Shown here: piece by piece, positions 1 through 64,000 of the stretch
Layout of the letters: the number at the start of each line of letters is the position of its first letter
Position numbering within the stretch: the first letter of the stretch is position 1
Source of the DNA: Candidatus Nitrospira allomarina
Lineage (GTDB): Bacteria; Nitrospirota; Nitrospiria; Nitrospirales; UBA8639
Reading direction: 5' to 3'
DNA: 64,000 bases
Assembly: GCF_032050975.1 (NCBI RefSeq)
Contig: NZ_CP116967.1
Coordinates: 2,539,001 to 2,603,000 of the forward strand
The notes under the pieces: generated by a model
What the model saw: only the letters and a program-made list of their open reading frames with translations
The model's database searches: none
What the model was told of the DNA's origin: nothing
Position numbers and translations under genes: made by a program

Positions 1-958
1 CTCGCACTTCTGTTTGATTTTTCAAATGGTTGGCATGATAGTGCCAATGCCGTAGCCACCGTCGTGTCCACTCGAGTCCTGAGCCCCGTCTTGGCTGTTC
101 TTTTTGCCGGTATCCTGAATGTAATCGGGGCCTTTATGTCTACCGCGGTAGCCAAGATGGTAGGAAACGGAATTATCGATCCTGCCGCGATCAATGATGT
201 GGTCATTATTTCCGCATTGGGGGGAGCTATCGTTTGGAATTTTATTACCTTACATATGGGGTTGCCTTCCAGTTCCTCCCATGCCTTGATTGGGGCCATG
301 GTCGGTGCAGGTTTTATTCATGGTGGTGTCGAGGTGTTGCAGGGTGCCGGATTGATAAAGGTCATGGAAGCGATGGTCTCTTCTCCTTTATTGGGGTTTC
401 TTGCGGCCTTTGTACTCATGGTTGGGTTGAGCTGGGCGTTTTTTCGGGCGTCGCGAGGAAGGGCCATGAGGTTGTTTCGACGTCTTCAATTGTTGTCAGC
501 GGGGTTTATGGCTTTGAGTCATGGAGCCAATGATGCACAAAAAGCGATGGGAATCATTACCCTGGCTTTGCTTTCTTTCTGCCGGACATATTCCTTCTGC
601 GGAAGTGCCCAAATGGGTTATAATCTCCTGCGCACTCTCTATGGGCCTGGGAACGGCCCTAGGAGGATGGAAGATTATTCGAACTCTGGGGATGCGAATT
701 GCCAAGTTGGATCCTGTCCATGGGTTCGCCGCCGAAACCGGAGCCGGTGTCGTGTTGATGGTTACCGCCCATATTGGATTGCCTGTCAGCACGACTCACA
801 CGATTACTTCTTCAGTCATGGGCGTGGGGGCGGTGAATCGATTGTCGGCGGTTCGTTGGGGTGTTACCAGGAGAATTGCCTATGCGTGGGTCTTTACGCT
901 TCCCGGTTCGGCATTCTTGGCCGTGGCTTTTTACCTCCTGCTGTCTGCATTTTTCTAG
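1..958 (+). pseudogene. PiT-family inorganic phosphate permease, frameshifted and 5'-truncated by the window
   Basis: The reading frame is open from base 1 and carries the PiT signature DFSNGWHDSANA at once, so the true start lies outside the window. Several hydrophobic segments follow, then the second signature SHGANDAQKAMG. That frame runs out of homology at about 575. The rest (IPSAEVPKWVIISCAL, then GLPVSTTHTITSS) continues in the next frame to a stop at 956-958. The switch falls in the short repeat CTTTCTTTCT (571-580) and equals one extra base. PiT permeases import phosphate by coupling to Na+ or H+ across the inner membrane. This is either a broken gene, a +1 frameshift, or a sequencing error. 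The family is certain; the functional state is not. Confidence 0.85.
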
Positions 959-1322
959 TTGTTCGGTGTTACTTTATCTTCTGTGAATCTCAAGAGTCTG
1001 TTGGCACGTCGCATCAGGAATCTGTTGTTGCTGAATTGATAGGTAACGAATTCCTGTGACTTAAATCTTGACGTTTGGGCATATCTTTTTTCTTCTTTTC
1101 TCTGTCTGTCCTTCTTTTGTAGAATCCTTGACCTGCCCGGTTTTGTGGATACAGTCCCATCGATTTCGTCTCAAGAAATTGGTTGTCTGAAGTTGCTACT
1201 ACGGTCCCTCTATTTGGGAATGGTTCCTTTCGCATCGCTCCCTTTACTCTGACGTGTTCAAACGGATGAGTCGCGAGTTCCCTTTCACACAATTCGCGGC
1301 ATTGTAACCATAAGGAGGAGTT
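959..1322. other. Intergenic region upstream of the bactofilin gene
   Basis: No convincing gene. The stretch is T-rich around 1085-1120 and ends in a strong ribosome binding site (TAAGGAGGAG) for the gene at 1323. The only promoter-like pair I see is listed separately. Confidence 0.5.
1128..1155 (+). promoter_or_regulatory. Candidate sigma70-type promoter of the bactofilin gene
   Basis: TTGACC at 1128-1133 and TACAGT at 1150-1155 are 16 bp apart. The -35 box matches consensus at five of six positions and the -10 at four. It would give a leader of about 160 bases. Weak evidence; no transcription data. Confidence 0.25.
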
Positions 1323-1715
1323 ATGGCCGAATCCTATCAGACAGTCTCATTGGAGGTTTCAACGGTTGGACTTGAAGAGGAAGGTTATCAAATGTATTTA
1401 GGCCAAAAGTGCCGATTGAGCGGTGTGTTGAAAGTCCAGGGGATGGCGCGAATCGATGGATTTGTTGAGGGGGAGATTTATGGGAGTGATCTGATTCAGG
1501 TGGGAAAAGATGGAAAGCTTGAAGCCACAGTTAAGGCTAAAGACATTGTCGCACAGGGTCCTCTTCGTGGGGACTTCGTCGCTCTGCAGAAGATACAGTT
1601 GCTGGCCCCAGCGACATTGGAAGGGAAAATCGATGCCCCGGTTTTTCTGCTAGAAGAAGGCGTCTTTGTCAATGGACTGGTGAAAATGGGAATGGTGCGC
1701 CCTGCGGTCTCATAA
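1323..1715 (+). CDS. Bactofilin (polymer-forming cytoskeletal protein)
   Basis: A 130-residue protein matching the bactofilin (DUF583) family. After an acidic N-terminus of about 25 residues it has the regular glycine/valine turns of a right-handed beta-helix, for example LSGVLKVQGMARIDGFVEG and LEATVKAKDIVAQGPLRGDF. Bactofilins polymerise without nucleotides into filaments that position cell-wall enzymes or shape the envelope. It is cytoplasmic, with no signal peptide. The start is fixed by an ideal Shine-Dalgarno sequence 5 bases upstream. It stands alone between a phosphate permease and a phosphatase on the other strand, so its neighbours do not reveal a partner. Confidence 0.85.
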   Translation: MAESYQTVSLEVSTVGLEEEGYQMYLGQKCRLSGVLKVQGMARIDGFVEGEIYGSDLIQVGKDGKLEATVKAKDIVAQGPLRGDFVALQKIQLLAPATLEGKIDAPVFLLEEGVFVNGLVKMGMVRPAVS

Positions 1716-1818
1716 TTCATTAGCCAATACATCGAGTGCCAGCCAAGGCATGGAAAGGCTATTGTTCTATTCTTCATAAGGTTGACGAGTGGTGAATATG
1801 GTGTCGTCCACAAGGCCC

Positions 1819-2316
1819 TTAGCGTAGCGCTCTGAGCTGCGCAGGGGCCATCCACCATTCTAAATTTCCTCGCCCTACTTCGACGTTTCCATCAAAAGAA
1901 ATAAGACAACCTCCGGCCTTTTTAACCGAAAGGCCTGGGCTGTTCTTTCCAAAAATCATCAATGCGGCTGTTTGGCCAAGATGAGGTTCATGTCCGACGC
2001 ACATGATGAAGGCATCCCCTGGCAATCTTTGTAAAATAGCGAAAACCAGCGTAGGGGATTGATCATAGACCAGCTCAGGGCATAGCTGAATGGTTGACTT
2101 GATCTGTAGAGCCTCCTTGGTAATCTCAGCGGTTTGTTGCGTACGGATTAATGGACTGCACAAGAGGTGTGTGGGCTTCACTCCAATCCGTTTGAGCCCT
2201 GCAGCGACCTGTTCAGTTTTGGCTATACCTTCTTTGGTCAGAGGGCGTTCCCGTTCAGAGTGGTCCCATTCATTTGGATTAACAGCAATGCCATGGCGCA
2301 ATAAAAGACAATTCAT
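1819..2316 (-). CDS. SixA-like phosphohistidine phosphatase (histidine phosphatase superfamily)
   Basis: A 165-residue protein with the family's catalytic signature LLRHGIA at the N-terminus (catalytic His8). It also has CSPLIRTQQTAEI with the phosphate-binding Arg, and a second catalytic His in CVGHEPHLG. Length and motifs fit SixA, which dephosphorylates histidine-phosphorylated phosphotransfer proteins. Other small-substrate phosphatases of the branch are possible. I chose the ATG at 2316 because CAAGGAGA lies just upstream and the RHG motif then sits where the family has it. An in-frame extension to 2367 would add residues unlike the family. No two-component partner is adjacent. Confidence 0.8.
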   Translation of the reverse strand: MNCLLLRHGIAVNPNEWDHSERERPLTKEGIAKTEQVAAGLKRIGVKPTHLLCSPLIRTQQTAEITKEALQIKSTIQLCPELVYDQSPTLVFAILQRLPGDAFIMCVGHEPHLGQTAALMIFGKNSPGLSVKKAGGCLISFDGNVEVGRGNLEWWMAPAQLRALR

Positions 2317-3150
2317 ATGAACATCTCCTTGTGTTGACCCATTAAAGGCGACCATGCCGGTTATCATACCTCAAAAATAACAACTCTACAGGCTCTACAA
2401 AAGTTAAAAATTGCCAAGGTGAAACTGAGGACCAGGAACCCCAATGAGGATACACAGAAAGTATTCACTTGTAATTGAAATCGCGCAACGAAGGCAACAA
2501 TAGAAAGGGGCAATGCAACGTCATGGCATTTTTCCGCCAAACAGTTTGGGCGGAAAACCCACAAGCCCAGGATTTTGGCCCCATTTACCACTGCTCCGGC
2601 GACGGGGACGGTAATCTTTGATAACACTACAATTACATACATCTACATCGCGATTCTCGTGGGATATCGATATGTGGCGCGCCAAAGAAGATAAAAGAAA
2701 ACAGGGGCGAGTAGGTGATAACTAGCGCAGACAGGACAACGCTAGTTTCCTGTCTGAGGTTTCAAGGCAATTTCAGCCTTTCATGAACCCGACAAAGTGA
2801 AGGTATATGATTAGGGAACCCGCGTGCGTTTTTTCAACGCCGATCAATCAAATTATGTGTCAGTGTGAGGCCAAACCAAGAATCCATGTCGAATGGCCTG
2901 ACATAAGTCAACACAGCATACGTATTGCCAAAGATGATGAAGGGTCGCCTGGGTATTAAAGAGACAGACATGTGAGATAAACCTTTCATGATCAGAGGGC
3001 ATCATAATCAGGGAAAGAAAGTAAACAAGCTCATAGCCCAAAGATACAGGCACCGTATGCTTTGGGGATGGTTGTTATAGGGAAGAATTTCTAACGGCGA
3101 GATGATCTAGTTTCGTCTGCTCCTTGCGCATGCGACGTGTAATAACCATC
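2317..3150. other. Long intergenic stretch without a convincing gene
   Basis: About 830 bases hold only short open frames lacking ribosome binding sites and recognisable protein features. A highly structured inverted repeat (2720-2756) is listed separately. The right end leads into the promoter of the PadR-efflux locus. It could hold an unrecognised small RNA or the remains of a lost gene. Confidence 0.5.
2720..2756. repeat. Interlocked pair of perfect inverted repeats (X-Y-CAA-X'-Y')
   Basis: AACTAGCG (2720-2727) is the exact reverse complement of CGCTAGTT (2740-2747). The directly abutting CAGACAGGA (2728-2736) is the exact reverse complement of TCCTGTCTG (2748-2756). Only CAA separates the halves. 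The two hairpins interlock, so as RNA they would be mutually exclusive. No T-run follows, so it is not a simple terminator. Function unknown. Confidence 0.8.
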
Positions 3151-3198
3151 TTGACAATTAGGGAATTTGAGCTAATAGTATCGAAAATCGATATCGAT
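3151..3198 (+). promoter_or_regulatory. Promoter and candidate PadR operator
   Basis: A perfect TTGACA (3151-3156) is followed by AT-rich -10 candidates (TAATAG at 3173 or TAGTAT at 3176). Next comes a perfect 12-bp palindrome, ATCGATATCGAT (3187-3198), about where transcription would start and 39 bp before the PadR start codon. PadR proteins bind dyad-symmetric sites and often repress themselves, so this is the likely autoregulatory operator. This is inference from position and symmetry. Confidence 0.5.
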
Positions 3199-3237
3199 AA
3201 ATGATAGCAGAAGCTTATTTCCCTAACTGAAGTCTTT

Positions 3238-3579
3238 ATGCCAACCACTAGTTACGAGCCTACCCGGCGCATGGTGCGACAATTTTTCCTGGGTTTCGTT
3301 AAAATCCATATTTTGCATCATGCCGCTGAGGAGCCCGTCTGTGGGGTTGATTTGGCTCAGGAATTGGCTAGCCACGGTTACCAGCTGAGTCCGGGCACCC
3401 TTTATCCAACATTGCACGGACTGGAAGCGGCAGGATATCTCCGATGCCAACTGGAGCTTCAATCGGGACGCCGCCGAAGAACCTATACCATTACCAGATC
3501 CGGCCGACAGGCCTTAGCTCAAGCCCGACAGCAAATACGAGAACTAACAGAAGAGGTCATGAATCGAGAAACGATTTGA
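3238..3579 (+). CDS. PadR-family transcriptional regulator
   Basis: A 113-residue protein with the PadR winged-helix domain. The recognition region is GVDLAQELASHGYQLSPGT and the characteristic LYPTLHGLEAAGYL follows, then the basic wing SGRRRRTYTITRSGR. A C-terminal helix (about residues 88-110) would dimerise. PadR proteins are small repressors that often sense phenolics, antibiotics or other toxic ligands and control adjacent efflux genes. It sits 178 bp upstream of, and collinear with, a TolC-RND-adaptor operon. Control of that pump and of itself through the palindrome at 3187 is the simplest reading. There is no clear Shine-Dalgarno sequence, so the exact start is slightly uncertain. Confidence 0.85.
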   Translation: MPTTSYEPTRRMVRQFFLGFVKIHILHHAAEEPVCGVDLAQELASHGYQLSPGTLYPTLHGLEAAGYLRCQLELQSGRRRRTYTITRSGRQALAQARQQIRELTEEVMNRETI

Positions 3580-3757
3580 CGAAAGGAGACTGCTGGAAAC
3601 GGCTACTCATCCATCAATCCAGTGATATGAATTAAGGGTGTACAGGAAGGATGAAAAGAGAAAGAAGTGTTCCAAACTCATCTAGGCTCATCTTGGGGGC
3701 ATTCCTCACCACCTAAATGATCAATGGTCACCATAACTATAAAAAAAGGACACCTCA

Positions 3758-5176
3758 ATGAATTTGTGGCCAACCTTCCTGGCAATCATTTTTTGTTTTC
3801 ATGTGGCCATAGAGGCTTGTCATGCTCAGCAGCCTGAACAGTTGTCCACTCAACTGACCCTGCTGCAAGCCATTGAATATGCCTTGAATCATTATCCTGC
3901 GGTACGGGAATCCTTAGCTAAGCAAAAGGAAGCTCAATCCGGCATCGACTTGGCAGAGACAAACTATCTCCCACGGATGGAAATCGGCGTTCAAGGGACT
4001 CGATCGACCTTTAATAATGTTTCCGGGATGTTTTTCCCGAATTCCTTTTTTCAACCGATTTCCGGTCCTGATTTAGGACGAAGTGCCTATAGTAGTGGCT
4101 GGGGCAGTGCCGCCGGTATTCTGCTGGCATGGGAACCCTTTGACTTTGGTTTGCGGTCGGCCCAGGTGAGTACCGCCCAGACCATGGAGCGTCATTCGAA
4201 AGCCTTTATCACCCTTACCCAGCTTGAAGTGGCTTTGGCTGTCGGAGACGCCTATATCGATGTCATCATGGCCCAGGAGGCTCGCCAGGCCCTTCAAGCC
4301 AATTTGGAACGTCGGGTTGTCTTTGCTAAGACCGTCGAGGTTCTCGTCCGCAATCAATTGCGGGCGGGAGTTGATGGATCGCGTGCTCAAGCCGAGACGG
4401 CAGTTGCACGCACTCACCTATTGGAAGCAGAGCAGGTTGAACGATCACGAATGGCCACTTTGGCTCAGGCGCTCGGGATAGCTGGTGGTCAAATTTCGAT
4501 CGGCGATCCGGTGCTGAAAGCCTTCCCTCAAGGATCTGTCTCGGAAAAAAAAGATCCCTCACAGCATCCCTTGGCACTAGTCCAAAAAGCCGCAGCCGAT
4601 ATTCCCAAAAAACGGGAAGAAGCCTTGGCGCAGGCATGGGTGCCGAAATTCAATGTGCAGAGCAGCTTTTTTGGCCGTGGGAGCGGATGGGATAATCAAG
4701 GGAATCGAGGTGGCGGAGGGGACGGGTTATTACCGGATGTGCCGAATTGGGCGGTTGGTCTGACGGCGACCTTTTCCCTGTTGGATTTTTCAAACATCCG
4801 GGCGCAAAAGCAACAGGCGCATTATCGCAATCTGGCGGAAATGGCTCGCTACGATCGCGTGATTCAAGAGCTGACGGCGCAGCAGGTGAAGGCTCGATCG
4901 CTTGTTGAGAGTACCAAGCTCATTGCCGAAAACACACCCATCCAATTTCAAGCCGCTCGCTTGACGGAAGCCCAAGCCGCTGCGCAATTTAAAGTCGGGC
5001 TAGCTACAGTCGTGGAGGTTTCTGAGGCGCAACGGCTGGTTGTTCAGGCCGCCGTGGATGATGCGCGCGCGCGCCTTGGCGTGTGGAAAGCCCTGTTGGC
5101 CTTATCCGGGGTTCAGGGCGAGCTGTCAGAAATTTTACGGCTTGCGCGCCCCTCCCCTTCTTCACCCGGCCATTAA
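3758..5176 (+). CDS. TolC-family outer membrane efflux protein
   Basis: A 472-residue protein with a cleavable signal peptide (hydrophobic residues 5-20, then ACHAQQ). Two outer-membrane-efflux repeats follow, each a long amphipathic helical segment, for example FKVGLATVVEVSEAQRLVVQA in the second repeat. The family forms trimeric barrels with a periplasmic helical tunnel, the exit duct of tripartite pumps. The start follows AAAGGACACCTCA. Its stop codon abuts the ATG of the RND pump, so the two are translationally coupled. It is the first structural gene of the operon downstream of the PadR regulator. Confidence 0.9.
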   Translation: MNLWPTFLAIIFCFHVAIEACHAQQPEQLSTQLTLLQAIEYALNHYPAVRESLAKQKEAQSGIDLAETNYLPRMEIGVQGTRSTFNNVSGMFFPNSFFQPISGPDLGRSAYSSGWGSAAGILLAWEPFDFGLRSAQVSTAQTMERHSKAFITLTQLEVALAVGDAYIDVIMAQEARQALQANLERRVVFAKTVEVLVRNQLRAGVDGSRAQAETAVARTHLLEAEQVERSRMATLAQALGIAGGQISIGDPVLKAFPQGSVSEKKDPSQHPLALVQKAAADIPKKREEALAQAWVPKFNVQSSFFGRGSGWDNQGNRGGGGDGLLPDVPNWAVGLTATFSLLDFSNIRAQKQQAHYRNLAEMARYDRVIQELTAQQVKARSLVESTKLIAENTPIQFQAARLTEAQAAAQFKVGLATVVEVSEAQRLVVQAAVDDARARLGVWKALLALSGVQGELSEILRLARPSPSSPGH

Positions 5177-8100
5177 ATGAAGCTGCTTCTCTTTGCCCTT
5201 CGGCGACCTCTGACCATTATGGTGCTGGTCGCGTCCATGGCCTTATTTTCATATCTGGTGGTCAAACGGATGGCCATCGACATCTTCCCGAATCTGGGAC
5301 TTCCTGCCATTTATGTCGCCCAACCCTATGGTGGCATGGATCCGGCCCAAATGGAGGCCTATTTGGTCTCGTTCTATGAATATCATTTCCTTTATATCAC
5401 CGGGATTGAGCATGTCGAATCCAAGTCCATCCAGGGTGCCGCATTGATGAAGTTGTTTTTCCATCCGGATACGGATATGGACCAGGCTTTGGCGCAGACG
5501 GTCGCCTATGTGAATCGATCCCGCGCGTTTATGCCTCCCGGCACCGTGCCGCCTTTTATTTCGAGATTTGATGCCGGAAGCGTGCCGGTGGGCTATTTGG
5601 TTTTTACGAGTCAGTCTCGGAGCCTGAAAGAAATTCAAGATCTCGCCTTGTTCAGAGTGCGACCGATGTTTTCCGCGGTCCCTGGAGTGTCTGCCCCTCC
5701 GCCATTTGGAGGGACAGCTCGAACCATTGTGATTAAGGTGAATCCGGAACGGTTGCGTGCATTCGGCATGTCTCCGGAGGAAGTGGTTCAAGCCGTACGA
5801 ACCGGTAATATGCTCATGCCGGCGGGAAATGTTCGCATAGGAGATTTGGCCTATTTGACCCCTGTGAATTCTGTTGTCGAAAACATTACAGAATTGGAAC
5901 ATCTGCCTATTCGATTGGGGTCAGGGCCCACGGTCTTTTTGAAAGACGTGGGAACCGTGGAAGATGGAGAGGACATTGTCACCAGTTATGCCATGGTGAA
6001 CGGGCGACGCACGGTCTATATCCCGGTCACCAAACGGGCCGATGCCTCCACCTTGGCTGTAGTGGATCGTATTAAAGCCTCGCTCCCGACCTTTCGGGAC
6101 TCCGTGCCTGACGATATTCAGATTAGTTTTGAATTCGATCAATCAACCTATGTTACCAATGCGGTCAAGGCTGTTGTCGTAGAAAGTGTGCTGGGAGCGG
6201 TTTTAACGGGATTAGTGGTGTGGCTTTTCCTCCGGAGTTGGCGGAGTTCGGTGATAGTCGTCATGACGATTCCATTTGCTCTCTTATCCGCCGTGGTGGC
6301 TTTGTGGGCAACAGGACAGACCATCAATATTATGACGTTAGGGGGCTTGGCCCTGGCAGTGGGTATTTTGGTGGATGAATCCACGGTCACGATTGAAAAT
6401 GTGCACGCCCATTTGTCTCGTGGAAAGAGTCTGGGGAGGGCCGTCAAGGATTCACGTGGTGAAGTGGTGATGCCTCTTCTCCTGTCTATGCTGAGTATTT
6501 TAGCCGTGTTTCTTCCGTCCTTTTTCATGAGTGGCGTGGCCAAAGCCTTGTTTGTGCCGTTGGCATTGGCCTTGGGCTTTGCCATGGCAGCCTCTTATAT
6601 TCTTTCCACGACTTTAGTGCCCGTCCTGGCTGTATGGCTATTGGGCGGCCATCCCAAGGCCGAGGGAAGAGGATGTCCGACCATGCCGGCCTGGTACATC
6701 AATGCACTGAACTGGACATTGAGCCATAAAGGGCTGATCCTCATCGGCTATATGCTGCTCAGTATGGCGACCGTGGGAGTTTTAGGTGCCAAGTTGGGAT
6801 CGGATATCTTTCCGCGGGTCGATACCGGACAATTTCAATTACGAATTCTGGCTCCGGATGGAACGCGTGTCGAACGAACGGAGATGTTGACGAAGGAAAT
6901 TCTAGAAACGATTAAACAGGAAATCGGCCCTGAGCAGATAAATATTAGTTTGGGGTTTGTGGGCGTTCATCCATCGAGTTATCCGGTGAATACCCTGTAT
7001 ATGTGGAGCAGCGGACCTCATGAAGCAGTCTTGTTGGTGGCGCTGAAACGGGGTTCCGATGTTTCCCTGGAGCAGGTGAAAGAACGATTGAGGGAACTTT
7101 TACCCAAGCGTTTTCCCGGAACGCGTTATACCTTTGAGAGCGGCGATATCGTCACGCAGGTCATGAACATGGGATCTCCAACCCCAATTGAAATCGCGAT
7201 GAGCGGACCGAATATGGAGGCTAACCGGGCGTATGCGGAACGAGTGCGAGAGGAACTTTCGCATCTTTCTGCCATCCGTGATCTGCGCTTTGGACAACCC
7301 CTGGATTATCCCACCCTGGCCGTGCGCGTGGATCGGGTGCGGGCAGGCCAGCTTGGGGTGACGGCCGGTGAGGTGGCCAGGGCGGTGGTCTCGGCGACTT
7401 CCTCAACTCGTTTTGTGGAACCGATGTATTGGCGTGATCCCCAATCTGGAAGAGCCTATCAGGTGCAGGTGGAAATTCCCCAATCGGAATTTCAGTCCGT
7501 ACAGGATATGCTCAATCTTCCGGTGAAGTTGGAAGGGGGGCGTGGACCCTTGCTTCGTGACGTGGCGGAGGTCGTTCCCGGAACCTCTATTGGAGAGTAT
7601 GCACGGTATAACATGCAACGAATGGTCACGATTGTGGCTAATGTGACGGGAGAAGATTTAGGACGGGCAGCGGACCATATTGAGGTCGCGTTAAATCGGG
7701 TCGGCCCACCTCCGAAAGGGGTTCGGGTGGACGTTCGAGGGCAAATCGCCCCAATGAGGGAGATGTTCGTTAACCTTCAACTGGGATTAGTTCTGGCATT
7801 GCTGACGATTTTCCTGCTCTTAGCCGCAAATTTTCAATCCTGGCGAAGCGCCTTGGTAGTTTTGCTGACGACGCCTGCCGTATTGATGGGAGTCGTGCTT
7901 GCCCTGACACTTTTCGGGACCACACTGAATATTCAGTCGTTTTTGGGGGAAATTATGGCCACGGGGGTGGCTGTGGCGAATGCGATTCTTTTGGTGTCGT
8001 TTGCCGAACATCATCGGAGACAAGGACTCTCCTCGCTCGAAGCTGCTCGGGAAGGAGCATGTAGCCGGGCTCGCCCGATCCTCATGACCGGGTTGGCTAT

Positions 8101-8335
8101 GATGGTTGGCATGTTGCCGATGGCAATGGGCATCATGGAAGGAGGGGAGCAGGTGGCCCCTCTCGGACAGGCAGTGATTGGTGGGTTGTTGTTCGCCACC
8201 GTCTCCAGTTTGCTGATCTTGCCAGCCGTGTATGCGATTTTGGAAAAGCGGGGAGGCATCCAGTCTCCTTCATTAGATCCAGATGATCCAACCAGTATCC
8301 ACTATGAACCTTCGCACGTTACGGTTCCCAGTTAA
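5177..8335 (+). CDS. RND-family efflux pump inner-membrane permease (AcrB-like)
   Basis: A 1052-residue protein of typical RND length. It has one N-terminal membrane helix, a large periplasmic porter/docking region, TM2-6, a second periplasmic region and TM8-12. It extrudes a hydrophobic or toxic substrate using proton flow, together with the TolC and adaptor proteins encoded on either side. TM4 reads [16 protein letters not shown], so the AcrB aspartate pair (407/408) is Asp400-Glu401 here. In TM10 the lysine equivalent to AcrB Lys940 is Ala934 ([14 protein letters not shown]). It is therefore not a canonical AcrB-type relay, and I cannot name the substrate. Heavy-metal RND motifs are not obvious. 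It starts immediately after the TolC stop codon. Confidence 0.9.
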
Positions 8336-8347
8336 CCCGGAGTAACC

Positions 8348-9472
8348 ATGTCACGCAAGATCATCGGAATCGGGCTGGTATTATTCGGACTTATTGCGGG
8401 AGGGGTCATGGTCATGAGCAACGACGGTCGTGTGGCTCAGAACCCATCAGTCCCTTCCTCTACAATCTCCCCATCGGAAATACCAGAATTCCCCGCGAGC
8501 CGTAATCAACCGGTTTCGATCGAAGTGGTGGCCGTTTCCAGCCAATATTTGCAAGAGACGATTCCCCTGCCGGGGGAACTGCTTCCTTTTTTGAGCGTCG
8601 ACCTTTCCTCAAAGATCACGGGAATCGTGGAATCCGTCAGCGTGGATCGTGGTGCAAAAGTAAAGAAAGGGGATATTCTCATCCAATTACGCGCGCCAGA
8701 GTTGCAAGCTCAGAGGAGGGAAGCGGAAGCCGAACTTCGTGCGGCAAACGTCACGTATACCCGTCTTCAAGCCGCGGCCTCTACGCCAGGTATCGTGGCT
8801 GGAAACGATGTGGAATTGGCCCAGCACCATCAGGAAGCCCTGACAGCCCGTCTCCAATCCTTACAAGAAATGGAAAAGTACTTGCGGGTGGTGACCCCAT
8901 TCGATGGAGTGATCACACAACGGAATATTCATCCGGGAGCGATGGTGGGACCGGATGGTGGAAGCGGTCAGGCCTCAGCGCTGTTACGGTTAGAGCAGAT
9001 TGTTCACTTACGATTGATCGTTCCAGTTCCGGAAGCCTATGCGGGGTCAATTGATAAAGGGGCAACGGTATCGTTTACCGTGCCGGCCTATCCGGAGGAA
9101 ACTTTTCAGGGAGTGGTGTCTCGTATTGCTCAATCGGTCGACCCTAAAACTCGGTCCATGCCAGTGGAAATGGATGTGGATAACCAGGCTCGGCGGCTGG
9201 CTGCCGGAATGTTTTCGGAGGTCCGCTGGCCGATTCGCCGTTCTCGTCCGACCCTGTTTGTTCCGGCCACGGCCGTTGTCACCACGACGGAAAACGTCTT
9301 TGTCCTGTTGGTCAAGGAAAACCTGGTGGAATGGATCCCCGTCCGAAAGGGATCAAGAAGTGGTTCAATGGTTGAAGTGTTTGGCACCCTCCAATCTGGT
9401 GATCTCGTGGTAATTAGGGGAACTGACGAAATCAGGCCTGGCACGGAAATTATTCCGGTCCCAGGGAAATAG
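8348..9472 (+). CDS. RND efflux periplasmic adaptor (membrane fusion protein)
   Basis: A 374-residue protein anchored by an N-terminal membrane helix (about residues 5-22, no lipobox). The lipoyl/barrel-sandwich region is SSKITGIVESVSVDRGAKV, followed by a short alpha-hairpin (about residues 115-175), a beta-barrel domain and a membrane-proximal domain. Adaptors bridge the RND permease and the TolC duct across the periplasm. It lies 12 bp after the permease gene with GGAG before the ATG, completing the order TolC-RND-adaptor. That order is the reverse of most acr/mex operons, where the adaptor comes first. I see no terminator directly after it. Confidence 0.9.
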   Translation: MSRKIIGIGLVLFGLIAGGVMVMSNDGRVAQNPSVPSSTISPSEIPEFPASRNQPVSIEVVAVSSQYLQETIPLPGELLPFLSVDLSSKITGIVESVSVDRGAKVKKGDILIQLRAPELQAQRREAEAELRAANVTYTRLQAAASTPGIVAGNDVELAQHHQEALTARLQSLQEMEKYLRVVTPFDGVITQRNIHPGAMVGPDGGSGQASALLRLEQIVHLRLIVPVPEAYAGSIDKGATVSFTVPAYPEETFQGVVSRIAQSVDPKTRSMPVEMDVDNQARRLAAGMFSEVRWPIRRSRPTLFVPATAVVTTTENVFVLLVKENLVEWIPVRKGSRSGSMVEVFGTLQSGDLVVIRGTDEIRPGTEIIPVPGK

Positions 9473-10010
9473 GGGCCAACACCAGTACGTAACTCAGCTT
9501 TGTTTAAAAAGGTTTCCATTATTAACGATGAAATTTCGGCATGCGAATCAAAGAAAATATGTGGTGCCCGTTCCGTGGACTCCGGAGGAAAGCTAATAGA
9601 CAGGGTGGCTGATGCGTCTTTACGTGGGGGAACAGTTTGGATGGGCACCAGATTTCAAGGGCATGGCGTGAGAAGCAGTGCTGCGTTGCTGGGGTATGCG
9701 GCGGATACCCCGAGGCCGAAACGATTTGTCACTCATGATGTCCCCATCGGATCTGTCAGCGAATTTATCATGACAAATACAGGGTGGCATATCATCGAAG
9801 AAGGGAGACAATCATTCAAATAAGTTTCCCTCACCTTCACAAGTGACTGTCTCATCGTGTTTCTTGCTCTCGATTTTCTGCGTAACCAGACCGCGTGAAT
9901 TCTTTCAATATTCTATCATCGGGGGACTCTCTTTGGTGTCCCTATCCCAAAACATTTCATCCGCATGATTTTCCGAACCTACTAAAAGGTTCACCAGCAA
10001 TTTAAAATTG
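9473..10010. other. Intergenic region without a convincing gene
   Basis: One plus-strand frame stays open across 9500-9823, but it begins with TTG, lacks a ribosome binding site and resembles nothing I know. A small hairpin (GGGGTAT-loop-ATACCCC, near 9694-9714) is present. The AT content rises towards the promoter near 10060. Confidence 0.45.
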
Positions 10011-10056
10011 TCCATGTCATTTATGATTGAAAAAGGTAAATAATCCATGTCATTTA
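10011..10056 (+). repeat. Direct repeat upstream of the porin promoter
   Basis: TCCATGTCATTTA occurs at 10011-10023 and again at 10044-10056. The spacing is 33 bp from start to start, about three helical turns, so both copies face the same side of the DNA. The second copy ends four bases before the -35 box. The arrangement suits an activator or repressor binding cooperatively. Confidence 0.6.
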
Positions 10057-10059
10057 AAC

Positions 10060-10088
10060 TTGACATAAAGAAGTTTTAAAATTACATT
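10060..10088 (+). promoter_or_regulatory. Candidate sigma70 promoter for the porin gene
   Basis: A perfect TTGACA (10060-10065) is followed after 17 bp by TACATT (10083-10088), four of six matches to the -10 consensus. The leader to the GTG start would be about 85 bases. The direct repeat at 10011-10056 lies immediately upstream. Confidence 0.5.
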
Positions 10089-10179
10089 ACCTGAGATCTT
10101 TTAAAAAGAGGGACCTCTTATTCTTTGATCATTCTGACACAAAAGAAAGGATGTGTCGTAATGAGAAAAGGCAAGTAAT

Positions 10180-11685
10180 GTGAAAATTTGGCTAATGGCT
10201 GGATTGGGAATGGCCATGGCTATGGCCATTTCTTGCACGGTGGTTTTGGCGGCCGAGTCGGCGTCTTCAAGTCCCTCTTCTTCAGCAATTAAAAAGGGTT
10301 CGGCTTTTGGTGAGTTTTTTGTCCAGATAAAGGATCGGGCGGAAGCACAGAATGGAATAAATTGGAAGGAAACGGCGGATGCCGTCCTGATCCGAGACAA
10401 AGAGACTCAATGGAATCGGTATCTGAAAGCGGCGTTGGGTCTGCCGGATTTCGTTGACCTGGGGATTGAAAACCGCACGCGTTTTGAAAGCGTCAGTCAT
10501 CCCTGGAGATCCACAGCAAAGATTGGAGGCGGGCGAACGGATTCTCAGTGGCTCCTCCGGTCCAGGGTGCGTTTTGGGTTGGGTAACGGTCCATTACGGT
10601 TTCTTTTTGAAGGACAGGATTCTCGCGAATACGGAGCTCAGGTTGGAGGGTTTGTCAATACGACAACAGTCGATAAATGGGATATTTTACAATTATTCGG
10701 ATCATTGACCATAGACAATGTTGCAGGAAGCGGGTTGCGAACCGATCTGCATTTCGGTCGCATGACCCTGGACCTGGGAAGCCGTCGGTATGTCGCTCGC
10801 AATAACTTCCGAAATACTTCAAATGCCTTTGACGGTTTACATTGGCAGATTGGGAAACCAGATAATTGGCGACTCCGTGCTTTTATTACTGAACCGGTCA
10901 TTCGGGACGAGGTTCAACTAGACGAGCAGAATAAGAAGTTTTTGTTTTGGGGTGCTTATGTGGAAAACCTTCAGATTCCATGGATGAACATCAATGCCTT
11001 TTATTACGGACTCAACGATCAACGACAACAAAATAAAAATTTTCATCGTACGTATGGTACCTACGGATTTCGCCTTTACAAAAATCCTGCAGTTGGTGAA
11101 TTCGATTATGAATTGGAGGGGGCGGTTCAAGTCGGGCAATTAGGTCAGGTCGATCATTTTTCCTATAATCCCAATGCCCAAGTCGGCTATACGTTTAATG
11201 TGCCCTGGACCCCTCAATTTTTGGTGCAGTATTCCTATTCCAGCGGCACCAGGACTCCGGGAGGAAGCCAAAGCGGAACCTTTGATATTTTGTTCGGGGC
11301 TCGGCGATGGGATTTCATGCCTACGGGAATTTTTGGGCCATTTCTCCGATCCAACGTCAGTTCTCCCGGTTGGAGGCTGGTTGTAAAGCCTGCCAACAGC
11401 GTCACGATGCAAATCAAGCATCGGTTCTGGTACTTAGCCCAAGGCAGCGCCGTGAATGGCGGGATTCTTTTACAAGATCCCACAGGAGGGGCAGGAAATT
11501 ATTTAGGACAGGATTTGGAATTACGCGTGTCATGGATTGTCAGCCAAAATCTGGACTTCGATGCCGGATACGTTCATTGGTTTAAAGGATCGTATTTCGA
11601 TCGGCTTCCGGATTCGGCGAATCTACCTCAGGGTGGGAACAAGGATACGGATTATTTTTATCTTTCCATGCGCATCAGATTGTGA
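10180..11685 (+). CDS. Alginate-export-family outer membrane porin
   Basis: A 501-residue protein with an N-terminal signal peptide (WLMAGLGMAMAMAISCTVV, then AESAS). Alternating beta-strands fill the rest, ending in the aromatic C-terminal strand YFYLSMRIRL expected for barrel insertion. Mid-protein features such as FGRMTLDLGSRRYVARNNFRNT match the alginate_exp (PF13372) family of large monomeric porins. The family name does not prove an alginate substrate. The start is GTG, with only a weak upstream purine run. modABC begins 82 bp downstream on the same strand, so the porin may supply outer-membrane entry for molybdate or another anion. That link is inferred from position only. Confidence 0.8.
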   Translation: MKIWLMAGLGMAMAMAISCTVVLAAESASSSPSSSAIKKGSAFGEFFVQIKDRAEAQNGINWKETADAVLIRDKETQWNRYLKAALGLPDFVDLGIENRTRFESVSHPWRSTAKIGGGRTDSQWLLRSRVRFGLGNGPLRFLFEGQDSREYGAQVGGFVNTTTVDKWDILQLFGSLTIDNVAGSGLRTDLHFGRMTLDLGSRRYVARNNFRNTSNAFDGLHWQIGKPDNWRLRAFITEPVIRDEVQLDEQNKKFLFWGAYVENLQIPWMNINAFYYGLNDQRQQNKNFHRTYGTYGFRLYKNPAVGEFDYELEGAVQVGQLGQVDHFSYNPNAQVGYTFNVPWTPQFLVQYSYSSGTRTPGGSQSGTFDILFGARRWDFMPTGIFGPFLRSNVSSPGWRLVVKPANSVTMQIKHRFWYLAQGSAVNGGILLQDPTGGAGNYLGQDLELRVSWIVSQNLDFDAGYVHWFKGSYFDRLPDSANLPQGGNKDTDYFYLSMRIRL

Positions 11686-11767
11686 AAAGGCTATCAGTCC
11701 CTAAGCGGAGTCAGCCTGCTCTTTGAAAAAGGAACCATCTGGCGGCACTTATGATGTTAGGAGATGC

Positions 11768-12532
11768 ATGATGTTTTTTCAAATCTATGTTTTGCCTTTT
11801 GTGGTCTTTTGTTCCGGTTTCATATCGGTAGCGGTAGCCGAAGAAGTGCGGGTGGCCGTTGGGGCAAATTTTTTGACCACCCTAAACGTCATTGTCACGA
11901 ATTTTCAGATAGACACCGGACATACGGTTGTGGTCAGTTCCGGGTCGAGTGGAAAATTGTATGCACAAATCAAAAACGGTGCCCCGTTCGATGTCTTCCT
12001 TTCAGCAGATGCTGAGCGCCCGGAATTGTTGGAAGCTGAAGGACTGGCGGTCAAGGGTAGCCGTTTTGTTTATGCCGTGGGACGTCTAACCCTATGGAGT
12101 CCTGATTCGAACATGGTGCATGGGGATGGACAAACCGTCCTGTCGAAGGGCCACTTCGATCATCTGGCCATTGCCAATCCAAAAACCGCGCCCTATGGCA
12201 GGGCTGCCCAACAAACACTCAAGAAGATGGGTCTTTGGGAATCCCTCACGGATCGGATCGTTCAGGGGGAAAACATCGGACAAGCGTTTCAATTTGTGTT
12301 TTCCCGGAACGCACAGCTTGGATTTGTGGCGCTTTCCCAAGTATTGGATTCCAAAATCAACGGGAGCGGCAGCCGGTGGGATGTGCCAACTTCCTTTCAC
12401 GAATCACTTGAACAAGAAGCGGTCCTGTTAGGGACTGGACAGAATCATGCTGGTGCCAGAACATTTTTGGATTTTATCAAAGGAGATAAAGGCCGGGCTA
12501 TTATTGAACGATTCGGCTATGGACTGCCATAA
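11768..12532 (+). CDS. modA: Molybdate ABC transporter substrate-binding protein
   Basis: A 254-residue periplasmic binding protein. After a signal peptide the mature part opens with EVRVAVGANFLTTLNVIV and contains SSGSSGKLYAQIKNGAPFDVF. This is the ModA pattern, whose serines bind the oxyanion. LIAN-type sequence (LAIANPKTAPYGRAAQQTL) and GFVALSQV also fit. ModA captures molybdate or tungstate for ModBC. I place the start at 11768 because TTAGGAG lies just upstream; an in-frame start at 11723 lacks one. Molybdate is required for Mo-bisMGD enzymes such as nitrite oxidoreductase, which fits the proposed host, although no such enzyme is in this window. Confidence 0.9.
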   Translation: MMFFQIYVLPFVVFCSGFISVAVAEEVRVAVGANFLTTLNVIVTNFQIDTGHTVVVSSGSSGKLYAQIKNGAPFDVFLSADAERPELLEAEGLAVKGSRFVYAVGRLTLWSPDSNMVHGDGQTVLSKGHFDHLAIANPKTAPYGRAAQQTLKKMGLWESLTDRIVQGENIGQAFQFVFSRNAQLGFVALSQVLDSKINGSGSRWDVPTSFHESLEQEAVLLGTGQNHAGARTFLDFIKGDKGRAIIERFGYGLP

Positions 12533-12599
12533 TCACCTTCACATCGATCATTGAGAAAAGAACTTTCATTCCAAAGGTGATAATGCTAAATAGGGAGCC

Positions 12600-13283
12600 A
12601 TGACATTATCTGAGGTGGATTTAGGGCCTCTCTGGCTGACCTTGCATTTGGCCGGGGTGACGGTGATCGTACTTTTGATCATTGGGACTCCCATTGCCTG
12701 GTGGCTTGCACATACCCGATCCCGCGCCAGGACGGCGATCGAGGCAATTGTCGCGATGCCTCTTGTTTTGCCACCCACCGTGCTCGGATTTTATTTGCTG
12801 GTCTTATTGGGTCCTCATGGATGGATCGGGAGCGCCTCACAGGCGATAACCGGATCCGCCCTTTCGTTTACATTCACCGGATTGGTCATAGCATCAGCGT
12901 TGTATTCACTTCCTTTCGTCGTTCAACCCTTGCATAGCGCCTTTGAGGCGATCGGGCGAAAGCCGTTAGAGGCGGCCTGGTCGCTCAGAGCCTCAAAGCT
13001 CGACACATTTCTTACCATAGTTTCCCCCATGGCCTCTCGCGGCTATCTCACGGCGATTGTTCTTGGATTCGCTCATACCCTTGGCGAATTTGGTGTGGTT
13101 TTGATGGTGGGAGGGAATATTCCAGGAAGAACGAAGGTACTCTCTATTGCCATTTACGATCATGTGGAAGTCTTGGAATATAGCCAGGCTCATGTCCTAT
13201 CGGCAGGATTACTTGTCTTTTCATTTCTGGTTCTTCTTCTGGTCTATTCGGTGAACCGCCGTTTGCCTATCCATGTCTCATGA
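12600..13283 (+). CDS. modB: Molybdate ABC transporter permease
   Basis: A 227-residue inner-membrane protein with about five hydrophobic helices. The ModB-type coupling region is LEAAWSLRASKLDTFL, followed by GFAHTLGEFGVVLMVGGNIPG. The BPD_transp_1 fold forms the dimeric channel that receives molybdate from ModA and is driven by ModC. The start ATG follows GGGAGCC. The gene overlaps modC by four bases (ATGA), so the two are translationally coupled, with modA 67 bp upstream. Confidence 0.92.
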   Translation: MTLSEVDLGPLWLTLHLAGVTVIVLLIIGTPIAWWLAHTRSRARTAIEAIVAMPLVLPPTVLGFYLLVLLGPHGWIGSASQAITGSALSFTFTGLVIASALYSLPFVVQPLHSAFEAIGRKPLEAAWSLRASKLDTFLTIVSPMASRGYLTAIVLGFAHTLGEFGVVLMVGGNIPGRTKVLSIAIYDHVEVLEYSQAHVLSAGLLVFSFLVLLLVYSVNRRLPIHVS

Positions 13284-14377
13284 GCGAGTTGACAGCCAGA
13301 TTCGAGGTAGTCTTTCCCTCATTTCAATTGCAGGTGAAGGCGAGTGTGCCCGCCGAAGGGATCACGGTCGTATTCGGTCCTTCGGGATGCGGCAAGACCA
13401 CCTTCTTACGCTGTCTCGCCGGATTGGAACGATCGCCGACCGGCTTTCTCGCCCTGGGAGAGGACGTCTGGCAGGATGAAACCACACACATCTTTCTTCC
13501 GCTCTCGGAACGTCCGGTTGGTTACGTATTTCAAGAGCCTCGGTTGTTCCCTCACTTGAGCGTCCGATCGAACTTATTATATGGATGGAAACGGATACCG
13601 GAATCGGAGCGCCGCATTTCACTCGATCAGGTTGTCGCGATTCTGGGTTTAGACTCGTTATTGGAACGCAGGGCAACCCATCTGTCCGGCGGGGAACAGC
13701 AACGAGTGGCCATTGGCCGCGCATTATTAACCAGCCCGCGCCTGCTCCTCATGGATGAACCGCTCAGCTCCCTTGATGTTCAACGAAAGCGGGAGATCAT
13801 GACATTTATCCAACGGCTGGATAAGGAATTCAGGATACCCATTATCTATGTGAGTCATGCTCTACATGAAGTGGTACAACTCGCCAGGACTCTCATCCTG
13901 CTGAAGGAGGGGAGCGTGGCTGCAATCGGGCCACTTGCTGAAGTGTTTTCTCAAGTAGGCAGTCGTCGCGTCATCCCGGACAGCCACATTGGTGCAGTCA
14001 TTGACACTCATGTGGCGGGGCATGATGTGGAATTCGGGCTCACCACTCTCAATTTTTCCGGCGGTCAACTGTCAGTACCCCATCAACATTCATCCATAGG
14101 AGAATCATTACGAGTGCAAATTCTTGCCCGGGATGTCAGTCTTGTGGCAAGCCCTCCTGCATTCCAAACCAGTGTGCTGAATGTGTTAGAGGCGACGGTC
14201 CTGGAAATCGGCCCCATCGAGTCCGGACAACCCTTTGTCGATATCAAATTGGATATTGGTTGTCCCTTGCTGGCCACCATCACCCGAAAATCATTAGCGA
14301 CCCTCCGACTCCACCCCGGTCAAAAAGTCCACGCCCAAATCAAAGCCGTGGCCCTTACCCACGATTCTCTGGACTAA
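13280..14377 (+). CDS. modC: Molybdate ABC transporter ATP-binding protein
   Basis: A 365-residue ATPase with Walker A GPSGCGKTT (about residue 32), Q-loop YVFQEPRLFPHL, signature LSGGEQQRVAIGRAL, Walker B LLLMDEP and switch histidine in VSHALHE. A C-terminal TOBE/Mop-type domain (about residues 290-360) is typical of ModC, where it binds molybdate for feedback inhibition. The protein energises ModB on the cytoplasmic side. Its start codon overlaps the modB stop. I see no terminator immediately downstream. Confidence 0.92.
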   Translation: MSELTARFEVVFPSFQLQVKASVPAEGITVVFGPSGCGKTTFLRCLAGLERSPTGFLALGEDVWQDETTHIFLPLSERPVGYVFQEPRLFPHLSVRSNLLYGWKRIPESERRISLDQVVAILGLDSLLERRATHLSGGEQQRVAIGRALLTSPRLLLMDEPLSSLDVQRKREIMTFIQRLDKEFRIPIIYVSHALHEVVQLARTLILLKEGSVAAIGPLAEVFSQVGSRRVIPDSHIGAVIDTHVAGHDVEFGLTTLNFSGGQLSVPHQHSSIGESLRVQILARDVSLVASPPAFQTSVLNVLEATVLEIGPIESGQPFVDIKLDIGCPLLATITRKSLATLRLHPGQKVHAQIKAVALTHDSLD

Positions 14378-14803
14378 ATGCGCCATTCTTCCAAAGTTCG
14401 TTTCCGATACGTATGGCAACACGTTTATTTCCCTTGGTTTCAATCCAGAGTGCTAAAGTGGAATCCAGACTGTTCCGATGGATGAGTGCCCTCAACAATG
14501 GTGGTAGATGATGGTCACAGGGATATTACAAGTAGCTGGAGGATCACCTGACGGCCTAGGAGTATGGCACGTTGAATGCCAAGAAAGGGATGGAAGCCAT
14601 TGTCGCCCTTCCGGTTGTCACATGTAGAATGTCGTGGGATAGTAATATCACGGAAATGAATGGTCTCTCGCTGCTGAGTGAACTGCACCACTGTTTTTGT
14701 AACACTTTTTACGGAGACAAGACTTAAACGAAGCAAAAAACACTGGTGCTTGAGTGAACTCACATGATTGATGATCGTATGAAATTTTCTGTTTGGAGGT
14801 TCT
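14378..14803. other. Intergenic region between modC and the glycosyltransferase gene
   Basis: Short open frames exist on both strands but none has a ribosome binding site or recognisable features. The final bases (TTGGAGGTTCT) are the ribosome binding site of the next gene. Confidence 0.5.
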
Positions 14804-16015
14804 ATGAGTTTTTGGCCTATCCCTTTTTCCTATCTCGAGGACTACCTCTTTTTGGCCACAACGCTTTCCTTAGTAACCTGGCTCTACCTTTCGTTTGGGC
14901 ATGGCCGCTTCTGGTATGCCGACCAGCGACTCGGTGGGGATGGTCAAATTACTTTCAAAACCACACAATGGCCTACCGTCGTCGTTGTTGTTCCCGCCCG
15001 CAATGAGGCCGATGTCATCGAACGGACGCTGCGCTCTCTTTTAGAGCAGGACTACCCAGGGAAATTTCACGTGGTGATGGTGGATGATCAAAGTGAGGAT
15101 CATACCGGCGACATTGCACGTCAGCTTGCTATCGATCACCCGTGTGGAGCACGCCTGACTGTAAAAGTCGCCGAGAATCGGCCCTCTGGATGGCTGGGAA
15201 AGGTTTGGGCTCTACATACCGGATTGCAGTATGCTGAGAAGCACTGGCCCGATGCCGCCTATCGATATTTGACGGATGCGGACATCGAGCACAGTCGGGG
15301 AAATCTGCGTGAGATGGTTTGTAAAGCCGAATTCGAGGAACTTGATCTGGTATCGCTCATGGTCCGATTACATTGTCAACATGCCTGGGAGAAGCTGCTG
15401 ATTCCTGCATTTGTGTATTTTTTTCAAAAACTCTATCCCTTTCCCCTTATTAACGATCACAATTCAACTGTCGGAGGCGCAGCTGGAGGTTGCATCCTTG
15501 TGCGGAATCGTGCACTGATTCAAATAGGAGGGATCGCAACCATTCGGGGTGAAGTAATTGATGACTGTGCCCTTGGGACGGCAATTAAGCGGGTAGGAAA
15601 AATTTGGGTGGGTCTTACGGATTCAGAGCACAGCATTCGTCCCTATTTGGGACTTCATGATATCTGGGCCATGGTAAAACGGACCGCCTACACTCAACTG
15701 AAATATTCTCCTTTGATGCTTGTGGGTACTGTCATGGGTCTGGTGGTGGTCTATCTCCTCCCACCGCTTGTTGCTTTGACCTGGCCATTTCACGGAAGTG
15801 CTTTGGCGGGAGTGCCGGCGGTCTTCGCTTGGCTTATCATGATGTATACGTTTCAACCCACTTTGCGGTTATACGCACTGGCTCCAACCTATGGTGTGGT
15901 GTTGCCCATAGCCGCCTTTCTTTACCTGGGAATGACTGTAGACTCGGCTTGCCGTTATTGGTTAAAGATCGGGGGACAATGGAAAGGACGGACCGGCATT
16001 GGCTGCACTAATTGA
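14804..16015 (+). CDS. hpnB: Family 2 glycosyltransferase, HpnB-like (hopanoid-associated)
   Basis: A 403-residue membrane-associated glycosyltransferase. An N-terminal hydrophobic segment (about 10-30) precedes a GT2 domain opening with TVVVVVPARNEADVIERTL. It has the nucleotide-sugar aspartates in MVDDQSEDHTG, the metal site LTDADIEH, and a GGAAGGCILVRN acceptor loop. Three or four C-terminal membrane helices follow (about 300-385). The whole pattern matches the hopene-associated HpnB family, whose biochemical role is unproven. No other hopanoid gene is nearby, so the link rests on family membership. TTGGAGG precedes the ATG, and a strong terminator follows at 16041. Confidence 0.8.
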   Translation: MSFWPIPFSYLEDYLFLATTLSLVTWLYLSFGHGRFWYADQRLGGDGQITFKTTQWPTVVVVVPARNEADVIERTLRSLLEQDYPGKFHVVMVDDQSEDHTGDIARQLAIDHPCGARLTVKVAENRPSGWLGKVWALHTGLQYAEKHWPDAAYRYLTDADIEHSRGNLREMVCKAEFEELDLVSLMVRLHCQHAWEKLLIPAFVYFFQKLYPFPLINDHNSTVGGAAGGCILVRNRALIQIGGIATIRGEVIDDCALGTAIKRVGKIWVGLTDSEHSIRPYLGLHDIWAMVKRTAYTQLKYSPLMLVGTVMGLVVVYLLPPLVALTWPFHGSALAGVPAVFAWLIMMYTFQPTLRLYALAPTYGVVLPIAAFLYLGMTVDSACRYWLKIGGQWKGRTGIGCTN

Positions 16016-16040
16016 GGCGTGGTTTTCGTTCAGTATAAAT

Positions 16041-16080
16041 GCTGCCGGGGACACCCGGTATGGCAGCCGCCACGTTTTTT
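16041..16080 (+). terminator. Rho-independent terminator after the glycosyltransferase gene
   Basis: GCTG then CCGGG pairs with CCCGG and CAGC (16041-16066, with a small bulge). After CGCCACG comes a run of six T (16075-16080). It lies 25 bp after the stop codon. Confidence 0.7.
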
Positions 16081-16407
16081 AACTGGTAAAGTTAACAGAA
16101 TTTGACGGGTAAGGAAAAATGAACTACAGGAAAAGGGTCAGGCATACGGTTCCGGCCATTCGCGCAATAAGTTCAACCGGAATTTATAAAACCAGGAGCG
16201 TGCTGTCTTCAACACCCTCCTGGCTATAATTCCAACACCTTTCGATTGAGATGAAAATGGAAGCACCGGTTTGAGATGTATCCATTCGTGTTTGTCCTAT
16301 CTCTCGGGTTTGGCGCTCTTCTTTATGCCGGTTTCACCTTCCAATAGAACACATCTACCATCATGCTTTGCTCAATATACTGGCTTCATACAATCAGGGG
16401 AGAGAAC
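16081..16407. other. Intergenic region between convergent genes
   Basis: Nothing supportable as a gene. It separates the plus-strand glycosyltransferase from the minus-strand secreted repeat protein. Confidence 0.5.
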
Positions 16408-17247
16408 TTAATTTTTCTCCACAAAAGCCACATCGGTGACCTTATCTTCATCATCGACAAATAGGACGACTTCTTGCCCTGAGGAAAGCTTTTTGAATTT
16501 TTCCTGAATCAGGGGACGCACTTCATACTGATGTTCTTTTTCTCCATCCGGTTGAACGGCAATCATATTATCTTTCAGGGGTTGTTTCAGAACTCCTGAA
16601 ACCTTTTTGAAATTCCCTTTTAAGGGAGATTTTTTTTCTTGAAGATGTTGGGCTTTGTCCACTGTGGCCTGGTTCTCAAATGTGACGTCAACGATCTGGT
16701 CCATTTCATCAATAAGGAACGTGGCATCTGCGCCAACGGGAATGGACGCCACTTTGCTCCTGGCCATTGAACTGATCTTATGCGATTCCTGCTGACCCTC
16801 CTTCACCTGAATGACGGCCTTTTCGTGGCCGGTTACCAGTGGCTGGGCCAAAACACCATGGACCTTTCGATGATGGGACTCTTCTCCTGCCAGATGAACA
16901 TCTACAATCAGGTTTTGATCGTTGACGGTTATTTCAACCCGATCCCCATTTTTCAAAGCAGGAAGCCCTTTCTCCTCACGGAGATTCATGGGTAGATAAC
17001 GAGGTTGACCTTCCCCTGTGTCTACCTTGGCCTGTTCCCCTCTGACTTCTTCCACAGTTCCAGTTATGACACGCTCCCCGGACAGGGATTCATTGCCTTT
17101 CGTGGTATTTCCTTCATGGGCAAACACCACACCGGAAAGCACCAGACATCCAGTCAAACAGCACATTCCAAATAGACCTAAGCATCCCCTGGAACCTTGT
17201 GTCGATGGCGTCATTGACGTTTTTTGAAATTCGGTCGTGAAAGGCAT
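16408..17247 (-). CDS. Exported three-repeat beta-rich protein (paralogue of the 62.7 kb gene)
   Basis: A 279-residue protein of unknown function. A long N-terminal segment holds a membrane-export sequence (about residues 20-42, ending VVFAHEGN). Three related repeats of about 60-70 residues follow. Repeat 1 opens GERVITGTVEEVRGEQAKVD and closes GDRVEITVNDQNLIVDV; the others open VHGVLAQPL and VSGVLKQPL. Each repeat ends in a 'DEDxVTDV'-like strand, suggesting small OB- or SH3-like barrels. Domain order and wording match the protein at 62691-63560 throughout. The start follows AAGGAGCG. The AAACCCTGG motif sits 86 bp upstream. A periplasmic stress or ion-interacting role is only a guess. Confidence 0.75.
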   Translation of the reverse strand: MPFTTEFQKTSMTPSTQGSRGCLGLFGMCCLTGCLVLSGVVFAHEGNTTKGNESLSGERVITGTVEEVRGEQAKVDTGEGQPRYLPMNLREEKGLPALKNGDRVEITVNDQNLIVDVHLAGEESHHRKVHGVLAQPLVTGHEKAVIQVKEGQQESHKISSMARSKVASIPVGADATFLIDEMDQIVDVTFENQATVDKAQHLQEKKSPLKGNFKKVSGVLKQPLKDNMIAVQPDGEKEHQYEVRPLIQEKFKKLSSGQEVVLFVDDEDKVTDVAFVEKN

Positions 17248-17332
17248 GAAACGCTCCTTCTGTTAATTTTTAGTTAAGGGTCAATACAGACATTCGAATA
17301 TACTCAATTTTTCTTCATGGGAGACCTGAAGA

Positions 17333-17341
17333 AAACCCTGG
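17333..17341 (+). repeat. AAACCCTGG motif, copy 1
   Basis: Reads CCAGGGTTT in the direction of the gene starting at 17247, 86 bp upstream of it. One of six intergenic copies. Confidence 0.4.
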
Positions 17342-17412
17342 GTTTGAAATTCAGGAAGTAAGAGAAAACGGACTTGGAGAAATAAAAAGAGGGAGGGAAC
17401 TCTGAGTTACCG

Positions 17413-18777
17413 CTAGGAGGTCCGATTCCCGTTGGGCGTTTTAGTTGATTTCGATAACAGGAGTAAGCCGATACAGGCAGAGAGGCAGGATGCTATTAAA
17501 ATGGCTAATTTTGCCGTTTGTAGATCGGAAGGTTCGCGAAAGGCCAACGTTGCAATGAAAATGGCCATGGTAAACCCAATACCCCCCATAAATCCCAAAC
17601 CAATGATTTGAGGCCAATGAAGGTGGGATGGAAGATCAGAATTGCCAAACCGGACCACCAACCAGGCTCCAAGGCAAATGCCCAAGGGCTTGCCAAGTAA
17701 TAATCCCAACCCAATTCCTAAAGAGAGGGTATTGCTGATGAGTGAAGAAGAGTCGGTGGTAATTACCACTCCTGCATTAGCGAGAGCAAAGATAGGCATG
17801 ATGGCAAATGTGACCCATGGGTAGAGAACATGTTCGAGTTTTTGAAGGGGAGGTTGGATCAAATCGTTGGCCGTTTCCAGTGCATGGACTGCTTGTGTCT
17901 GGTCTTTATTTTCCAATACTGAAACCCCCGGAACTTCAGCCCTTTTAAATTCCTGGCTGAATTTTTCGCTTTTATGGGCAAATTCCTTTTTGGTCATGGC
18001 AGATGTGGCTGGAATCGTAAAAGCCGCAAGCACACCGGCAATCGTGGGATGAAGACCAGAAAAAAGAAACGCCAACCAAAGGCCACCAATTCCGAATAGG
18101 CCATAAATAAATGGAGAACGGATTTCCAACCGGTTTGCAGTTATCAGGATTACTAAAAATCCCAAGCCGGTCCCAAGACTGATCCATGAAATGTCCGAGG
18201 TATAGAAAAAGGCAATAACGAGAACAGCTCCGAGATCGTCAACGATAGCCAAGGTCGTCAAGAAAATTTTAGCCGAAAAGGGAATCTTTGAGCCCAATAG
18301 ACCCAGCAGGCCAATGGCAAAAGCAATATCGGTGGCCATGGGAATTCCCCAACCTGAGCTATAAGGGGTCTGAATATTAAGCAGAAGATACATCGCAGCG
18401 GGAAGAACCATTCCGCCCAAAGCCGCCGCAATGGGAACAAAGGCTTGACGGGGTTGGGATAATTCTCCGACCAATATTTCCCGTTTAATTTCGAGTCCAA
18501 TGACGAAAAAGAAAATGGCCATCAATCCGTCATTGATCCACAGTAATAGTGGTTTTTCTAGTACATAGGTGCCAAAGCCAATGGTAAAAGGCAGCTTCCA
18601 AAATGCCGAAAAATGATCGCTATAGGCTGAATTGGCGAAGACCAGGGCGATTCCGGTGCAAACCAAAAGAACGATACCACCGGAGGCATTCTGTTTGGTG
18701 AATTCCTCCAGGGGCGAAAGGAGTTTTTCCACTGGTCGGCTTTTAACGGATTGTTTGGCTTCCTTGACTAAATCCAT
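17413..18777 (-). CDS. nhaA: Na+/H+ antiporter NhaA
   Basis: A 454-residue inner-membrane protein with about twelve hydrophobic helices. The NhaA ion-binding aspartate pair is present in AIVDDLGAVLVIAFFY, together with LLWINDGLMAIFFFVIGLEIK and the unwound-helix region ATDIAFAIGLLG. It exchanges external protons for cytoplasmic Na+, giving salt and alkaline pH tolerance. It is longer than E. coli NhaA (388 residues) because of a polar insertion around residues 270-320 (KSEKFSQEFKRAEV). No strong Shine-Dalgarno sequence precedes the ATG. Downstream on the same strand, 165 bp away, is the exported repeat protein. Confidence 0.92.
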   Translation of the reverse strand: MDLVKEAKQSVKSRPVEKLLSPLEEFTKQNASGGIVLLVCTGIALVFANSAYSDHFSAFWKLPFTIGFGTYVLEKPLLLWINDGLMAIFFFVIGLEIKREILVGELSQPRQAFVPIAAALGGMVLPAAMYLLLNIQTPYSSGWGIPMATDIAFAIGLLGLLGSKIPFSAKIFLTTLAIVDDLGAVLVIAFFYTSDISWISLGTGLGFLVILITANRLEIRSPFIYGLFGIGGLWLAFLFSGLHPTIAGVLAAFTIPATSAMTKKEFAHKSEKFSQEFKRAEVPGVSVLENKDQTQAVHALETANDLIQPPLQKLEHVLYPWVTFAIMPIFALANAGVVITTDSSSLISNTLSLGIGLGLLLGKPLGICLGAWLVVRFGNSDLPSHLHWPQIIGLGFMGGIGFTMAIFIATLAFREPSDLQTAKLAILIASCLSACIGLLLLSKSTKTPNGNRTS

Positions 18778-19184
18778 GGAATCGAAAGTCCTGGAAAGTT
18801 GTTGCTCAAAATTGGGATACTTCTGCGGATTTCTTTGACACTCGGCTACCCATCATTCCACTAAACTCGTTGAGAAGTCTTGGCATAATTTGTTTGTTGA
18901 GGTCAGACCAATTCGTCTGTGTTGCGGAATTGCCTTCATTCCAGAATCGGGTGAGTCCATGCATGACAAACCCTGGTGAAAACACCCGAATTTTTCAAGT
19001 CCCAATTCGCAATATTGTTATGTTACTGCGCAGCAAAATGGAAATCTAAGACAAAATACTAAGTAAGGAGACTGTTTTGTCTCTTGAGGCGGAGCTACTT
19101 TCATCTAGTAGGATGAGTGAGGTTAATTCTGTGAGAACACATTGAAATGCTTTTGATGGCAACAATTACGAGAGGAGGCGACTA
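18778..19184. other. Divergent promoter region between nhaA and the BON lipoprotein gene
   Basis: No gene seen. It serves both nhaA (minus) and the BON gene (plus). It holds one AAACCCTGG copy at 18968-18976. GAGAGGAGGCG just before 19185 is the ribosome binding site of the plus-strand gene. Confidence 0.5.
18968..18976 (+). repeat. AAACCCTGG motif, copy 2
   Basis: In the nhaA/BON divergent region: 191 bp from the nhaA start and 209 bp from the BON start. Confidence 0.35.
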
Positions 19185-19496
19185 ATGTTGAAGACCGTTC
19201 AAATCTTTTTAAGTATTGCAGTGGTAATGGGATTGTTGGCGGGGTGCCAATCTATGACCGGACAGACCACTGGGGATTATGTTGATGATGCCAGTATAAC
19301 TGCCGCGGTGAAAACCAAACTGGCTAATCAACAACCCTCATCATTATCTCGAGTAGAGGTTGAAACCGTAAAGGGCGTTGTTCATCTTATAGGTGTAGCG
19401 AAAACTGAAGGGGACAAAGCGGAAGCGGGCCGTCTGACCAAGCAAGTCAAAGGCGTCAAGCGAGTCGACAATGATCTGACGGTTCAATCTCCTTAG
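19185..19496 (+). CDS. BON-domain lipoprotein
   Basis: A 103-residue protein. The signal peptide ends in lipobox LLAGC (Cys about residue 21), so it should be lipid-anchored. One BON domain follows, opening DDASITAAVKTKLAN and closing VKGVKRVDNDLTV. BON domains in OsmY and related proteins are thought to bind phospholipid surfaces and are common in osmotic and envelope stress responses. The start follows AGAGGAGGCG. It lies upstream of a DUF748 protein and small CsbD and entericidin genes, consistent with a stress role. Confidence 0.85.
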   Translation: MLKTVQIFLSIAVVMGLLAGCQSMTGQTTGDYVDDASITAAVKTKLANQQPSSLSRVEVETVKGVVHLIGVAKTEGDKAEAGRLTKQVKGVKRVDNDLTVQSP

Positions 19497-19678
19497 TCTG
19501 ACCCGTCATAATCAAATCCGTAGATCCACGCCTCAGGGACGGGGTGGAAATTATTATTCTATCAAATTAAAACGGAATGTTCAGTCTAATAAAAGCAAAA
19601 TTGCTACTGAAATTTCGCATTCAGGGATGTTGCCGGACATTACATATTCCACGATGGGAATGACGAGTAGGACGATAT

Positions 19679-21286
19679 TTGAAAATGGGATCTCAGAAAA
19701 AACGACCATGGTGGATCCGTGCCGTTTTCCTCACGTTGGGGATTATGGGTTTCCTCCTACTGCTCTTGGGGATCACGTCATTTTTTATTGATGAACCGTT
19801 GCGGGCATACATTGAAACCAATCTCAATAAAAATCTCAAAGGCTATAGGGTTGAATTGGAGACGGTTGATTTTCATCCACTTGGTTTCTCCGTTGACTTT
19901 GAAAATTTAACGTTAAGACAAGAAGCGAATCCTGAGCCTCCTCTCCTCATCATCCCATTCTGGAGTGCAAGTATTCAGTGGACACAATTGTTCATGATGG
20001 AGATTGTCAGTGATCACCTTATTAAAAATGCTGAAGTCGTATTTCTTTTAGCTCAAGCCGAAAAAGAGGTAAAGGACAAAACAGACGTAGAAGACAAAGG
20101 TTGGCAAGAGGCCTTATATGCATTGTACCCTGTCACCATTAACACCTTTCGAATCGAAGATAGTGCCATTTCCTATAGGGAAAAAGCCGACGATCCTCCA
20201 CTTGAACTGACAAATCTTCAATTGAAAGTGGAAAATATCCAGAATATCCGCTCCCAGGATGGGGAGTACCCCTCAGGCATTCATGTGGAAGGATCAATTC
20301 ACCAATCCGGATTTGTGAGTATCTCGGGGAAAGCGAATTTCTTAGCCCAACCGTTTCCAGGAGTATCAGTAGACTTCGATGTGAATAATGTTCAACTTAA
20401 ACCGTTTATCCCTTTATCCTCCCTACTCAATATGGAAATTCATTCCGGAACGCTGAACGGGCGGGGACATGTCGAATATGCCCCTTGGACAAATATGGTT
20501 CAAATTGCCATGTTGGAAATAGAAAATCCACATATTAACTATGTGGAGAAACATTCTCAAAAGAAAGCACAAAAAGCCTCACAGGATGCCAAATCACAAG
20601 ACGGGGGTGATTCAAAGAAATCCCAAGATCCGTTCAAGGTGGCGATTGAATCCGCATCGGTGAAAAATGGCGAATTTGGATATAAGAACCAGACCACGGA
20701 TCCCCCGTATAGGATATTTTTTAACCAGGTGGATCTCCTGATGACCGGGGTGGGCGTCCCAAAGATCACACAGAAAGGGGAATTGAAGCTCTCTGGAAAA
20801 TTTATGGGAAAGGGGAAGACATCAGTTAATGGAGGATTCCGGCCGGAAGTAAAACATCCTGATTTTGATGTAAAGATGAAAATTGAAAAAACAGAAATGA
20901 CAACCTTAAACGATGTCTTTAAAGCCTACGGTGGACTTGATGTAAAAAGCGGAAAATTTTCTATGATTTCCGAACTGCATACTGATGATGGCCGTGTCCA
21001 GGGGTACATTAAGCCATTTTTCGACCAACCGGTAATTTACGATTTTTCACAGGACAAAACCGACAATATCTTTCAACAGTTATATGAGAGTGTTGTGGGT
21101 GGAGTCGCTTCCCTTCTGGAAAATACTCCTAGGGATGAGGTGGCGACGAAAACCGATATAACCGGGGATATGGAAAATATTCATATTGGGACATGGCAAC
21201 TGATTTGGAACCTTTTCAAAAATGCGTTTGTCGATGCCATGACACCTGCCTTCGAAAATTTAAAAAAACTGGAAAAAACCAATTAG
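19679..21286 (+). CDS. DUF748 / AsmA-like envelope protein
   Basis: A 535-residue protein with one N-terminal membrane helix (about residues 13-35), then a large periplasmic region. The segment after the helix (DEPLRAYIETNLNKNLKGY and FHPLGFSVDFENLTL) is typical of DUF748, a member of the AsmA/TamB-like repeated beta-groove group. Such proteins are implicated in lipid transport or outer-membrane assembly. A lysine/serine-rich linker (about 295-325) interrupts it. The start is either TTG at 19679 or ATG at 19685; the ribosome binding site does not decide. It is followed 124 bp later by an entericidin-like lipoprotein. Confidence 0.8.
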   Translation: MKMGSQKKRPWWIRAVFLTLGIMGFLLLLLGITSFFIDEPLRAYIETNLNKNLKGYRVELETVDFHPLGFSVDFENLTLRQEANPEPPLLIIPFWSASIQWTQLFMMEIVSDHLIKNAEVVFLLAQAEKEVKDKTDVEDKGWQEALYALYPVTINTFRIEDSAISYREKADDPPLELTNLQLKVENIQNIRSQDGEYPSGIHVEGSIHQSGFVSISGKANFLAQPFPGVSVDFDVNNVQLKPFIPLSSLLNMEIHSGTLNGRGHVEYAPWTNMVQIAMLEIENPHINYVEKHSQKKAQKASQDAKSQDGGDSKKSQDPFKVAIESASVKNGEFGYKNQTTDPPYRIFFNQVDLLMTGVGVPKITQKGELKLSGKFMGKGKTSVNGGFRPEVKHPDFDVKMKIEKTEMTTLNDVFKAYGGLDVKSGKFSMISELHTDDGRVQGYIKPFFDQPVIYDFSQDKTDNIFQQLYESVVGGVASLLENTPRDEVATKTDITGDMENIHIGTWQLIWNLFKNAFVDAMTPAFENLKKLEKTN

Positions 21287-21410
21287 GAATGTAAAAACAA
21301 TCAAATAGAGAAAACCAGCCTGGGGTATAAGTGTGGCGATGTCTGATTCCTCATTGGGGCAGTTCAGTGGGCATGGTTCCTCAAATTTTCTTAAACACAA
21401 GGAGGGGAAA

Positions 21411-21542
21411 ATGAAGATCAATCATTATGTGTGGGGAGTGTTTTTGATCGCGTTGTTGGCGATAACCGGGTGTAATACTATGGAGGGTGCCGGCGAGGAT
21501 GTACAAAAAGCCGGTAAAACAATTGAAAAGGCAGCCGATTAA
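21411..21542 (+). CDS. Entericidin-like small lipoprotein
   Basis: A 43-residue protein. Hydrophobic residues 7-18 lead to lipobox AITGC. The mature part NTMEGAGEDVQKAGKTIEKAA is the short amphipathic helix of the entericidin A/B family, where these cell-envelope lipoproteins are induced by stress or in stationary phase. An ideal ACAAGGAGGGGAAA precedes the ATG and sets the start. A strong terminator follows 18 bp after the stop codon. A second member is at 45939. Confidence 0.85.
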   Translation: MKINHYVWGVFLIALLAITGCNTMEGAGEDVQKAGKTIEKAAD

Positions 21543-21560
21543 AATCGGTTCCTAAAATGA

Positions 21561-21607
21561 AAGGCGGGATTTCTTAATTCAATATTGGGAAATTCCGCCT
21601 TCTTCTC
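21561..21607 (+). terminator. Rho-independent terminator after the entericidin gene
   Basis: AAGGCGGGATTTC (21561-21573) pairs with GAAATTCCGCCTT (21589-21601) over 13 positions with one wobble pair. A T-rich tail (TCTTCTCT) follows. Confidence 0.8.
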
Positions 21608-21970
21608 TCGGAGATTTCTTCCCCCTTCAAAGCCTACCACCCTGAGAAAATCCTGCTTTAGCACTTCCCTTGGATGCCTTTCGGCATCGAGCATTAACCA
21701 TATGGAAACGAATGAGGATCGCCTCAGTATTTGGTGAAAATATCTGGATAAAAAAGAGCGAGGAGAAAACCAATTTATACGTTGGTGAAGTGGGGCTTAT
21801 CTTGATATTAAGTAGTCATAAAGGGATCAAGAAGTGGGTAATCCACCCATAGGTCATTTAATAACGTTTAGGTAACCCCATCAAAGGAGGTGGAGGAAAA
21901 ACGAAAGAAGGTATGAGAAACGATTCGAAAAACCTTTTCAACATTACACAACTTTTTTAAGGAGAAAAAA
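21608..21970. other. Intergenic region upstream of the CsbD gene
   Basis: A 60-codon plus-strand frame (21670-21852) lacks a ribosome binding site and protein-like features. Purine-rich sequence near 21886-21900 (AAAGGAGGTGGAGG) precedes only a 13-codon frame. Probably the promoter and leader of the CsbD gene. Confidence 0.5.
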
Positions 21971-22180
21971 ATGAACAAGGAACAATTCAAAGGAAATTGG
22001 AACCAGTTTAAGGGCGAAGTGAAAAAAAAGTGGGGTAAGTTTACCGACGATGAATTAACCCAAATCGAAGGTGATTACGATAAATTTAAGGGAAGGGCTC
22101 AAGAACTCTATGGAGATCAAAAAGAAGAAGTAAATAAATGGACCGAGGATTGGCAGGCGAAGAACCAACCAGTCCGATAA
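21971..22180 (+). CDS. CsbD-family stress protein
   Basis: A 69-residue, highly charged, cytoplasmic helical protein. MNKEQFKGNWNQFKGEVKKK with GKFTDDELTQIEGDYDKFKG and QELYGDQKEEVNKW is the full CsbD signature. CsbD proteins accumulate under general stress (sigma-B-dependent in Bacillus) and their molecular function is unknown. AAGGAGAAAAAA precedes the ATG. The next gene encodes a second CsbD domain carrying a signal peptide. Confidence 0.92.
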   Translation: MNKEQFKGNWNQFKGEVKKKWGKFTDDELTQIEGDYDKFKGRAQELYGDQKEEVNKWTEDWQAKNQPVR

Positions 22181-22356
22181 TTCCCATTTCACTTCTAGTG
22201 ACATCAGGATACCCATCATCCCGGGAGACGGGGGATTTTTCTCTCGCTCCTGGGAAGAGGGGGCGAGGCCTTCGGTGATGTAAAGTGCCTTGTCCATTCA
22301 TCCTCGGAATGTTCTGTTCCACCAAGTTTTACCAGATATACGGAAGGAGGAAAATT

Positions 22357-22731
22357 ATGAATCTGACACAATATGTATTAAATAATAAAAATGCCTTAGC
22401 CGTGGCGGCTGTGCTTCTCATGAGTGCTCCTGCCTGGGGGGCCAACGGAATGAATTATTCTGTTCCCGCGGATGAGGGAATGCAAAAAGGGTTTATCCAT
22501 AAGGTATATAATGAGGACCAATTCAATGGTAATTGGAAACAGCTCAAAGGTGCGCTTAAGGAGAACTGGGGAGAGTTTACGGATGATGATCTCTTGGCAA
22601 TTGAAGGGCGTACAGACCGTTTCGAAGGAAAACTACAAGAGCGATATGGAGAACGAAAAGAAGAAGTCAGGGCATGGGTGGATGAATGGTTGGAAAATCA
22701 TCCTTATGATTCCCGGGAACAAAAGAATTAA
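22357..22731 (+). CDS. Exported CsbD-domain protein
   Basis: A 124-residue protein. Residues 1-29 form a signal peptide (AVAAVLLMSAPAWGANG), followed by a linker of about 25 residues. A CsbD domain occupies about 52-115 (EDQFNGNWKQLKGALKENW, then GRTDRFEGKLQERYGERK). CsbD proteins are normally cytoplasmic, so an exported version is unusual. The ATG at 22357 is set by GGAAGGAGGAAAATT. It directly follows the cytoplasmic CsbD gene, suggesting duplication followed by retargeting. A strong terminator follows. Confidence 0.85.
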   Translation: MNLTQYVLNNKNALAVAAVLLMSAPAWGANGMNYSVPADEGMQKGFIHKVYNEDQFNGNWKQLKGALKENWGEFTDDDLLAIEGRTDRFEGKLQERYGERKEEVRAWVDEWLENHPYDSREQKN

Positions 22732-22757
22732 TTATAAAAAGTCACAGGACCAAATTG

Positions 22758-22799
22758 ATTCCGGCGCGAGAGGGACTTTTCCTGCGCCGGAATTTTTTT
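22758..22799 (+). terminator. Rho-independent terminator after the exported CsbD gene
   Basis: ATTCCGGCGC (22758-22767) pairs perfectly with GCGCCGGAAT (22784-22793) and runs into seven T. Confidence 0.9.
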
Positions 22800-22911
22800 A
22801 TGCCACATCAGGAAGGCCACTGTTGTTATCCATCTTAGGCAGCTTGTTCCTCAATCCAAGAATGCCGCCTATCCAAGCGTATTCACAGGAAGTAACTCTA
22901 CCTCGATAAAT

Positions 22912-23331
22912 TTATGAGGTCCCCCGTATCTTTCGAATAGCGGTGGGTTTTTCCTCAGCCGAAAAACGGATTTCCGCTGTATCGCCGACTTCAATTCCTT
23001 CATCCACCAACGTCATGGAGTTTGTCTCTACACGGATTTCCTTATTATCGGAGTCCTTAATCATATAGCTTTTGTCATCAATAGACATGACTTCGCCTAT
23101 AATTAATCTGGCATGATCAGAAGGTTGGTCGGGGGGGATGGGGTTCGGAGTATTAGAATTCACGGGCGGAGAGGGAATTTCCTTCGAGCTGCCGGAAACC
23201 GTGGGTTCAACCGGTGGATTATTAACAGGGGCGGTTTCATCCTGACAGCCAACGATAGCCAAAAAAAGTAACGGCACACACCACCGGAAATTTATAGCAG
23301 ACTGTTGTGGGTTCATGTGGGGTCGTCTCAT
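22912..23331 (-). CDS. Lipoprotein with a single OB-like repeat domain
   Basis: A 139-residue protein. The export signal ends in lipobox IVGC (about residue 29). A proline/asparagine/serine-rich linker (about 33-72) follows. One C-terminal beta-rich domain (about 74-137) reads LIIGEVMSIDDKSYMIKDSD and ends GDTAEIRFSAEEKPTAIRKI. That domain resembles the repeats of the exported proteins at 52.0 and 62.7 kb, so I place it in the same broad family. Function unknown. GAGAGGAAC precedes the start, and an internal ATG (23316) is an alternative. The AAACCCTGG motif lies 106 bp upstream. Confidence 0.7.
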   Translation of the reverse strand: MRRPHMNPQQSAINFRWCVPLLFLAIVGCQDETAPVNNPPVEPTVSGSSKEIPSPPVNSNTPNPIPPDQPSDHARLIIGEVMSIDDKSYMIKDSDNKEIRVETNSMTLVDEGIEVGDTAEIRFSAEEKPTAIRKIRGTS

Positions 23332-23436
23332 TGGTCGTTCCTCTCTTTCTTGTATGTAGTTCGAAGCATTGGAAACTTGAAAAACTTTTAATTAGCAATA
23401 GTATGGTTAAGAAGTCCGGACTTGCGAAACTGTTGA

Positions 23437-23445
23437 AAACCCTGG
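23437..23445 (+). repeat. AAACCCTGG motif, copy 3
   Basis: Context GAAAACCCTGGAAAT; 106 bp upstream of the minus-strand lipoprotein gene starting at 23331. Confidence 0.4.
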
Positions 23446-23613
23446 AAATACGGTGATTTTCTTTGCGGGGTTAAATGGGGAATCTTTAGGGCTGGGACTG
23501 CGTGGTAGCTTTGACATCATCCCTGCGTGGGTAGAAGTGATAAAAGACCCTCCTCTATATCTAGATATGTTTGGCTTCTTAGCTCAGGAGGTGGAAATGC
23601 AACAACCCAAGTG

Positions 23614-24183
23614 TTATTGCACCTCATGTTCCACAGGATGAACTTTTGACGAAAGGAAGCTTTGTAATTTGGCTTCGTCTTCGGTGGATAATGACGTCTG
23701 CAAAATCGTGCCTTCCATGCCTTTCCGTTTTAATTCGTTAATTACTTTATCCCGGGACACTTTTTTGAGGAGAAGGAATAAAGCGGAATGTCCTGGTTGA
23801 ATAGTGTTTCCTAGTTCTTTGATGAAAATATCGTCAATGCCAATGTCCGTTAACCATCCGGTAATGCTTCCTGCTGTGGCTCCTGCCAGTCCTCCTGCGG
23901 CCCACCCGAGTATGGGATTAAAAAACAGCACGCCAATTAATAGACCCCATAAACCTCCATAAAGCACTCCTCCTACCGTACCGGAAGCAACCAAATTGTA
24001 AGTCTGATTAATGGTGACTTTTCCTTCCCGATTTTTTACGACAACGACTGCATCTTCTAAATCAAGAAGGTATTGTTTCTGCATGGTAAAAAGAAGTTTC
24101 CGTACTTCTTCCGCTTTTGTCTCATCGGCAAAAGCCCATGAAAATGTTACGAAATTTAGGTTTCCGGAACTCACGGGCGACAC
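23614..24183 (-). CDS. DUF1269-family membrane protein
   Basis: A 189-residue protein matching DUF1269. The N-terminal domain opens NFVTFSWAFADETKAEEVRK and is ferredoxin-like. A glycine-rich double hydrophobic hairpin follows (about 67-110, GGVLYGGLWGLLIGVLFFNP and GLAGATAGSITGWLTDIGI). The C-terminal domain reads GHSALFLLLKKVSRDKVI. The family is widespread and has no established function; the glycine-zipper hairpin suggests membrane association. The start is GTG (24183, or the nearby GTG at 24174) without a strong ribosome binding site. A possible tiny gene lies 47 bp upstream on the same strand. Confidence 0.85.
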   Translation of the reverse strand: MSPVSSGNLNFVTFSWAFADETKAEEVRKLLFTMQKQYLLDLEDAVVVVKNREGKVTINQTYNLVASGTVGGVLYGGLWGLLIGVLFFNPILGWAAGGLAGATAGSITGWLTDIGIDDIFIKELGNTIQPGHSALFLLLKKVSRDKVINELKRKGMEGTILQTSLSTEDEAKLQSFLSSKVHPVEHEVQ

Positions 24184-24230
24184 CCTGAACCTAATTGGCG
24201 GACACTTCCTGTTTGTGGGGCAGGCGCGAT

Positions 24231-24341
24231 TCAGGGGGCTGCATGGACTGTAGATATCTTATGGTTGCTGCCTCCCCATGGCATTCCCAACAAAGAAAGT
24301 GCCCCTCCAACTAGAATTGGTCGTGCATAAGACCGGTTCAT
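24231..24341 (-). CDS. Possible 36-residue glycine-rich membrane peptide
   Basis: An ATG preceded by near-ideal AAGAAAGGAGGGTTTGTG opens a 36-codon frame whose product has a hydrophobic patch (PILVGGALSLLGMPWGG) and a polar end. The ribosome binding site is far stronger than chance would predict. It may be an unannotated membrane peptide or a leader upstream of the DUF1269 gene. I know of no homologue and cannot exclude decay of a larger gene. Confidence 0.4.
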   Translation of the reverse strand: MNRSYARPILVGGALSLLGMPWGGSNHKISTVHAAP

Positions 24342-24456
24342 CACAAACCCTCCTTTCTTGAGATCTGATATGTAAATTGTGAATGCGATGAGGATTCTCA
24401 CCGCTCTGTGTGATGGTTGGAAAATAACGTTCAAATTTCCTATAAAAAACCCTCAA

Positions 24457-24465
24457 AAACCCTGG
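24457..24465 (+). repeat. AAACCCTGG motif, copy 4
   Basis: Context AAAAACCCTGGAAAT, 116 bp upstream of the small frame starting at 24341. An extra AAACCCT lies about 10 bp to its left. Confidence 0.4.
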
Positions 24466-24563
24466 AAATGGCCATGAAAATGAAGCTGATCGTTTGTAGG
24501 TTTGACAAATTATAGGGGGTCGCCGGGTAGTAGGTTCCTGCATCTGGTTTAGTTTGGCTGTCA

Positions 24564-24572
24564 AAACCCTGG
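24564..24572 (+). repeat. AAACCCTGG motif, copy 5
   Basis: About 90 bp upstream of the L,D-transpeptidase start. Together with CCAGGGTT at 24611-24618 it forms a dyad spaced 38 bp apart. Confidence 0.4.
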
Positions 24573-24661
24573 ATGGAAGCAAAATAATGTAGGGATCAAG
24601 ATGATATCTTCCAGGGTTAATGCCAGTATGTGAGGTTCGAGTATTGCCTTAAAGTGGGGAT

Positions 24662-26305
24662 ATGAAGATTAGGAAAATTCATCTTTTTTTATGCATATGT
24701 TCTTATGTGTTCCTTGGATTTGGAGTGGTGGGGAGAGCCCAAGGTCAGGAACCAGGCATTCCCCAGGTGCTCGAGGAGCTTATTGATGACTCACCGGTCA
24801 CCTACAGGAAAGAGTTAATTGAAATATATGATGATCGGCAGTATGAGCCCTTGTGGGTCTCACTATCTGATCATCTTAATGCCGAGGGACAGGCCTTATA
24901 TAAAATTTTGAGCGAAGCCGAACGACTGGGTTTAAATTCCAAGGATTATGCGTATTCCGAACTTCACTGGTTACAACGTACCGATCAATTATTCTCCGAA
25001 GATCGCCCCTTATTCCATACAAATGTCCTCGCCCGAATCGAAGTCGTTCTGACGAATAATCTTGTAAAGCTTTTGGATCACGTCACATCGGGACGCTTAT
25101 CGCCGGAACAAGTTAACGGTAAGTGGTATCTGGAAGATGAAAGACCACCATTGACCCAAATAGTCACACAAGTCATTGACGACGGAATCGCTGTCACTCT
25201 GGAGTCATTAGCCGGTGGGCATGAAGGGTATGGGCCCTTACTGAAGACGTTAGTACAATATCTTCAGATCAAGTCCGATGGAGGGTGGCCGATCATACCA
25301 GGCGGTCCTCTCCTCACGAAAGGGACAAGCAGTCCACGCGTGAAAGTATTACGCCAGCGGTTAGCGGCGACGGGAGATATGAACGACGGGCCGATAAGTT
25401 CGGTATTTGATCAGAAAGTGATGGAGGGGGTAGAAAAATTTCAAGCACGACATGGACTATCTGTAGACGGGATAGTCGGGCCGAGAACCTTGGAAACCTT
25501 GAATACTCCGGTGGATTCCCGTATTCGACAGTTGTTGGTGAATTTGGAGCGGCGCCGTTGGATGCCGCGGACATTGGGTCCGGACTATGTATTGGTGAAC
25601 ATCCCGGATTTTCAGCTCACGGCCTATCAAGATGGGAAACCACAAATGGGGATGCCTGTCATTGTGGGCAAGCCGATGAGCCAGACTCCCATCTTCAGTG
25701 ACATTCTGGAATACCTGGTACTTAATCCATACTGGAACGTGCCAAGAAGCATTGTTATAGATGAAATAATCCCCAAATTCCAGGAAGATCCCGCTTATCT
25801 CGAGGAAAGCAATTTTGAATTGGTGGACTGGGATGAACAGCCTATGGAAATCTCTCAACTTACCTTAGAAAACATTGAAGCCGGAACGATTCGTATTCGA
25901 CAGAAACCCGGCCCGAACAATGCGCTAGGTCTGGTCAAGTTCATGTTTCCCAATGATCATGCCATTTATCTTCACGATACCCCTGCCGATCATTTGTTCG
26001 ATGCATCCGAACGCGATTTCAGTCATGGCTGTATCCGCGTTGAACGGCCGACGGATTTAGCTGCTTTTCTTTTGAACGGAAAGTGGTCCCGGGAGGAAAT
26101 TCTGCATACCATTGAAAGTTCGGAACGCCGTGCGATTCAACTTCCACAAGCGATCCCGGTTTATATTTTGTACCTGACGGCCTGGGTGGCTGAGGACGGG
26201 ACCCTGCAATTCCGTGAAGATCTTTATGGTCATGACGAGCAATTATGGACAGCATTGCAGCCGGTCCTATCTACAGCTGGGGGTCGTTCCAATCAATCTA
26301 TCTAA
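24662..26305 (+). CDS. L,D-transpeptidase (YcbB/LdtD-like) with peptidoglycan-binding domain
   Basis: A 547-residue exported enzyme with a signal peptide (residues about 7-28). A long N-terminal scaffold domain follows, then a PG_binding_1 domain (about 225-280, including FQARHGLSVDGIVGPRTLETL). The YkuD catalytic domain (about 305-470) has the active-site motif SHGCIRVERP, catalytic Cys457 and His455, and the upstream histidine in HAIYLHDTP. The enzyme makes 3-3 peptidoglycan crosslinks or attaches proteins to the wall in the periplasm. Domain order and length fit the LdtD/YcbB group. No strong ribosome binding site is visible. The stop lies 23 bp before an M15-like peptidase gene, suggesting a peptidoglycan-remodelling pair. 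Confidence 0.9.
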   Translation: MKIRKIHLFLCICSYVFLGFGVVGRAQGQEPGIPQVLEELIDDSPVTYRKELIEIYDDRQYEPLWVSLSDHLNAEGQALYKILSEAERLGLNSKDYAYSELHWLQRTDQLFSEDRPLFHTNVLARIEVVLTNNLVKLLDHVTSGRLSPEQVNGKWYLEDERPPLTQIVTQVIDDGIAVTLESLAGGHEGYGPLLKTLVQYLQIKSDGGWPIIPGGPLLTKGTSSPRVKVLRQRLAATGDMNDGPISSVFDQKVMEGVEKFQARHGLSVDGIVGPRTLETLNTPVDSRIRQLLVNLERRRWMPRTLGPDYVLVNIPDFQLTAYQDGKPQMGMPVIVGKPMSQTPIFSDILEYLVLNPYWNVPRSIVIDEIIPKFQEDPAYLEESNFELVDWDEQPMEISQLTLENIEAGTIRIRQKPGPNNALGLVKFMFPNDHAIYLHDTPADHLFDASERDFSHGCIRVERPTDLAAFLLNGKWSREEILHTIESSERRAIQLPQAIPVYILYLTAWVAEDGTLQFREDLYGHDEQLWTALQPVLSTAGGRSNQSI

Positions 26306-26328
26306 AGCGAATCCTACAGAGTCATTTC

Positions 26329-27318
26329 ATGTTTTTGCGATTCAACAGTTTCTTCATGGTCGCATGGTGCGGAATTGGATTTTTTGTGATGGTGGTAGGT
26401 ATTCACCATGCTGTCGCCGCACCCGGTTCACTCTATGCTCCGGAACTCATGCCTTTTACTGTCAAAATAAAGGACGAAGTCAATCCGTATCGGGTCTTAG
26501 GCGTTTATGTCATGCCTTCCCGAACGATCGAGCTTGAATGCGTATTTACCAATCCTGCCAGCTCTTTCACCGTTTCTGCTCTGGGGGGCAGCCTCGAACG
26601 TCACACTAAGGAGCGATGGAAATGGAAGGCACCCAACCAGAAAGGTTTATATCCCATCACCATTACGGACACGACAACCAATTCCACCATGATGCTTAAT
26701 GTGTTTGTCATGGTGCCGTTTGCTCATACCAGTGAACAGTTAAACGGCTATCGGATCGGTCGCTATCAAGAAAAACCCTTGAGAAATAATTCTGTGTACA
26801 ATCGACCCCAGGGCTTTGTTGAGGTCACCCAGAATAATCGCAATGTGCTTGTCTCGCCGCATTTTACGCTAGGCCAATTTGTCGGCAAACAGCCGAGCGG
26901 GTATCCCAAGTACCTGGTCTTAAGGGAACGACTGATACTCAAATTGGAAATGATTCTGGAAGCGGTCAATCAAGAAGGGATTAAAGCTCACACTCTACAT
27001 ATCATGAGCGGCTATCGCACGCCATTTTACAATCATTCGATCGGAAACCGCACAAAATACAGCCGACACCTGTATGGAGGTGCAGCCGATATTTTTGTGG
27101 ATGTGGATGAAAATGATCAGATGGATGACATAAATCAAGATGGTAAAATCACCATGGCGGATGCCGTTGTATTGGCGGATGTCGTGAAGAAGAAAGCTCG
27201 TGAAACCTGGTATCAACCTTTTCTGGGAGGATTAGGCATTTATGGGCCCAAACCTCATCGAGGTCCCTTCGTTCATGTTGATGTTCGGGGATTCAAAGCT
27301 CGATGGACGAAACCTTAA
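26329..27318 (+). CDS. M15/DUF882-type peptidase with an EF-hand-like loop
   Basis: A 330-residue exported protein. The signal/anchor is about residues 8-28. An Ig-like beta domain covers about 35-130. A C-terminal D-Ala-D-Ala carboxypeptidase-like domain carries zinc ligands His247 and Asp254 (SRHLYGGAADIFVD) and His316 (FVHVDVRG). Between them, residues 267-278 read DINQDGKITMAD, a textbook EF-hand/dockerin calcium loop. This suggests calcium-dependent folding or activity, which is unusual for the family. I start it at the ATG after the upstream stop; an overlapping start at 26245 lacks a signal peptide. Probably co-transcribed with the L,D-transpeptidase. Confidence 0.8.
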   Translation: MFLRFNSFFMVAWCGIGFFVMVVGIHHAVAAPGSLYAPELMPFTVKIKDEVNPYRVLGVYVMPSRTIELECVFTNPASSFTVSALGGSLERHTKERWKWKAPNQKGLYPITITDTTTNSTMMLNVFVMVPFAHTSEQLNGYRIGRYQEKPLRNNSVYNRPQGFVEVTQNNRNVLVSPHFTLGQFVGKQPSGYPKYLVLRERLILKLEMILEAVNQEGIKAHTLHIMSGYRTPFYNHSIGNRTKYSRHLYGGAADIFVDVDENDQMDDINQDGKITMADAVVLADVVKKKARETWYQPFLGGLGIYGPKPHRGPFVHVDVRGFKARWTKP

Positions 27319-27561
27319 GATCATACTGCGTCCTTCGGCTCTCACAAAGCCAAAGGCATGTTCCTGCCGGCATCATGTCGAGTGACAATGAGGAGATCTA
27401 ATCCGGTCCCTTTCTCAGGTTTCAAATGTTAAACATTTAAGAAACATAAGCTTCTGCCCTGTAAACGATAAACGGGTCAATTCCAAGCATAGAAGCGAAT
27501 AGGATCTTTTATCCTGGAACATGAAGGTTGGTCCTTCACTCTTAGTCTGACTCTATTTTTC

Positions 27562-28542
27562 ATGTCCACGGCGGTCATCGGACTGGTCGGCTGGAAACTT
27601 ACTCAATTGGTAGACCGGCTGGCTGATCGAACCGGGATTGGCGAGGCGCTTGCGGGCGCCGTTTTCCTGGGGGCCAGTACATCCCTGCCGGGCATAGTCA
27701 CTTCCGTGACAACCGCATGGGGCGGTCATGCCGAATTTGCGGTGAGTCATGCCCTAGGAGGCATTGCCATACAAACGGCATTTCTTGCCATTGCCGATAT
27801 GACCTATCGCCATGCCAATCTGGAGCATGCTGCAGCCTCACCCGCCAATCTCATGAACGGGGTGCTGCTCATGAGCATGCTCTCGCTCATTTTACTCGCC
27901 ATCGTCGGTCCTGAATTCAGCCTGTGGAATGTGCATCCGGTCACCCCATGTGTCGTCGCCATATACATTTTTGGGCTTCGGCTGGTGCATCATTGCCATG
28001 TTGAGCCACTCTGGAGTCCTAAGTTAACCTCTCACACGAAACCTGATGAACCGGAGGCGGGCAACTGTCATGAAAATCTTCAGAAATTAATGATGGCGTT
28101 CACTGCCTCTGCCGTGCTCATTGGAACGGGCGGGTGGATTCTTGCCGGTTCAGCCGTCTCTCTTGTGACTCATACCGGACTTTCTGAAACACTTGTAGGG
28201 GGAGTCTTTACGACCATGAGTACTTCTATGCCTGAATTGATCACCTCACTTGCCGCGGTGCGTAGGGGAGCGCTGACGCTTGCCGTAGGAGGCATAATAG
28301 GAGGCAATACCTTTGACACGCTTCTGGTCGCGTTTTCCGATTTCGCGTATCAGGAAGGTTCGATTTATCATGCTACGACGAATCAGCAAGTCTATCTGAT
28401 CGCCTTAACTATGCTCATGAACGGTATTTTACTGCTTGGATTGCTGCGTCGTGAGGAACATGGCATCGCCAATATCGGATTCGAAAGTTTTTTGATTTTA
28501 CTTGTGTATTTGGGAGGAATCACCATTCTTTTCCTTCCCTGA
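27562..28542 (+). CDS. Sodium/calcium exchanger-family membrane protein
   Basis: A 326-residue protein with about ten hydrophobic segments and the two inverted alpha-repeat motifs of the CaCA family: GAVFLGASTSLPGIVTSVTT and GGVFTTMSTSMPELITSLAA. The motifs include ion-coordinating acidic or polar residues, though Glu is replaced by Gly in the first copy. Such proteins exchange Ca2+ or other cations for Na+ or H+. The annotated ATG cuts into the first helix. The same frame stays open upstream to a TAG at 27490 and encodes WSFTLSLTLFF, which would complete the helix, but has no ATG, GTG or TTG. The start is therefore unresolved. Confidence 0.75.
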   Translation: MSTAVIGLVGWKLTQLVDRLADRTGIGEALAGAVFLGASTSLPGIVTSVTTAWGGHAEFAVSHALGGIAIQTAFLAIADMTYRHANLEHAAASPANLMNGVLLMSMLSLILLAIVGPEFSLWNVHPVTPCVVAIYIFGLRLVHHCHVEPLWSPKLTSHTKPDEPEAGNCHENLQKLMMAFTASAVLIGTGGWILAGSAVSLVTHTGLSETLVGGVFTTMSTSMPELITSLAAVRRGALTLAVGGIIGGNTFDTLLVAFSDFAYQEGSIYHATTNQQVYLIALTMLMNGILLLGLLRREEHGIANIGFESFLILLVYLGGITILFLP

Positions 28543-28694
28543 AAATTTTAAAATTCGCTTTAGATTTGTTTGTTCTGCACAAAACCCGGGGTTCCGACCC
28601 CATCTTCAACATGAACCGAGATGGAGTGATCGTTCGAGAGAGCGTTGACAAAACGACGTAACAATGAAATGTAAGATATTTGGCCTGTGTTCTT

Positions 28695-29168
28695 TCAACG
28701 TTGTTGTGAATTTGACCACGATCTGATCGGCACCGTCGAGATTGAATTTTTGGGTGAGCCTTCGATCACTTTATCGCTGTAGACGAGATATATGAATGTC
28801 TGACGCTTCTTGTCAAAGAATCGGACCACCTGCAGTTTTTTAAATATCAGTGATCGACTCTCGTGAAACACTTTCTCTCCTTCTTCAAGCTCATCAATGA
28901 TGCGAATGGGACCGACCTGGCGGCAGGCAATTGAGGCATCTGAAGTGTCCTCAGCGACACCAACCATGCCTTTTAAGCCCCCTGTCTTCGCTCTACTCAG
29001 ATGACAGGTGACTCCTTCAATCTTGGGATCATCAAACGCTTCAATCACAATTTTGTGATCAGGACCCAAAAAATTGAATTTTGTATCCACACTTCCGATT
29101 TCCTCCGCATAACTCGAAGAGACGATCAGAACCGAAAAGAATAGAATGTTTAAGAAAATTTTCAGCAT
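28695..29168 (-). CDS. creA: CreA family protein
   Basis: A 157-residue exported protein. The signal peptide ([21 protein letters not shown]) is followed by [19 protein letters not shown], the conserved [20 protein letters not shown] and IACRQVGPI. These are diagnostic of CreA. CreA is a widespread periplasmic protein of unknown function encoded beside creBCD in E. coli; no creBCD is here. I start at 29168 because AAGGGAGA lies upstream and the signal peptide then begins at the first residue. An in-frame start at 29207 is less likely. The gene is downstream of the ACIII/bd-like operon end but separated by a gap. Confidence 0.88.
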
Positions 29169-29304
29169 GTAGGCATTCTCCCTTACCCGATTTTTTACCA
29201 TGTCCAATATGAATAATTTGATGGACTTTACTTTACTCTATGGTCCCTATGACTCAAAACTGGACAAATTCGATACCCCTTCATCAAGAACGTCCAGGCC
29301 GGAC

Positions 29305-30639
29305 CTATTGGGACAAAATGCCCTTTTCCGAAGGAGTGGCTTGATACGTGGATTGTTCGTCCTCCAACCGCATCTCATCATAAATGAGGTATCCGTTGAC
29401 TGCTCGAGCGGATTCGCGAACCCATCCCATGGCTAAAAGAATGATCACCGTCAATACTGCCAACGTCATCAACATACCCGCCATCCTTCGCGGAGCTGCG
29501 GACACGGCTCTTGAAACGGTGGCTTGTGGCATTCGCCCAAACACCCGCAAGGAGTACAGCCAATGTGCAAATCCAAAGGTCACAAGACTTGAAAGCGCAA
29601 AATATTTATACGGTTGCATCTTCCCAATGGAGTTAATTTCCTGTTCGGTCAACCGATTGAGAAGAGGGATATGCTGCAATTGATAGGGCATCGCCAACGT
29701 CACGGTAGCGATCACGATGACAATGAGTGACAAGGGGATGAATCCCATGAAAGATGGAGGTGGTTGTGATTGAGACCGAACCATCTGGTTAACATACAGA
29801 GAACCGACCAGTATCAATAATCCATACAACAACGCCGCGACATCAAAAAGCCACGAGCGTTCTCCTAGCATCACGGTATAAAAGGCCTGGGGTTGTCCAT
29901 ATCGCAAATGAAGCAAATACTGATATCCCACGACCGGCATGACCAGCAGAGCTCCATAGCCGATTACAAAACAGTAACTTCCCCCTTTATGGAAAAAGTT
30001 TCGATCTATATCAATGGTAGATTTCAGATATCGGACGCCACAGATCCCACCGAGGGCAAAACCCGCCCAAGTCAGATTGCCGAACCACCGGTGAAGATCC
30101 AAATGAATCATCGTGGGATTAAACACATTCTCCCATGCCGAATGAATGGGATCCGGGGTCAGCATGTAGGAAGCGGTGATATCGATCATAAACATGGCAC
30201 TTAGGGCACAGCCTGCGGCAAGCCAGATAAAGGCCAAGTGCACCTTTTGCCTCCACCCATGCCGTCCCCATTCCCAGAGGTAATACCAGGCATAGGCAAA
30301 AATCGCTTCTCCCAAAAACAATGCCGCCTCTCCCAAAAACGGCCAAAACATTACCTGAAACAGACGGTGCCAGAATTGAGGCCAATAGATGTTCAGCGCA
30401 AACACCAGCACGACGCCAAAAAATGAAATGGTTGCAGTGGAAAGCACCAATGCGAAGGCAATCAGCTTGGCCAACCGTTGGAACCATTCTTTTTCCGTGA
30501 CAAAGCTAAATGTTGCAGTCACCGCGCCGATTAAGGATGATCCCACAATGAACGTGGCAAATAAGCTATGCGTCAGTGCAGAAGCGGCAATCGCCACACG
30601 CCCGATGGTCATAGAAGTTTCAAGTGGATCAAGGGTCAT
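29305..30639 (-). CDS. Cytochrome bd subunit I-like protein B (with heme-ligand glutamates)
   Basis: A 444-residue membrane protein with about nine helices, homologous to cytochrome bd subunit I. His24 (ALTHSLFATFIVG) matches the TM1 heme ligand. Glu104 and Glu111 (FLGEAALFLGEAIFAYAW) match the acidic pair around heme b595. His183 (DLHRWFGNLTWAG) matches the heme b558 ligand. The quinol loop and GRQPW motif of true bd oxidases are absent, so quinol is an unlikely direct donor. It is the last gene of the operon and overlaps its paralogue by four bases (ATGA). I infer it is the oxygen-reducing subunit of an ACIII-linked complex. Nitrospira is known to carry divergent bd-like oxidases. Confidence 0.8.
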   Translation of the reverse strand: MTLDPLETSMTIGRVAIAASALTHSLFATFIVGSSLIGAVTATFSFVTEKEWFQRLAKLIAFALVLSTATISFFGVVLVFALNIYWPQFWHRLFQVMFWPFLGEAALFLGEAIFAYAWYYLWEWGRHGWRQKVHLAFIWLAAGCALSAMFMIDITASYMLTPDPIHSAWENVFNPTMIHLDLHRWFGNLTWAGFALGGICGVRYLKSTIDIDRNFFHKGGSYCFVIGYGALLVMPVVGYQYLLHLRYGQPQAFYTVMLGERSWLFDVAALLYGLLILVGSLYVNQMVRSQSQPPPSFMGFIPLSLIVIVIATVTLAMPYQLQHIPLLNRLTEQEINSIGKMQPYKYFALSSLVTFGFAHWLYSLRVFGRMPQATVSRAVSAAPRRMAGMLMTLAVLTVIILLAMGWVRESARAVNGYLIYDEMRLEDEQSTYQATPSEKGILSQ

Positions 30640-31820
30640 GGGAATGTCTCTCCCCTCAATGTCGATTCCGTCTGACTGTTGATCATTCCACGAATGGTAT
30701 CCGGCCCTCTCGCCACTTCCCGGATGGTTCCCATTGTCAAATAGAGGACCAGCGCGGCCAGACCAAGGGCCATGGCGATGAAGTGAATGAACGGTTTGTT
30801 GAGTGAGGGCGTTGAGCCACGCATCCAAACGGGAAACACATACAAAAGGTACCACCCCGTTTGAAGAAGCACGATAAAATTCACGATACGCCGATACAAT
30901 GGATAGGGCGCCAAAATGACCATCAACACGATCGTCAGCACATAAAATATCTCTGCCCGGTAGGAATGTCCCCGTTCCAGATGCACCGAGCGAAAAATGA
31001 GATGACTGCCTAACAGGAGTAGAGCCAGGAGGGTAAATTGCCATATCACCAACAGGACTGTTTGGCCTTTATAGAGACCCTGCAGAATATCCGGCTGTGC
31101 ATGGTGTATGTGTTGCGCGAATACGAAACCGGAGACCGGCTGAATCATGAGGCTCACAATGCCGACGGCCATACCTGTTTTTATGAGCGTGAGGTAATAG
31201 GCCTCATCCTTCATTTGACCCGATTGTTTCCATAGGCGCCATCCGGCATACGCCGCCATGACATATCCGGCGATGACCAGATTTCCAAAGAATCGATGGA
31301 CCATCAAGGGCACCCATGTCGGGTTCCAGAGCCTTGCCCATCCGCTATCGCCTTGAACAGGAGTCATCATATACGAACCGATCCCGTCAAGAATTCCTCC
31401 CCATATCAGAATGAATACGGCGGCTACCGTACCCAACGTGATATGCCAGGTGATACTTTTCGAACGAAGCCGATCCCAAAAGTGATAATAGGGATACAGG
31501 CACAACACTTGAATGAAAAACACGATCAAAGCCAGATGCAAAGGATAGCGGAAGTGGTTAAACAGGTAGGTATTCGTGAGAGGGAAAAGTCCGATGAATA
31601 ATTCCAACATAAAGACAGCCAACACGATGCTGGTGGTATACGTCACCAGCGTAAATCGTGTGGCCAGATAGGCAAAATCCGTAAAATAGGGACGACTGCG
31701 TCCCAATCCTTCCGCGATAGGCGCCAGAACCATGAATCCCACACCAAGACTCGCCAAGGTAATATGGGCCAAACTAAAAAAGCCGATCCAAAAACTTGAA
31801 CTCGTCATCTCGTTTACCAC
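30636..31820 (-). CDS. Cytochrome bd subunit I-like protein A (lacking the glutamate pair)
   Basis: A 394-residue membrane protein, paralogous to its downstream neighbour. Shared landmarks are SYMMTPVQ and NPTWVPLMVHRFFGNLVIAG, the latter carrying the b558-type histidine (His175). His19 sits in TM1 (LAHITLASLGVG). A gapless alignment of the TM3 region puts Ala97 and Gln104 where protein B has Glu104 and Glu111, so the b595/d site should be lost. It probably acts as a structural or electron-entry partner, loosely like CydB, although it is not CydB by sequence. The start is GTG 31820 or ATG 31808. It follows actE by about 20 bp in the same operon. Confidence 0.78.
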   Translation of the reverse strand: MVNEMTSSSFWIGFFSLAHITLASLGVGFMVLAPIAEGLGRSRPYFTDFAYLATRFTLVTYTTSIVLAVFMLELFIGLFPLTNTYLFNHFRYPLHLALIVFFIQVLCLYPYYHFWDRLRSKSITWHITLGTVAAVFILIWGGILDGIGSYMMTPVQGDSGWARLWNPTWVPLMVHRFFGNLVIAGYVMAAYAGWRLWKQSGQMKDEAYYLTLIKTGMAVGIVSLMIQPVSGFVFAQHIHHAQPDILQGLYKGQTVLLVIWQFTLLALLLLGSHLIFRSVHLERGHSYRAEIFYVLTIVLMVILAPYPLYRRIVNFIVLLQTGWYLLYVFPVWMRGSTPSLNKPFIHFIAMALGLAALVLYLTMGTIREVARGPDTIRGMINSQTESTLRGETFP

Positions 31821-31839
31821 ATTTCCACAGACGCGTTAA

Positions 31840-32361
31840 TTAACCCGGCGAATTCGGGTTTTGGATCAAAAGACTGGCGGATGGCGCATGATCCGAAAAA
31901 GTCCGAAGGAATGCCACCAAGGCCCATCTTTCTTCCTGAGAAAGAAATGGTTCAAACGCGGGCATCACATTTTCTCCATGAGTGACAATGGTATACAGCA
32001 TCTCATCCGGTTTCTGTTGCACCGCCGAAGCGTGAAGATTGGGGGGCAGGTCGGGCAGATACCCGGCCACCGGTCCGTCACCCATTCCCTGTTCTCCATG
32101 ACAATGGGCGCAATTAATTGCAAAGAGACGTGCGCCATCGGTCGATTCTTTGGTCTGTTCCCGCGGAGATGTAGTAAGGGAAAATGGCGTCATATTCGGA
32201 GAGCTTTCCGGCGGTGAATGCACCCGGGGAGCTTCTTGATACGAAAATGAAGGTTGTTCTTCCATATCTTCCGAGCATCCCCACAGAAACAGCCCAGCCA
32301 ACGTGATCCAACCCAGGATACGGAACGAGCGGTTCAAACCAAAATTATTCAGCATCATCAT
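31840..32361 (-). CDS. actE: ActE-like monoheme cytochrome c lipoprotein of alternative complex III
   Basis: A 173-residue protein. The signal segment ends in a lipobox (FLWGC, about residue 29). A disordered linker rich in Pro and Ser precedes a class I cytochrome c domain with heme motif CAHCH (in FAINCAHCHGEQGMGDGP) and probable methionine ligand in GENVMPAF. In ACIII, ActE is the periplasmic monoheme subunit that can hand electrons to an oxidase. Three consecutive ATGs make the exact start uncertain. It lies 6 bp after actD and directly before the bd-like genes, the position expected for an electron bridge. Confidence 0.85.
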   Translation of the reverse strand: MMMLNNFGLNRSFRILGWITLAGLFLWGCSEDMEEQPSFSYQEAPRVHSPPESSPNMTPFSLTTSPREQTKESTDGARLFAINCAHCHGEQGMGDGPVAGYLPDLPPNLHASAVQQKPDEMLYTIVTHGENVMPAFEPFLSQEERWALVAFLRTFSDHAPSASLLIQNPNSPG

Positions 32362-32367
32362 CGGCCC

Positions 32368-32916
32368 TCATGAGTCACTGGAAATGGTCCGAATTTCCAC
32401 TTCAGAAGCTCCGGCTTTTTGAAGCAGGCGGGATATAGAGTGGGCCTTGGCAGTGTCATTCCCAACCTGAATCGATAAACCTACCGATCCCTCATCAATG
32501 CGCGGGTCATTGCGAAGACCCGACTGTTGCACGAAGGCAATTTTGATCGCTGTCGCTAAAAAGGTCACGACAATCGCCATCAGCATCATGGTTTCATAGG
32601 AGATAATTCCCACCACCGGAATACTCACAATGGGTTTCCCTCCCGTCACTAAGGGAAACAGGAGTGCGGTTCCTGCGGCGAAAAATATCCCGATTCCAAT
32701 TCCCACGATCCCTCCGATAATGGTCAGGCGATGGAGCGGGACGCGAACCGGCTTATTGAGCAAAGAGGTTTCCAGCGGAAGAGGAGAGAGAATTTCCATA
32801 AGGAGATCGGGAATGCCCTGGCTTCGTATGTGATCAAGCACAGGAGGGAGAGAAGTCGCCGGATTGAATAATCCCAGCACCACGTGCCTGTCCGTCGTCT
32901 CAGTGTTCTTGGGCAT
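32368..32916 (-). CDS. actD: ActD-like DUF3341 subunit of alternative complex III
   Basis: A 182-residue protein with DUF3341 features. An N-terminal alpha/beta part opens HVVLGLFNPATSLPPVLDHI. Two membrane helices follow (about 63-90 and 98-125, TIIGGIVGIGIGIFFAAGTA and ISYETMMLMAIVVTFLAT). The polar C-terminal tail reads LLQKAGASEVEIRTI. ActD has no cofactor and helps assemble the ActC/ActF membrane part. Its start lies inside the end of actC (17-bp overlap), showing tight coupling. The order C-D-E is conserved among ACIII operons. Confidence 0.88.
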   Translation of the reverse strand: MPKNTETTDRHVVLGLFNPATSLPPVLDHIRSQGIPDLLMEILSPLPLETSLLNKPVRVPLHRLTIIGGIVGIGIGIFFAAGTALLFPLVTGGKPIVSIPVVGIISYETMMLMAIVVTFLATAIKIAFVQQSGLRNDPRIDEGSVGLSIQVGNDTAKAHSISRLLQKAGASEVEIRTISSDS

Positions 32917-34228
32917 GTTTTTTCCCCAGTTTTTCTTCCCAGATCGAAATCACCGGTACGAATTTCACCGCAAGCGAATACAGCAGGAGAGCCAAGGCCA
33001 ACGTGCCTACCAGAATGGCGAACTCTATCAGCGAAGGGAAATACTCATCCCACTGAAATGAGAGCCTCGGATGGGCAAGGGGAGGGACAATGATCAGCAT
33101 GCGCTCGATATACATGCCGATATTGATGATCAGCCCAACCATCAGGAGTCCTACGGGCCATTGTCGAAAACGAGGCCATATCAGCGTCATCAGGGGAATG
33201 ACATAAATACAACTCACCATGAACCAGAAGGGCACGGCATACGCTCCGTAGAGAAGAGAATTCTGCACGGCAATATGATCGGGCATATTGCCATACCAGA
33301 CAGTTAATTGCTCAGCAAAATACAGATAGGCCAGGAGCAGGGTCGTGACCAGCATCAATTTCCCGAGTTTTTCAAAATGTTCGGTTCGAACATAATCATG
33401 CAGACGATACACCCTGCGCAGGGTATACAGCCCAATCACCACCATCCCCAAGCCTGAGTGCACCGCGCCGACCACAAAATAAGGAGCAAAAATAGTCGAA
33501 TGCCATGCCGGCACAAGAGCCATGCTGAAATCAAATCCGACAATGGAATGCACCGAGATCATGACCATCACGATCAGGGGGGTAATAATGCGTATGGCCA
33601 TTTCCAATGTGCGCCACTGCGCTTGAGATCCATGCCATCCTATCGCCAGCCAGCGATACACGGTTTTTCTCCATCCTTGAATTCGATCCCGTGCCAGCGC
33701 AAAATCGGGAATTAAGGGCAGATAAATATAGATGGTGCTTGCGGTCGCATACGTAAAAATGGCTGTAGCATCCCACATCAGCGGAGATCGAAAGTTCGGC
33801 CAGAGTTCCCGTTGATTGGGGTATGGAATCAGATAATAAAACCGCCAGACCCGACCCAGGTGATAAAAGACGAATAACGCGGTGACGAAAAGGGCCACAA
33901 CGGTCATGAGCTCAGCCATACGCGTGACAGGTCGACGCCATTCGGCATTCGTTAACCGCAAGACACCGGAAATAAACGTTCCGGAATGGCTGACGCCGAT
34001 CCAGAAGACGAACGAGGCAATATAGGATCCCCAGAAAATGGGATGATGCAAATTGGTTTGTCCGATACCCGTTTGAATTTGGTACGTCCACGCTCCCGCC
34101 CCCGCTGCGACAAAGCAGGACAACACGCCTACCCAGAGATAATACGTCCAGGTGGTTGTCTGGAGCGGCAAGAGAAGGTCCCGATTGATCTTGGGCATTT
34201 CCTCCCAAACCGTTGGCCGGTCGGTCAT
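32900..34228 (-). CDS. actC: ActC-like NrfD/PsrC-family quinol-binding membrane subunit
   Basis: A 442-residue integral membrane protein with about ten helices, matching NrfD/PsrC. Landmarks are the N-terminal amphipathic PKINRDLLLPLQTTTWTYYL, then WGSYIASFVFWIGVSHSGTF and VHSIVGFDFSMALVPAWHST. In ACIII, ActC holds the periplasmic-side quinol site and passes electrons to the iron-sulfur subunit. Only one NrfD-type gene is in the operon; classical ACIII also has ActF. It overlaps actB2 by four bases (ATGA) and actD by 17. Confidence 0.9.
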   Translation of the reverse strand: MTDRPTVWEEMPKINRDLLLPLQTTTWTYYLWVGVLSCFVAAGAGAWTYQIQTGIGQTNLHHPIFWGSYIASFVFWIGVSHSGTFISGVLRLTNAEWRRPVTRMAELMTVVALFVTALFVFYHLGRVWRFYYLIPYPNQRELWPNFRSPLMWDATAIFTYATASTIYIYLPLIPDFALARDRIQGWRKTVYRWLAIGWHGSQAQWRTLEMAIRIITPLIVMVMISVHSIVGFDFSMALVPAWHSTIFAPYFVVGAVHSGLGMVVIGLYTLRRVYRLHDYVRTEHFEKLGKLMLVTTLLLAYLYFAEQLTVWYGNMPDHIAVQNSLLYGAYAVPFWFMVSCIYVIPLMTLIWPRFRQWPVGLLMVGLIINIGMYIERMLIIVPPLAHPRLSFQWDEYFPSLIEFAILVGTLALALLLYSLAVKFVPVISIWEEKLGKKHAQEH

Positions 34229-34962
34229 TCCGACAGCCTCCGCAAATAGGTCACGGCCGGATGCGTGCCCAGAGATTCCATCAAATGAAATCCTCTCCGG
34301 CTCTTCTTCAAGTGAGACACCCGGCTTTCGGGATCGTTCCGATCACCAAAAATCAGTGCGGATGTGGGACAGGATTGCACACAGGCGGGTGTGATTTCTC
34401 CATCTCTGACCCGCCGGCCTTCTTTGTGAGCTGCTTCTTTTCCACTTCGAATTCGTTGCACGCAAAATGTGCATTTTTCCATCACACCGCCGGATCGGAC
34501 GGACACATCCGGATTCAACTGCTCCGCCAACGGCTCGTCCCAATGGGGATCGAACCAATTAAATTGACGGGCGACATAGGGACAGTTATTCCCGCAGTAT
34601 CGAACACCGATACACCGATTATAGACCTGGGCATTCAACCCCTCCGGGGTGTGATACGAAGCATAGACGGGGCAGACGGGTTCACAGGGAGCATCGTCAC
34701 AATGCTGGCACATGACCGGAAGGAATTTGGCTTTGACGTTGGGATAGTCTCCTTCCCAATATCGCTCAATGCGAATCCAATTAATCGCTCGCCCCTCTGC
34801 GGCTTCCTCCTCCCCGGAAATGCGAATATTGTTTTCGGCATGACACGCCACTACACAGGCTTCACATCCGGAGCACCGATCCAGATCGACGACCATTTCC
34901 CACTTATAGGACGATGCCGCCGTGTTTGAATATTCTTCCGTTGCTTGAGGATCTTGACTCAT
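34225..34962 (-). CDS. ActB2-like iron-sulfur subunit of alternative complex III
   Basis: A 245-residue ferredoxin-type protein with four cluster motifs: CSGCEACVVAC, CQHCDDAPCEPVC, CIGVRYCGNNC and CTFCVQRI paired with CVQSC. In the third, Val replaces the usual second cysteine. That is the hallmark of a [3Fe-4S] cluster in ACIII ActB proteins, so three [4Fe-4S] and one [3Fe-4S] are predicted. It carries electrons from the quinol site to the heme subunits on the periplasmic face. No signal peptide is present; it is likely co-exported with ActB1 through its Tat signal. Its start overlaps the actB1 stop (TAATG). Confidence 0.88.
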   Translation of the reverse strand: MSQDPQATEEYSNTAASSYKWEMVVDLDRCSGCEACVVACHAENNIRISGEEEAAEGRAINWIRIERYWEGDYPNVKAKFLPVMCQHCDDAPCEPVCPVYASYHTPEGLNAQVYNRCIGVRYCGNNCPYVARQFNWFDPHWDEPLAEQLNPDVSVRSGGVMEKCTFCVQRIRSGKEAAHKEGRRVRDGEITPACVQSCPTSALIFGDRNDPESRVSHLKKSRRGFHLMESLGTHPAVTYLRRLSE

Positions 34963-37157
34963 TACAAACCTCCCGTTTCCTGTATACGCCCGATGACAGG
35001 GTTTTTCCCGAATTCCTCCAACATCGGCAACCGCGATCCGCCTTTGAGGCGCTCAACACGAACCCGCGTCCCTCCTGTGGCCAGAGAACCCGATTGACTA
35101 TCAAAACTAGGACCAAGCAAGGCCATGGGATTAACTCCGCGCCCCTTGGCATATCGTCCGTACGCACGGTGACCCTGGCCTATGGGAACGGCAATCATGT
35201 CAGGATGCAAGCCTGGAAACATCATGGCTGAGGCTTCGATCGACCCATAATCCGACGTGACTCGAACCCGGTCGCCGGGATGTATTCCTAACGCCTGCGC
35301 CGTGGTTGGATTGAGTTCAATCCAACTTCCCCACATGCCGGTGGTGAGAGGATCCGGCAATTCTTGAAGCCAGGGACGATTGGCCCCACGCCCATCATGC
35401 AACCCCAGGGACGGATAGGGATAACAATATAGAGGGTAGTCGGCGGAATCCCCCAGGAATTGCGGCGGTTCATAGGTGACGGAGGGTATGACCGGGTTCA
35501 TCTGGCGCATGGGGATGTGGGAAGGCCACAACCCGCCCTCCTGCAGAGTCTCTCTCCAGCCGGTATCAAATGGCTGTGCCGAGTCATACTTCGTTAAGAC
35601 AGTCTGCCATCGGCTCTTCAGCATTTCGTGAAGGGTATTCCATGGAACCCGTTCACGGAGAGGTCCCCCCAATCGATGAGCGGCGTCCAACCACACATCA
35701 CCGATGGGCCTTGTGTCATAGAGCACACCCACCACAGGTTGCGATACACTCCAGACCGGCACGGGGTTCGTATCCTGTTGAACAACCTCCCCCCAGGATT
35801 CCAGCGGGTCATGATCCGGCAGAATCAGATCAGCCATCATAGTCGAGTCATCAAGGAAGGAACTAAAACTTACGATGAATTGCGCATGGTCAAACACCCG
35901 CTCAAATTCCAGTGACGGTGGAAGGGTGAACAGAGGATCGGCGCGATATAGATGAAGCAGGGTGCGGGATCCTTGTTCAAACTCCCGGGCCAAATCCATG
36001 AGCGTCCGCTCACTGGCCAATCCGGGTCGGGCAAGATCCACCGGCGAGATTTGAGGTTCCATCCACTGGAGTCCGCCGCGCCGTCCGATAGCGCCGATCA
36101 TCACGTTGAGTGCGTTAATGAGGATAAGAGTTGTTGTGCCGTTGGTCTGGGCCGCAGCCGGACCCCCACCCAGAATTAGCGGAGCGTTCGCTGATGTCAG
36201 TTCATGCGCCAGTTGGGTGATCACCTCTTTCGAGACTTCGGTATTGGCCGAAATATCTTCTAATGAGAAAGCAGTAAAGGTTTGGTGAAAAGATGTCCGG
36301 TGAAAGGAAGAAAGTCTTGTCAGGCCATCCCGTAATAAGACCTGTCCAATGCCCATCGCCAGTAACCCTTCGGTTCCCGGCCTAAGAGGAATCCATTGAT
36401 CCGCATTCGACGCGGTGAGGGACAGGCGCGGTTCCACCTGAATAAAACGACCTCGAACCAACGGGCGGCCCTGACGGAATTTTCCATAGGCCACACCAAA
36501 AGACACTGGTGAGAGCCAGTGTTCAAGGAATGGTGCACCGAATGACAAGAGGTAATCCGCATTGGCCAGGTCATAATAAGGAAGGTCATGGGTTCCAAAG
36601 CTGAGATGGTTGGCTGTTCTGAGAGTCTGTTCCCCCGTGGATTCATACATCACAAGACGACCGGATAGGGAATCCAACAATGTTGTCAACAGGCTGGCTA
36701 ATGTGCCTGACACCGGACGGGTAATCATCGCGGACTTTCCGGCATGCGTTCGTAACTGCTCCACCCATTCTGTTAGGCCTTCTTCCCAGGTAATCGGCTG
36801 GAATTGGCCTTGACCTCTTTTGCCTTCACGTCTTAGAGGACCTTGAAGGCGGTCGGGATTGTACAGACCCTGAAGGGCGGCTTGTCCCCGGGCACAGAGT
36901 TTCCCCTCATTGACCGGATGTTTGGGATTGCCTTCAATTTTTTTTGCGCGCCCTTCCATCACACGAACTATGGTCCCGCAACCGGCTTCGCATTCCTGAC
37001 ATGTGGAGGCATACCAATTTGCTACTCCGGGAACAATATGGTCGTCCGGCAACAGATAGGGCACGAGGTTATGCACCTCTCGCTCACATCCTGGCAGGGA
37101 TGACCCGGCTGCTGTCAGTCCAAGAATCTTCAATAGAGTCCGGCGATTTAGGTCCAT
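34962..37157 (-). CDS. ActB1-like molybdopterin-oxidoreductase-fold subunit of alternative complex III
   Basis: A 731-residue protein. The N-terminal Tat signal (NRRTLLKILG) overlaps a lipobox-like LPGC. The molybdopterin-oxidoreductase fold follows, with a C-terminal beta-barrel domain (about 600-700, including LNPTTAQALGIHPGDRVRV). The N-terminal iron-sulfur motif CQECEAGC plus LCARG is complete (CX2CX3CX27C). In ACIII the large fold is generally thought not to bind molybdenum. Whether this copy binds a cluster or cofactor is open, because its four cysteines are intact. ActB is split into two genes here rather than fused. It lies 12 bp after actA. Confidence 0.87.
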   Translation of the reverse strand: MDLNRRTLLKILGLTAAGSSLPGCEREVHNLVPYLLPDDHIVPGVANWYASTCQECEAGCGTIVRVMEGRAKKIEGNPKHPVNEGKLCARGQAALQGLYNPDRLQGPLRREGKRGQGQFQPITWEEGLTEWVEQLRTHAGKSAMITRPVSGTLASLLTTLLDSLSGRLVMYESTGEQTLRTANHLSFGTHDLPYYDLANADYLLSFGAPFLEHWLSPVSFGVAYGKFRQGRPLVRGRFIQVEPRLSLTASNADQWIPLRPGTEGLLAMGIGQVLLRDGLTRLSSFHRTSFHQTFTAFSLEDISANTEVSKEVITQLAHELTSANAPLILGGGPAAAQTNGTTTLILINALNVMIGAIGRRGGLQWMEPQISPVDLARPGLASERTLMDLAREFEQGSRTLLHLYRADPLFTLPPSLEFERVFDHAQFIVSFSSFLDDSTMMADLILPDHDPLESWGEVVQQDTNPVPVWSVSQPVVGVLYDTRPIGDVWLDAAHRLGGPLRERVPWNTLHEMLKSRWQTVLTKYDSAQPFDTGWRETLQEGGLWPSHIPMRQMNPVIPSVTYEPPQFLGDSADYPLYCYPYPSLGLHDGRGANRPWLQELPDPLTTGMWGSWIELNPTTAQALGIHPGDRVRVTSDYGSIEASAMMFPGLHPDMIAVPIGQGHRAYGRYAKGRGVNPMALLGPSFDSQSGSLATGGTRVRVERLKGGSRLPMLEEFGKNPVIGRIQETGGL

Positions 37158-37169
37158 GGTTGTTTTCTT

Positions 37170-37688
37170 TTACTTGTGACAGATCCAACAATCGTGAGAG
37201 GCCCCCCGTTGTTCATGGCAGGTCAAACACCAGCCCATTTCATAGGTAGGTGCTCTCGGGGTGCTCGACATGCGGGCAACATTTCCATGGCATGAGGTGC
37301 AGGACAGGCCCGCGAACAGATGCATTTCATGCGTGAAGTAGACATGATCCGGAAGACGCTGCAGTCGGACCCATGGAATCGGCCGTTGTTCTTTCCAATA
37401 GATCTGCAGCATTTTCATACCCGGTGTCTTTTCAGAAAGGGACTCATGACACGTCTGGCACAAGGCCATGGACGGCACCCCGGCCACTGGAGATTGCGTG
37501 GCATACCGATGACAAAATTGACAATGGATGTTCAATGTTCCCGCATGTTGTCGATGGCTAAACCGTACAGGTTGCTGATCTTGAACGGGCAGGTCGGCAC
37601 TTCCGATGGAATACAGTGCGCCGATCCCCGTGGCCACACTTCCGGCTAACAACGCCAAGATGACTCCCTTAATTCTTCCTGACTTCAT
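37170..37688 (-). CDS. actA: ActA-like pentaheme cytochrome c of alternative complex III
   Basis: A 172-residue protein with an uncleaved or signal-type N-terminal helix (about 8-28). It has exactly five CXXCH heme motifs (CQFCH, CQTCH, CTSCH, CLTCH, CWICH), plus distal histidines such as RFSHRQHAG and FTHEMHLFAG. A pentaheme ActA with one membrane helix is diagnostic for ACIII. It collects electrons from the ActB clusters on the periplasmic side. It is the first gene of the operon, so the promoter should lie between it and the PRC-barrel gene at 37773. The ribosome binding site is weak. Confidence 0.9.
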   Translation of the reverse strand: MKSGRIKGVILALLAGSVATGIGALYSIGSADLPVQDQQPVRFSHRQHAGTLNIHCQFCHRYATQSPVAGVPSMALCQTCHESLSEKTPGMKMLQIYWKEQRPIPWVRLQRLPDHVYFTHEMHLFAGLSCTSCHGNVARMSSTPRAPTYEMGWCLTCHEQRGASHDCWICHK

Positions 37689-37772
37689 TCTTATCCAAGC
37701 GTGAGTACGTTGAGTGACTTATTGCTGATGCCCCTCCATTCTTTTCCTCCTGGTCCCATGGCCCACCCAGGC

Positions 37773-38216
37773 TTACCGGGCTTTAAGATTCTGAGGAATT
37801 TGATCCGGCGTTGAGTAGAATTCCCGTATGAGGAATTTCCACTTTTCATCCTTCATGTCCGGCCAATCGTTTTTATTAAAGCCTGGTGCCTTTTCCAATT
37901 TTTCCGGCTGAATATCCAGAGTCAAATACTCGCGATCCGGTTGGTGAGCCAGCGAGGTCCAGGGCACAGCAAAGAGCTTATCACCAACACCCAAAAATCC
38001 TCCGAAGGATAGAACGGCATATCCGACTTCTCCATTGCTTCCAATAACCAATTCCTCAATCTGCCCAATATCTTCGCCTTGCAAATTCTTGACGGATTTT
38101 CCAACCAGCTCACTGGCTTTGTAGGAGCCCTGGTTAGGAGTAATGGCTACGGATTGAGAAAAGGGCGCCAGGAATAGGATGGAGCCGAAAAACATCATGA
38201 GAAAGAGTGGTGGCAT
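37773..38216 (-). CDS. Exported PRC-barrel domain protein
   Basis: A 147-residue protein with a signal peptide (about 1-24, LFLAPFSQSVA). One PRC-barrel domain (about 33-95) opens YKASELVGKSVKNLQGEDIG and reads QIEELVIGSNGEVGYAVLSF then LFAVPWTSLA. PRC-barrels are small beta-barrels found in ribosome maturation factors, photosynthetic reaction centres and many stress proteins; exported versions have no settled role. It lies 84 bp upstream of the ACIII operon on the same strand and could be its first gene, though the gap allows a separate promoter. Confidence 0.85.
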   Translation of the reverse strand: MPPLFLMMFFGSILFLAPFSQSVAITPNQGSYKASELVGKSVKNLQGEDIGQIEELVIGSNGEVGYAVLSFGGFLGVGDKLFAVPWTSLAHQPDREYLTLDIQPEKLEKAPGFNKNDWPDMKDEKWKFLIREFYSTPDQIPQNLKAR

Positions 38217-38509
38217 TTAGATCCCCATATTGCCGTTGATTCGTATGGCCCTTCTACTTAAATTCACTTACGGAAAGAGCTGATTTATTCAATGTAGTTC
38301 TCTATATCCCTTTCTAAAAGAGACAAAATAAGATCGTCCATCAGCACTTTGTCTAGCGTCTTCTACAGACCCCTTACCCAGGCAGATGAAATATGAAGGA
38401 ATCATCAAATTTGCACCTTCAAGGGTTTTTGATAGTGGCGGAAACTGTCGAAGTTCGCTAAAAAGCGCCAGGCTGTTTCTGTCAACATGAATGCATGAAG
38501 GAGGCGCAG

Positions 38510-38917
38510 ATGATTTTCCTTGTGACAGAGAATCAAAAATTTTTAGAATTGATGACAGGCCGATTGCGAAAGATGGGAAAAAGTGCGGTGGGATTTTCAC
38601 ATAGTAAGGATTTGTGGGTGCGCCTCCGGCAAACCTCCCCTGATATCATCATCCTGGACGGTAATTGCCCTCATATTGATGCGATAGAAATTCTCAAGAA
38701 TCTTAAGGCCACCGGGTATAAAGGCCAAACCATTGTGCTAGGAGATGAATCTTCTACCCCTTTTGTCCCTGAGGTCTCTCGATTTGGTGCTATTCAAACC
38801 GCCGGTCGTCCTCTGGCCGTGAATCGGGTCGTGGGCGCTATCCGAATTGCCCAAGAGCATTTGAATCTGGATGTGTGTTATTCCTCGGCAAACAGGCAGG
38901 AAGCGTCCTGGGCATGA
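38510..38917 (+). CDS. Stand-alone degenerate receiver-domain protein
   Basis: A 135-residue protein with the CheY-like fold. It reads MIFLVTENQKFLELMTGRLR and then IIILDGNCPHIDAIEIL, where the Asp equivalent to the phosphorylation site is kept. The acidic pair normally in the first loop is replaced by Thr-Glu, and the conserved Lys near the end is not apparent. Phosphorylation is therefore doubtful and it may be a pseudo-receiver. The start at 38510 follows AAGGAGG; an in-frame ATG at 38495 overlaps that ribosome binding site. A paralogue is at 47380. No histidine kinase is adjacent. Confidence 0.75.
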   Translation: MIFLVTENQKFLELMTGRLRKMGKSAVGFSHSKDLWVRLRQTSPDIIILDGNCPHIDAIEILKNLKATGYKGQTIVLGDESSTPFVPEVSRFGAIQTAGRPLAVNRVVGAIRIAQEHLNLDVCYSSANRQEASWA

Positions 38918-38998
38918 GGCCGAAATTTCTACACCGAGGACTTGAGGACGAAAAATTATTCATTGTAGAGAATCAGACCTAACCGAAGGGGGGTTCTT

Positions 38999-39388
38999 AT
39001 GCCAAACACCAATGCATCATTTTCTGCCTTTTCCCGGGTAGATCAATTGAAACAGCAATTGAAAAAGTTGGAGAACCTGAGTAACTCCCAGGTTAATACC
39101 GAAGTGCTGGACCAGTTTGATCGTGAGACCGAGGAGATATTAAAACGGGTAGACGGCAGAGAAGGCAAAATGGCTGCCTATAATTTTGCCACCATGGCAG
39201 AAGCCGAAGCCTTGGTCAATCTTCCTGAGTCTGCTCAAGAACCAACCTCCCGTGACCTTTTACAAAAGTCCTTGCAGCAAAGACGACAGGTGTTATTGGG
39301 ATTGGTCAGTGAAATGGAAAGCCTGGAAGAAACAGAGGCCGAAGTTTTGACCGGAGAAGATAAGGAAGATCCTCCGCTAATGGGTTAA
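38999..39388 (+). CDS. Small helical protein of unknown function
   Basis: A 129-residue, acidic, cytoplasmic protein, almost entirely helical and coiled-coil-like. Examples are VDQLKQQLKKLENLSNS, FDRETEEILKRVDGREGK and QRRQVLLGLVSEMESLEETE. I do not recognise a family. AAGGGGGG precedes the ATG. It follows the receiver-like gene by 81 bp on the same strand and may be co-transcribed with it, so it could be its partner. It does not look like a nucleic-acid-binding or membrane protein. Confidence 0.7.
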   Translation: MPNTNASFSAFSRVDQLKQQLKKLENLSNSQVNTEVLDQFDRETEEILKRVDGREGKMAAYNFATMAEAEALVNLPESAQEPTSRDLLQKSLQQRRQVLLGLVSEMESLEETEAEVLTGEDKEDPPLMG

Positions 39389-39731
39389 ACCCGATCTTCA
39401 TGTTAAAAAGCTCATTTTAGGAAAGCTATTTTAAGTCATCTTTGCCCGTCTTTTCGGAGGGTTGATTCTTCAATTATTTGGCCAGCTTCAAAGAACCTCA
39501 TTTCCGGTGCCAATAAAACCCAACTCTGCCCTGTCATCATGAGCGGCTGAGTCAGTTATATCCGTCTGGGCCAAACAATAATACAGCTCAATCAAGTCGC
39601 TATTAGACCGCGCAGGACAGAAGGCTTTCAAGCATCAGAGATGTTTGCACGTCAGTCTTGTGCTGAGTGGTCCCTCAGTCTCTTTTCTCAAGCAGTTCAT
39701 GAAATGCCATGTTCGATCAAGCCTGGCACAC
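39389..39731. other. Intergenic region between convergent genes
   Basis: A short plus-strand frame around 39641-39862 overlaps the end of the reductase gene and has no support. I see no clear hairpin terminator. Confidence 0.45.
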
Positions 39732-40337
39732 TCAGGTATGCGATCGTGTTGAACTCTCACTTCGAGGACAAGGATGGGTCCTGGCCTGTTTCAGGGCATA
39801 CGCATACCATTCCAGTTCTTCAAAAAACTCTCGGGCCTTTTGATGGAAATTTTGATCAGTAGGTGTGCCATCTTCCTGGAAGGCGTCCTGTACATGAGAG
39901 ATGGGGAACAGAGATGGAATACTGGACATTCCCAGTTCAGCTAACATGGCCCTGAGGGTCATTGCCGCACGAACTCCGCCAAACCCACCTGCCGAATAAC
40001 ATACGATTGCGGAAGGTTTTCGAAAGTATTCCTCAAGGAAATGGTCTAATACGTTCGAAAGGGCAGGAGGAATGGTGTGATTATACTCGCCCGACACAAT
40101 AATGTAGCCGTCAGCCGGAATAATCAGATCAGCCACTTGTTGGAGAGGTTGAGGCGCCTGCCCAGGCTTGAATTCCTTATACATTTTATCCAACAGCGGG
40201 AGAGGGTAAAGAAGAGGATCAATAAGAGTTGCGGCATGGCCGCGGGATTGACAGGTGTTCAGCATAAAACGAGCGGCCTTGATACCCTGCCGGTCGGTTC
40301 TCACCGATCCATAAAATATAGCCAAATTCAGTGGCAT
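39732..40337 (-). CDS. NADPH-dependent FMN reductase family protein
   Basis: A 201-residue flavodoxin-like protein. The first strand and FMN phosphate loop are NLAIFYGSVRTDRQG. The second flavin contact is IIVSGEYNHTIPPALSNVLD, and YSAGGFGGVRAAMTLR follows. These are the family's standard motifs. Members use NAD(P)H to reduce flavin, quinones, azo compounds or chromate in the cytoplasm, so this one may be protective against electrophiles. The C-terminal tail (about 180-201) is polar and not part of the fold. The AAACCCTGG motif lies 85 bp upstream. Confidence 0.88.
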   Translation of the reverse strand: MPLNLAIFYGSVRTDRQGIKAARFMLNTCQSRGHAATLIDPLLYPLPLLDKMYKEFKPGQAPQPLQQVADLIIPADGYIIVSGEYNHTIPPALSNVLDHFLEEYFRKPSAIVCYSAGGFGGVRAAMTLRAMLAELGMSSIPSLFPISHVQDAFQEDGTPTDQNFHQKAREFFEELEWYAYALKQARTHPCPRSESSTRSHT

Positions 40338-40421
40338 AGGAATTTACTTCTCGTCAAACAAGTACGTTGAATGATTCCCGAATGTGCATTCCCAAAGTAG
40401 GACGTTCATTGTTGGCAGTTT

Positions 40422-40430
40422 AAACCCTGG
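40422..40430 (+). repeat. AAACCCTGG motif, copy 6
   Basis: 85 bp upstream of the minus-strand reductase gene and 198 bp upstream of the plus-strand cyclase-family gene. Confidence 0.4.
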
Positions 40431-40627
40431 GTTCGGCAACAGGGTGTAGACAATTCTCAAGTGGGCCTTTAAAAAAGGTCTATTGAGTGAAGGTCGGAAG
40501 TGACCCTAGTCTATCAACTGTACCATCCAATGCCGGATTTCGGAAAAAGAGGGATGATAAGAGCAGGCTTCGGCTACCTCCCGGTTTTTAATGAGAAGCG
40601 AATGGGAGTCGAAATGTGGAGTAGGTC

Positions 40628-41266
40628 ATGATATCTAATTGGATTGACATTTCCATGCCTCTGTATCCTGGAATGCTTCAAAGATCTGAAGACCCACCAT
40701 TTCAGATGGAACCGGTGACGGACAGAAAAAATGTGGATAAGGTTCATGTCTCGAAAATATCCATGAGTTCTCATGCTGGAACGCACATTGGCGCTCCGGT
40801 GAAATATGGAAGTCCTTATCAAGATCATGAACAAACAGAATTTTCAGCGACAATAGGTCTGGCCAAAGTGATTGAAATCCAAGATAGGAAATCTGTTAAA
40901 GCGGAAGAACTCAAGAAACACCGGATTTATTCGCATGATCGGATTCTTTTGAAGACACGCAATTCTGCCTCTGACTGGTACTCTGAACACTCCCCTGAAG
41001 ATACTATCTTTCTCGACCGAACCGCCGCGGCATGGCTTGCCGAACGGCGGGTGAGCACCGTCGGAATTGATGCGCTGTTTATCGGAGGGAAACACGAAAA
41101 TGGAAAAGAGATTGCCCGCATGCTTATTCAAGCCGGGATTGTCATTATTGAGGGACTCGAATTTTCTCGAGTGAAACCGGGTGAGTATATGCTCATCTGT
41201 TTACCCTTAAAAATTCCAGACGGAGATGGTGCTCCAGCCAGGGCCATTCTCCAACCGGTCCGCTGA
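40628..41266 (+). CDS. Cyclase-family (kynurenine formamidase-like) protein with altered metal site
   Basis: A 212-residue protein of the cyclase/kynurenine formamidase family (PF04199), opening WIDISMPLYPGM. The usual metal motif HxGTHxDxPxH reads HAGTHIGAPVK here. His49 and His53 are kept, but Asp is Gly55 and the last His is Lys59. Later landmarks FLDRTAAAWLAERRVSTVGID and GLEFSRVKPGEYMLICLPLK are normal. Loss of two metal ligands suggests altered metal use or no hydrolase activity. Active members hydrolyse N-formylkynurenine or similar amides. The start follows AGTAGGTC. Gene context gives no pathway. Confidence 0.8.
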   Translation: MISNWIDISMPLYPGMLQRSEDPPFQMEPVTDRKNVDKVHVSKISMSSHAGTHIGAPVKYGSPYQDHEQTEFSATIGLAKVIEIQDRKSVKAEELKKHRIYSHDRILLKTRNSASDWYSEHSPEDTIFLDRTAAAWLAERRVSTVGIDALFIGGKHENGKEIARMLIQAGIVIIEGLEFSRVKPGEYMLICLPLKIPDGDGAPARAILQPVR

Positions 41267-41416
41267 TGATGAGGGAAAATTTTATTAGGGGGCTTCTGCC
41301 GGTGACCAGTTGTCCAATCCTACAGAACAAAAGAATCAGGAGGTTTGTGTATGGTTCCTGTGACACATACATTATTTCGGTGACCCTACCTCATTTGCCG
41401 AACATGGCTCCCTCCG

Positions 41417-42565
41417 ATGCCTGAAATCCACAAGGAAGAAACCTCAGAACTCGAACGTGAGGCTTCCGCTCCATCTCCTTCATCAGAACTCGAAGCTGGT
41501 TATCTATCTCAATTATTCCAGGGGCCGATCAATATCCGGTCCATTGCCCTCACGGGATTGTTTCTTTATGCCTCGCTCATGGTGATGTATCTGGCCAAAG
41601 CCATCATGCTTCCTGTGTTTGTGGCCTTATTCCTGAATCTTTTGTTTGCTCCTCTTGTGCGGGGAGTTGAAAAAATTCATATTCCCGCGCCGCTTGCGGC
41701 CGGGGGGATTCTTCTCGTGTTTATTAGTGTCTTTACTTTCGGAATTGTTCAGCTGTCTACTCCCGCTTCTCTCTGGCTGGACCGGGCCCCGGAAGCTTTA
41801 CAACAGGTGGAACGTAAAATCCGGACCATCAAAAGTTCGGTCCTGGAAATGGGGAAGGCGACCCAGGCTTTAGAGCATGTGGCGAGTCTTTCGGAATCTC
41901 GTAAAGCGCAAAGGATCGAAGTGAAAACCGATAGTTTAGGAGGCCTGTTGATCGGTTGGACTACGGAATTCATTCTGGGGTTGGTTTCGACGATGATTTT
42001 ACTCTATTTTTTCCTTGCCTCAGGGGATTTGTTTTTGGAAAAACTCGTGAAAGTCCTACCACGATTTTCGGATAAGCGACGGGCAGTGGAAATTGTCCGT
42101 GGAATAGAAAATAACATCTCCAGTTACCTTGTTACGGTGACCAGTGTGAATGTCGGCCTTGCGTTGGCAACCAGTCTAGCCATGTACCTGCTTGGCATGC
42201 CGAACCCGTTTTTATGGGGAGCCATGGCAGGCATTCTGAATTTTATTCCTTATGTAGGAAGCATTATTGGTTTAGGAGCGGTGACGTTAGCTGCGGCTAT
42301 CACATTTGAACACATGAACATGGTGGGCTTGGTGTTCGGGACGTATTTGTTTTTGACCGCTATGGAAGGAAATTTTATTACACCCCATTTATTGGGACGA
42401 AAACTGACATTGAATCCCGTCATCATATTAGTGAGTGTGTTATTCTGGGGCTGGTTATGGGGTGCCGTTGGGGCGTTGCTCGCTGTACCTTTTGTCGCGT
42501 CTCTTAAAATAATTTGTGATCAAATTGAGCCACTCAATTCCATTGGAGAATTTTTAAGTCGTTAA
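41417..42565 (+). CDS. AI-2E family transporter
   Basis: A 382-residue membrane protein with about eight helices. The N-terminal 30 residues are polar and acidic. The AI-2E landmarks are ALFLNLLFAPLVRGVEKIHI, LGMPNPFLWGAMAGILNFIPYVGSIIG and LTLNPVIILVSVLFWGWLWG. The family (formerly UPF0118) includes TqsA, proposed to export autoinducer-2, and Na+/H+ antiporters in halophiles. The substrate here cannot be told. No clear Shine-Dalgarno sequence precedes the ATG. It is followed 87 bp later by another membrane protein on the same strand. Confidence 0.88.
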   Translation: MPEIHKEETSELEREASAPSPSSELEAGYLSQLFQGPINIRSIALTGLFLYASLMVMYLAKAIMLPVFVALFLNLLFAPLVRGVEKIHIPAPLAAGGILLVFISVFTFGIVQLSTPASLWLDRAPEALQQVERKIRTIKSSVLEMGKATQALEHVASLSESRKAQRIEVKTDSLGGLLIGWTTEFILGLVSTMILLYFFLASGDLFLEKLVKVLPRFSDKRRAVEIVRGIENNISSYLVTVTSVNVGLALATSLAMYLLGMPNPFLWGAMAGILNFIPYVGSIIGLGAVTLAAAITFEHMNMVGLVFGTYLFLTAMEGNFITPHLLGRKLTLNPVIILVSVLFWGWLWGAVGALLAVPFVASLKIICDQIEPLNSIGEFLSR

Positions 42566-42652
42566 GTTTACAATAGTTAGGGCAAACTTTTTGCCTTTCG
42601 AATTAATGCGGGATGATGAATCTAAATTATCTCGCTACAAGATAGGTGGCAC

Positions 42653-44029
42653 ATGCCGGCTTGGGTATTAAATTGGTTGAATAAACTCCGTGCGAGTCTC
42701 TGGCTTATACCCACTTGCATGACCATTGCCGCCATTCTCCTCTCGTTGGTCGTACCCTATCTCGACAATTTTTTTACGCCCGGGAATATAGATTTTCTTC
42801 AATGGCTAAGCAATATGGGTCCTGAAGGAGCGATGACTCTCCTTTCGACCATTGCCGGTTCCATGATTACCATTGCCGGTGTCGTGTTTTCCATCACAAT
42901 TGTGGCCTTGACCCTGGCTTCGGGACAATTCGGCCCACGTCTCTTAGGAAATTTTTTGCGGGATCGAGGGAATCAAGTAGTCCTGGGAACGTTCGTGGCG
43001 ACATTCCTTTATTGTCTGCTCGTCTTGCGAACCATCCATGTTGATCCCAATGGCTCTACGCCATACTGGGGAACGTTGGCGGGCCTGATTTTGGCCGTGT
43101 GCAGCCTAGGGGTATTGATTTATTTCATGCATCATATTGCTGTTTCCATTCAAGCCCCCAATTTGATCGCTGCGGTATATGGGGAATTGGAAGAAGACCT
43201 GGCCAGACTTTTTCCAGAGCGTTTGGGACTGGCCGATGGTAATGAGGCGAACAAAACCCACATTCCCTCTATCATGTCCCGGATAGAAAAAGAGGGAATG
43301 GAAATTAAGGCCGAAATTGGGGGTTACCTTCAGGCAATTGAAAATGATGCACTGTTGGAAATCGCGCGTGAACAGAATTTAGTGATATTTCTTCATTACC
43401 GGCCAGGCCATTTTATCACCAAGGGAGCATCATTGGCCAAAGTTCTGGCCCTTGGGCCGATGGCGGATGTCGTAACCCAACATATTAACAAGCAAATGAT
43501 CTGTGGAACCAACCGGACCCAGGAACAAGATATTGAATTTTCCGTGCTTCAACTTGTGGAAGTGGCGGTGAGGGCACTTTCCCCTGGAATTAATGATCCG
43601 TTCACATGCATTCAGTGTATTGATCACCTCAGTGCAATTTTATGCCAGCTTGCGCGAAGAGAGTTTCCCTCTCCTTTCCGGTACGATCCTGAGGGAGTTC
43701 TTCGTGTGATTGCTCCGTCTGTCACCTTTGAAGGCGTCATGAATGCGGCTTTTAATCAAATTCGACAACACGGAAACGGCAATGTGGCGGTGATCATCTG
43801 TCTGTTGGAAGGTTTGGGGCGAATAGGTGAAACCGTAGAACGAAATGAGGATCGTGGGGCAATCCTTCGTCATGTCGAAATGGTCCAAAGAGGGAGCCGG
43901 GAATCCATTCAGGAAAAAAATGATTTAGAGGCCGTGGAGGATCGGTGCCGTCAGGTCATGGCTTCGTTGAGTATGGGAGAAAGGCGGAGTACTCTTTTGA
44001 TGGACAAAATGTTGCATATCCTTCCCTAA
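42653..44029 (+). CDS. DUF2254 membrane protein
   Basis: A 458-residue protein with about four N-terminal helices (residues about 15-40, 62-90, 110-130 and 142-165) and a large soluble C-terminal part. SLVVPYLDN, STIAGSMITIAGVVFSITIVAL and SGQFGPRLLGNFLRDRGNQ are the standard DUF2254 signature. The soluble part includes ALSPGINDPFTCIQCIDHL, also conserved in the family. Function is unknown; a channel-like role has been suggested from topology only. AGGTGG precedes the ATG. Co-transcription with the AI-2E gene is plausible. Confidence 0.88.
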   Translation: MPAWVLNWLNKLRASLWLIPTCMTIAAILLSLVVPYLDNFFTPGNIDFLQWLSNMGPEGAMTLLSTIAGSMITIAGVVFSITIVALTLASGQFGPRLLGNFLRDRGNQVVLGTFVATFLYCLLVLRTIHVDPNGSTPYWGTLAGLILAVCSLGVLIYFMHHIAVSIQAPNLIAAVYGELEEDLARLFPERLGLADGNEANKTHIPSIMSRIEKEGMEIKAEIGGYLQAIENDALLEIAREQNLVIFLHYRPGHFITKGASLAKVLALGPMADVVTQHINKQMICGTNRTQEQDIEFSVLQLVEVAVRALSPGINDPFTCIQCIDHLSAILCQLARREFPSPFRYDPEGVLRVIAPSVTFEGVMNAAFNQIRQHGNGNVAVIICLLEGLGRIGETVERNEDRGAILRHVEMVQRGSRESIQEKNDLEAVEDRCRQVMASLSMGERRSTLLMDKMLHILP

Positions 44030-44374
44030 CCGTGTCTTTCACTTCTGCTTTTGGGACCATTGAATTGGTCCATTGTAGTTAGCCCTCCGGTTAATAATGG
44101 GTCGATTCAGACTTTCGGATTTTCCTGCATGGTGTTGCTGTAAAGTTTGGAAAGTTGCCGGATACTTCTCTCCCTGTCACCAAGTCCATTCTGTCACTGG
44201 AACGCTTGTTTTGAGGCGGGTGTTTGACTTTTCAAGGATGCTGATAAAAATTTTGTACATTGTATTAGAAACCATAGAAAGTGGTTAATGAATTCAGAGA
44301 AGCCATTTGACTTATGCGTATTTGAAATAGGTGACTGATCCATTCCTATTAAACATTAATTGAAAAGGAAGGTT
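44030..44374. other. Intergenic region upstream of the double PRC-barrel gene
   Basis: No convincing gene. TCCATTGTAG (about 44068) and TACATTGTAT (about 44257) are similar to TCCATTGTAT (about 46185) ahead of the metallothionein gene and could be shared promoter elements. This is weak evidence. Confidence 0.4.
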
Positions 44375-45148
44375 ATGTTGAAAACTTTATTGGAAATGCG
44401 AGGGTATGGGTTACGAGCCATTGATAAAGATCTCGGGAGCGTGGATGATTTTTATTTTGACGACCGGTTGTGGAGAATCCGTTATCTGGTGGCGGATACC
44501 GGAAATTGGCTCCCGGGAAGAAGTGTGCTGATTGGACAAGAAGCTTTGGACCGCCCTGATGGGGAAAATAAAGTCTTTCCGGTGAAGCTGACCTCCGCAG
44601 AAATCGAAAATAGCCCGGGCATTGAATCCGACTTGCCATTTTCCCTCCAAAAGGAAAAAGAACTCCGCCTGTTTTTTAAATGGAGAGAATATTGGGACGA
44701 GGATGGTTTCATCCAGCCTGCCGGGTTCACACCGATGAGTGTCCCTGGAGGGGAAGCCATTGAACTTTCCCTCAAGGACGGAATGAAATCGTCTGCCAGA
44801 TTAAATGGGAATCCACATTTGCGGTCCGCCAATGAAATCCAAGGATATTACATCAGGGCCCGGGATGGAGAGATCGGCCATGTGGATGACTTCATCGTTG
44901 AGGATACCACATGGGCCATTCGATATTTGGTTGTGGATACTCAAAACTGGTTGCCAGGGAAAAAGGTTCTCATTTCTCACAAGTGGGTCAATACTGTTGA
45001 TTGGAATCAACAAACTGTTGAGGTTGCTATGACTCGAGAAACGATCGAGGGAAGTCCGGAGTATGATCCGAACACACCTATAAATAGAGAATACGAAGTT
45101 CGTATGTATGACTTTTATGGTAAACCCCACGATTGGGTTGAAAAATAG
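44375..45148 (+). CDS. Double PRC-barrel domain protein
   Basis: A 257-residue cytoplasmic protein with two tandem PRC-barrel domains. The first is about residues 1-75 (LRAIDKDLGSVDDFYFDDRL, then RYLVADTGNWLPGRSVLI). The second is about 155-235 (IRARDGEIGHVDDFIVEDTT, then RYLVVDTQNWLPGKKVLI). The near-identical wording shows internal duplication. This architecture is common in bacteria and is usually annotated as a stress-related PRC-barrel protein without known activity. AAAGGAAGG precedes the ATG at 44375; an in-frame TTG at 44360 is unlikely. It heads a plus-strand run of small stress and envelope genes. Confidence 0.85.
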   Translation: MLKTLLEMRGYGLRAIDKDLGSVDDFYFDDRLWRIRYLVADTGNWLPGRSVLIGQEALDRPDGENKVFPVKLTSAEIENSPGIESDLPFSLQKEKELRLFFKWREYWDEDGFIQPAGFTPMSVPGGEAIELSLKDGMKSSARLNGNPHLRSANEIQGYYIRARDGEIGHVDDFIVEDTTWAIRYLVVDTQNWLPGKKVLISHKWVNTVDWNQQTVEVAMTRETIEGSPEYDPNTPINREYEVRMYDFYGKPHDWVEK

Positions 45149-45290
45149 TCGACGTTTAAAAATGTGGTTTCCAAGAGGCAATTGAGGAGCGACCGAAGTT
45201 CTATTGGAAGGGAAACCTTTCCTAACATTACCAGACCGGGAAATGCATTGGAAAAATCGGCCCTTGAGCACTTACAAAAGGAGGGAGTCC

Positions 45291-45902
45291 ATGTTGAATA
45301 CGCTTACACAAAATCCTGTTCCCACCGTACTTATCGGCTTGGGATTGTACTGGTTGTTTAAGGATGGGGCTGAACCCTCTCACGAGACCACAAGACGCCA
45401 TCGAAGTGACCATAACTCTTGGGGCAACAGTGAGATAGAATTTCAACCTTCAGTGGGGGAACAGGTGACAGAAAAGATCCGAACAGCGAAGGATACCGTT
45501 CAAGGCCAAGTGTCGGAGTGGCAGGATGAGGCGAGTCACCAGGCTCATGAATTGAAAGAAGAAGCCAGTCGACGGGCTAAGGAATGGAAAGAGGGTGCAG
45601 GGCAGAAAATGGAAGAGGTCAAGGGATATCTTCAAGAGCAAGGGGCAGTTGTGCGAGGAGAATTCAATCACCTTTTGGACAATAATCCGCTGGCGGTGGG
45701 AGCCGTGATGGTGGCGCTAGGCACGGTCGTGGCAGCCGCCATACCGGCAAGTCGGAAAGAAGACCAATTGATGGGAGATTCGCGGGACAGGGTGATGAAA
45801 GCGGTGAAATCCAGCGTGGTATCGACCGTGGATGATGTGAAACACAAAGCAGGCCAAGTTGCGGAAAAGGTATTGCCGGAAGGGACACGAAATCTTCTTT
45901 AA
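45291..45902 (+). CDS. Membrane-anchored amphipathic helical protein (DUF3618-related)
   Basis: A 203-residue protein. Two short hydrophobic segments (residues about 9-22, PVPTVLIGLGLYWLF, and about 125-145, NNPLAVGAVMVALGTVVAAAIP) flank a long charged helical region (VSEWQDEASHQAHELKEEAS). It aligns with the C-terminal two thirds of the DUF3618 protein at 53900-54778, including NNPL...IG and SRKEDQLMGDSRDRV, but lacks the DUF3618 N-terminal helix. It resembles apolipoprotein-like envelope stress proteins. AAGGAGGGAGTCC sets the ATG; a longer frame from 45204 has no such site. Function unknown. Confidence 0.75.
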   Translation: MLNTLTQNPVPTVLIGLGLYWLFKDGAEPSHETTRRHRSDHNSWGNSEIEFQPSVGEQVTEKIRTAKDTVQGQVSEWQDEASHQAHELKEEASRRAKEWKEGAGQKMEEVKGYLQEQGAVVRGEFNHLLDNNPLAVGAVMVALGTVVAAAIPASRKEDQLMGDSRDRVMKAVKSSVVSTVDDVKHKAGQVAEKVLPEGTRNLL

Positions 45903-45938
45903 CCGAAAAATGCTATGCAATCGGAGGAAAGGAAAACT

Positions 45939-46121
45939 ATGACTTCTTATGTCAAAAGAATTTTATTGGTCGCGTGCTTTTCAGGATCACTCTTCGGTGC
46001 CCTGGGATGTGAACAAGAAGGTCCTGCGGAACGAGCAGGCGAAAGCGTCGATGAATCCATGGAGCAAGCGGGAGAAAAGATGGAACAGGCCGGAGAAAAT
46101 ATACAGGATTCGGCCAATTAA
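45939..46121 (+). CDS. Entericidin-like lipoprotein
   Basis: A 60-residue protein. The signal peptide ends in lipobox FGALGC (Cys about residue 24). A short acidic amphipathic helix follows with an internal repeat (EQAGEKMEQAGENI). It resembles the entericidin-like protein at 21411. GGAGGAAAGGAAAAC precedes the ATG, and a longer frame from 45915 is disfavoured. It sits 36 bp after the helical membrane protein, so the two are probably co-transcribed. Confidence 0.8.
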   Translation: MTSYVKRILLVACFSGSLFGALGCEQEGPAERAGESVDESMEQAGEKMEQAGENIQDSAN

Positions 46122-46311
46122 AAATCCCACATCAACAGATGAGGAAATTATTGTCTCCATTTTTCCTCATGTGAAAGTAGTTTTGTCCATTGTATGAAGC
46201 GGCTTAAAAGGGCAACACTGAATGATGAATTGGTTATTGCGTTTGGAAAAAGGGATTTTGTAATCGGAATTCTGGAGTTAATTCCTATGACCCTGACGGA
46301 AAGGAGAAATG

Positions 46312-46467
46312 ATGACCACCGCCAATGCTAAAAAATGTGCTCACCCTGGCTGTTCATGCGAAGCCCCTCCGGGGAAGGAATTTTGTTCCGAAAAATGCTC
46401 ATCATCCCAACCGTCGAAGGGCGGAAAATGTCAGTGCGGACATTCCGGATGTGGGCACGGAGGGTAA
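46312..46467 (+). CDS. Bacterial metallothionein (SmtA/BmtA-like)
   Basis: A 51-residue protein with eight cysteines and three histidines. The pattern KCAHPGCSC, FCSEKC and KCQCGHSGCGHGG matches prokaryotic metallothioneins (PF02069), which bind Zn2+ or Cd2+ in a Cys/His cluster in the cytoplasm. The double ATG is preceded by AAGGAG; 46312 has the better spacing. It is short and easily missed. No SmtB/ArsR-type regulator is adjacent. It lies in the stress-gene run between an entericidin-like and an exported repeat protein. Confidence 0.85.
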   Translation: MTTANAKKCAHPGCSCEAPPGKEFCSEKCSSSQPSKGGKCQCGHSGCGHGG

Positions 46468-46545
46468 CGGCATAAATGCTCAAAGGACGGACGTTGGTCG
46501 TTGTTCTTTGGGGTACAGCGGAAATTCCACATGAAGGAGGCGAAC

Positions 46546-46938
46546 ATGAATGCTCCCAAGTTTCATTTGCAGTGGTTTCCGAATGTAAAAATTATCATGC
46601 CATTGGTTGTTCTACTGGGGATTACAGGATTCGCTTTTGGTAGCGATCTCACTGGCCATGTTCCCGAAAGTGACCGTTCGGCGACAACTCAAATACAGAA
46701 AGATGGTCAATTAGATGAAGGTCATCGCATTATTCAAGGGGTGGTAGAAGAAGTGAACGAAAATACGTTACGGGTGGATGCGGGTGAGGCTGGAGAGTTA
46801 GCCCCGCGATACCTGAATTTGGCTAATTCCGAGAAGAAAGATGATTTCAAAATAGGTGATACGGTTCTGATAGAAATTAACGCCCAAAATAAGGTGGTAA
46901 ATTATCAACAGCTTTCCAAAGATGGAGCGAAGGAGTAA
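46546..46938 (+). CDS. Exported single-repeat beta-rich protein
   Basis: A 130-residue protein with a signal peptide (about 12-33, VVLLGITGFAFGS). A single repeat runs from GHRIIQGVVEEVNENTLRVD through LAPRYLNLA to GDTVLIEINAQNKVVNY. This is the same repeat as the first repeat of the proteins at 16408 and 62691, so it is a minimal member of that family. AAGGAGGCGAAC sets the ATG at 46546. It lies 78 bp after the metallothionein gene. Function unknown; location is periplasmic by prediction. Confidence 0.8.
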   Translation: MNAPKFHLQWFPNVKIIMPLVVLLGITGFAFGSDLTGHVPESDRSATTQIQKDGQLDEGHRIIQGVVEEVNENTLRVDAGEAGELAPRYLNLANSEKKDDFKIGDTVLIEINAQNKVVNYQQLSKDGAKE

Positions 46939-47061
46939 CTTGCCATTAAGGATCTGCAGCTCGAAACGGGGAATGTTCAGCCATCAACAGATGGCAGATG
47001 AGTCGTTCCCGATAAACAACCCATTCCGCCCTTTTCGGAAGGGAACAAAGGAGAATTACGT

Positions 47062-47226
47062 ATGTTAAGTTGGGCCATTACATTTTTAGTCATTGCTCTC
47101 ATTGCAGGAGTGGTCGGCTTAACTGGGGTAGCCGGTACAGCGACCAATATTGCCTGGGTGTTATTTGTCGTATTTCTGATAATTTTTGCCTTGAGCTTTA
47201 TTACGGGGAAAAGACCTCCGGCCTAG
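47062..47226 (+). CDS. DUF1328 small membrane protein
   Basis: A 54-residue protein with two membrane helices ([20 protein letters not shown] and [20 protein letters not shown]) joined by GVAGTA, the standard YtjA/DUF1328 pattern. Members are small inner-membrane proteins, often near stress or biofilm genes, with no known function. AAAGGAGAATTACG precedes the ATG. The stop codon lies inside the loop of a perfect 8-bp hairpin. Confidence 0.9.
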
Positions 47227-47233
47227 CCGGAGG
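47215..47233 (+). terminator. Hairpin spanning the DUF1328 stop codon
   Basis: CCTCCGGC (47215-47222) and GCCGGAGG (47226-47233) pair perfectly around a 3-base loop that includes the start of the TAG stop codon. No T-run follows, so it may act as an mRNA 3' stabiliser or weak terminator. Confidence 0.45.
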
Positions 47234-47379
47234 ATTGAAAAGGTCACACCCGTCATAAATGGGGAAACGGCTCATAAGGTAAATTGAGTGTGGGCTGTGG
47301 CGGCACGATTGCATTTGGCTGGAGACTTATACACCTAAAGTAACATTGAGCCCCAAGCCAGGGAATTGTGGGTTTTAAC

Positions 47380-47778
47380 ATGATCATGGTCATTACCCCT
47401 GACGAGGTCTTTCGAACCGCAATGGTCCTCCACTTTCAGGAAAAGGACTTTCCTCTTTCTATACCGGAGAATAGGCATGATGTGACTTCACTCGTGGAGA
47501 AACAGGCTCCTGAAGTCATAGTTCTGGATCTGTCCATTGCCGATCCCAATGGGCAGACCCTCCTGAAAGATCTGCGTGCCATAGGGTATGGCGGAAAAAT
47601 TGTCGTTATTAGTGGACCCTCCAATCGTCCATTAATGGTCAACATGCATCATCAGAAGGTCGATCAAGTCATGAGGAGAACTCCAACTGATCCTATCGGC
47701 CCTTTTATCGATCAACTGGAAAGCATAATCCGAGTGATGTTCCGTGAGGAAATATCCAAAAAGCCCTCACTAGAGTGA
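47380..47778 (+). CDS. Second stand-alone degenerate receiver-domain protein
   Basis: A protein of about 132 residues, paralogous to the one at 38510. It opens MIMVITPDEVFRTAMVLHFQ, keeps the phosphorylation-site strand VIVLDLSIADPNG and a Ser in VVISGPS. It lacks a clean acidic pair and has Arg where Lys is usual (VMRRTPTD). It has no output domain. It may bind a partner independently of phosphorylation. The start is ATG 47380 by alignment with the paralogue; GTG 47368 in frame is possible and no ribosome binding site decides. Confidence 0.7.
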   Translation: MIMVITPDEVFRTAMVLHFQEKDFPLSIPENRHDVTSLVEKQAPEVIVLDLSIADPNGQTLLKDLRAIGYGGKIVVISGPSNRPLMVNMHHQKVDQVMRRTPTDPIGPFIDQLESIIRVMFREEISKKPSLE

Positions 47779-47957
47779 ACGGTTTGTCAACGTGGGATAA
47801 ATTGGGAGGACCGGTTTAAAACGAAAAAGGAAATAGCAGAAGACCCCACGGGCAGTTCGTCCATAAATGGTCCGGAATAATAAGGCAATGGAATCAGGTG
47901 GATAGGCACCTCGTATCTTTTCACAATTGATGACGGACGAGAAAAGGATTCAGTGTT

Positions 47958-48818
47958 ATGACCAGGCCAATTTGGAAAGGGCACATCACCTTTGGTCTTG
48001 TCACAATTCCTGTTGTCGTTCATTCAGCGGAAAAACAATTTGACTTGCATTTCCGGTTGTTGGATAGCCGGAATCAGGCCAGAGTCCGGTATGAACGTGT
48101 GAACGAGGAGACGGGTGAAGAGGTCCCATGGCAGGACATTGTAAAAGGGTTTGAATATGAAGAGGGTCGGTATGTTCTGTTAAATGATGCCGATTTTGAA
48201 AAAGTTGCCATTGAAGTGAATAAATCAGTTGAAATCGAAGCTTTTGTCAACGGAAAGGATATCGGCTACGAGTATTTTGAAAAGCCCTATTATCTTGTTC
48301 CCGATAAAAAGGGTGATAAAGTATACGTACTGTTACGGGAAGTGCTTCGTCGGAGTGGCAAAGTCGGGATTGCCAAAGTCGTTATCCGCACACGCCAGTA
48401 TTTAGCCGCTCTGATTCCTCAAGGACATGTTCTGATGCTGGAGCTTCTGCGATTTCATCAAGAAATCCGCAATATGAAAGAATTGGATGTGCCTGAAGCA
48501 AGTGTGAAATCTTACAAAATTTCGGAAAAGGAATTGACTTTGGCCCAACAGTTAGTGGAATCCATGAGCACCAAGTGGGAACCCCAGCGTTACCATGATG
48601 ATTACCGCGATGCTTTGTTGAAATGGATTGAAAAGAAATCGAAAAGTGCCCGATCACGAACATCCGTCCCCCCTGCCGCGAAAGAAGAGAAAATCGGTTC
48701 AGGAAAAGTCGTTGATATCATGTCCTTGTTAAAGAAAAGCGTTCAAAAGGCCCAACCCTCCGGCCGAGGCAAAAAACGTAAATCCGCCTCCCCTAGAAAA
48801 TCCCGTAAGGCCAGTTAA
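47958..48818 (+). CDS. ku: Non-homologous end joining protein Ku
   Basis: A 286-residue bacterial Ku. It opens RPIWKGHITFGLVTIPVVVH, followed by RYERVNEETGEEVPW, the beta-barrel region YYLVPDKKGDKVYVLLREVL and QYLAALIPQGHVLMLELLRF. A lysine/arginine-rich C-terminal tail (about 225-286) extends DNA binding. Ku homodimers ring broken DNA ends and recruit LigD. The ligD gene lies 102 bp downstream on the same strand, giving a complete two-component NHEJ system. AAAAGGA lies upstream of the ATG. Confidence 0.95.
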   Translation: MTRPIWKGHITFGLVTIPVVVHSAEKQFDLHFRLLDSRNQARVRYERVNEETGEEVPWQDIVKGFEYEEGRYVLLNDADFEKVAIEVNKSVEIEAFVNGKDIGYEYFEKPYYLVPDKKGDKVYVLLREVLRRSGKVGIAKVVIRTRQYLAALIPQGHVLMLELLRFHQEIRNMKELDVPEASVKSYKISEKELTLAQQLVESMSTKWEPQRYHDDYRDALLKWIEKKSKSARSRTSVPPAAKEEKIGSGKVVDIMSLLKKSVQKAQPSGRGKKRKSASPRKSRKAS

Positions 48819-48820
48819 AT

Positions 48821-48870
48821 ACCCTTCACCGTGTATTGTCCGCCTGATTGAGTAGAAGGGTCTTTGTTTT
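48821..48870 (+). terminator. Possible weak terminator between ku and ligD
   Basis: ACCCTTC (48821-48827) pairs with GAAGGGT (48855-48861) across a long 27-base loop and is followed by T-rich sequence. The long loop makes it a weak candidate; it may only reduce read-through. Confidence 0.25.
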
Positions 48871-48920
48871 AGTTTTTTCAGGACTCAGACATTCAAGGCT
48901 GCTCGGAGGGAGTCATACAC

Positions 48921-51542
48921 ATGGGCTTAAAAGAGTATCAGGGTAAACGTCAATTTGGTAAAACCCCGGAACCTCGTGGGACGACTTTCCGGACAAACCG
49001 GTCTTCTTTTGTTGTCCATAAGCATGCGGCAAGCCGGTTACATTACGATTTCAGACTTGAGCTGGACGGTGTGTTTAAAAGCTGGGCGGTTCCGAAAGGC
49101 CCCAGTTTATATCCTTCCCTCAAGCGTCTGGCCGTTCAGGTTGAGGATCACCCCGTCGAATATGGATCCTTCGAAGGAACCATCCCCAAAGAAGAATATG
49201 GCGGTGGGACGGTCATGGTATGGGATCGGGGCCAATGGGTCCCTCAAGGAAATCCCCATCATTCCTACGACCGGGGACGATTGAAATTTCTTCTAAAAGG
49301 CCAAAAGCTGAAAGGGGGATGGAGCCTGGTTCGAATGGGAGGGGCAAAAGCCAAAGAGGAAAAAAACTGGTTACTGATTAAAGAAAAGGATTCGGAAGCC
49401 CTTCGAGGGAAACATTCCGATATTATTGATATGGCCCCCAAAAGTGTCGCCACCGGACGATCATTGGATGAGATTGCCGGGGTGAAGCAGAAAAAAACCG
49501 GGCAGAAACCGGCTTCCCAACGGAAGTCGAAAAACAATTCCACAAAAAGCCGTTCCTCCCGTTCTCCTTCACGGAAGAATAGGAATTCCGGAACTTCCCG
49601 CGTCCCTGATCCGTCAGACCTTCCTTCCGCTGTGTCCTCTTCCCAACCAGCCACCTTTCATCCCCAGTTGGCGACCTTGGTCAAAACTTCTCCGGAAGGG
49701 GAGGATTGGCTGCATGAGATCAAGTTCGATGGGTATCGTATTGTCAGCATTGTTAAAAACGGAAGAATTCGCCTGTTGACCAGAAACGGAAAGGATTGGA
49801 CCAAAAAATTTCCCGACATCGGCGGAGCGCTGAAGACATTGCCGGTTCAACAAGGCATCCTTGACGGGGAGGTCGTCGTGCTTCGATCGAACGGCACCTC
49901 TGATTTTCAGGCCTTGCAAAATGTGTTGAAGGGTGAAGCCTCCGACCCTCTGGTCTACTTTGTCTTCGATCTGCCCTACTGCGAAGGGTATAATCTGTGT
50001 CGGACCCCGCTCCTCAAGCGCAAAGAACTGTTATGGGAATTCATCAAAGCCTTGCCGGAGAAAGCGGCCGCTCACGTCCGTTACAGCGATCATATTCAGG
50101 GTCAGGGAGAACGAACATTCGAACAGGCCTGTCGACGGGCCTTGGAAGGGATCATCAGCAAAAATGCCATGAGTCCCTATCGGCAAGCCCGTTCAAGGCA
50201 TTGGGTTAAAGTCAAGTGTTATCACCGGCAGGAATTTGTCATCGGCGGGTATACCAACCCTTCGGGATCCAGAAAATTTTTCGGAGCACTGCTATTGGGC
50301 TATTATGATAAGGAGGGACACTTACAATATGCGGGCCGGGTTGGCACCGGTTTTACCCACCAACGCCTTTCACGAATTTATGGGCTTCTGGACAAGCGAG
50401 CTCAGTCCCATCCTCCCTTTGCCCGGCTGCCTTCGGACAGGAACATTCTGGACGTGCATTGGGTCCATCCCGAACTTGTCGCCGAGGTAGAATTTTATGA
50501 ATGGACACGTGACGGGATGCTGCGCCATCCTTCGTTTGTCGGTCTCCGTGAGGATAAACCGGCAAAAGAAATCATCAAAGAAACTCCACACTCTATGAAC
50601 AATAAATTTTCCGACACGATTAATTCTTCCATCCGGGGATCCAATGCCTCGCCGGCAATCTCTACGGAAAAGCCGGAACTTGCGCTTACGCATCCCGAAA
50701 AGATCCTGTATCCTCGGCAGGGTTTCACGAAACGGAATCTGGCGGAATTTTATCTACAGGTGGCCAAATGGGTGTTGCCTCATGTGGCCGGCCGGCCGCT
50801 GACGCTGGTGCGGTGTCCTCAGGGATCTCAACAAAAATGTTTCTACCAAAAACATGCTTCGGGATCTCTTCCGGATTCCGTGCACCGCATTCTGATCCGC
50901 GAAAAAGAAACGAAAGCCAAGAACACTTATCTGGTGATTGACGACGTGAAAGGGCTGATCGCATTGGTGCAAATGGGCGTATTGGAAATTCATCCGTGGG
51001 GATGCCGGAAGGATCGGACGGATCGACCCGATCGCCTGGTCCTCGACCTGGACCCCGGTCCCGGAGTGAAATGGGAACAGCTGGTTGAAGGGGCCCATAT
51101 GTTAAAAAATCGGCTTTCCGAAGATGGCATAGAAAGTTTTGTGAAAACCTCAGGAGGAAAGGGATTACATGTCGTGGCCCCCCTGACACGTCGCGCCACA
51201 TGGGACCAGTTAAAGCAGTATACCCGGAGACTGGCGATGGAAACCGCCCAAGCGCATCCCTCGGGATTTGTGGCCACTATGAGCAAAGCCAAACGAAAGG
51301 GAAAAATTTTTATTGATTACCTTCGTAACACTTTCGGGGCCACATCTATTGCCACCTATGGCACTCGAGCTCTTCCCGGAGCGCCTGTGTCAACCCCTGT
51401 GAGTTGGGATGAACTCTATTCTATCTCCGGTTCCCAGGTCTTTACTCTCACCACTCTCCCTCAACGTCTTCAGAATCTTAGGACAGATCCCTGGAAGGGA
51501 TTTTTTGATCTTCGGCAGACACTATCCCGATCGCTAGTCTGA
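48921..51542 (+). CDS. ligD: Multifunctional DNA ligase D (phosphoesterase-ligase-polymerase)
   Basis: An 873-residue protein with three domains. The 3'-phosphoesterase (about 10-170) includes FVVHKHAASRLHYDFRLELD. A basic Ser/Lys/Arg linker (about 185-230) follows. The ATP-dependent ligase (about 245-555) has adenylation lysine Lys268 in EIKFDGYR. The archaeo-eukaryotic-primase-type polymerase (about 595-870) has metal aspartates Asp709 and Asp711 in LDLDPGPGV. The enzyme trims, fills and seals Ku-bound double-strand breaks. The order PE-Lig-Pol is one of the known arrangements and differs from mycobacterial Pol-PE-Lig. CGGAGGGAG precedes the ATG. Confidence 0.95.
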   Translation: MGLKEYQGKRQFGKTPEPRGTTFRTNRSSFVVHKHAASRLHYDFRLELDGVFKSWAVPKGPSLYPSLKRLAVQVEDHPVEYGSFEGTIPKEEYGGGTVMVWDRGQWVPQGNPHHSYDRGRLKFLLKGQKLKGGWSLVRMGGAKAKEEKNWLLIKEKDSEALRGKHSDIIDMAPKSVATGRSLDEIAGVKQKKTGQKPASQRKSKNNSTKSRSSRSPSRKNRNSGTSRVPDPSDLPSAVSSSQPATFHPQLATLVKTSPEGEDWLHEIKFDGYRIVSIVKNGRIRLLTRNGKDWTKKFPDIGGALKTLPVQQGILDGEVVVLRSNGTSDFQALQNVLKGEASDPLVYFVFDLPYCEGYNLCRTPLLKRKELLWEFIKALPEKAAAHVRYSDHIQGQGERTFEQACRRALEGIISKNAMSPYRQARSRHWVKVKCYHRQEFVIGGYTNPSGSRKFFGALLLGYYDKEGHLQYAGRVGTGFTHQRLSRIYGLLDKRAQSHPPFARLPSDRNILDVHWVHPELVAEVEFYEWTRDGMLRHPSFVGLREDKPAKEIIKETPHSMNNKFSDTINSSIRGSNASPAISTEKPELALTHPEKILYPRQGFTKRNLAEFYLQVAKWVLPHVAGRPLTLVRCPQGSQQKCFYQKHASGSLPDSVHRILIREKETKAKNTYLVIDDVKGLIALVQMGVLEIHPWGCRKDRTDRPDRLVLDLDPGPGVKWEQLVEGAHMLKNRLSEDGIESFVKTSGGKGLHVVAPLTRRATWDQLKQYTRRLAMETAQAHPSGFVATMSKAKRKGKIFIDYLRNTFGATSIATYGTRALPGAPVSTPVSWDELYSISGSQVFTLTTLPQRLQNLRTDPWKGFFDLRQTLSRSLV

Positions 51543-51594
51543 TTCTCAAAAACGGGTTTATGCGCGTGGGGGAAGACGTCCTCTCCGGTGCCGT

Positions 51595-51900
51595 TCATTT
51601 TTTCTTTCGAGCACGGGTCTCGGCGGCTTTCCTGGCAGAGGCCGATTTGGCGGATGCCGATCGTGAGGCCGAGGCTTTTCCGCCTTTTTCCCCGCCTTTT
51701 TTAGCCGGAGCGGTATTCATCACTTTTCCTCGACCGGATCCGCCTGGTTTCTTTCCTCCACCGGTCATTTTGTTCACGGTAGCCCATGCACGGCGTTCCG
51801 CTTCGTCCTCCGATACGCCTCGCTTTTCATATCCTTCTTCAATTTTTTCTGCCTGACGTTTTTGCTTTCCGGTGTATTTGGATTTGTCTCCTCGTGGCAT
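51595..51900 (-). CDS. DUF7218-like basic protein (often labelled plasmid stabilization protein)
   Basis: A 101-residue protein. The N-terminal half (PRGDKSKYTGKQKRQAEKIE, then VSEDEAERRAWATVNKMTG) matches a widespread small family often mislabelled plasmid stabilization protein. The C-terminal half is a lysine/alanine/serine-rich, histone-like tail. It is probably nucleic-acid-binding. CAAGGAGGGTCTC precedes the ATG. It is convergent with ligD; homologues near NHEJ or stress genes would fit a DNA-protection role, but that is inference. Confidence 0.8.
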   Translation of the reverse strand: MPRGDKSKYTGKQKRQAEKIEEGYEKRGVSEDEAERRAWATVNKMTGGGKKPGGSGRGKVMNTAPAKKGGEKGGKASASRSASAKSASARKAAETRARKKK

Positions 51901-51962
51901 GAGACCCTCCTTGTTTTTGGCAGAGCCAGGGATTTCGTCAATGGTGCCACAGAAACCGAATA

Positions 51963-52000
51963 TCCGGACGGGGATTTCCTTCAGGAAATCCCCATCCGGA
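51963..52000 (-). terminator. Long perfect-like hairpin between two minus-strand genes
   Basis: TCCGGACGGGGATTTCCT (51963-51980) pairs with AGGAAATCCCCATCCGGA (51983-52000), 18 positions with one mismatch and a 2-base loop. It lies just after the stop of the 52017 gene. No strong T-run follows, so it may be a processing or stabilising element rather than a classical terminator. Confidence 0.55.
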
Positions 52001-52016
52001 AAGCGCGCCGGCCAGA

Positions 52017-52625
52017 TTATTGTATGGGTTCAGCCGAGATGACGTGAAATTCTTTCTTCTGCGTCACCAACGCTTCGATTTTGTCGCCCTCCTTCAATTC
52101 GCCTGAATGTTCGGCGGATTGGTCCAGCCGGAGACGGATTTCTTTTCCGGAAGTATCCTGAACGTAGAACACATTTCCATCGACTTTGGAAATTTCTCCT
52201 TGAATGGTTCTTGTGAATTTTTCCTGTGAGGATGATGATTGCGAAGAAGATTGCGCTTGCATGGATTCTCCGCCTCTAAGTGAGGAATCTGCAGAGGAAT
52301 CTCCATCCTTTTTGACGGAAACCACATCATACGTCTCTTCCCCGTTTGGGATCCTGGCTTGTATTTTGTCACCTTCCTTGGGTTGTTTCCCTTGAAATGC
52401 CTTCTCATCCAGGTGAAGCCGGATTGTCTCGCCTTTATCATTTTTGATGGTAAACACGTCGCCTTCGACTTTTTCAACCGTGCCTTTCACCGTCGCCATC
52501 TGATTCTGTTGTTGACCGGTTCGGTCCGATGTTTGTTGCATCTGATCGCTGGCAGCGTGAAGAGTGGCGGCGAAACCCAAGGTAAGGACAAACGTCGGTG
52601 CGGCAAATTTCCATACAGATTTCAT
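52017..52625 (-). CDS. Exported two-repeat beta-rich protein
   Basis: A 202-residue protein with a signal peptide (about 1-25, APTFVLTLGFAATLHA). Two related repeats of about 60 residues are joined by a Ser/Gln-rich linker (about 108-135). Repeat 1 is VKGTVEKVEGDVFTIKNDKG through GDKIQARI. Repeat 2 is IQGEISKVDGNVFYVQDTSG through GDKIEALV. The repeats look like small OB-type barrels and belong to the wider exported family seen elsewhere in the window; the remnant at 61984 is its closest relative. ACAAGGAGGTTGTG precedes the ATG. Function unknown. Confidence 0.8.
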   Translation of the reverse strand: MKSVWKFAAPTFVLTLGFAATLHAASDQMQQTSDRTGQQQNQMATVKGTVEKVEGDVFTIKNDKGETIRLHLDEKAFQGKQPKEGDKIQARIPNGEETYDVVSVKKDGDSSADSSLRGGESMQAQSSSQSSSSQEKFTRTIQGEISKVDGNVFYVQDTSGKEIRLRLDQSAEHSGELKEGDKIEALVTQKKEFHVISAEPIQ

Positions 52626-52732
52626 AACACAACCTCCTTGTGTGTGAGAAAAATGAACCGAAGTGAGCTATCAAGATAGAATGAACCGCGAATACGCACA
52701 ACTGGCACAAACCCTCATTGACCAAAACGTGC

Positions 52733-53734
52733 TTAGGTTTTTATCGAATGAGGGTGGGTTTCAGCTGTCCGACCCAGTGTATCGGCCGAATAGGCTTCGC
52801 GTTGGCCCATGGGTTCGGGTACACCCTCCGTCGTGTCTACCCGCGTCTGTCGTTCCATTTCCGAATTTATTTCGGCTCCGACCATGACGATGAATGCGGT
52901 CAACCAGAACCACATCAGCAAAATGACTGCCGCGCCGAGTGACCCGTACGTCTGGTTGTAACTACTGTAATCATTCGCATAGATAGCAAACGCCGACGAT
53001 CCCACTATCCACATCAGTGTGGCGATTCCGGCACCCCATGATACCCATTGCCATCTCGGGTAATTCCGGCAGGGTGCATACCGGTACAGAATGGCCAATC
53101 CCCCCATGACAATCATGGCCAAAAGCGGCCAACGACTGAGAGAGAGAATCGTTTGCATTTTCTGGCCGAATCCCAGTGCTTCCAATACCGCCGGCAGCAG
53201 GGTAATGAGAAAGAGAGTCAGGATGACAAAAATAAGACCTCCAACCGTTAATCCTAAGGCCAGCGCGGTAACTTTGATGAAACTCCGTTCCTCTTCTTCA
53301 TTGTAGGCAATGTTCAAGGATGTGATCATTGCAGACATACCTTTGGAGGCGCTCCAGATCGCGAAAAGCAATCCCCCGATCGCTCCAAAACTTAAAGCCG
53401 ATTGCCCGCTGGTTGAAATAGTTGTCAGCTGCTCCTGGATTAAGGTTTGGGTGTCTAGCGGAAGAAAGGAACTGAGCGAAGTAATCTGTTGCTGGATATC
53501 AGAGGCTTCGGTAAACAGTCCATACAGCGAGACAATGGCGGCCAGCGCCGGAAACAGCGCGAGGACGGCATAAAATGCCACTCCTGCGGCGACAATCGAA
53601 ACGTTATCCTGTGAAATTTGATCCTTCACGCGCAGGAGGATATCCCACCACCCTGCATGGGGGATTTGACTGGGCTGAGTCGCATTCCGGCCTCTTGTGC
53701 CGGACTTCTTTTCAGCTGAGTTGTGTCGGGGCAT
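52733..53734 (-). CDS. YihY/BrkB family membrane protein
   Basis: A 333-residue protein. The N-terminal 20 residues are basic and polar. Six hydrophobic helices follow with family landmarks VAAGVAFYAVLALFPALAAI, SKGMSAMITSLNIAYNEEE and GSLGAAVILLMWFWLTAFIV. The family was once called ribonuclease BN by mistake; it is an inner-membrane protein of uncertain transport role. The C-terminal tail (about 300-333) is polar. AGAGG before the ATG gives modest support for the start. It is followed on the same strand by exported repeat and DNA-binding genes. Confidence 0.9.
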   Translation of the reverse strand: MPRHNSAEKKSGTRGRNATQPSQIPHAGWWDILLRVKDQISQDNVSIVAAGVAFYAVLALFPALAAIVSLYGLFTEASDIQQQITSLSSFLPLDTQTLIQEQLTTISTSGQSALSFGAIGGLLFAIWSASKGMSAMITSLNIAYNEEEERSFIKVTALALGLTVGGLIFVILTLFLITLLPAVLEALGFGQKMQTILSLSRWPLLAMIVMGGLAILYRYAPCRNYPRWQWVSWGAGIATLMWIVGSSAFAIYANDYSSYNQTYGSLGAAVILLMWFWLTAFIVMVGAEINSEMERQTRVDTTEGVPEPMGQREAYSADTLGRTAETHPHSIKT

Positions 53735-53899
53735 AATATAACCTCTAGGTGTAAAACTTTTGTCCGACAGGAAAAACTTCCTTAATGATAAGAACCGGAG
53801 CCGAATATCTTAGCCAGTCATCACTTATCCACACTAATCATCAAAACTGTCTAACTGGAGCCCCTGCTCATGCCACCGTTATGGCGTTTTTCCCCTTCT

Positions 53900-54778
53900 T
53901 CAATTCATGCCGGCCTGTTCCCTAATGGTCTCCGCCGCCACCCGCTGAGCCTCAGCAGCGGCTTCTTTGGCCTTCGGCATGATCTCCTTAGCGGTTGCTT
54001 TCGCCTCCTCCAGCAACCGGTCACGTGTTTCACCCATCCATTGATCTTCCTTTTCAGACCGAGGCAGGGAAAGGCCGATAGCCGTCCCAATGGCTAACGT
54101 TATGGCCCCGATGGTCAGCGGGCTCTCCTGCATATACCGGAACAATTCATTCTTCATGCGTTCGCCACCCTCGCGTGTGCGCTCTCGGATTTCATCTGAC
54201 CGGTGCGACGCCTCTTCTTTCCAATCTTCCAATGATTCTTGTGCCTGGTCTGTCCATTCCGAAATCTGTTCTCGTACCTGTTGCCCCGAGGCCTGTGCTC
54301 TTGTCTTTATGGCGTCCAGGGATCCTCCCCGACGGGATCGTTGACGGGGAATCCGCCCGGCTTCAATTCCGGGAGCATAATCCGGCCACTCTTCATGGGG
54401 ATCAAGGGAATAGTCATGGCCATATCGGTCCCTTCCAAATCTGCCTCGTGCTGATGAGGAATTGCCGGCCTCCTTCATCAACCATAGGAGACCCACGCCA
54501 ATAAGGGCGGCAGGTAGGGGATTGTTCAGGACCCGTTCCACCAGGATGGATTGCCATTGGTTCACTTTCACTCGGGCATGTTCTTTGGCCGTTTCGACTT
54601 TATCCATAGCTGCGGTTTTGACCTGTTCCTTGATGGTATCCGGAGACAGACGTTGTTGAAGTGTCTGAACCGTTCCGTCCAGTTCCGCTCTGGTTACTCG
54701 AATTTGTTCGCGAAGCCGGGCAGGATCTTCAATATTTTTCGATTCTTGCGCATTTAATTGAGTACGTTGGTCGTCCAC
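53900..54778 (-). CDS. DUF3618-domain membrane-anchored helical protein
   Basis: A 292-residue protein. The N-terminal DUF3618 helix (about 18-55) contains LREQIRVTRAELDGTVQTLQ. A membrane segment (about 85-103, LPAALIGVGLLWLM) and a long charged helical region (about 150-215) follow. A second hydrophobic segment (about 220-240, SPLTIGAITLAIGTAIGLSL) precedes an Ala/Glu-rich tail. The start is GTG, set by AAAGGAGACC, and lies inside the end of the holin-X gene (25-bp overlap). The paralogue at 45291 lacks the DUF3618 helix. The family is typical of envelope stress operons with holin-X proteins; activity unknown. Confidence 0.85.
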   Translation of the reverse strand: MDDQRTQLNAQESKNIEDPARLREQIRVTRAELDGTVQTLQQRLSPDTIKEQVKTAAMDKVETAKEHARVKVNQWQSILVERVLNNPLPAALIGVGLLWLMKEAGNSSSARGRFGRDRYGHDYSLDPHEEWPDYAPGIEAGRIPRQRSRRGGSLDAIKTRAQASGQQVREQISEWTDQAQESLEDWKEEASHRSDEIRERTREGGERMKNELFRYMQESPLTIGAITLAIGTAIGLSLPRSEKEDQWMGETRDRLLEEAKATAKEIMPKAKEAAAEAQRVAAETIREQAGMN

Positions 54779-55146
54779 TGTTTGGTCTCCTTTAAACTGT
54801 CAATAGTTTTTTGCGGGGCGGGGTCCATGGTTTTCAAATCGCTGATACCTTTTTGAATCAATGCGTAGCCGATCCCCACAACGGCCAATCCGACAATCAG
54901 CGCAGAAGCCCAGGCGGGGATGATTAATGCCAGGGCGAGAATGGCCGCATATAACAAACCCAGCAATCCTGCATAGGCCAGCGCTCCTCCTACCGCAATA
55001 AATCCCACATCTTTGCCGGCCTGTTTAGCCTTTTGGGACATTTCAAGCTTTAAAAGCTGCATTTCCTGCTGAATGAGGATTTTTGCTTCGTTCATCAGGT
55101 CACGGAAGAGATCACTTAGTGGTCGTTCTTCCTGATATACACTCAT
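54754..55146 (-). CDS. Phage holin/holin-X (DUF1469) family protein
   Basis: A 130-residue protein. An N-terminal amphipathic helix (LSDLFRDLMNEAKILIQQEM) leads into two membrane helices (about 48-75 and 80-102, IAVGGALAYAGLLGLLYAAI and WASALIVGLAVVGIGYALIQ). This is the actinobacterial holin-X/DUF1469 pattern. Despite the name these are housekeeping membrane proteins, not phage lysis factors. AGAAGGAGGGTGTT sets the start. It is the middle gene of a three-gene minus-strand operon with the coiled-coil and DUF3618 proteins. Confidence 0.85.
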   Translation of the reverse strand: MSVYQEERPLSDLFRDLMNEAKILIQQEMQLLKLEMSQKAKQAGKDVGFIAVGGALAYAGLLGLLYAAILALALIIPAWASALIVGLAVVGIGYALIQKGISDLKTMDPAPQKTIDSLKETKQWTTNVLN

Positions 55147-55191
55147 AACACCCTCCTTCTAGGTTCACATTAATATGAAAAAGGATTCCCG

Positions 55192-55707
55192 TTACATGGT
55201 TGGCGCGGCTGGCGTCCTTGTCGCCGTAGGTTCTTCCCTCCGGTACGATTCCTGCCGTCCATAGGATGATGATTCATCTATCCTTCGATCTCTGGAACTC
55301 TTTAAAAATCTTCCCGCCACAAGCCCCAGCATAAAGGCCCCCCCTAAAAACGCTTCCGGATGGCGGCGGGCAAACATTTCAGTCTCGTTCAGCAATTCCC
55401 CGACATCACGGGAATCGAAATACTGCACCATGCGATCCATTTGTTCAGCCGCCCGTTCGGCATAGTGGGCGACGCTTTCTTTATGCTGCTCCCGCAGATT
55501 TTGACTCGTTTGACGCACGGCTTCGGCCAGCCCGCTGAGTTCTCCAACTCCCTTTTGTTTCTGGGTTTCTAGGGTGCTCTTAACTTTCCCTTGTGCTTGG
55601 TTCGCCAATTCAGAGCCCTGTGCACGAACCTGCTCTCCCACCTCACCCGCCTTCTCTTTAACTTGTTTTCCGATTTCTTTTGCTTTTTCGCTCATGTCAT
55701 TGCCCAT
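55192..55707 (-). CDS. Coiled-coil membrane-associated protein
   Basis: A 171-residue protein. It is mostly charged helix (KEIGKQVKEKAGEVGEQVRA, then RQTSQNLREQHKESVAHYAE). A short glycine-rich hydrophobic segment near residues 118-132 (LGGAFMLGLVAGRFL) and a polar Arg/Ser-rich tail follow. It looks like the first member of the common coiled-coil/holin-X/DUF3618 gene set, which would coat or tether to the inner membrane. GGGAAGGAGAACGAA precedes the ATG. No specific function is known. Confidence 0.75.
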   Translation of the reverse strand: MGNDMSEKAKEIGKQVKEKAGEVGEQVRAQGSELANQAQGKVKSTLETQKQKGVGELSGLAEAVRQTSQNLREQHKESVAHYAERAAEQMDRMVQYFDSRDVGELLNETEMFARRHPEAFLGGAFMLGLVAGRFLKSSRDRRIDESSSYGRQESYRREEPTATRTPAAPTM

Positions 55708-56023
55708 TTCGTTCTCCTTCCCTTAAAGAAAAATCTCTCGAATGAATAATTCCAGCTGGCATCTACAAAAGTGCTAACTACTTATAAACAAAAGGGAGGA
55801 AGTCGTGAACTGTCAACAACCCTTAATTTCCGCGAAATATCGAGGGCTCCCATGCCAGGGTATCCGACTAAGTCACGCGTGCGGCCCTCAGGACTCTCGG
55901 AGGAAAATTGTGAAGACTTGGGCCGAATCAGCGAGAATACAGTCTCAGGGCGGAGGTTACCGCTTACTCTTCTGTTTTTGTTGTGTTTCAGAGAGAAAAA
56001 TTGAAGGAAGGAAAACGGCGGAA
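55708..56023. other. Intergenic region
   Basis: Promoter region for the minus-strand three-gene operon starting at 55707. Two plus-strand open frames here lack ribosome binding sites and extend antisense into the neighbouring gene. Confidence 0.45.
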
Positions 56024-57172
56024 TTAATAACGAAACATGGCTGCCAAGGACGTACGGCCTGGCATCTTTTCCTGGGGGAGGGCATAAACCGTGCCTTTTT
56101 TAAGTAACGTCTGCACCACCGCAACATCTAAAATCTCCAGGGATTCGGCGGACTTTGTCGGTTCCGTTTCCACCCGGTTTTGCATGACGTCGATACGCCC
56201 CCATTGTTGAATGTTCCGGGCGACGAATAGTGTATCGATTTTTCCCTCATGGGCTGCAAAAACCACGGTTTCCAGATCGTGGGAAGCCTTGGACGTACCC
56301 AAAAACTCTTCACACCTGATCTTGGCCTCTTCTATGCCGTGATCGGCATCCGCTTTCACGACCGGCCAGACCTGGCGGTGCAATTCATGAAGGCTTTTTT
56401 CATCAGCATTGCCCGTGACCCCTTCTTCTTTCGTATGAGGGTAGGTATTGACGTCTTTGTAAATCGGAATCAAATATTCTACCCCCGTCAGATATAACGG
56501 GGCCTGCACATCGTGCAGGAACTGGTGTAGACCTTTTGCCACCTGTTGGAAAAATTGGGAAATGCGGGATTTTGCTTCGTCATCCCCACCGCCCTGTCCA
56601 TGAAACATGGCGGCCCGCTGGCCGCCTGCATTGGGAGCTTTGGTATGCCATTGCAACGATTGCTCGCCCGTTCCCGCTAGATTGGCTTCCTTCATACTGC
56701 GGGGAATGTCCGGTATGTGCAATTCCTGCAGACCATCCTGTGAACCCTGAAAAAACCGGATATGGTTCTGACTGAGCGCGAGAAGATAAAACGTTCCTCC
56801 ATACATGAACACGGGCAGGATGGGCTTCAGATAAAACCGGGATTCCACCATCGTGAGTTCGGAAAGAATGAGAGGCAGACGAAAGATCCGATGCCAATCC
56901 TTCGCCACGTACATGGCCAGCCCCTGATCCTGATGCTGCCAGAATTGCTCATCCTCCAGGAGTTCCGAGAGAGGGTCCAGCCAGGTTCGAGCGTCTGCGC
57001 TCCTGATGCCCTGTTCCGTCAATTGCTGTTCAGTCTCTTTGAGCAGGTTGTTCAAGCGTATCGGGTCCTGTCGTGTTTCCGGTCCTGCGGGATGGGTCGG
57101 CATGAATAAGGACACGCATGGACTTTCCCTCTGTTCAAGGAGATCCTGTAGATCCTGTATTGTGATTGACAT
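56024..57172 (-). CDS. baeRF-type (release-factor-like) protein, probably baeRF7
   Basis: A 382-residue cytoplasmic protein. ESPCVSLFMPTHPAGPETRQ and DPIRLNNLLKETEQQL open the N-terminal domain. GLAMYVAKDWHRIFRLP and FYLLALSQNHIRFFQGSQ follow. The C-terminal part VVFAAHEGKIDTLFVARNIQ matches the eRF1 domain-3-like segment of bacterial archaeo-eukaryotic release factor (baeRF) families. Their roles are predicted to be in ribosome rescue or stress and are unproven. ATG 57172 has AAAGGGTGACC at good spacing; GTG 57178 is an alternative. Confidence 0.75.
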   Translation of the reverse strand: MSITIQDLQDLLEQRESPCVSLFMPTHPAGPETRQDPIRLNNLLKETEQQLTEQGIRSADARTWLDPLSELLEDEQFWQHQDQGLAMYVAKDWHRIFRLPLILSELTMVESRFYLKPILPVFMYGGTFYLLALSQNHIRFFQGSQDGLQELHIPDIPRSMKEANLAGTGEQSLQWHTKAPNAGGQRAAMFHGQGGGDDEAKSRISQFFQQVAKGLHQFLHDVQAPLYLTGVEYLIPIYKDVNTYPHTKEEGVTGNADEKSLHELHRQVWPVVKADADHGIEEAKIRCEEFLGTSKASHDLETVVFAAHEGKIDTLFVARNIQQWGRIDVMQNRVETEPTKSAESLEILDVAVVQTLLKKGTVYALPQEKMPGRTSLAAMFRY

Positions 57173-57365
57173 GGTCACCCTTTCGATGGCTCAGAGGTGC
57201 AGTTGCATCTATTTACGTTTCAACGTAACACGTAATATTTGAGCAGAAACCTGTTAATTTCCCTGAAGTCTTTTCTCTTCATCACCTGACGTTTAGGTGT
57301 ATGGGGCATGGTGGAATTTCACACTTTACCTGCAGGTGTTGCAAGTGGTGACTGCCACGGAAACA

Positions 57366-60300
57366 TCAGTTGTTGTCTGCCAGTTGTTCCTTTCTGGCGG
57401 TCCGAAGCGCGTCCACCATGCCCGTACAGCGGGCGCTATCGTCAGCCATTCCAAACTCAGGAGAGGGAAAAGAAGGTTCGACTGAAAATTCAGGATTTGA
57501 AAATGTGCCGGTGACGTGCAAGGGGCCGCGGGAACTCAAGATGGTAAAATCCTGAGGATAGGGCTCTATGGTGAGGTTCATCTTTTCTTGACGAAGGTCG
57601 ATCGATCCGTGACCTTTAAATTTGGTGTCTTGGGTATCCAGTAAGAAGGGGTGGATGGTCACGATGCCACTGCGAGCCTGCAAGTCGGTATAGGCGCATT
57701 CAATGGCGACTCCTGTGTCTGTGCTTAAAAATACTGCTGCGGATTCGGTGAAATCTAATCCGGCCAATTCCACCAACAAGGCATCGATTTTTCCTCCGGT
57801 CATGGTTAAGTACAGACCCCCGTCGGCCGAGGCGAACCAATCCGCCAAGGATTCTCCTTGCATCCAAAGTGTGGCACGTCCTCCAATATCGCCAAAAGAG
57901 TCATCCGCCACCTCGAAGCGGGCAAGCAATTGACTTACATTGATGTGATTGAAATGAGCGTGAAGCTTGGCTTGTGCTGGTGATTCATGGGCATTGACTT
58001 CAAGTTGCATGGCCGTTGTCCCCGTGGCTACGCCAAAATCCAGGTGATCCATCTGCATGTGTCCGTCCTGAAGAACCACATTCAGCACAAAATCATTCAG
58101 GGGGAGATCGGGGGCCTTCACTCCCTTGGCGCGGTATTCGACATCAGCGTCCAATTTACGAAGTTGTGTGAAGTCGAGAGGTTTGTTCGGAAGGAGGGTC
58201 TTCCGCTTTTTGGCCGCCTCGGCTTGGGCTTCCTGTTTTGGCGAAGCTGCCTCGTCCGGATCCGGTGGTGCGCCGAGGAGGCCGGCCAGGTCATCAAGAT
58301 CGAGTGTACGTGACTTCAATCGGGCAAATATCATCGGACGCTCGCCGCCGATCGTCACACGTAATTTGCCTGCAACGTCACTGTCGCCGATTGTGCCGTC
58401 TAGGTCGCTCAAGTGAAAACTCTGTTGGCTCTCAGCCTCTTGCTCGCGATGAACTTGTGCGATTAATCGGTACGGGGGAAGGTGCGGGAGAGGAATGCCG
58501 ATAGCTTCGCCCAGACGAGCGGGATTAGGGCCTTTCATCCCGACTGTCCCCTTAAATTTCGCTACCGGGAACAACTCACCCACATTACCTTCAAGCGTCA
58601 GAGTCGTTTCTTGTGTGGTAAAAGTCGCTTCCACCGGCATTGCACCATAGTCTTGTAAGGCCTGGCGTATGGAGCCCGTAGTAATGGACACCTCTACAGG
58701 GTTTTCCCGATATTCAACCGTGCCTGTGACCTGAATTCCGGATGCGACACTATCTGCCATGAGGCGCAAATCCGTCTTTGCCTGTAACGCTGGATCGTCA
58801 TAACGCAGACGCACGTCATCGATGCGCAATCGATCGAGTATGGCGTCGGTATTGAGAGGATGTTTCGCGGTCTGATGGGCTGCGGGAAGACTCAGAGCGA
58901 GACGGCCATTGACCTGACCCAATGCTCCGGCCTCGCGGCCTAGGGTCTGCATGGCCTCAGTGAGATTAACTTCCCGGATGTCGGTCTGAAGATGACCTGA
59001 CAATGACGGTTTGCGGAGGTCCAGTTGTGCGGAGGTTTTGATGGTGCCACCGCCCAGGTCAATGTTCAGGGGCGAGAGGCGAAGGAGCCCATTGTCGAAA
59101 GTCGTTCGAACCGTCACATCCTTGAGTGTCGCGCCGGGCAACACCAGTTGTTCAACCTGTAGGCCGAGCACGCCCTGGAGATTGTTTAGCCAGGTTGGGA
59201 GAAGTCTCTCCGGCGAATGGCGTTGGGCGGTATCCTGCTCCGAGGTTTCAGGAATTGATGCCACGGCTTGTGCTGTTGTGGTGTCCTTTCCGTTCGCAGG
59301 CATCAGCGATGCAATTTTCAGGTTTTTCGACAGCAGGTTTCCCTTAAAGCGCAGCTCGTCAGCCGTATCGATGGTGGCTTGTCCGGAAATGTCGCTTTCA
59401 CCGATGATGGCGGCAAATTTTTGGAGACTCCAGAGGTGGGTCCGTTTGGAGAGTGATCCGTTGATGGCCAAGGTGTCCAAAGCAGGAAGTTCACCATCGA
59501 ATATGGCGGCCAGGGTATCCGGAGACTCACTGCTCATTGAGAATTCAAGGTCAAGCCACATTAGCGGCCAGCCAGGTTCGACCAGGGCAGAAAGCGAGGC
59601 CGATGTGTCCGCCAGTTTAAATTCGGCAGACAGATGTTTCCGGGATTGACCGTCAGGAGGGAGATCGACAAACGTATTCATTGCAGGAGCCGTTACGGTC
59701 ATGTCAATGGGTTCGTTTCGATACAGACCTTTGGCTTTGACGATCAACCGCTCCGGACTATTTTCCTCGATCTGCGCCTTGAAGCGCGTATTCATGGCGG
59801 GATCATCATACCGGATATCAAAAGTCTCGATTTCGAGCGTGCTCCATTCAACGGAATGAATAGAATCTTGCGGGCCGGAGGATTCCCGTGAATTGGTCTT
59901 CTCCTCCGATTCACGAATCGTGTGAATATTCATGGCCAGATCCATTCCGAGTGTTCCAGGAAATCCTTCTGTGGCATTCGTCCCCGATTCGGAGATCACT
60001 TCGTTCGGTGCCTTATCAGTCGCTTTCAGGTTTTCAGCTTGCAGGGACAGGCGACTTTCCGCCGCCTTTCCTTTCACGGAAACCTGTGTCCCGATCGTGA
60101 GATGGGTCCCGGCCACATCTCCGGATAATGACTCGATTGTGAGCATGTCATCTTGCAGGCGCATGGCGAGGTTGACATGGTGAACGGGCATTTCACCGGT
60201 GGCAATCACATCTGCACGGTAGGTGAGGCCGGCTTGCAAACCGGAATGGGCGATCACATCCAGAAGATTCCCTGTCTTGACCGCTAAGGGATCGGTATCT

Positions 60301-61343
60301 TGTTGTTGAGGCATAAATCCCTGCAGCTGGGCCACATCCAGTCGTGTTGAATAGAGCTCTCCTTCTATGCGCATAGGATCGACATCGGATATCACTCGAA
60401 TCGTCCCCGCAAGATCGCTGTTTGCGACAATCGCTTTCATGGGATCAATTGACCAGATGTCATCCGCCAGGGCAAGCGTCCCGGTCAGGTGATACTCGGG
60501 GAGGGCAGGGAGTTCAATGGCAAGCACCTCATTCCATCGTGAAAGGTTGCGTCCTTCCAATTGAAAATGCAGATTTGCCTTCTCGGGTGAGAGCAATGCA
60601 TCAACAGTCCCATTAATGGCCAGACTAGTTTCGACGGTGTTCACCTTTAATCCTACCTGGATGGGGTTTTCCGGTGAGTGTGGCTTTGAGGAATCCGTTC
60701 CTGCGGACAATCCGATCGTCACTGGCTCTCCAGCGACATGTCCGCCGCCTTTAGCAACAAGACGCTCTTGGTCCGTATGTGATTCCTCCCTCGTGGCAAG
60801 GATCGAAAGGGAAACAAAAATATCCTGTTGCGGATCCAGATAGGTGAGGCGCCCGCCATTGACAGTCACTGATTCAATACGAGGCAGATTGAGAGCCGGA
60901 TCCCCTTCGCCCGACTTTTCAGTGGGTTGGTCACTGTGGGAGGAATTTCCCTTATCTGCTATTGTCCAACTGGTTGCCCCACGATCAGATCGTTCCAGAT
61001 GAACCACTGGTGCCGTCGCCTGCAGGTCAGGAATGACCAGGTCACCCTTCAAGAGCGGGAGAAGGTCGATCCCCACCTCTAACCGATCAACGGATGCGAG
61101 GGAGGGATCTGATGCCCAAGCTGGGTTCGCAATTGATAGATTCTTGACTCGTAATCGGGAGATTCGGCCGAAGTCCAGGTCAAATGCGCCGATCGTGACC
61201 TGTCGACCAGCTAATTCCGTCGCCTTGGATTCAGCGAAATGAAGAAACCATTGGGAGTTCAGCGCGGCAATACCCACCGCCACCAGGATGACAAGGATGA
61301 AAACCAGGACAACAATCGACAGAAGAATTCTACGAATCCACAT
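57366..61343 (-). CDS. Large AsmA-family protein
   Basis: A 1325-residue protein with one N-terminal membrane helix (about 6-28), then a very long periplasmic region. It opens with AsmA signatures (FGRISRLRVKNLSIANPAWA, then LEVGIDLLPLLKGDLVIPDL). It contains many repeated beta segments of the form 'NSDLAGTIRV', 'GESDISGQATI' and 'GDSDVAGKLRV'. It ends in the AsmA_2-type domain (FKGHGSIDLRQEKMNLTIEP). AsmA-like proteins of this size are thought to form hydrophobic grooves bridging the membranes to move phospholipid. Several insertions are rich in Glu/Ser/Thr. No strong ribosome binding site. It is adjacent to a BON lipoprotein on the other strand. Confidence 0.85.
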   Translation of the reverse strand: MWIRRILLSIVVLVFILVILVAVGIAALNSQWFLHFAESKATELAGRQVTIGAFDLDFGRISRLRVKNLSIANPAWASDPSLASVDRLEVGIDLLPLLKGDLVIPDLQATAPVVHLERSDRGATSWTIADKGNSSHSDQPTEKSGEGDPALNLPRIESVTVNGGRLTYLDPQQDIFVSLSILATREESHTDQERLVAKGGGHVAGEPVTIGLSAGTDSSKPHSPENPIQVGLKVNTVETSLAINGTVDALLSPEKANLHFQLEGRNLSRWNEVLAIELPALPEYHLTGTLALADDIWSIDPMKAIVANSDLAGTIRVISDVDPMRIEGELYSTRLDVAQLQGFMPQQQDTDPLAVKTGNLLDVIAHSGLQAGLTYRADVIATGEMPVHHVNLAMRLQDDMLTIESLSGDVAGTHLTIGTQVSVKGKAAESRLSLQAENLKATDKAPNEVISESGTNATEGFPGTLGMDLAMNIHTIRESEEKTNSRESSGPQDSIHSVEWSTLEIETFDIRYDDPAMNTRFKAQIEENSPERLIVKAKGLYRNEPIDMTVTAPAMNTFVDLPPDGQSRKHLSAEFKLADTSASLSALVEPGWPLMWLDLEFSMSSESPDTLAAIFDGELPALDTLAINGSLSKRTHLWSLQKFAAIIGESDISGQATIDTADELRFKGNLLSKNLKIASLMPANGKDTTTAQAVASIPETSEQDTAQRHSPERLLPTWLNNLQGVLGLQVEQLVLPGATLKDVTVRTTFDNGLLRLSPLNIDLGGGTIKTSAQLDLRKPSLSGHLQTDIREVNLTEAMQTLGREAGALGQVNGRLALSLPAAHQTAKHPLNTDAILDRLRIDDVRLRYDDPALQAKTDLRLMADSVASGIQVTGTVEYRENPVEVSITTGSIRQALQDYGAMPVEATFTTQETTLTLEGNVGELFPVAKFKGTVGMKGPNPARLGEAIGIPLPHLPPYRLIAQVHREQEAESQQSFHLSDLDGTIGDSDVAGKLRVTIGGERPMIFARLKSRTLDLDDLAGLLGAPPDPDEAASPKQEAQAEAAKKRKTLLPNKPLDFTQLRKLDADVEYRAKGVKAPDLPLNDFVLNVVLQDGHMQMDHLDFGVATGTTAMQLEVNAHESPAQAKLHAHFNHINVSQLLARFEVADDSFGDIGGRATLWMQGESLADWFASADGGLYLTMTGGKIDALLVELAGLDFTESAAVFLSTDTGVAIECAYTDLQARSGIVTIHPFLLDTQDTKFKGHGSIDLRQEKMNLTIEPYPQDFTILSSRGPLHVTGTFSNPEFSVEPSFPSPEFGMADDSARCTGMVDALRTARKEQLADNN

Positions 61344-61578
61344 AGGCTGTTTTTCCGCTCACTTCACAGAATGTCACCGGTATTCCTTTCGGAATAGGTT
61401 GTGAAGTAAAGTAAGATTCTAAGAGAGCTCAGGGCAGCAAAAGCCATGATGGAAATCCCGTGTATTACCGTTGATCAATACCCGAAACTTCGCGTGATCT
61501 CATCCCATGGTCTGAACATGCATGGTCGTGGATGGCCGGAAGTCCCGAATAACCTTATAGCTGTATAAAAGGTTTAAT

Positions 61579-61941
61579 ATGATTAACGTCTCGTCCCTAT
61601 GTCCGCTTATGAACCAGTTACGTCCTGCCTGCCAAGGTCTATGGCGTCCTATCGCATTTGTGTGTGTGCTGTTTCTCACGGTTAATGCGGCCGGATGCGG
61701 CACTCATCTCGGTGCAGACGCAGAGGTTTCCGACCGGAATGAGCAGATGGCCGCTGAGGTTAAAGCGGCGCTGGTTCAAGAAGCCGGTTTGAACGCTGCT
61801 CCTATTGATGTCAAAGTCCAAAATGGCGTAGTGACCCTGGGGGGATTCGTTGAAAAAGAGTCCCACCGGCAGGCGGCAGAGAGAGCCGCCGGCCGTGTGA
61901 GAGGGGTCCAATCGGTCATTAATCATCTTCAACTTAAATGA
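61579..61941 (+). CDS. BON-domain lipoprotein
   Basis: A 120-residue protein with an N-terminal export segment ending in a lipobox-like NAAGC (Cys about 39). A single BON domain follows (about 52-118, RNEQMAAEVKAALVQEAGLN to VRGVQSVINHLQL). It is similar in kind to the BON lipoprotein at 19185. The start could be 61579 or the ATG at 61612. It is transcribed away from the AsmA gene, so the two share a divergent promoter region of about 235 bp. Likely an outer-envelope stress protein. Confidence 0.8.
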   Translation: MINVSSLCPLMNQLRPACQGLWRPIAFVCVLFLTVNAAGCGTHLGADAEVSDRNEQMAAEVKAALVQEAGLNAAPIDVKVQNGVVTLGGFVEKESHRQAAERAAGRVRGVQSVINHLQLK

Positions 61942-61983
61942 CATCGATTTTGGAGAATTTCTGGCTTTCTTTATAGCACTCAC

Positions 61984-62256
61984 CTATGTCTCCTCACTTC
62001 TATGAATAAACTCCTGTGATTGAGAGGGCATGGATGATTGGTCTGCCTTTTCGGTAGACAGGACAGTATAGATTTCGTTCCCTTTCTTAATATTGGCTTT
62101 GACCATATCTCCCTCCCTGAAAGATTTTCCTTGAAGTGCGCTCTCCTCCATGTGCACACGCACTTGCCACCCATGTCCGTCTTGGTTGGTAGACACATTC
62201 CCATCGATTTTCTGAATTTCCTTTTCGATCGTCCAGTCCTGGAGTTCAATGATCTT
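61984..62256 (-). pseudogene. 5'-truncated paralogue of the exported repeat protein at 52017
   Basis: An open minus-strand frame of 90 codons runs from just after a TGA (62257-62259). It encodes WTIEKEIQKIDGNVSTNQDG, then VRVHMEESALQGKSFREGDM and EIYTVLSTEKADQ, which aligns with repeat 1 of the 52017 protein (TVEKVEGDVF, LDEKAFQGKQPKEGDK). No signal peptide or ATG is present in frame; the first GTG (62196) would delete half the repeat. It appears to be a decayed or rearranged copy. Confidence 0.6.
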
Positions 62257-62690
62257 TCACCTGTTGTAACTGATGTAAGAAATATAAAACGGGTGGAAAG
62301 GCTGGCACTCCCTAATAAAAAATCTTAGAAAAGATGGGGTATTGTCAGTCGAAGATGCAGAAGTCGCCTATATTATTGTCCTCCCCCATTAATGTTCGGC
62401 CAGTACCTCATCAGTCAGCCTGACTTGCAATACATTGTCAATCCATCAACCGATCCCACAGTGCGAAATGCCCTGGGGTGGGGTGCGTTTCGAGATTAAT
62501 TTAAATTGGTTTGAGGCCCACACCACATCCGTTGAAATTCAAATATAAGTTGGAGGCTTAGAGCTCTTACGTGCCGAATTTGACAATCTTCACTCAAGAA
62601 TACTCCGCCCTTTACCTCTCCAATCGCCTTATGGAGCTATTGTGGAAAGAACGGAGATTCGGCTTCCACGTTCTAAGCAACTGCGAGACC
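62257..62690. other. Intergenic region upstream of the remnant
   Basis: No gene supported. A plus-strand frame (62571-62798) is antisense to the end of the exported repeat gene and has no ribosome binding site. Confidence 0.45.
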
Positions 62691-63560
62691 TTATTTCCCG
62701 TTTTGAGGGACATGGGCAATATCGACGATTTTATCATCGCTATCTACCAATACTGTTACCGGGGTGCCTTTGGAAAGGTCTGTCATTTCCCCTTGTAAAT
62801 AGTCCCAGACAGGTAACGTGAGAGATTCCTTGTCCTTTGTTTGAATAGTCAATGATTGTTTTTTTGGCTCGTCCTGTACCACTCCTTGAATATGGCGGTA
62901 CACATTATAGGCGGTGGAACGCGCCCAATCGTCTTCGGCAATCACGTCATTGGTCAACGTCGCACTCGCAATTTTATTTGTCTCATCGATGAGAAATAGT
63001 CCATCCGTATCGAATGGAATAGCCGCAACCTCACTTCTGGCCAGCGGGCGTACCGGAAACGATTGTTCTTTGCCCTCTTTGGTTTTAATCACGGCATGGT
63101 CCTGTCCGACCTTCAGCGGTTGCGCAAGTCTGCCCTTGATGACGTTGTGGTGACTCTGGCCTTTCTCTTTCGAGAGGTGATAATCGACAACGTGATTCTT
63201 AGCGTTTACCACAATGGTGACCTTATCGCCCTCTTTCAACGTGAATCCTTTTTCTTTCGCACGTTCAATGGAGAGATATCTCGGACTAATTTCTCCGGAA
63301 TCCCCGGAATTAACTTTAGCTTGATCCGCTGCCACTCCTTCCACAACGCCGGTGATGACCCGATGCCCGGGAAGTAGAGTAAACTGGTGGTGTTGCTCGC
63401 CGTCCTGTTCCACTTGTTCCATGGTGGACTGGTGTTGAGAGGTTTCTGTAGAGTCCTTTTCCCCTCCTGACGCAACCGTCATCCCCGCCAAAAGGTATAC
63501 ACATGACCCGAGAAGCACAGTGGTTTTCCAGTGTGAGGGAACTTTTATGGAAAGTGACAT
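62691..63560 (-). CDS. Exported three-repeat beta-rich protein (paralogue of the 16.4 kb gene)
   Basis: A 289-residue protein with a signal peptide (about 9-32, TTVLLGSCVYLLAGMTVASG) and a Gln/Glu/His-rich linker. Three repeats follow. Repeat 1 is GHRVITGVVEGVAADQAKVN to GDKVTIVVNAKNHVVDY. Repeat 2 is IKGRLAQPLKVGQDHAVIKT to LFLIDETNKIASATL. Repeat 3 is IQGVVQDEPKKQSLTIQTKD to VTVLVDSDDKIVDIA. Domain order and wording match 16408-17247, so the two arose by duplication. GAAAGGAGAAACC sets the ATG at 63560; a longer frame to 63617 has no export sequence at its start. Function unknown. Confidence 0.8.
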   Translation of the reverse strand: MSLSIKVPSHWKTTVLLGSCVYLLAGMTVASGGEKDSTETSQHQSTMEQVEQDGEQHHQFTLLPGHRVITGVVEGVAADQAKVNSGDSGEISPRYLSIERAKEKGFTLKEGDKVTIVVNAKNHVVDYHLSKEKGQSHHNVIKGRLAQPLKVGQDHAVIKTKEGKEQSFPVRPLARSEVAAIPFDTDGLFLIDETNKIASATLTNDVIAEDDWARSTAYNVYRHIQGVVQDEPKKQSLTIQTKDKESLTLPVWDYLQGEMTDLSKGTPVTVLVDSDDKIVDIAHVPQNGK

Positions 63561-63683
63561 GGTTTCTCCTTTCAAGTGAGAGCAGTGATTGTGTTCCGGT
63601 ATCCGGGCTTCCTGCATGAAGATTGAACGGAAGTCCGACTACAAGCAATGAGTAAATAGCTTTAAAGGTCTGAAGGTCCTGTA

Positions 63684-63723
63684 GAAAAAAGAGACGAAGC
63701 CGTGGGTACTCAGCCTCGTCTCT
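63684..63723 (-). terminator. Rho-independent terminator of the small membrane peptide gene
   Basis: On the minus strand an 11-bp stem (63713-63723 with 63690-63700, one wobble) around a 12-base loop is followed by six T (complement of 63685-63690). It lies about 40 bp after the stop of the 63765 gene. Confidence 0.75.
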
Positions 63724-63764
63724 TCCTTGGAACCCTTTTTCGGCTTATGAGCGAAGGCATAACA

Positions 63765-63860
63765 TTAGATTGCCAAGACGAATGGGCGAACGAAGACAAA
63801 AAAATCGATCAATTGCACAATAACCATTAAAACTCCAAACACCGTGTGTAATAACTTCAT
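63765..63860 (-). CDS. 31-residue single-pass membrane peptide
   Basis: ATG preceded by AATAAGGAGGACAAATC opens a 31-codon frame encoding a peptide with one hydrophobic helix (LLHTVFGVLMVIVQLIDFF) and a polar/aromatic end (VFVRPFVLAI). The strong ribosome binding site and the dedicated terminator about 40 bp downstream argue that it is real. I do not recognise a family. It could be a type I toxin-like, regulatory or membrane-stress peptide; no antisense RNA gene is evident by eye. Confidence 0.6.
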   Translation of the reverse strand: MKLLHTVFGVLMVIVQLIDFFVFVRPFVLAI

Positions 63861-64000
63861 GATTTGTCCTCCTTATTTTTGGAAGGCGATTGTTCCAAAA
63901 AATAAATTGTAAAATAACCTCCTTCATACTCAGGCAAATTATGAAGGGGATTCAGTTAACCACTAACTGGTAAAAACCCGTGAATCTTCATTATTTACCC

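Follow-up and report, generated by a model that had tools for sequence, protein, structure and literature searches.

An alternative complex III operon running into a pair of cytochrome bd-like subunits in Candidatus Nitrospira allomarina, a predicted quinol:O2 electron-transfer module

Within the 64,000-nucleotide stretch of the genome of the nitrite-oxidizing bacterium Candidatus Nitrospira allomarina that was analyzed here (the window), ORF calls and Pfam searches identified eight minus-strand genes at positions 29305-37688 that overlap or lie at most ~20 bp apart (Table 1). The genes are arranged in the order actA-B1-B2-C-D-E-bd2-bd1 with gaps or overlaps of -17 to +19 bp, and the bd2/bd1 junction is an ATGA overlap. 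A first-pass annotation of the window had described an eight-gene alternative complex III (ACIII) operon with a split ActB and two bd-like proteins, and both the ORFs and the Pfam assignments agree with this description.

Table 1. Genes of the ACIII-bd operon (window positions)
Gene	Position	Strand	Product and features
actA	37170-37688	-	Pentaheme cytochrome c, five CxxCH; N-terminal membrane helix
actB1	34962-37157	-	MopB-like subunit; Pfam Molybdopterin, Molybdop_Fe4S4, and Molydop_binding domains
actB2	34225-34962	-	Four-cluster Fe-S subunit; 4Fe-4S ferredoxin domains (Pfam)
actC	32900-34228	-	NrfD-like subunit, predicted to oxidize quinol; Pfam NrfD
actD	32368-32916	-	Membrane subunit; Pfam ActD, 3.3e-21
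actE	31840-32361	-	Monoheme class I cytochrome c, one CxxCH; Pfam Cytochrome_CBB3, 2.9e-17
bd2	30636-31820	-	CydA-like (CydA'-like) subunit; start GTG at 31820 or ATG at 31808
bd1	29305-30639	-	CydA-like catalytic-type subunit; Pfam Cyt_bd_oxida_I

A 579-aa ORF for the last gene, bd1, was rejected as an over-extension because conserved homologues place its start at window position 30639. The flanking genes were not accepted as operon members either, since both the CreA-family gene downstream (creA, 28695-29207) and the PRC-barrel gene upstream (37773-38216) adjoin the operon only in close relatives. A scan for transcription signals detected one weak promoter-like site upstream of actA (37925-37898); the scan as a whole was uninformative, with promoter-like sites being rarer than in shuffled sequences and terminator-like sites being scattered across coding sequence.

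The Act proteins were compared with ACIII structures using phmmer. ActA matched the A subunits (8k9e_A, 1.1e-30; 6f0k_A, 5.1e-29), ActB2 matched residues 795-1026 of 6f0k_B (E = 5e-76), and ActC matched 6f0k_C (E = 2.8e-85). In ActB2, CIGVRYC aligned with CIGTRYC of Rhodothermus marinus ActB, which is the [3Fe-4S] signature with a cluster Cys replaced. ActB1 contains a CX2CX3CX27C [4Fe-4S] (FS0) motif (C53, C56, C60, and C88) that is invariant in 18 homologues; its structure matches are ArrA and ActB, the best-scoring PDB match being the arsenate reductase ArrA. Residue mapping revealed a complete quinol site in ActC (H123, S148, D153, and D233, corresponding in R. marinus ActC to H139, S164, D169, and D253) that is conserved in 20 sequences, and nearly all residues of the R. 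marinus ActC proton half-channel are conserved in the 20 ActC homologues (residue lists from PMC8076601). Together, the pentaheme ActA and monoheme ActE, which are the only c-type cytochromes in the operon, the quinol-site residues of ActC, and the [3Fe-4S] site of ActB2 agree with the features of an ACIII. ActB1 of an ACIII would be expected to have neither a Mo cofactor nor an Fe-S cluster; here, the Mo ligand is lost, and the FS0 Cys motif is invariant. A missing ActF does not disqualify it, since ActF is a variable feature and actF-less ACIII has been documented in other phyla (PMC12342949).

In both bd-like proteins, the Pfam match to Cyt_bd_oxida_I covers only the first ~240 family positions. 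The predicted models of bd1 and bd2 were of moderate confidence (pLDDT 78 and 83, respectively), and their nearest folds in a Foldseek comparison, which did not locate heme ligands, were CydA chains (TM about 0.45-0.65), with CydB matching more weakly. Residues were assigned by alignment to CydA, at positions H19, E99, E107, H186, E445, and R448 in E. coli numbering. Equivalents of all six, which cover the O2-site and heme-ligand positions, are present in bd1 (H24, E104, E111, H183, E409, and R412), the match to E445 needing a one-residue deletion in the alignment, and all six are invariant in 19 sequences. Met-341 of bd1 (M341) is also invariant and, judging from its position, may stand for CydA M393. 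The bd2 protein has H14, H170, E363, and R366 as the equivalents of H19, H186, E445, and R448; thus, three heme-ligand positions are kept (H19, H186, and E445 equivalents, in 20/20 homologues), and both acidic O2-site residues (E99/E107 equivalents) and the Met ligand are lost. In each of the five remaining bd-like proteins of this genome, Ser occupies the E445 position and E99 is missing. As the first-pass annotation had stated, neither subunit has a canonical quinol loop: the loop is shortened in both, and the alignment revealed the quinol residues K252/E257 in neither bd1 nor bd2. Lacking the K252/E257 quinol loop and a CydB partner in the operon, the pair falls outside canonical cytochrome bd.

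The operon sits in a complete 4.55-Mb genome, in which actD is the single match to the ActD family. A whole-genome search for the COX1 family gave no match, indicating that a heme-copper oxidase is absent, and a second NrfD-type gene, ActF, was not found because the sole NrfD-family protein of the genome is ActC itself. The nine CydA-family matches comprise two canonical cydA genes and seven bd-like genes, bd1 and bd2 included; a CydB-like gene directly follows each canonical cydA, both pairs lying outside the operon, and CydB was not found inside it. These genome-wide counts (COX1 0, NrfD 1, CydB only elsewhere) bear out the first-pass claim that the operon lacks ActF, CydB, and a heme-copper oxidase; the outcome that had been set against it, ActF and a heme-copper oxidase encoded just outside, was looked for throughout the genome and neither gene was found, so that a hidden copy elsewhere is also excluded. 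For 'Ca. Nitrospira allomarina VA', a closed genome that encodes ACIII but no cbb3 oxidase has been described (PMC10579370).

Two further bd-like loci of the same genome were recorded. A 697-aa bd-like gene with a Cyt_bd_oxida_I match (L074:5811-7904; genome positions 346810-348903, minus strand) lies directly upstream of genes for nxrA/nxrB-like 1157-aa molybdopterin and 448-aa 4Fe-4S proteins, and its product may be linked to nitrite oxidoreductase. A second cluster (L073:7509-17112; genome positions about 1441500-1451100) combines two bd-like genes with a cytochrome b gene and several cytochrome c genes and represents a bc-type counterpart of the ACIII-bd operon.

Conservation of the operon was examined in 236 Nitrospirales genomes. 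ActD was present in 20/236 and a bd2 orthologue in 20/236; 19 genomes, including that of the window, contain both, with the genes adjacent and in the same order. Contig breaks account for the two genomes in which only one of the markers was detected: one contig stops inside actE (G049), and the other begins in actD (G233). The synteny of actA-E with the bd-like pair, which the first-pass annotation had proposed to search for, is thus conserved in all resolvable Nitrospirales cases. This co-occurrence and gene order are far beyond chance, and the 18 further genomes with the same order of the act genes and the bd pair rule out a sequencing or annotation artefact. The order is kept even though bd2 identity between families is as low as about 40-47%, and the full operon is also found in Candidatus Manganitrophus GAC4 (L063) and a class-level relative (G369; L084). 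Several family f3 genomes encode ActD and ActE as one fusion protein (348 aa at L041:5665-6708), in which the monoheme cytochrome is tethered to the membrane subunit. Trees of the act and bd genes for 17 taxa had 10/14 splits in common, and their distances were correlated with r = 0.86, a value reached in 0/5000 label permutations. This congruence fits joint inheritance, a pattern to which shared species history can also give rise.

Of 396 genomes sampled across the phylum, 23 contained ActD, and bd1 orthologues were detected only in Nitrospirales and the class-level relative G369. Weak ActD matches in two genomes were dropped, one sitting among unrelated genes (G483) and the other being below the cut-off and containing stops (G452). 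One genome (G476, L082:2324-12904) has actA-B1-B2-C-D-E without actF, followed by SCO1, COX1, and COX2-cytochrome c genes; the oxidase downstream of ActABCDE in this case is a caa3-type heme-copper oxidase. In a further relative (G286), ActABCDE has no adjacent oxidase, and two genomes (G251 and G342) have a probable actF, which was recognized from its BLAST match to ActC and gave no Pfam hit. Conversely, genes for a Rieske protein and a cytochrome b lie between homologues of bd2 and bd1 (37-40% identity) at L070:198-4561 and L069:2847-7122. This bc-bd hybrid operon occurs in Manganitrophaceae and another Nitrospirota genome. Thus, within one phylum, two kinds of oxidase accompany the ActABCDE core, and two kinds of quinol-oxidizing complex accompany the bd-like pair. 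This slot swapping is the best evidence that the bd-like pair acts downstream of quinol oxidation.

Based on these sequence features, we consider it probable (about 0.7) that the operon encodes a quinol:O2 electron-transfer module in which the bd-like pair fills the oxidase slot. The core of the first-pass proposal, that ACIII oxidizes quinol and a bd-like module takes this slot, is well supported by the synteny, active-site residues, and slot swaps; the supercomplex that it proposed is putative, and its alternative of reverse flow during nitrite-dependent growth gained no support here. ActC would oxidize membrane quinol at a periplasmic site, and electrons would pass via the [3Fe-4S] cluster of ActB2 and the pentaheme ActA to the monoheme ActE, a path modelled on the R. 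marinus structure (PMC5928083). For the remaining steps, we infer transfer from ActE to the bd1/bd2 pair and from the bd1 hemes to O2, with bd1 as the putative O2-reducing subunit and bd2 as a CydA'-type partner in place of CydB. Because a quinol site is missing from both bd1 and bd2, they would have to be fed by a c-type cytochrome. Like its counterparts in other ACIII, ActC is predicted to pump protons, and the lack of ActF would leave fewer pumping subunits. In the ACIII studied so far, the complex and its oxidase assemble into a supercomplex in which ActE is the direct donor (PMC5928083), and a similar physical association might exist here. That OR-N enzymes are cytochrome c-fed oxygen reductases is itself a published hypothesis for which experimental confirmation is still missing (PMC10839748). 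In N. marina at low O2, most electron-transport proteins are reported to change little, and the operon is not singled out in the published text. A more specific form of the proposal, which we regard as tentative, is that bd1/bd2 is a heterodimeric bd oxidase whose CydB-replacing subunit also binds hemes, so that ActE and the O2 site would be joined by an unbroken heme wire inside a single stable ACIII-bd supercomplex, with a fifth Fe-S cluster in ActB1; heme binding by bd2 is suggested because its H19, H186, and E445 equivalents are retained in 20/20 homologues.

The ACIII and the bd-like pair might instead each use a soluble cytochrome c pool, in which case the operon would serve only to co-regulate an additional terminal oxidase and a second complex III. 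The many c-type cytochromes and several bd-like oxidases of Nitrospirales, together with the ActABCDE of G286 that stands without a neighboring oxidase, would suit such an arrangement. However, linkage of the two modules is near-perfect across divergent families, the genes overlap tightly, bd2 and bd1 included, and besides ActA and ActE the operon encodes no c-type cytochrome, making separate pools rather unlikely. Electron flow in reverse during nitrite-dependent growth, with the bd-like proteins in another role, appears quite improbable. Reverse electron transport through complex III has been proposed for Nitrospira (PMC12324825), and the bd-like gene beside the nxrA/nxrB-like genes suggests that bd-like proteins may have other roles; yet bd1, in contrast to the other bd-like paralogues, retains every O2-site residue, and the operon is present in 20/236 Nitrospirales only, although all autotrophic members need reverse transport and nearly all Nitrospirales carry bc1 (PMC12342949).

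We also considered that ActB1 binds a functional molybdenum cofactor, which would make the complex a molybdoenzyme feeding electrons from its own substrate to the oxidase. The FS0 Cys motif, a recognizable Mo-dinucleotide-binding domain, and the best-scoring match to ArrA are features expected of such an enzyme, but the Mo-ligand Cys position of ActB1 is occupied by Gly, and no conserved residue is found there among the homologues. ActB is thought to be derived from ArrA-like proteins with loss of the Mo cofactor (PMC10100899), and the identical CX2CX3CX27C motif is present in ActB1 of iron oxidizers (PMC4643136), rendering this explanation very improbable.

If the preferred reading, a quinol:O2 module with bd1/bd2 as its oxidase, is correct, bd-type enzymes could act as oxidases for a complex III-type enzyme, beyond their role as quinol oxidases, and the operon would explain energy conservation by nitrifiers that have no heme-copper oxidase and oxidize low-potential donors such as formate or H2. 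Whether such a fusion of ACIII and bd operons had been described, a question raised by the first-pass annotation, is answered by a 2025 report of ActAB1B2CDE with OR-N5 CydAA' (PMC12342949). Since the arrangement is published, the value of the present analysis lies in testable predictions at the level of residues and modularity; what it adds to a known operon is modest and consists of residue-level detail, a class-level relative, and a comparison of slot swaps.

ACIII was reported in N. marina in 2020 (PMC8115632), and a survey in ISME J (PMC12342949) described actABCDE with a split actB and without actF/actG in 47 Nitrospirales genomes. In almost all of these ACIII-bearing Nitrospirales, the genes immediately downstream encode an OR-N5 CydAA' oxygen reductase, the two having probably been acquired together. 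The present operon has the same content as this actAB1B2CDE + OR-N5 CydAA' cluster, including the split actB, the lack of actF/actG, and the downstream bd-like pair, and we found no feature that distinguishes it. Two adjacent CydA-like subunits without CydB adjoining ACIII in a member of Nitrospirales correspond to OR-N5 CydAA', an assignment based on the published synteny statement (PMC12342949). For Candidatus Manganitrophus, bd-like proteins with complex III-like or ACIII-like components have been noted as terminal oxidase complexes TO_3 and TO_4 (PMC9040806, citing earlier work); the L063 operon and the L070 Rieske/cytochrome b cluster may correspond to these two complexes.

The supercomplexes ACIII-caa3 of Rhodothermus marinus and ACIII-aa3 of Flavobacterium johnsoniae (PMC5928083) have in common with the present operon the ActA-E core, an adjacent oxygen reductase, and the quinol-site residues, whereas the present operon lacks ActF, has a split ActB with the FS0 motif, and encodes a bd-like rather than a heme-copper oxidase. 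Unlike canonical CydAB, bd1 and bd2 lack the quinol loop and CydB and form a pair of two CydA-like subunits; what they share with it is the CydA fold and several heme-ligand positions.

Follow-up and report, generated by a model that had tools for sequence, protein, structure and literature searches.

Nitrite and manganese oxidisers depend on uncharacterised bd-like oxidases, and the locus described here raises the question of how two adjacent genes for CydA-family proteins, only one of which encodes the expected glutamates in TM3, might make up an oxidase. The two proteins, denoted A and B, are encoded in a 64,000-nucleotide stretch of the genome of Candidatus Nitrospira allomarina (NZ_CP116967.1, positions 2,539,001–2,603,000; hereafter the window), and all coordinates given below are window positions on its minus strand. 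The pair presents a clean comparison, with one fold, one operon and TM3 glutamates in one subunit only, kept across the Nitrospirota. It should therefore be testable which bd residues serve O2 reduction and which serve haem binding, and whether complex III can feed a bd-family enzyme via cytochrome c.

Organization of the Locus

Protein A (CydA'), a CydA-family partner subunit of 394 residues, is encoded at 30636–31820, and protein B, a CydA-family subunit of 444 residues with a fuller ligand set, at 29305–30639. The stop codon of A and the start codon of B share four nucleotides in the sequence ATGA (30636–30639). The overlap is identical in the close relatives L012–L014 and suggests that translation of the two genes is coupled. 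The start codon of B is the ATG at 30639; the mechanically defined open reading frame (29305–31044) overshoots the real gene.

The pair is preceded on the same strand by the genes of an alternative complex III (ACIII), giving the order actA-B1-B2-C-D-E-A-B from upstream to downstream. The actA gene (37170–37688) encodes a pentahaem cytochrome c with five CxxCH motifs (PF14522), actB1 (34962–37157) a molybdopterin-oxidoreductase-like protein with N-terminal twin arginines (PF00384/PF04879/PF01568; QrcB-like), and actB2 (34225–34962) a 4Fe-4S dicluster subunit with Fer4 domains (QrcC-like). These are followed by actC (32900–34228), encoding an NrfD-type membrane subunit with a putative quinol site (PF03916, E = 7.7e-25), by actD (32368–32916; PF11821 ActD, E = 3.3e-21), and by actE (31840–32361), encoding a monohaem cytochrome c (PF13442, E = 2.9e-17; one CxxCH motif, CAHCH at residue 84) that is the probable electron donor. 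ActA, B, C, D and E were thus all identified by Pfam and QrcA/B/C-like matches. No ActF or ActG was found at the locus, where creA is the next gene downstream of B.

The ACIII of the Nitrospirales has been described as actABCDE with a split actB and with ActF and ActG missing, and in almost all ACIII-bearing Nitrospirales genomes the genes immediately downstream are those of an OR-N5-type CydAA' oxygen reductase (PMC12342949, 2025). The preliminary description of this DNA had called such an A/B arrangement mechanistically unusual. The idea is not new: the same two CydA-family genes directly follow actA, B1, B2, C, D and E in the OR-N5 systems, and no difference from these has been established. 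By its gene arrangement, downstream of an ACIII without ActF/G, the pair corresponds to OR-N5 CydAA'. The OR-N classification is that of Murali, Gennis and Hemp (2021), and their paper reportedly includes an archaeal CydAA' (Caldivirga) composed of two co-associated CydA-family paralogues and acting as a quinol oxidase. A literature search that covered work other than this classification paper found no description of a residue-level glutamate asymmetry in CydAA'. What is added here to the known system is that asymmetry and its deep conservation across the Nitrospirota.

Family Identity and Predicted Fold

The sole Pfam match of either protein was PF01654 (A, E = 7.7e-14 and 51.5 bits; B, E = 1.2e-16 and 60.8 bits; curated cut-off 26.2). 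When compared with hhalign, A matched the CydA profile with a probability of 97.6 over 222 columns, versus 8.1, or no match, for the CydB profile, and the profile alignment of A with B spanned 397 columns. Single-chain AF2 models of A and B had pTM values of 0.86 and 0.80, respectively, and in Foldseek both models matched chains of CydA better than those of CydB. No PF02322 (CydB) gene was present at the locus, and the two PF02322 genes of the genome adjoin canonical cydA genes. A is a CydA-family protein and not a CydB with lost ligands; the candidate identification as a classical CydB was ruled out by the exclusive PF01654 match, the hhalign result and the preference of Foldseek for CydA. 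The earlier view that A does not derive from classical CydB was thereby upheld, and A was not found within CydB.

Foldseek also matched the AF2 model of A to 6btm_C, the ActC subunit of ACIII from Flavobacterium (E = 0.024, prob 0.99, TM 0.39), a weak likeness in fold between CydA-type and NrfD-type subunits.

Haem Ligands in A and B

The preliminary description had contrasted Ala97 and Gln104 of A with Glu104 and Glu111 of B in a gap-free match over TM3, and had noted that both proteins retain the histidines of TM1 and of the HRxFGN motif. All of this was confirmed: the four residues are found at those positions, and the gap-free match was reproduced both in MAFFT and in a profile-profile alignment. 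The TM3 segment of A (31509–31532; coordinates from the reading frame, as for B) runs from the Ala97 codon (31530–31532; YPLHL-A-LIVFF) to the Gln104 codon (31509–31511; IVFFI-Q-VLCLY), and that of B (30307–30330) runs from the Glu104 codon (30328–30330; WPFLG-E-AALFL) to the Glu111 codon (30307–30309; ALFLG-E-AIFAY). The TM1 and HRxFGN histidines are His19 and His175 in A, and His24 and His183 in B. Also common to the two proteins is a C-terminal glutamate equivalent to E. coli Glu445 (Glu368 in A, Glu409 in B), which was absent from the earlier account. B consequently has five of the five residues in the ligand set of bd subunit I, whereas A has His, His and Glu, and neither TM3 glutamate. 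From the His/Met pair that binds haem b558 in CydAB, the histidine is present and the Met393-type methionine is absent in both A and B.

Conservation of these sites was assessed by aligning four groups of proteins, with 16 sequences of A, 16 of B, 10 of canonical CydA and 13 from other bd-like proteins; the roles of the canonical residues have been described (PMC8585947, PMC8324918, PMC8951039). At the E99 site, glutamate is found in B and CydA, alanine or glycine in A, and tyrosine in the other bd-like proteins. At the E107 site A alone departs from glutamate, with glutamine, leucine, methionine or histidine in its place; B, CydA and the remaining bd-like proteins all have glutamate there. 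Among the Nitrospirota A/B pairs, B has both glutamates in 16/16 cases and A has a glutamate at neither site in 16/16, and the asymmetry is therefore not due to chance. The TM1 histidine occurs in every aligned protein of the four groups whose start was covered, and the H186-site histidine occurs throughout. The E445 site is glutamate in A, B and CydA, and serine in the other bd-like proteins (12/12 where covered), and the Met393 site is methionine in 10/10 CydA, leucine in 15/16 B, and leucine or valine in A. Because the TM1 histidine, the H186-type histidine and the E445-type glutamate are retained in all 16 A orthologues, A is not devoid of ligands, and the TM3 glutamate pair alone is missing. 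Of the earlier notion that a catalytic subunit I is paired with a degenerate one, the asymmetric pair of subunit-I-type proteins stands, but the loss of the haem site does not.

In the CydA ligand set of B (His19, Glu99, Glu107, His186 and Glu445) and in its two-subunit membrane organization, the pair resembles canonical CydAB of E. coli, Geobacillus and Mycobacterium; unlike these, it has no CydB, a second subunit derived from CydA, no Met393-type b558 ligand, and genes linked to ACIII. The two TM3 glutamates of B are spaced by seven residues, as in the Geobacillus enzyme, in which the first glutamate is an axial ligand at 2.1 Å (PMC8324918, PMC8951039). By this likeness, the TM1/TM3 haem of B may be His/Glu six-coordinate, in which case the haem ligated by Glu409 may be the O2 site.

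A further column, at the end of TM1 (Glu37 of A; window about 31710–31712), is invariably glutamate both in A (16/16) and among the other bd-like proteins (13/13), and alanine or glutamine in 12 of the 16 B proteins, making up a second A/B asymmetry of opposite direction.

Other bd-Type Proteins in the Genome

Canonical cydAB is present twice in the genome (4.55 Mb, one contig), which also encodes seven bd-like proteins. The same counts were reported for Nitrospira marina, which has two bd, seven bd-like and one ACIII module (PMC8115632). Five other bd-like paralogues of OR-N type (L003, L004, L005, L006 and L008) share with the pair the N-terminal PF01654 core, the TM1 histidine and the H186-type histidine, and with B the E107-type glutamate. 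They differ in having tyrosine at E99 and serine at E445, and in being longer, with frames of 576–697 residues, so that A and B are the sole bd-like pair here with the E445-type glutamate. Since these paralogues have nonetheless been proposed as terminal oxidases, no single glutamate proves or excludes catalysis.

Phylogeny and Selection

In the tree, the sequences fell into four fully or almost fully supported clades, one each for A, B, CydA and the other bd-like proteins; the A and B clades were separate from CydA and from other OR-N sequences. As to the order of the four clades, the best tree joined A with the other bd-like proteins (support 63/7), and AU tests rejected neither A with B (p = 0.29) nor B with the other bd-like proteins (p = 0.45). 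The proposal that A and B arose by a separate duplication of their own thus finds no backing in the branching order. The A and B trees are congruent (distance correlation, Mantel r = 0.78, 0/2000 permutations), and the rate of divergence in A is about 1.5 times that in B. The dN/dS ratio was about 0.15 (0.14–0.16) for A and 0.09–0.16 for B, indicating purifying selection on both.

Proposed Mechanism and Alternatives

Taking gene order and ligand conservation together, we consider it probable (roughly 0.7) that A and B are the membrane subunits of a CydAA' (OR-N5) bd-family O2 reductase coupled to the upstream ACIII, with B as the catalytic subunit and A in the structural place of CydB. The pair would form a translationally coupled heterodimer fed by cytochrome c. 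Quinol would be oxidised at ActB/ActC, and electrons would pass from there to the pentahaem ActA, on to the monohaem ActE and then to the haems in A/B. Reduction of O2 would take place in B, the only subunit with the Glu99/Glu107-type residues that would place and protonate the active-site haem; lacking the TM3 glutamates, A itself should not reduce O2. A probably still holds one or two haems on its TM1 histidine, H186-type histidine and E445-type glutamate, and its part may be to pass electrons on or to lend the complex stability. OR-N enzymes are probably cytochrome c users, and their subunit composition and function are reported to await experimental confirmation (PMC10839748).

A finer division of labour can be proposed tentatively, and we hold it to be somewhat less probable than its converse. 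B would again reduce O2. A, with its His/His/Glu haem ligands kept and the proton-handling TM3 glutamates lost, would carry haem and be the point at which electrons enter from the cytochrome c ActE, standing in for the b558 and the quinol site that CydA has in the canonical enzyme. An association of ACIII with a terminal oxidase would have a parallel in Flavobacterium, for which Sun et al. in 2018 reportedly described an ACIII-cytochrome oxidase supercomplex (PDB 6btm). The partner of ACIII in that supercomplex is a haem-copper oxidase, in place of which the present locus has a bd-family pair.

In another reading, which takes up the degenerate subunit I of the preliminary description, A would be free of haem and have a structural role only, so that a CydB-like subunit would have been invented a second time, independently. 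The loss of both TM3 glutamates in 16/16 A proteins, the absence of the Met393-type ligand and the roughly 1.5-fold higher divergence of A all agree with such a role, but a haem-free scaffold would have no need of the three ligand-type residues that A has kept in every orthologue, and we regard this explanation as unlikely. Less probable still is that the pair forms a haem-b membrane module that does not reduce O2 and serves electron transfer among complex III, cytochrome c and some other partner, for example in reverse electron flow. The missing b558 methionine would be consistent with such a module, and bd-like proteins of Nitrospira also cluster with alternative NxrC genes, with a part in reverse electron transport having been proposed (PMC6606698). 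However, B has the full diheme-site set (H19, E99, E107 and E445), which is the O2-reducing part of CydA, and outside the Nitrospirales an oxygen reductase is often encoded downstream of the act genes (PMC12342949).

That A might be a decaying, pseudogene-like copy of B was also considered. Two conserved residues have been lost and divergence is faster, but the low dN/dS (0.14–0.16), the intact frame, the deep co-retention with B and the many invariant residues refute decay, which we consider extremely improbable.

Distribution among Relatives

A search of the phylum found B orthologues with at least 51% identity in 15 genomes, including that of Ca. N. allomarina itself; the next match was at 33%. 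A lies directly upstream of B in 15/15 of these genomes, and wherever the contigs of the relatives extend far enough, the pair is preceded by act genes. The named relatives are Nitrospirales, Nitrospira and Ca. Manganitrophaceae, together with one contig titled uncultured Nitrosospira. When genome contigs were scanned with specific patterns, matches were confined to the Nitrospirota, apart from that same Nitrosospira contig, and a scan of plasmids with specific patterns returned distant CydA only.

A different arrangement was found on two contigs from Troglogloeales/Manganitrophaceae (L057:2847-7122 and L058:198-4561), where the order is A, Rieske protein, cytochrome b and B, at 37–40% identity, and where no act genes were seen. 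The pair on these contigs, a divergent sister of the one in the window, shows the same asymmetry, with both glutamates in B and neither in A. Linkage to Rieske and cytochrome b genes fits a cytochrome c-fed pair that could be joined to either type of complex III. TO_3 and TO_4 have been described as Manganitrophus terminal oxidases that are joined to components of complex III or of ACIII (PMC9040806). In Ca. Manganitrophus GAC4 (L052:3257-8853), the actB1, actB2, actC and actE frames occur in overlapping pieces, perhaps as a result of assembly or sequencing errors.
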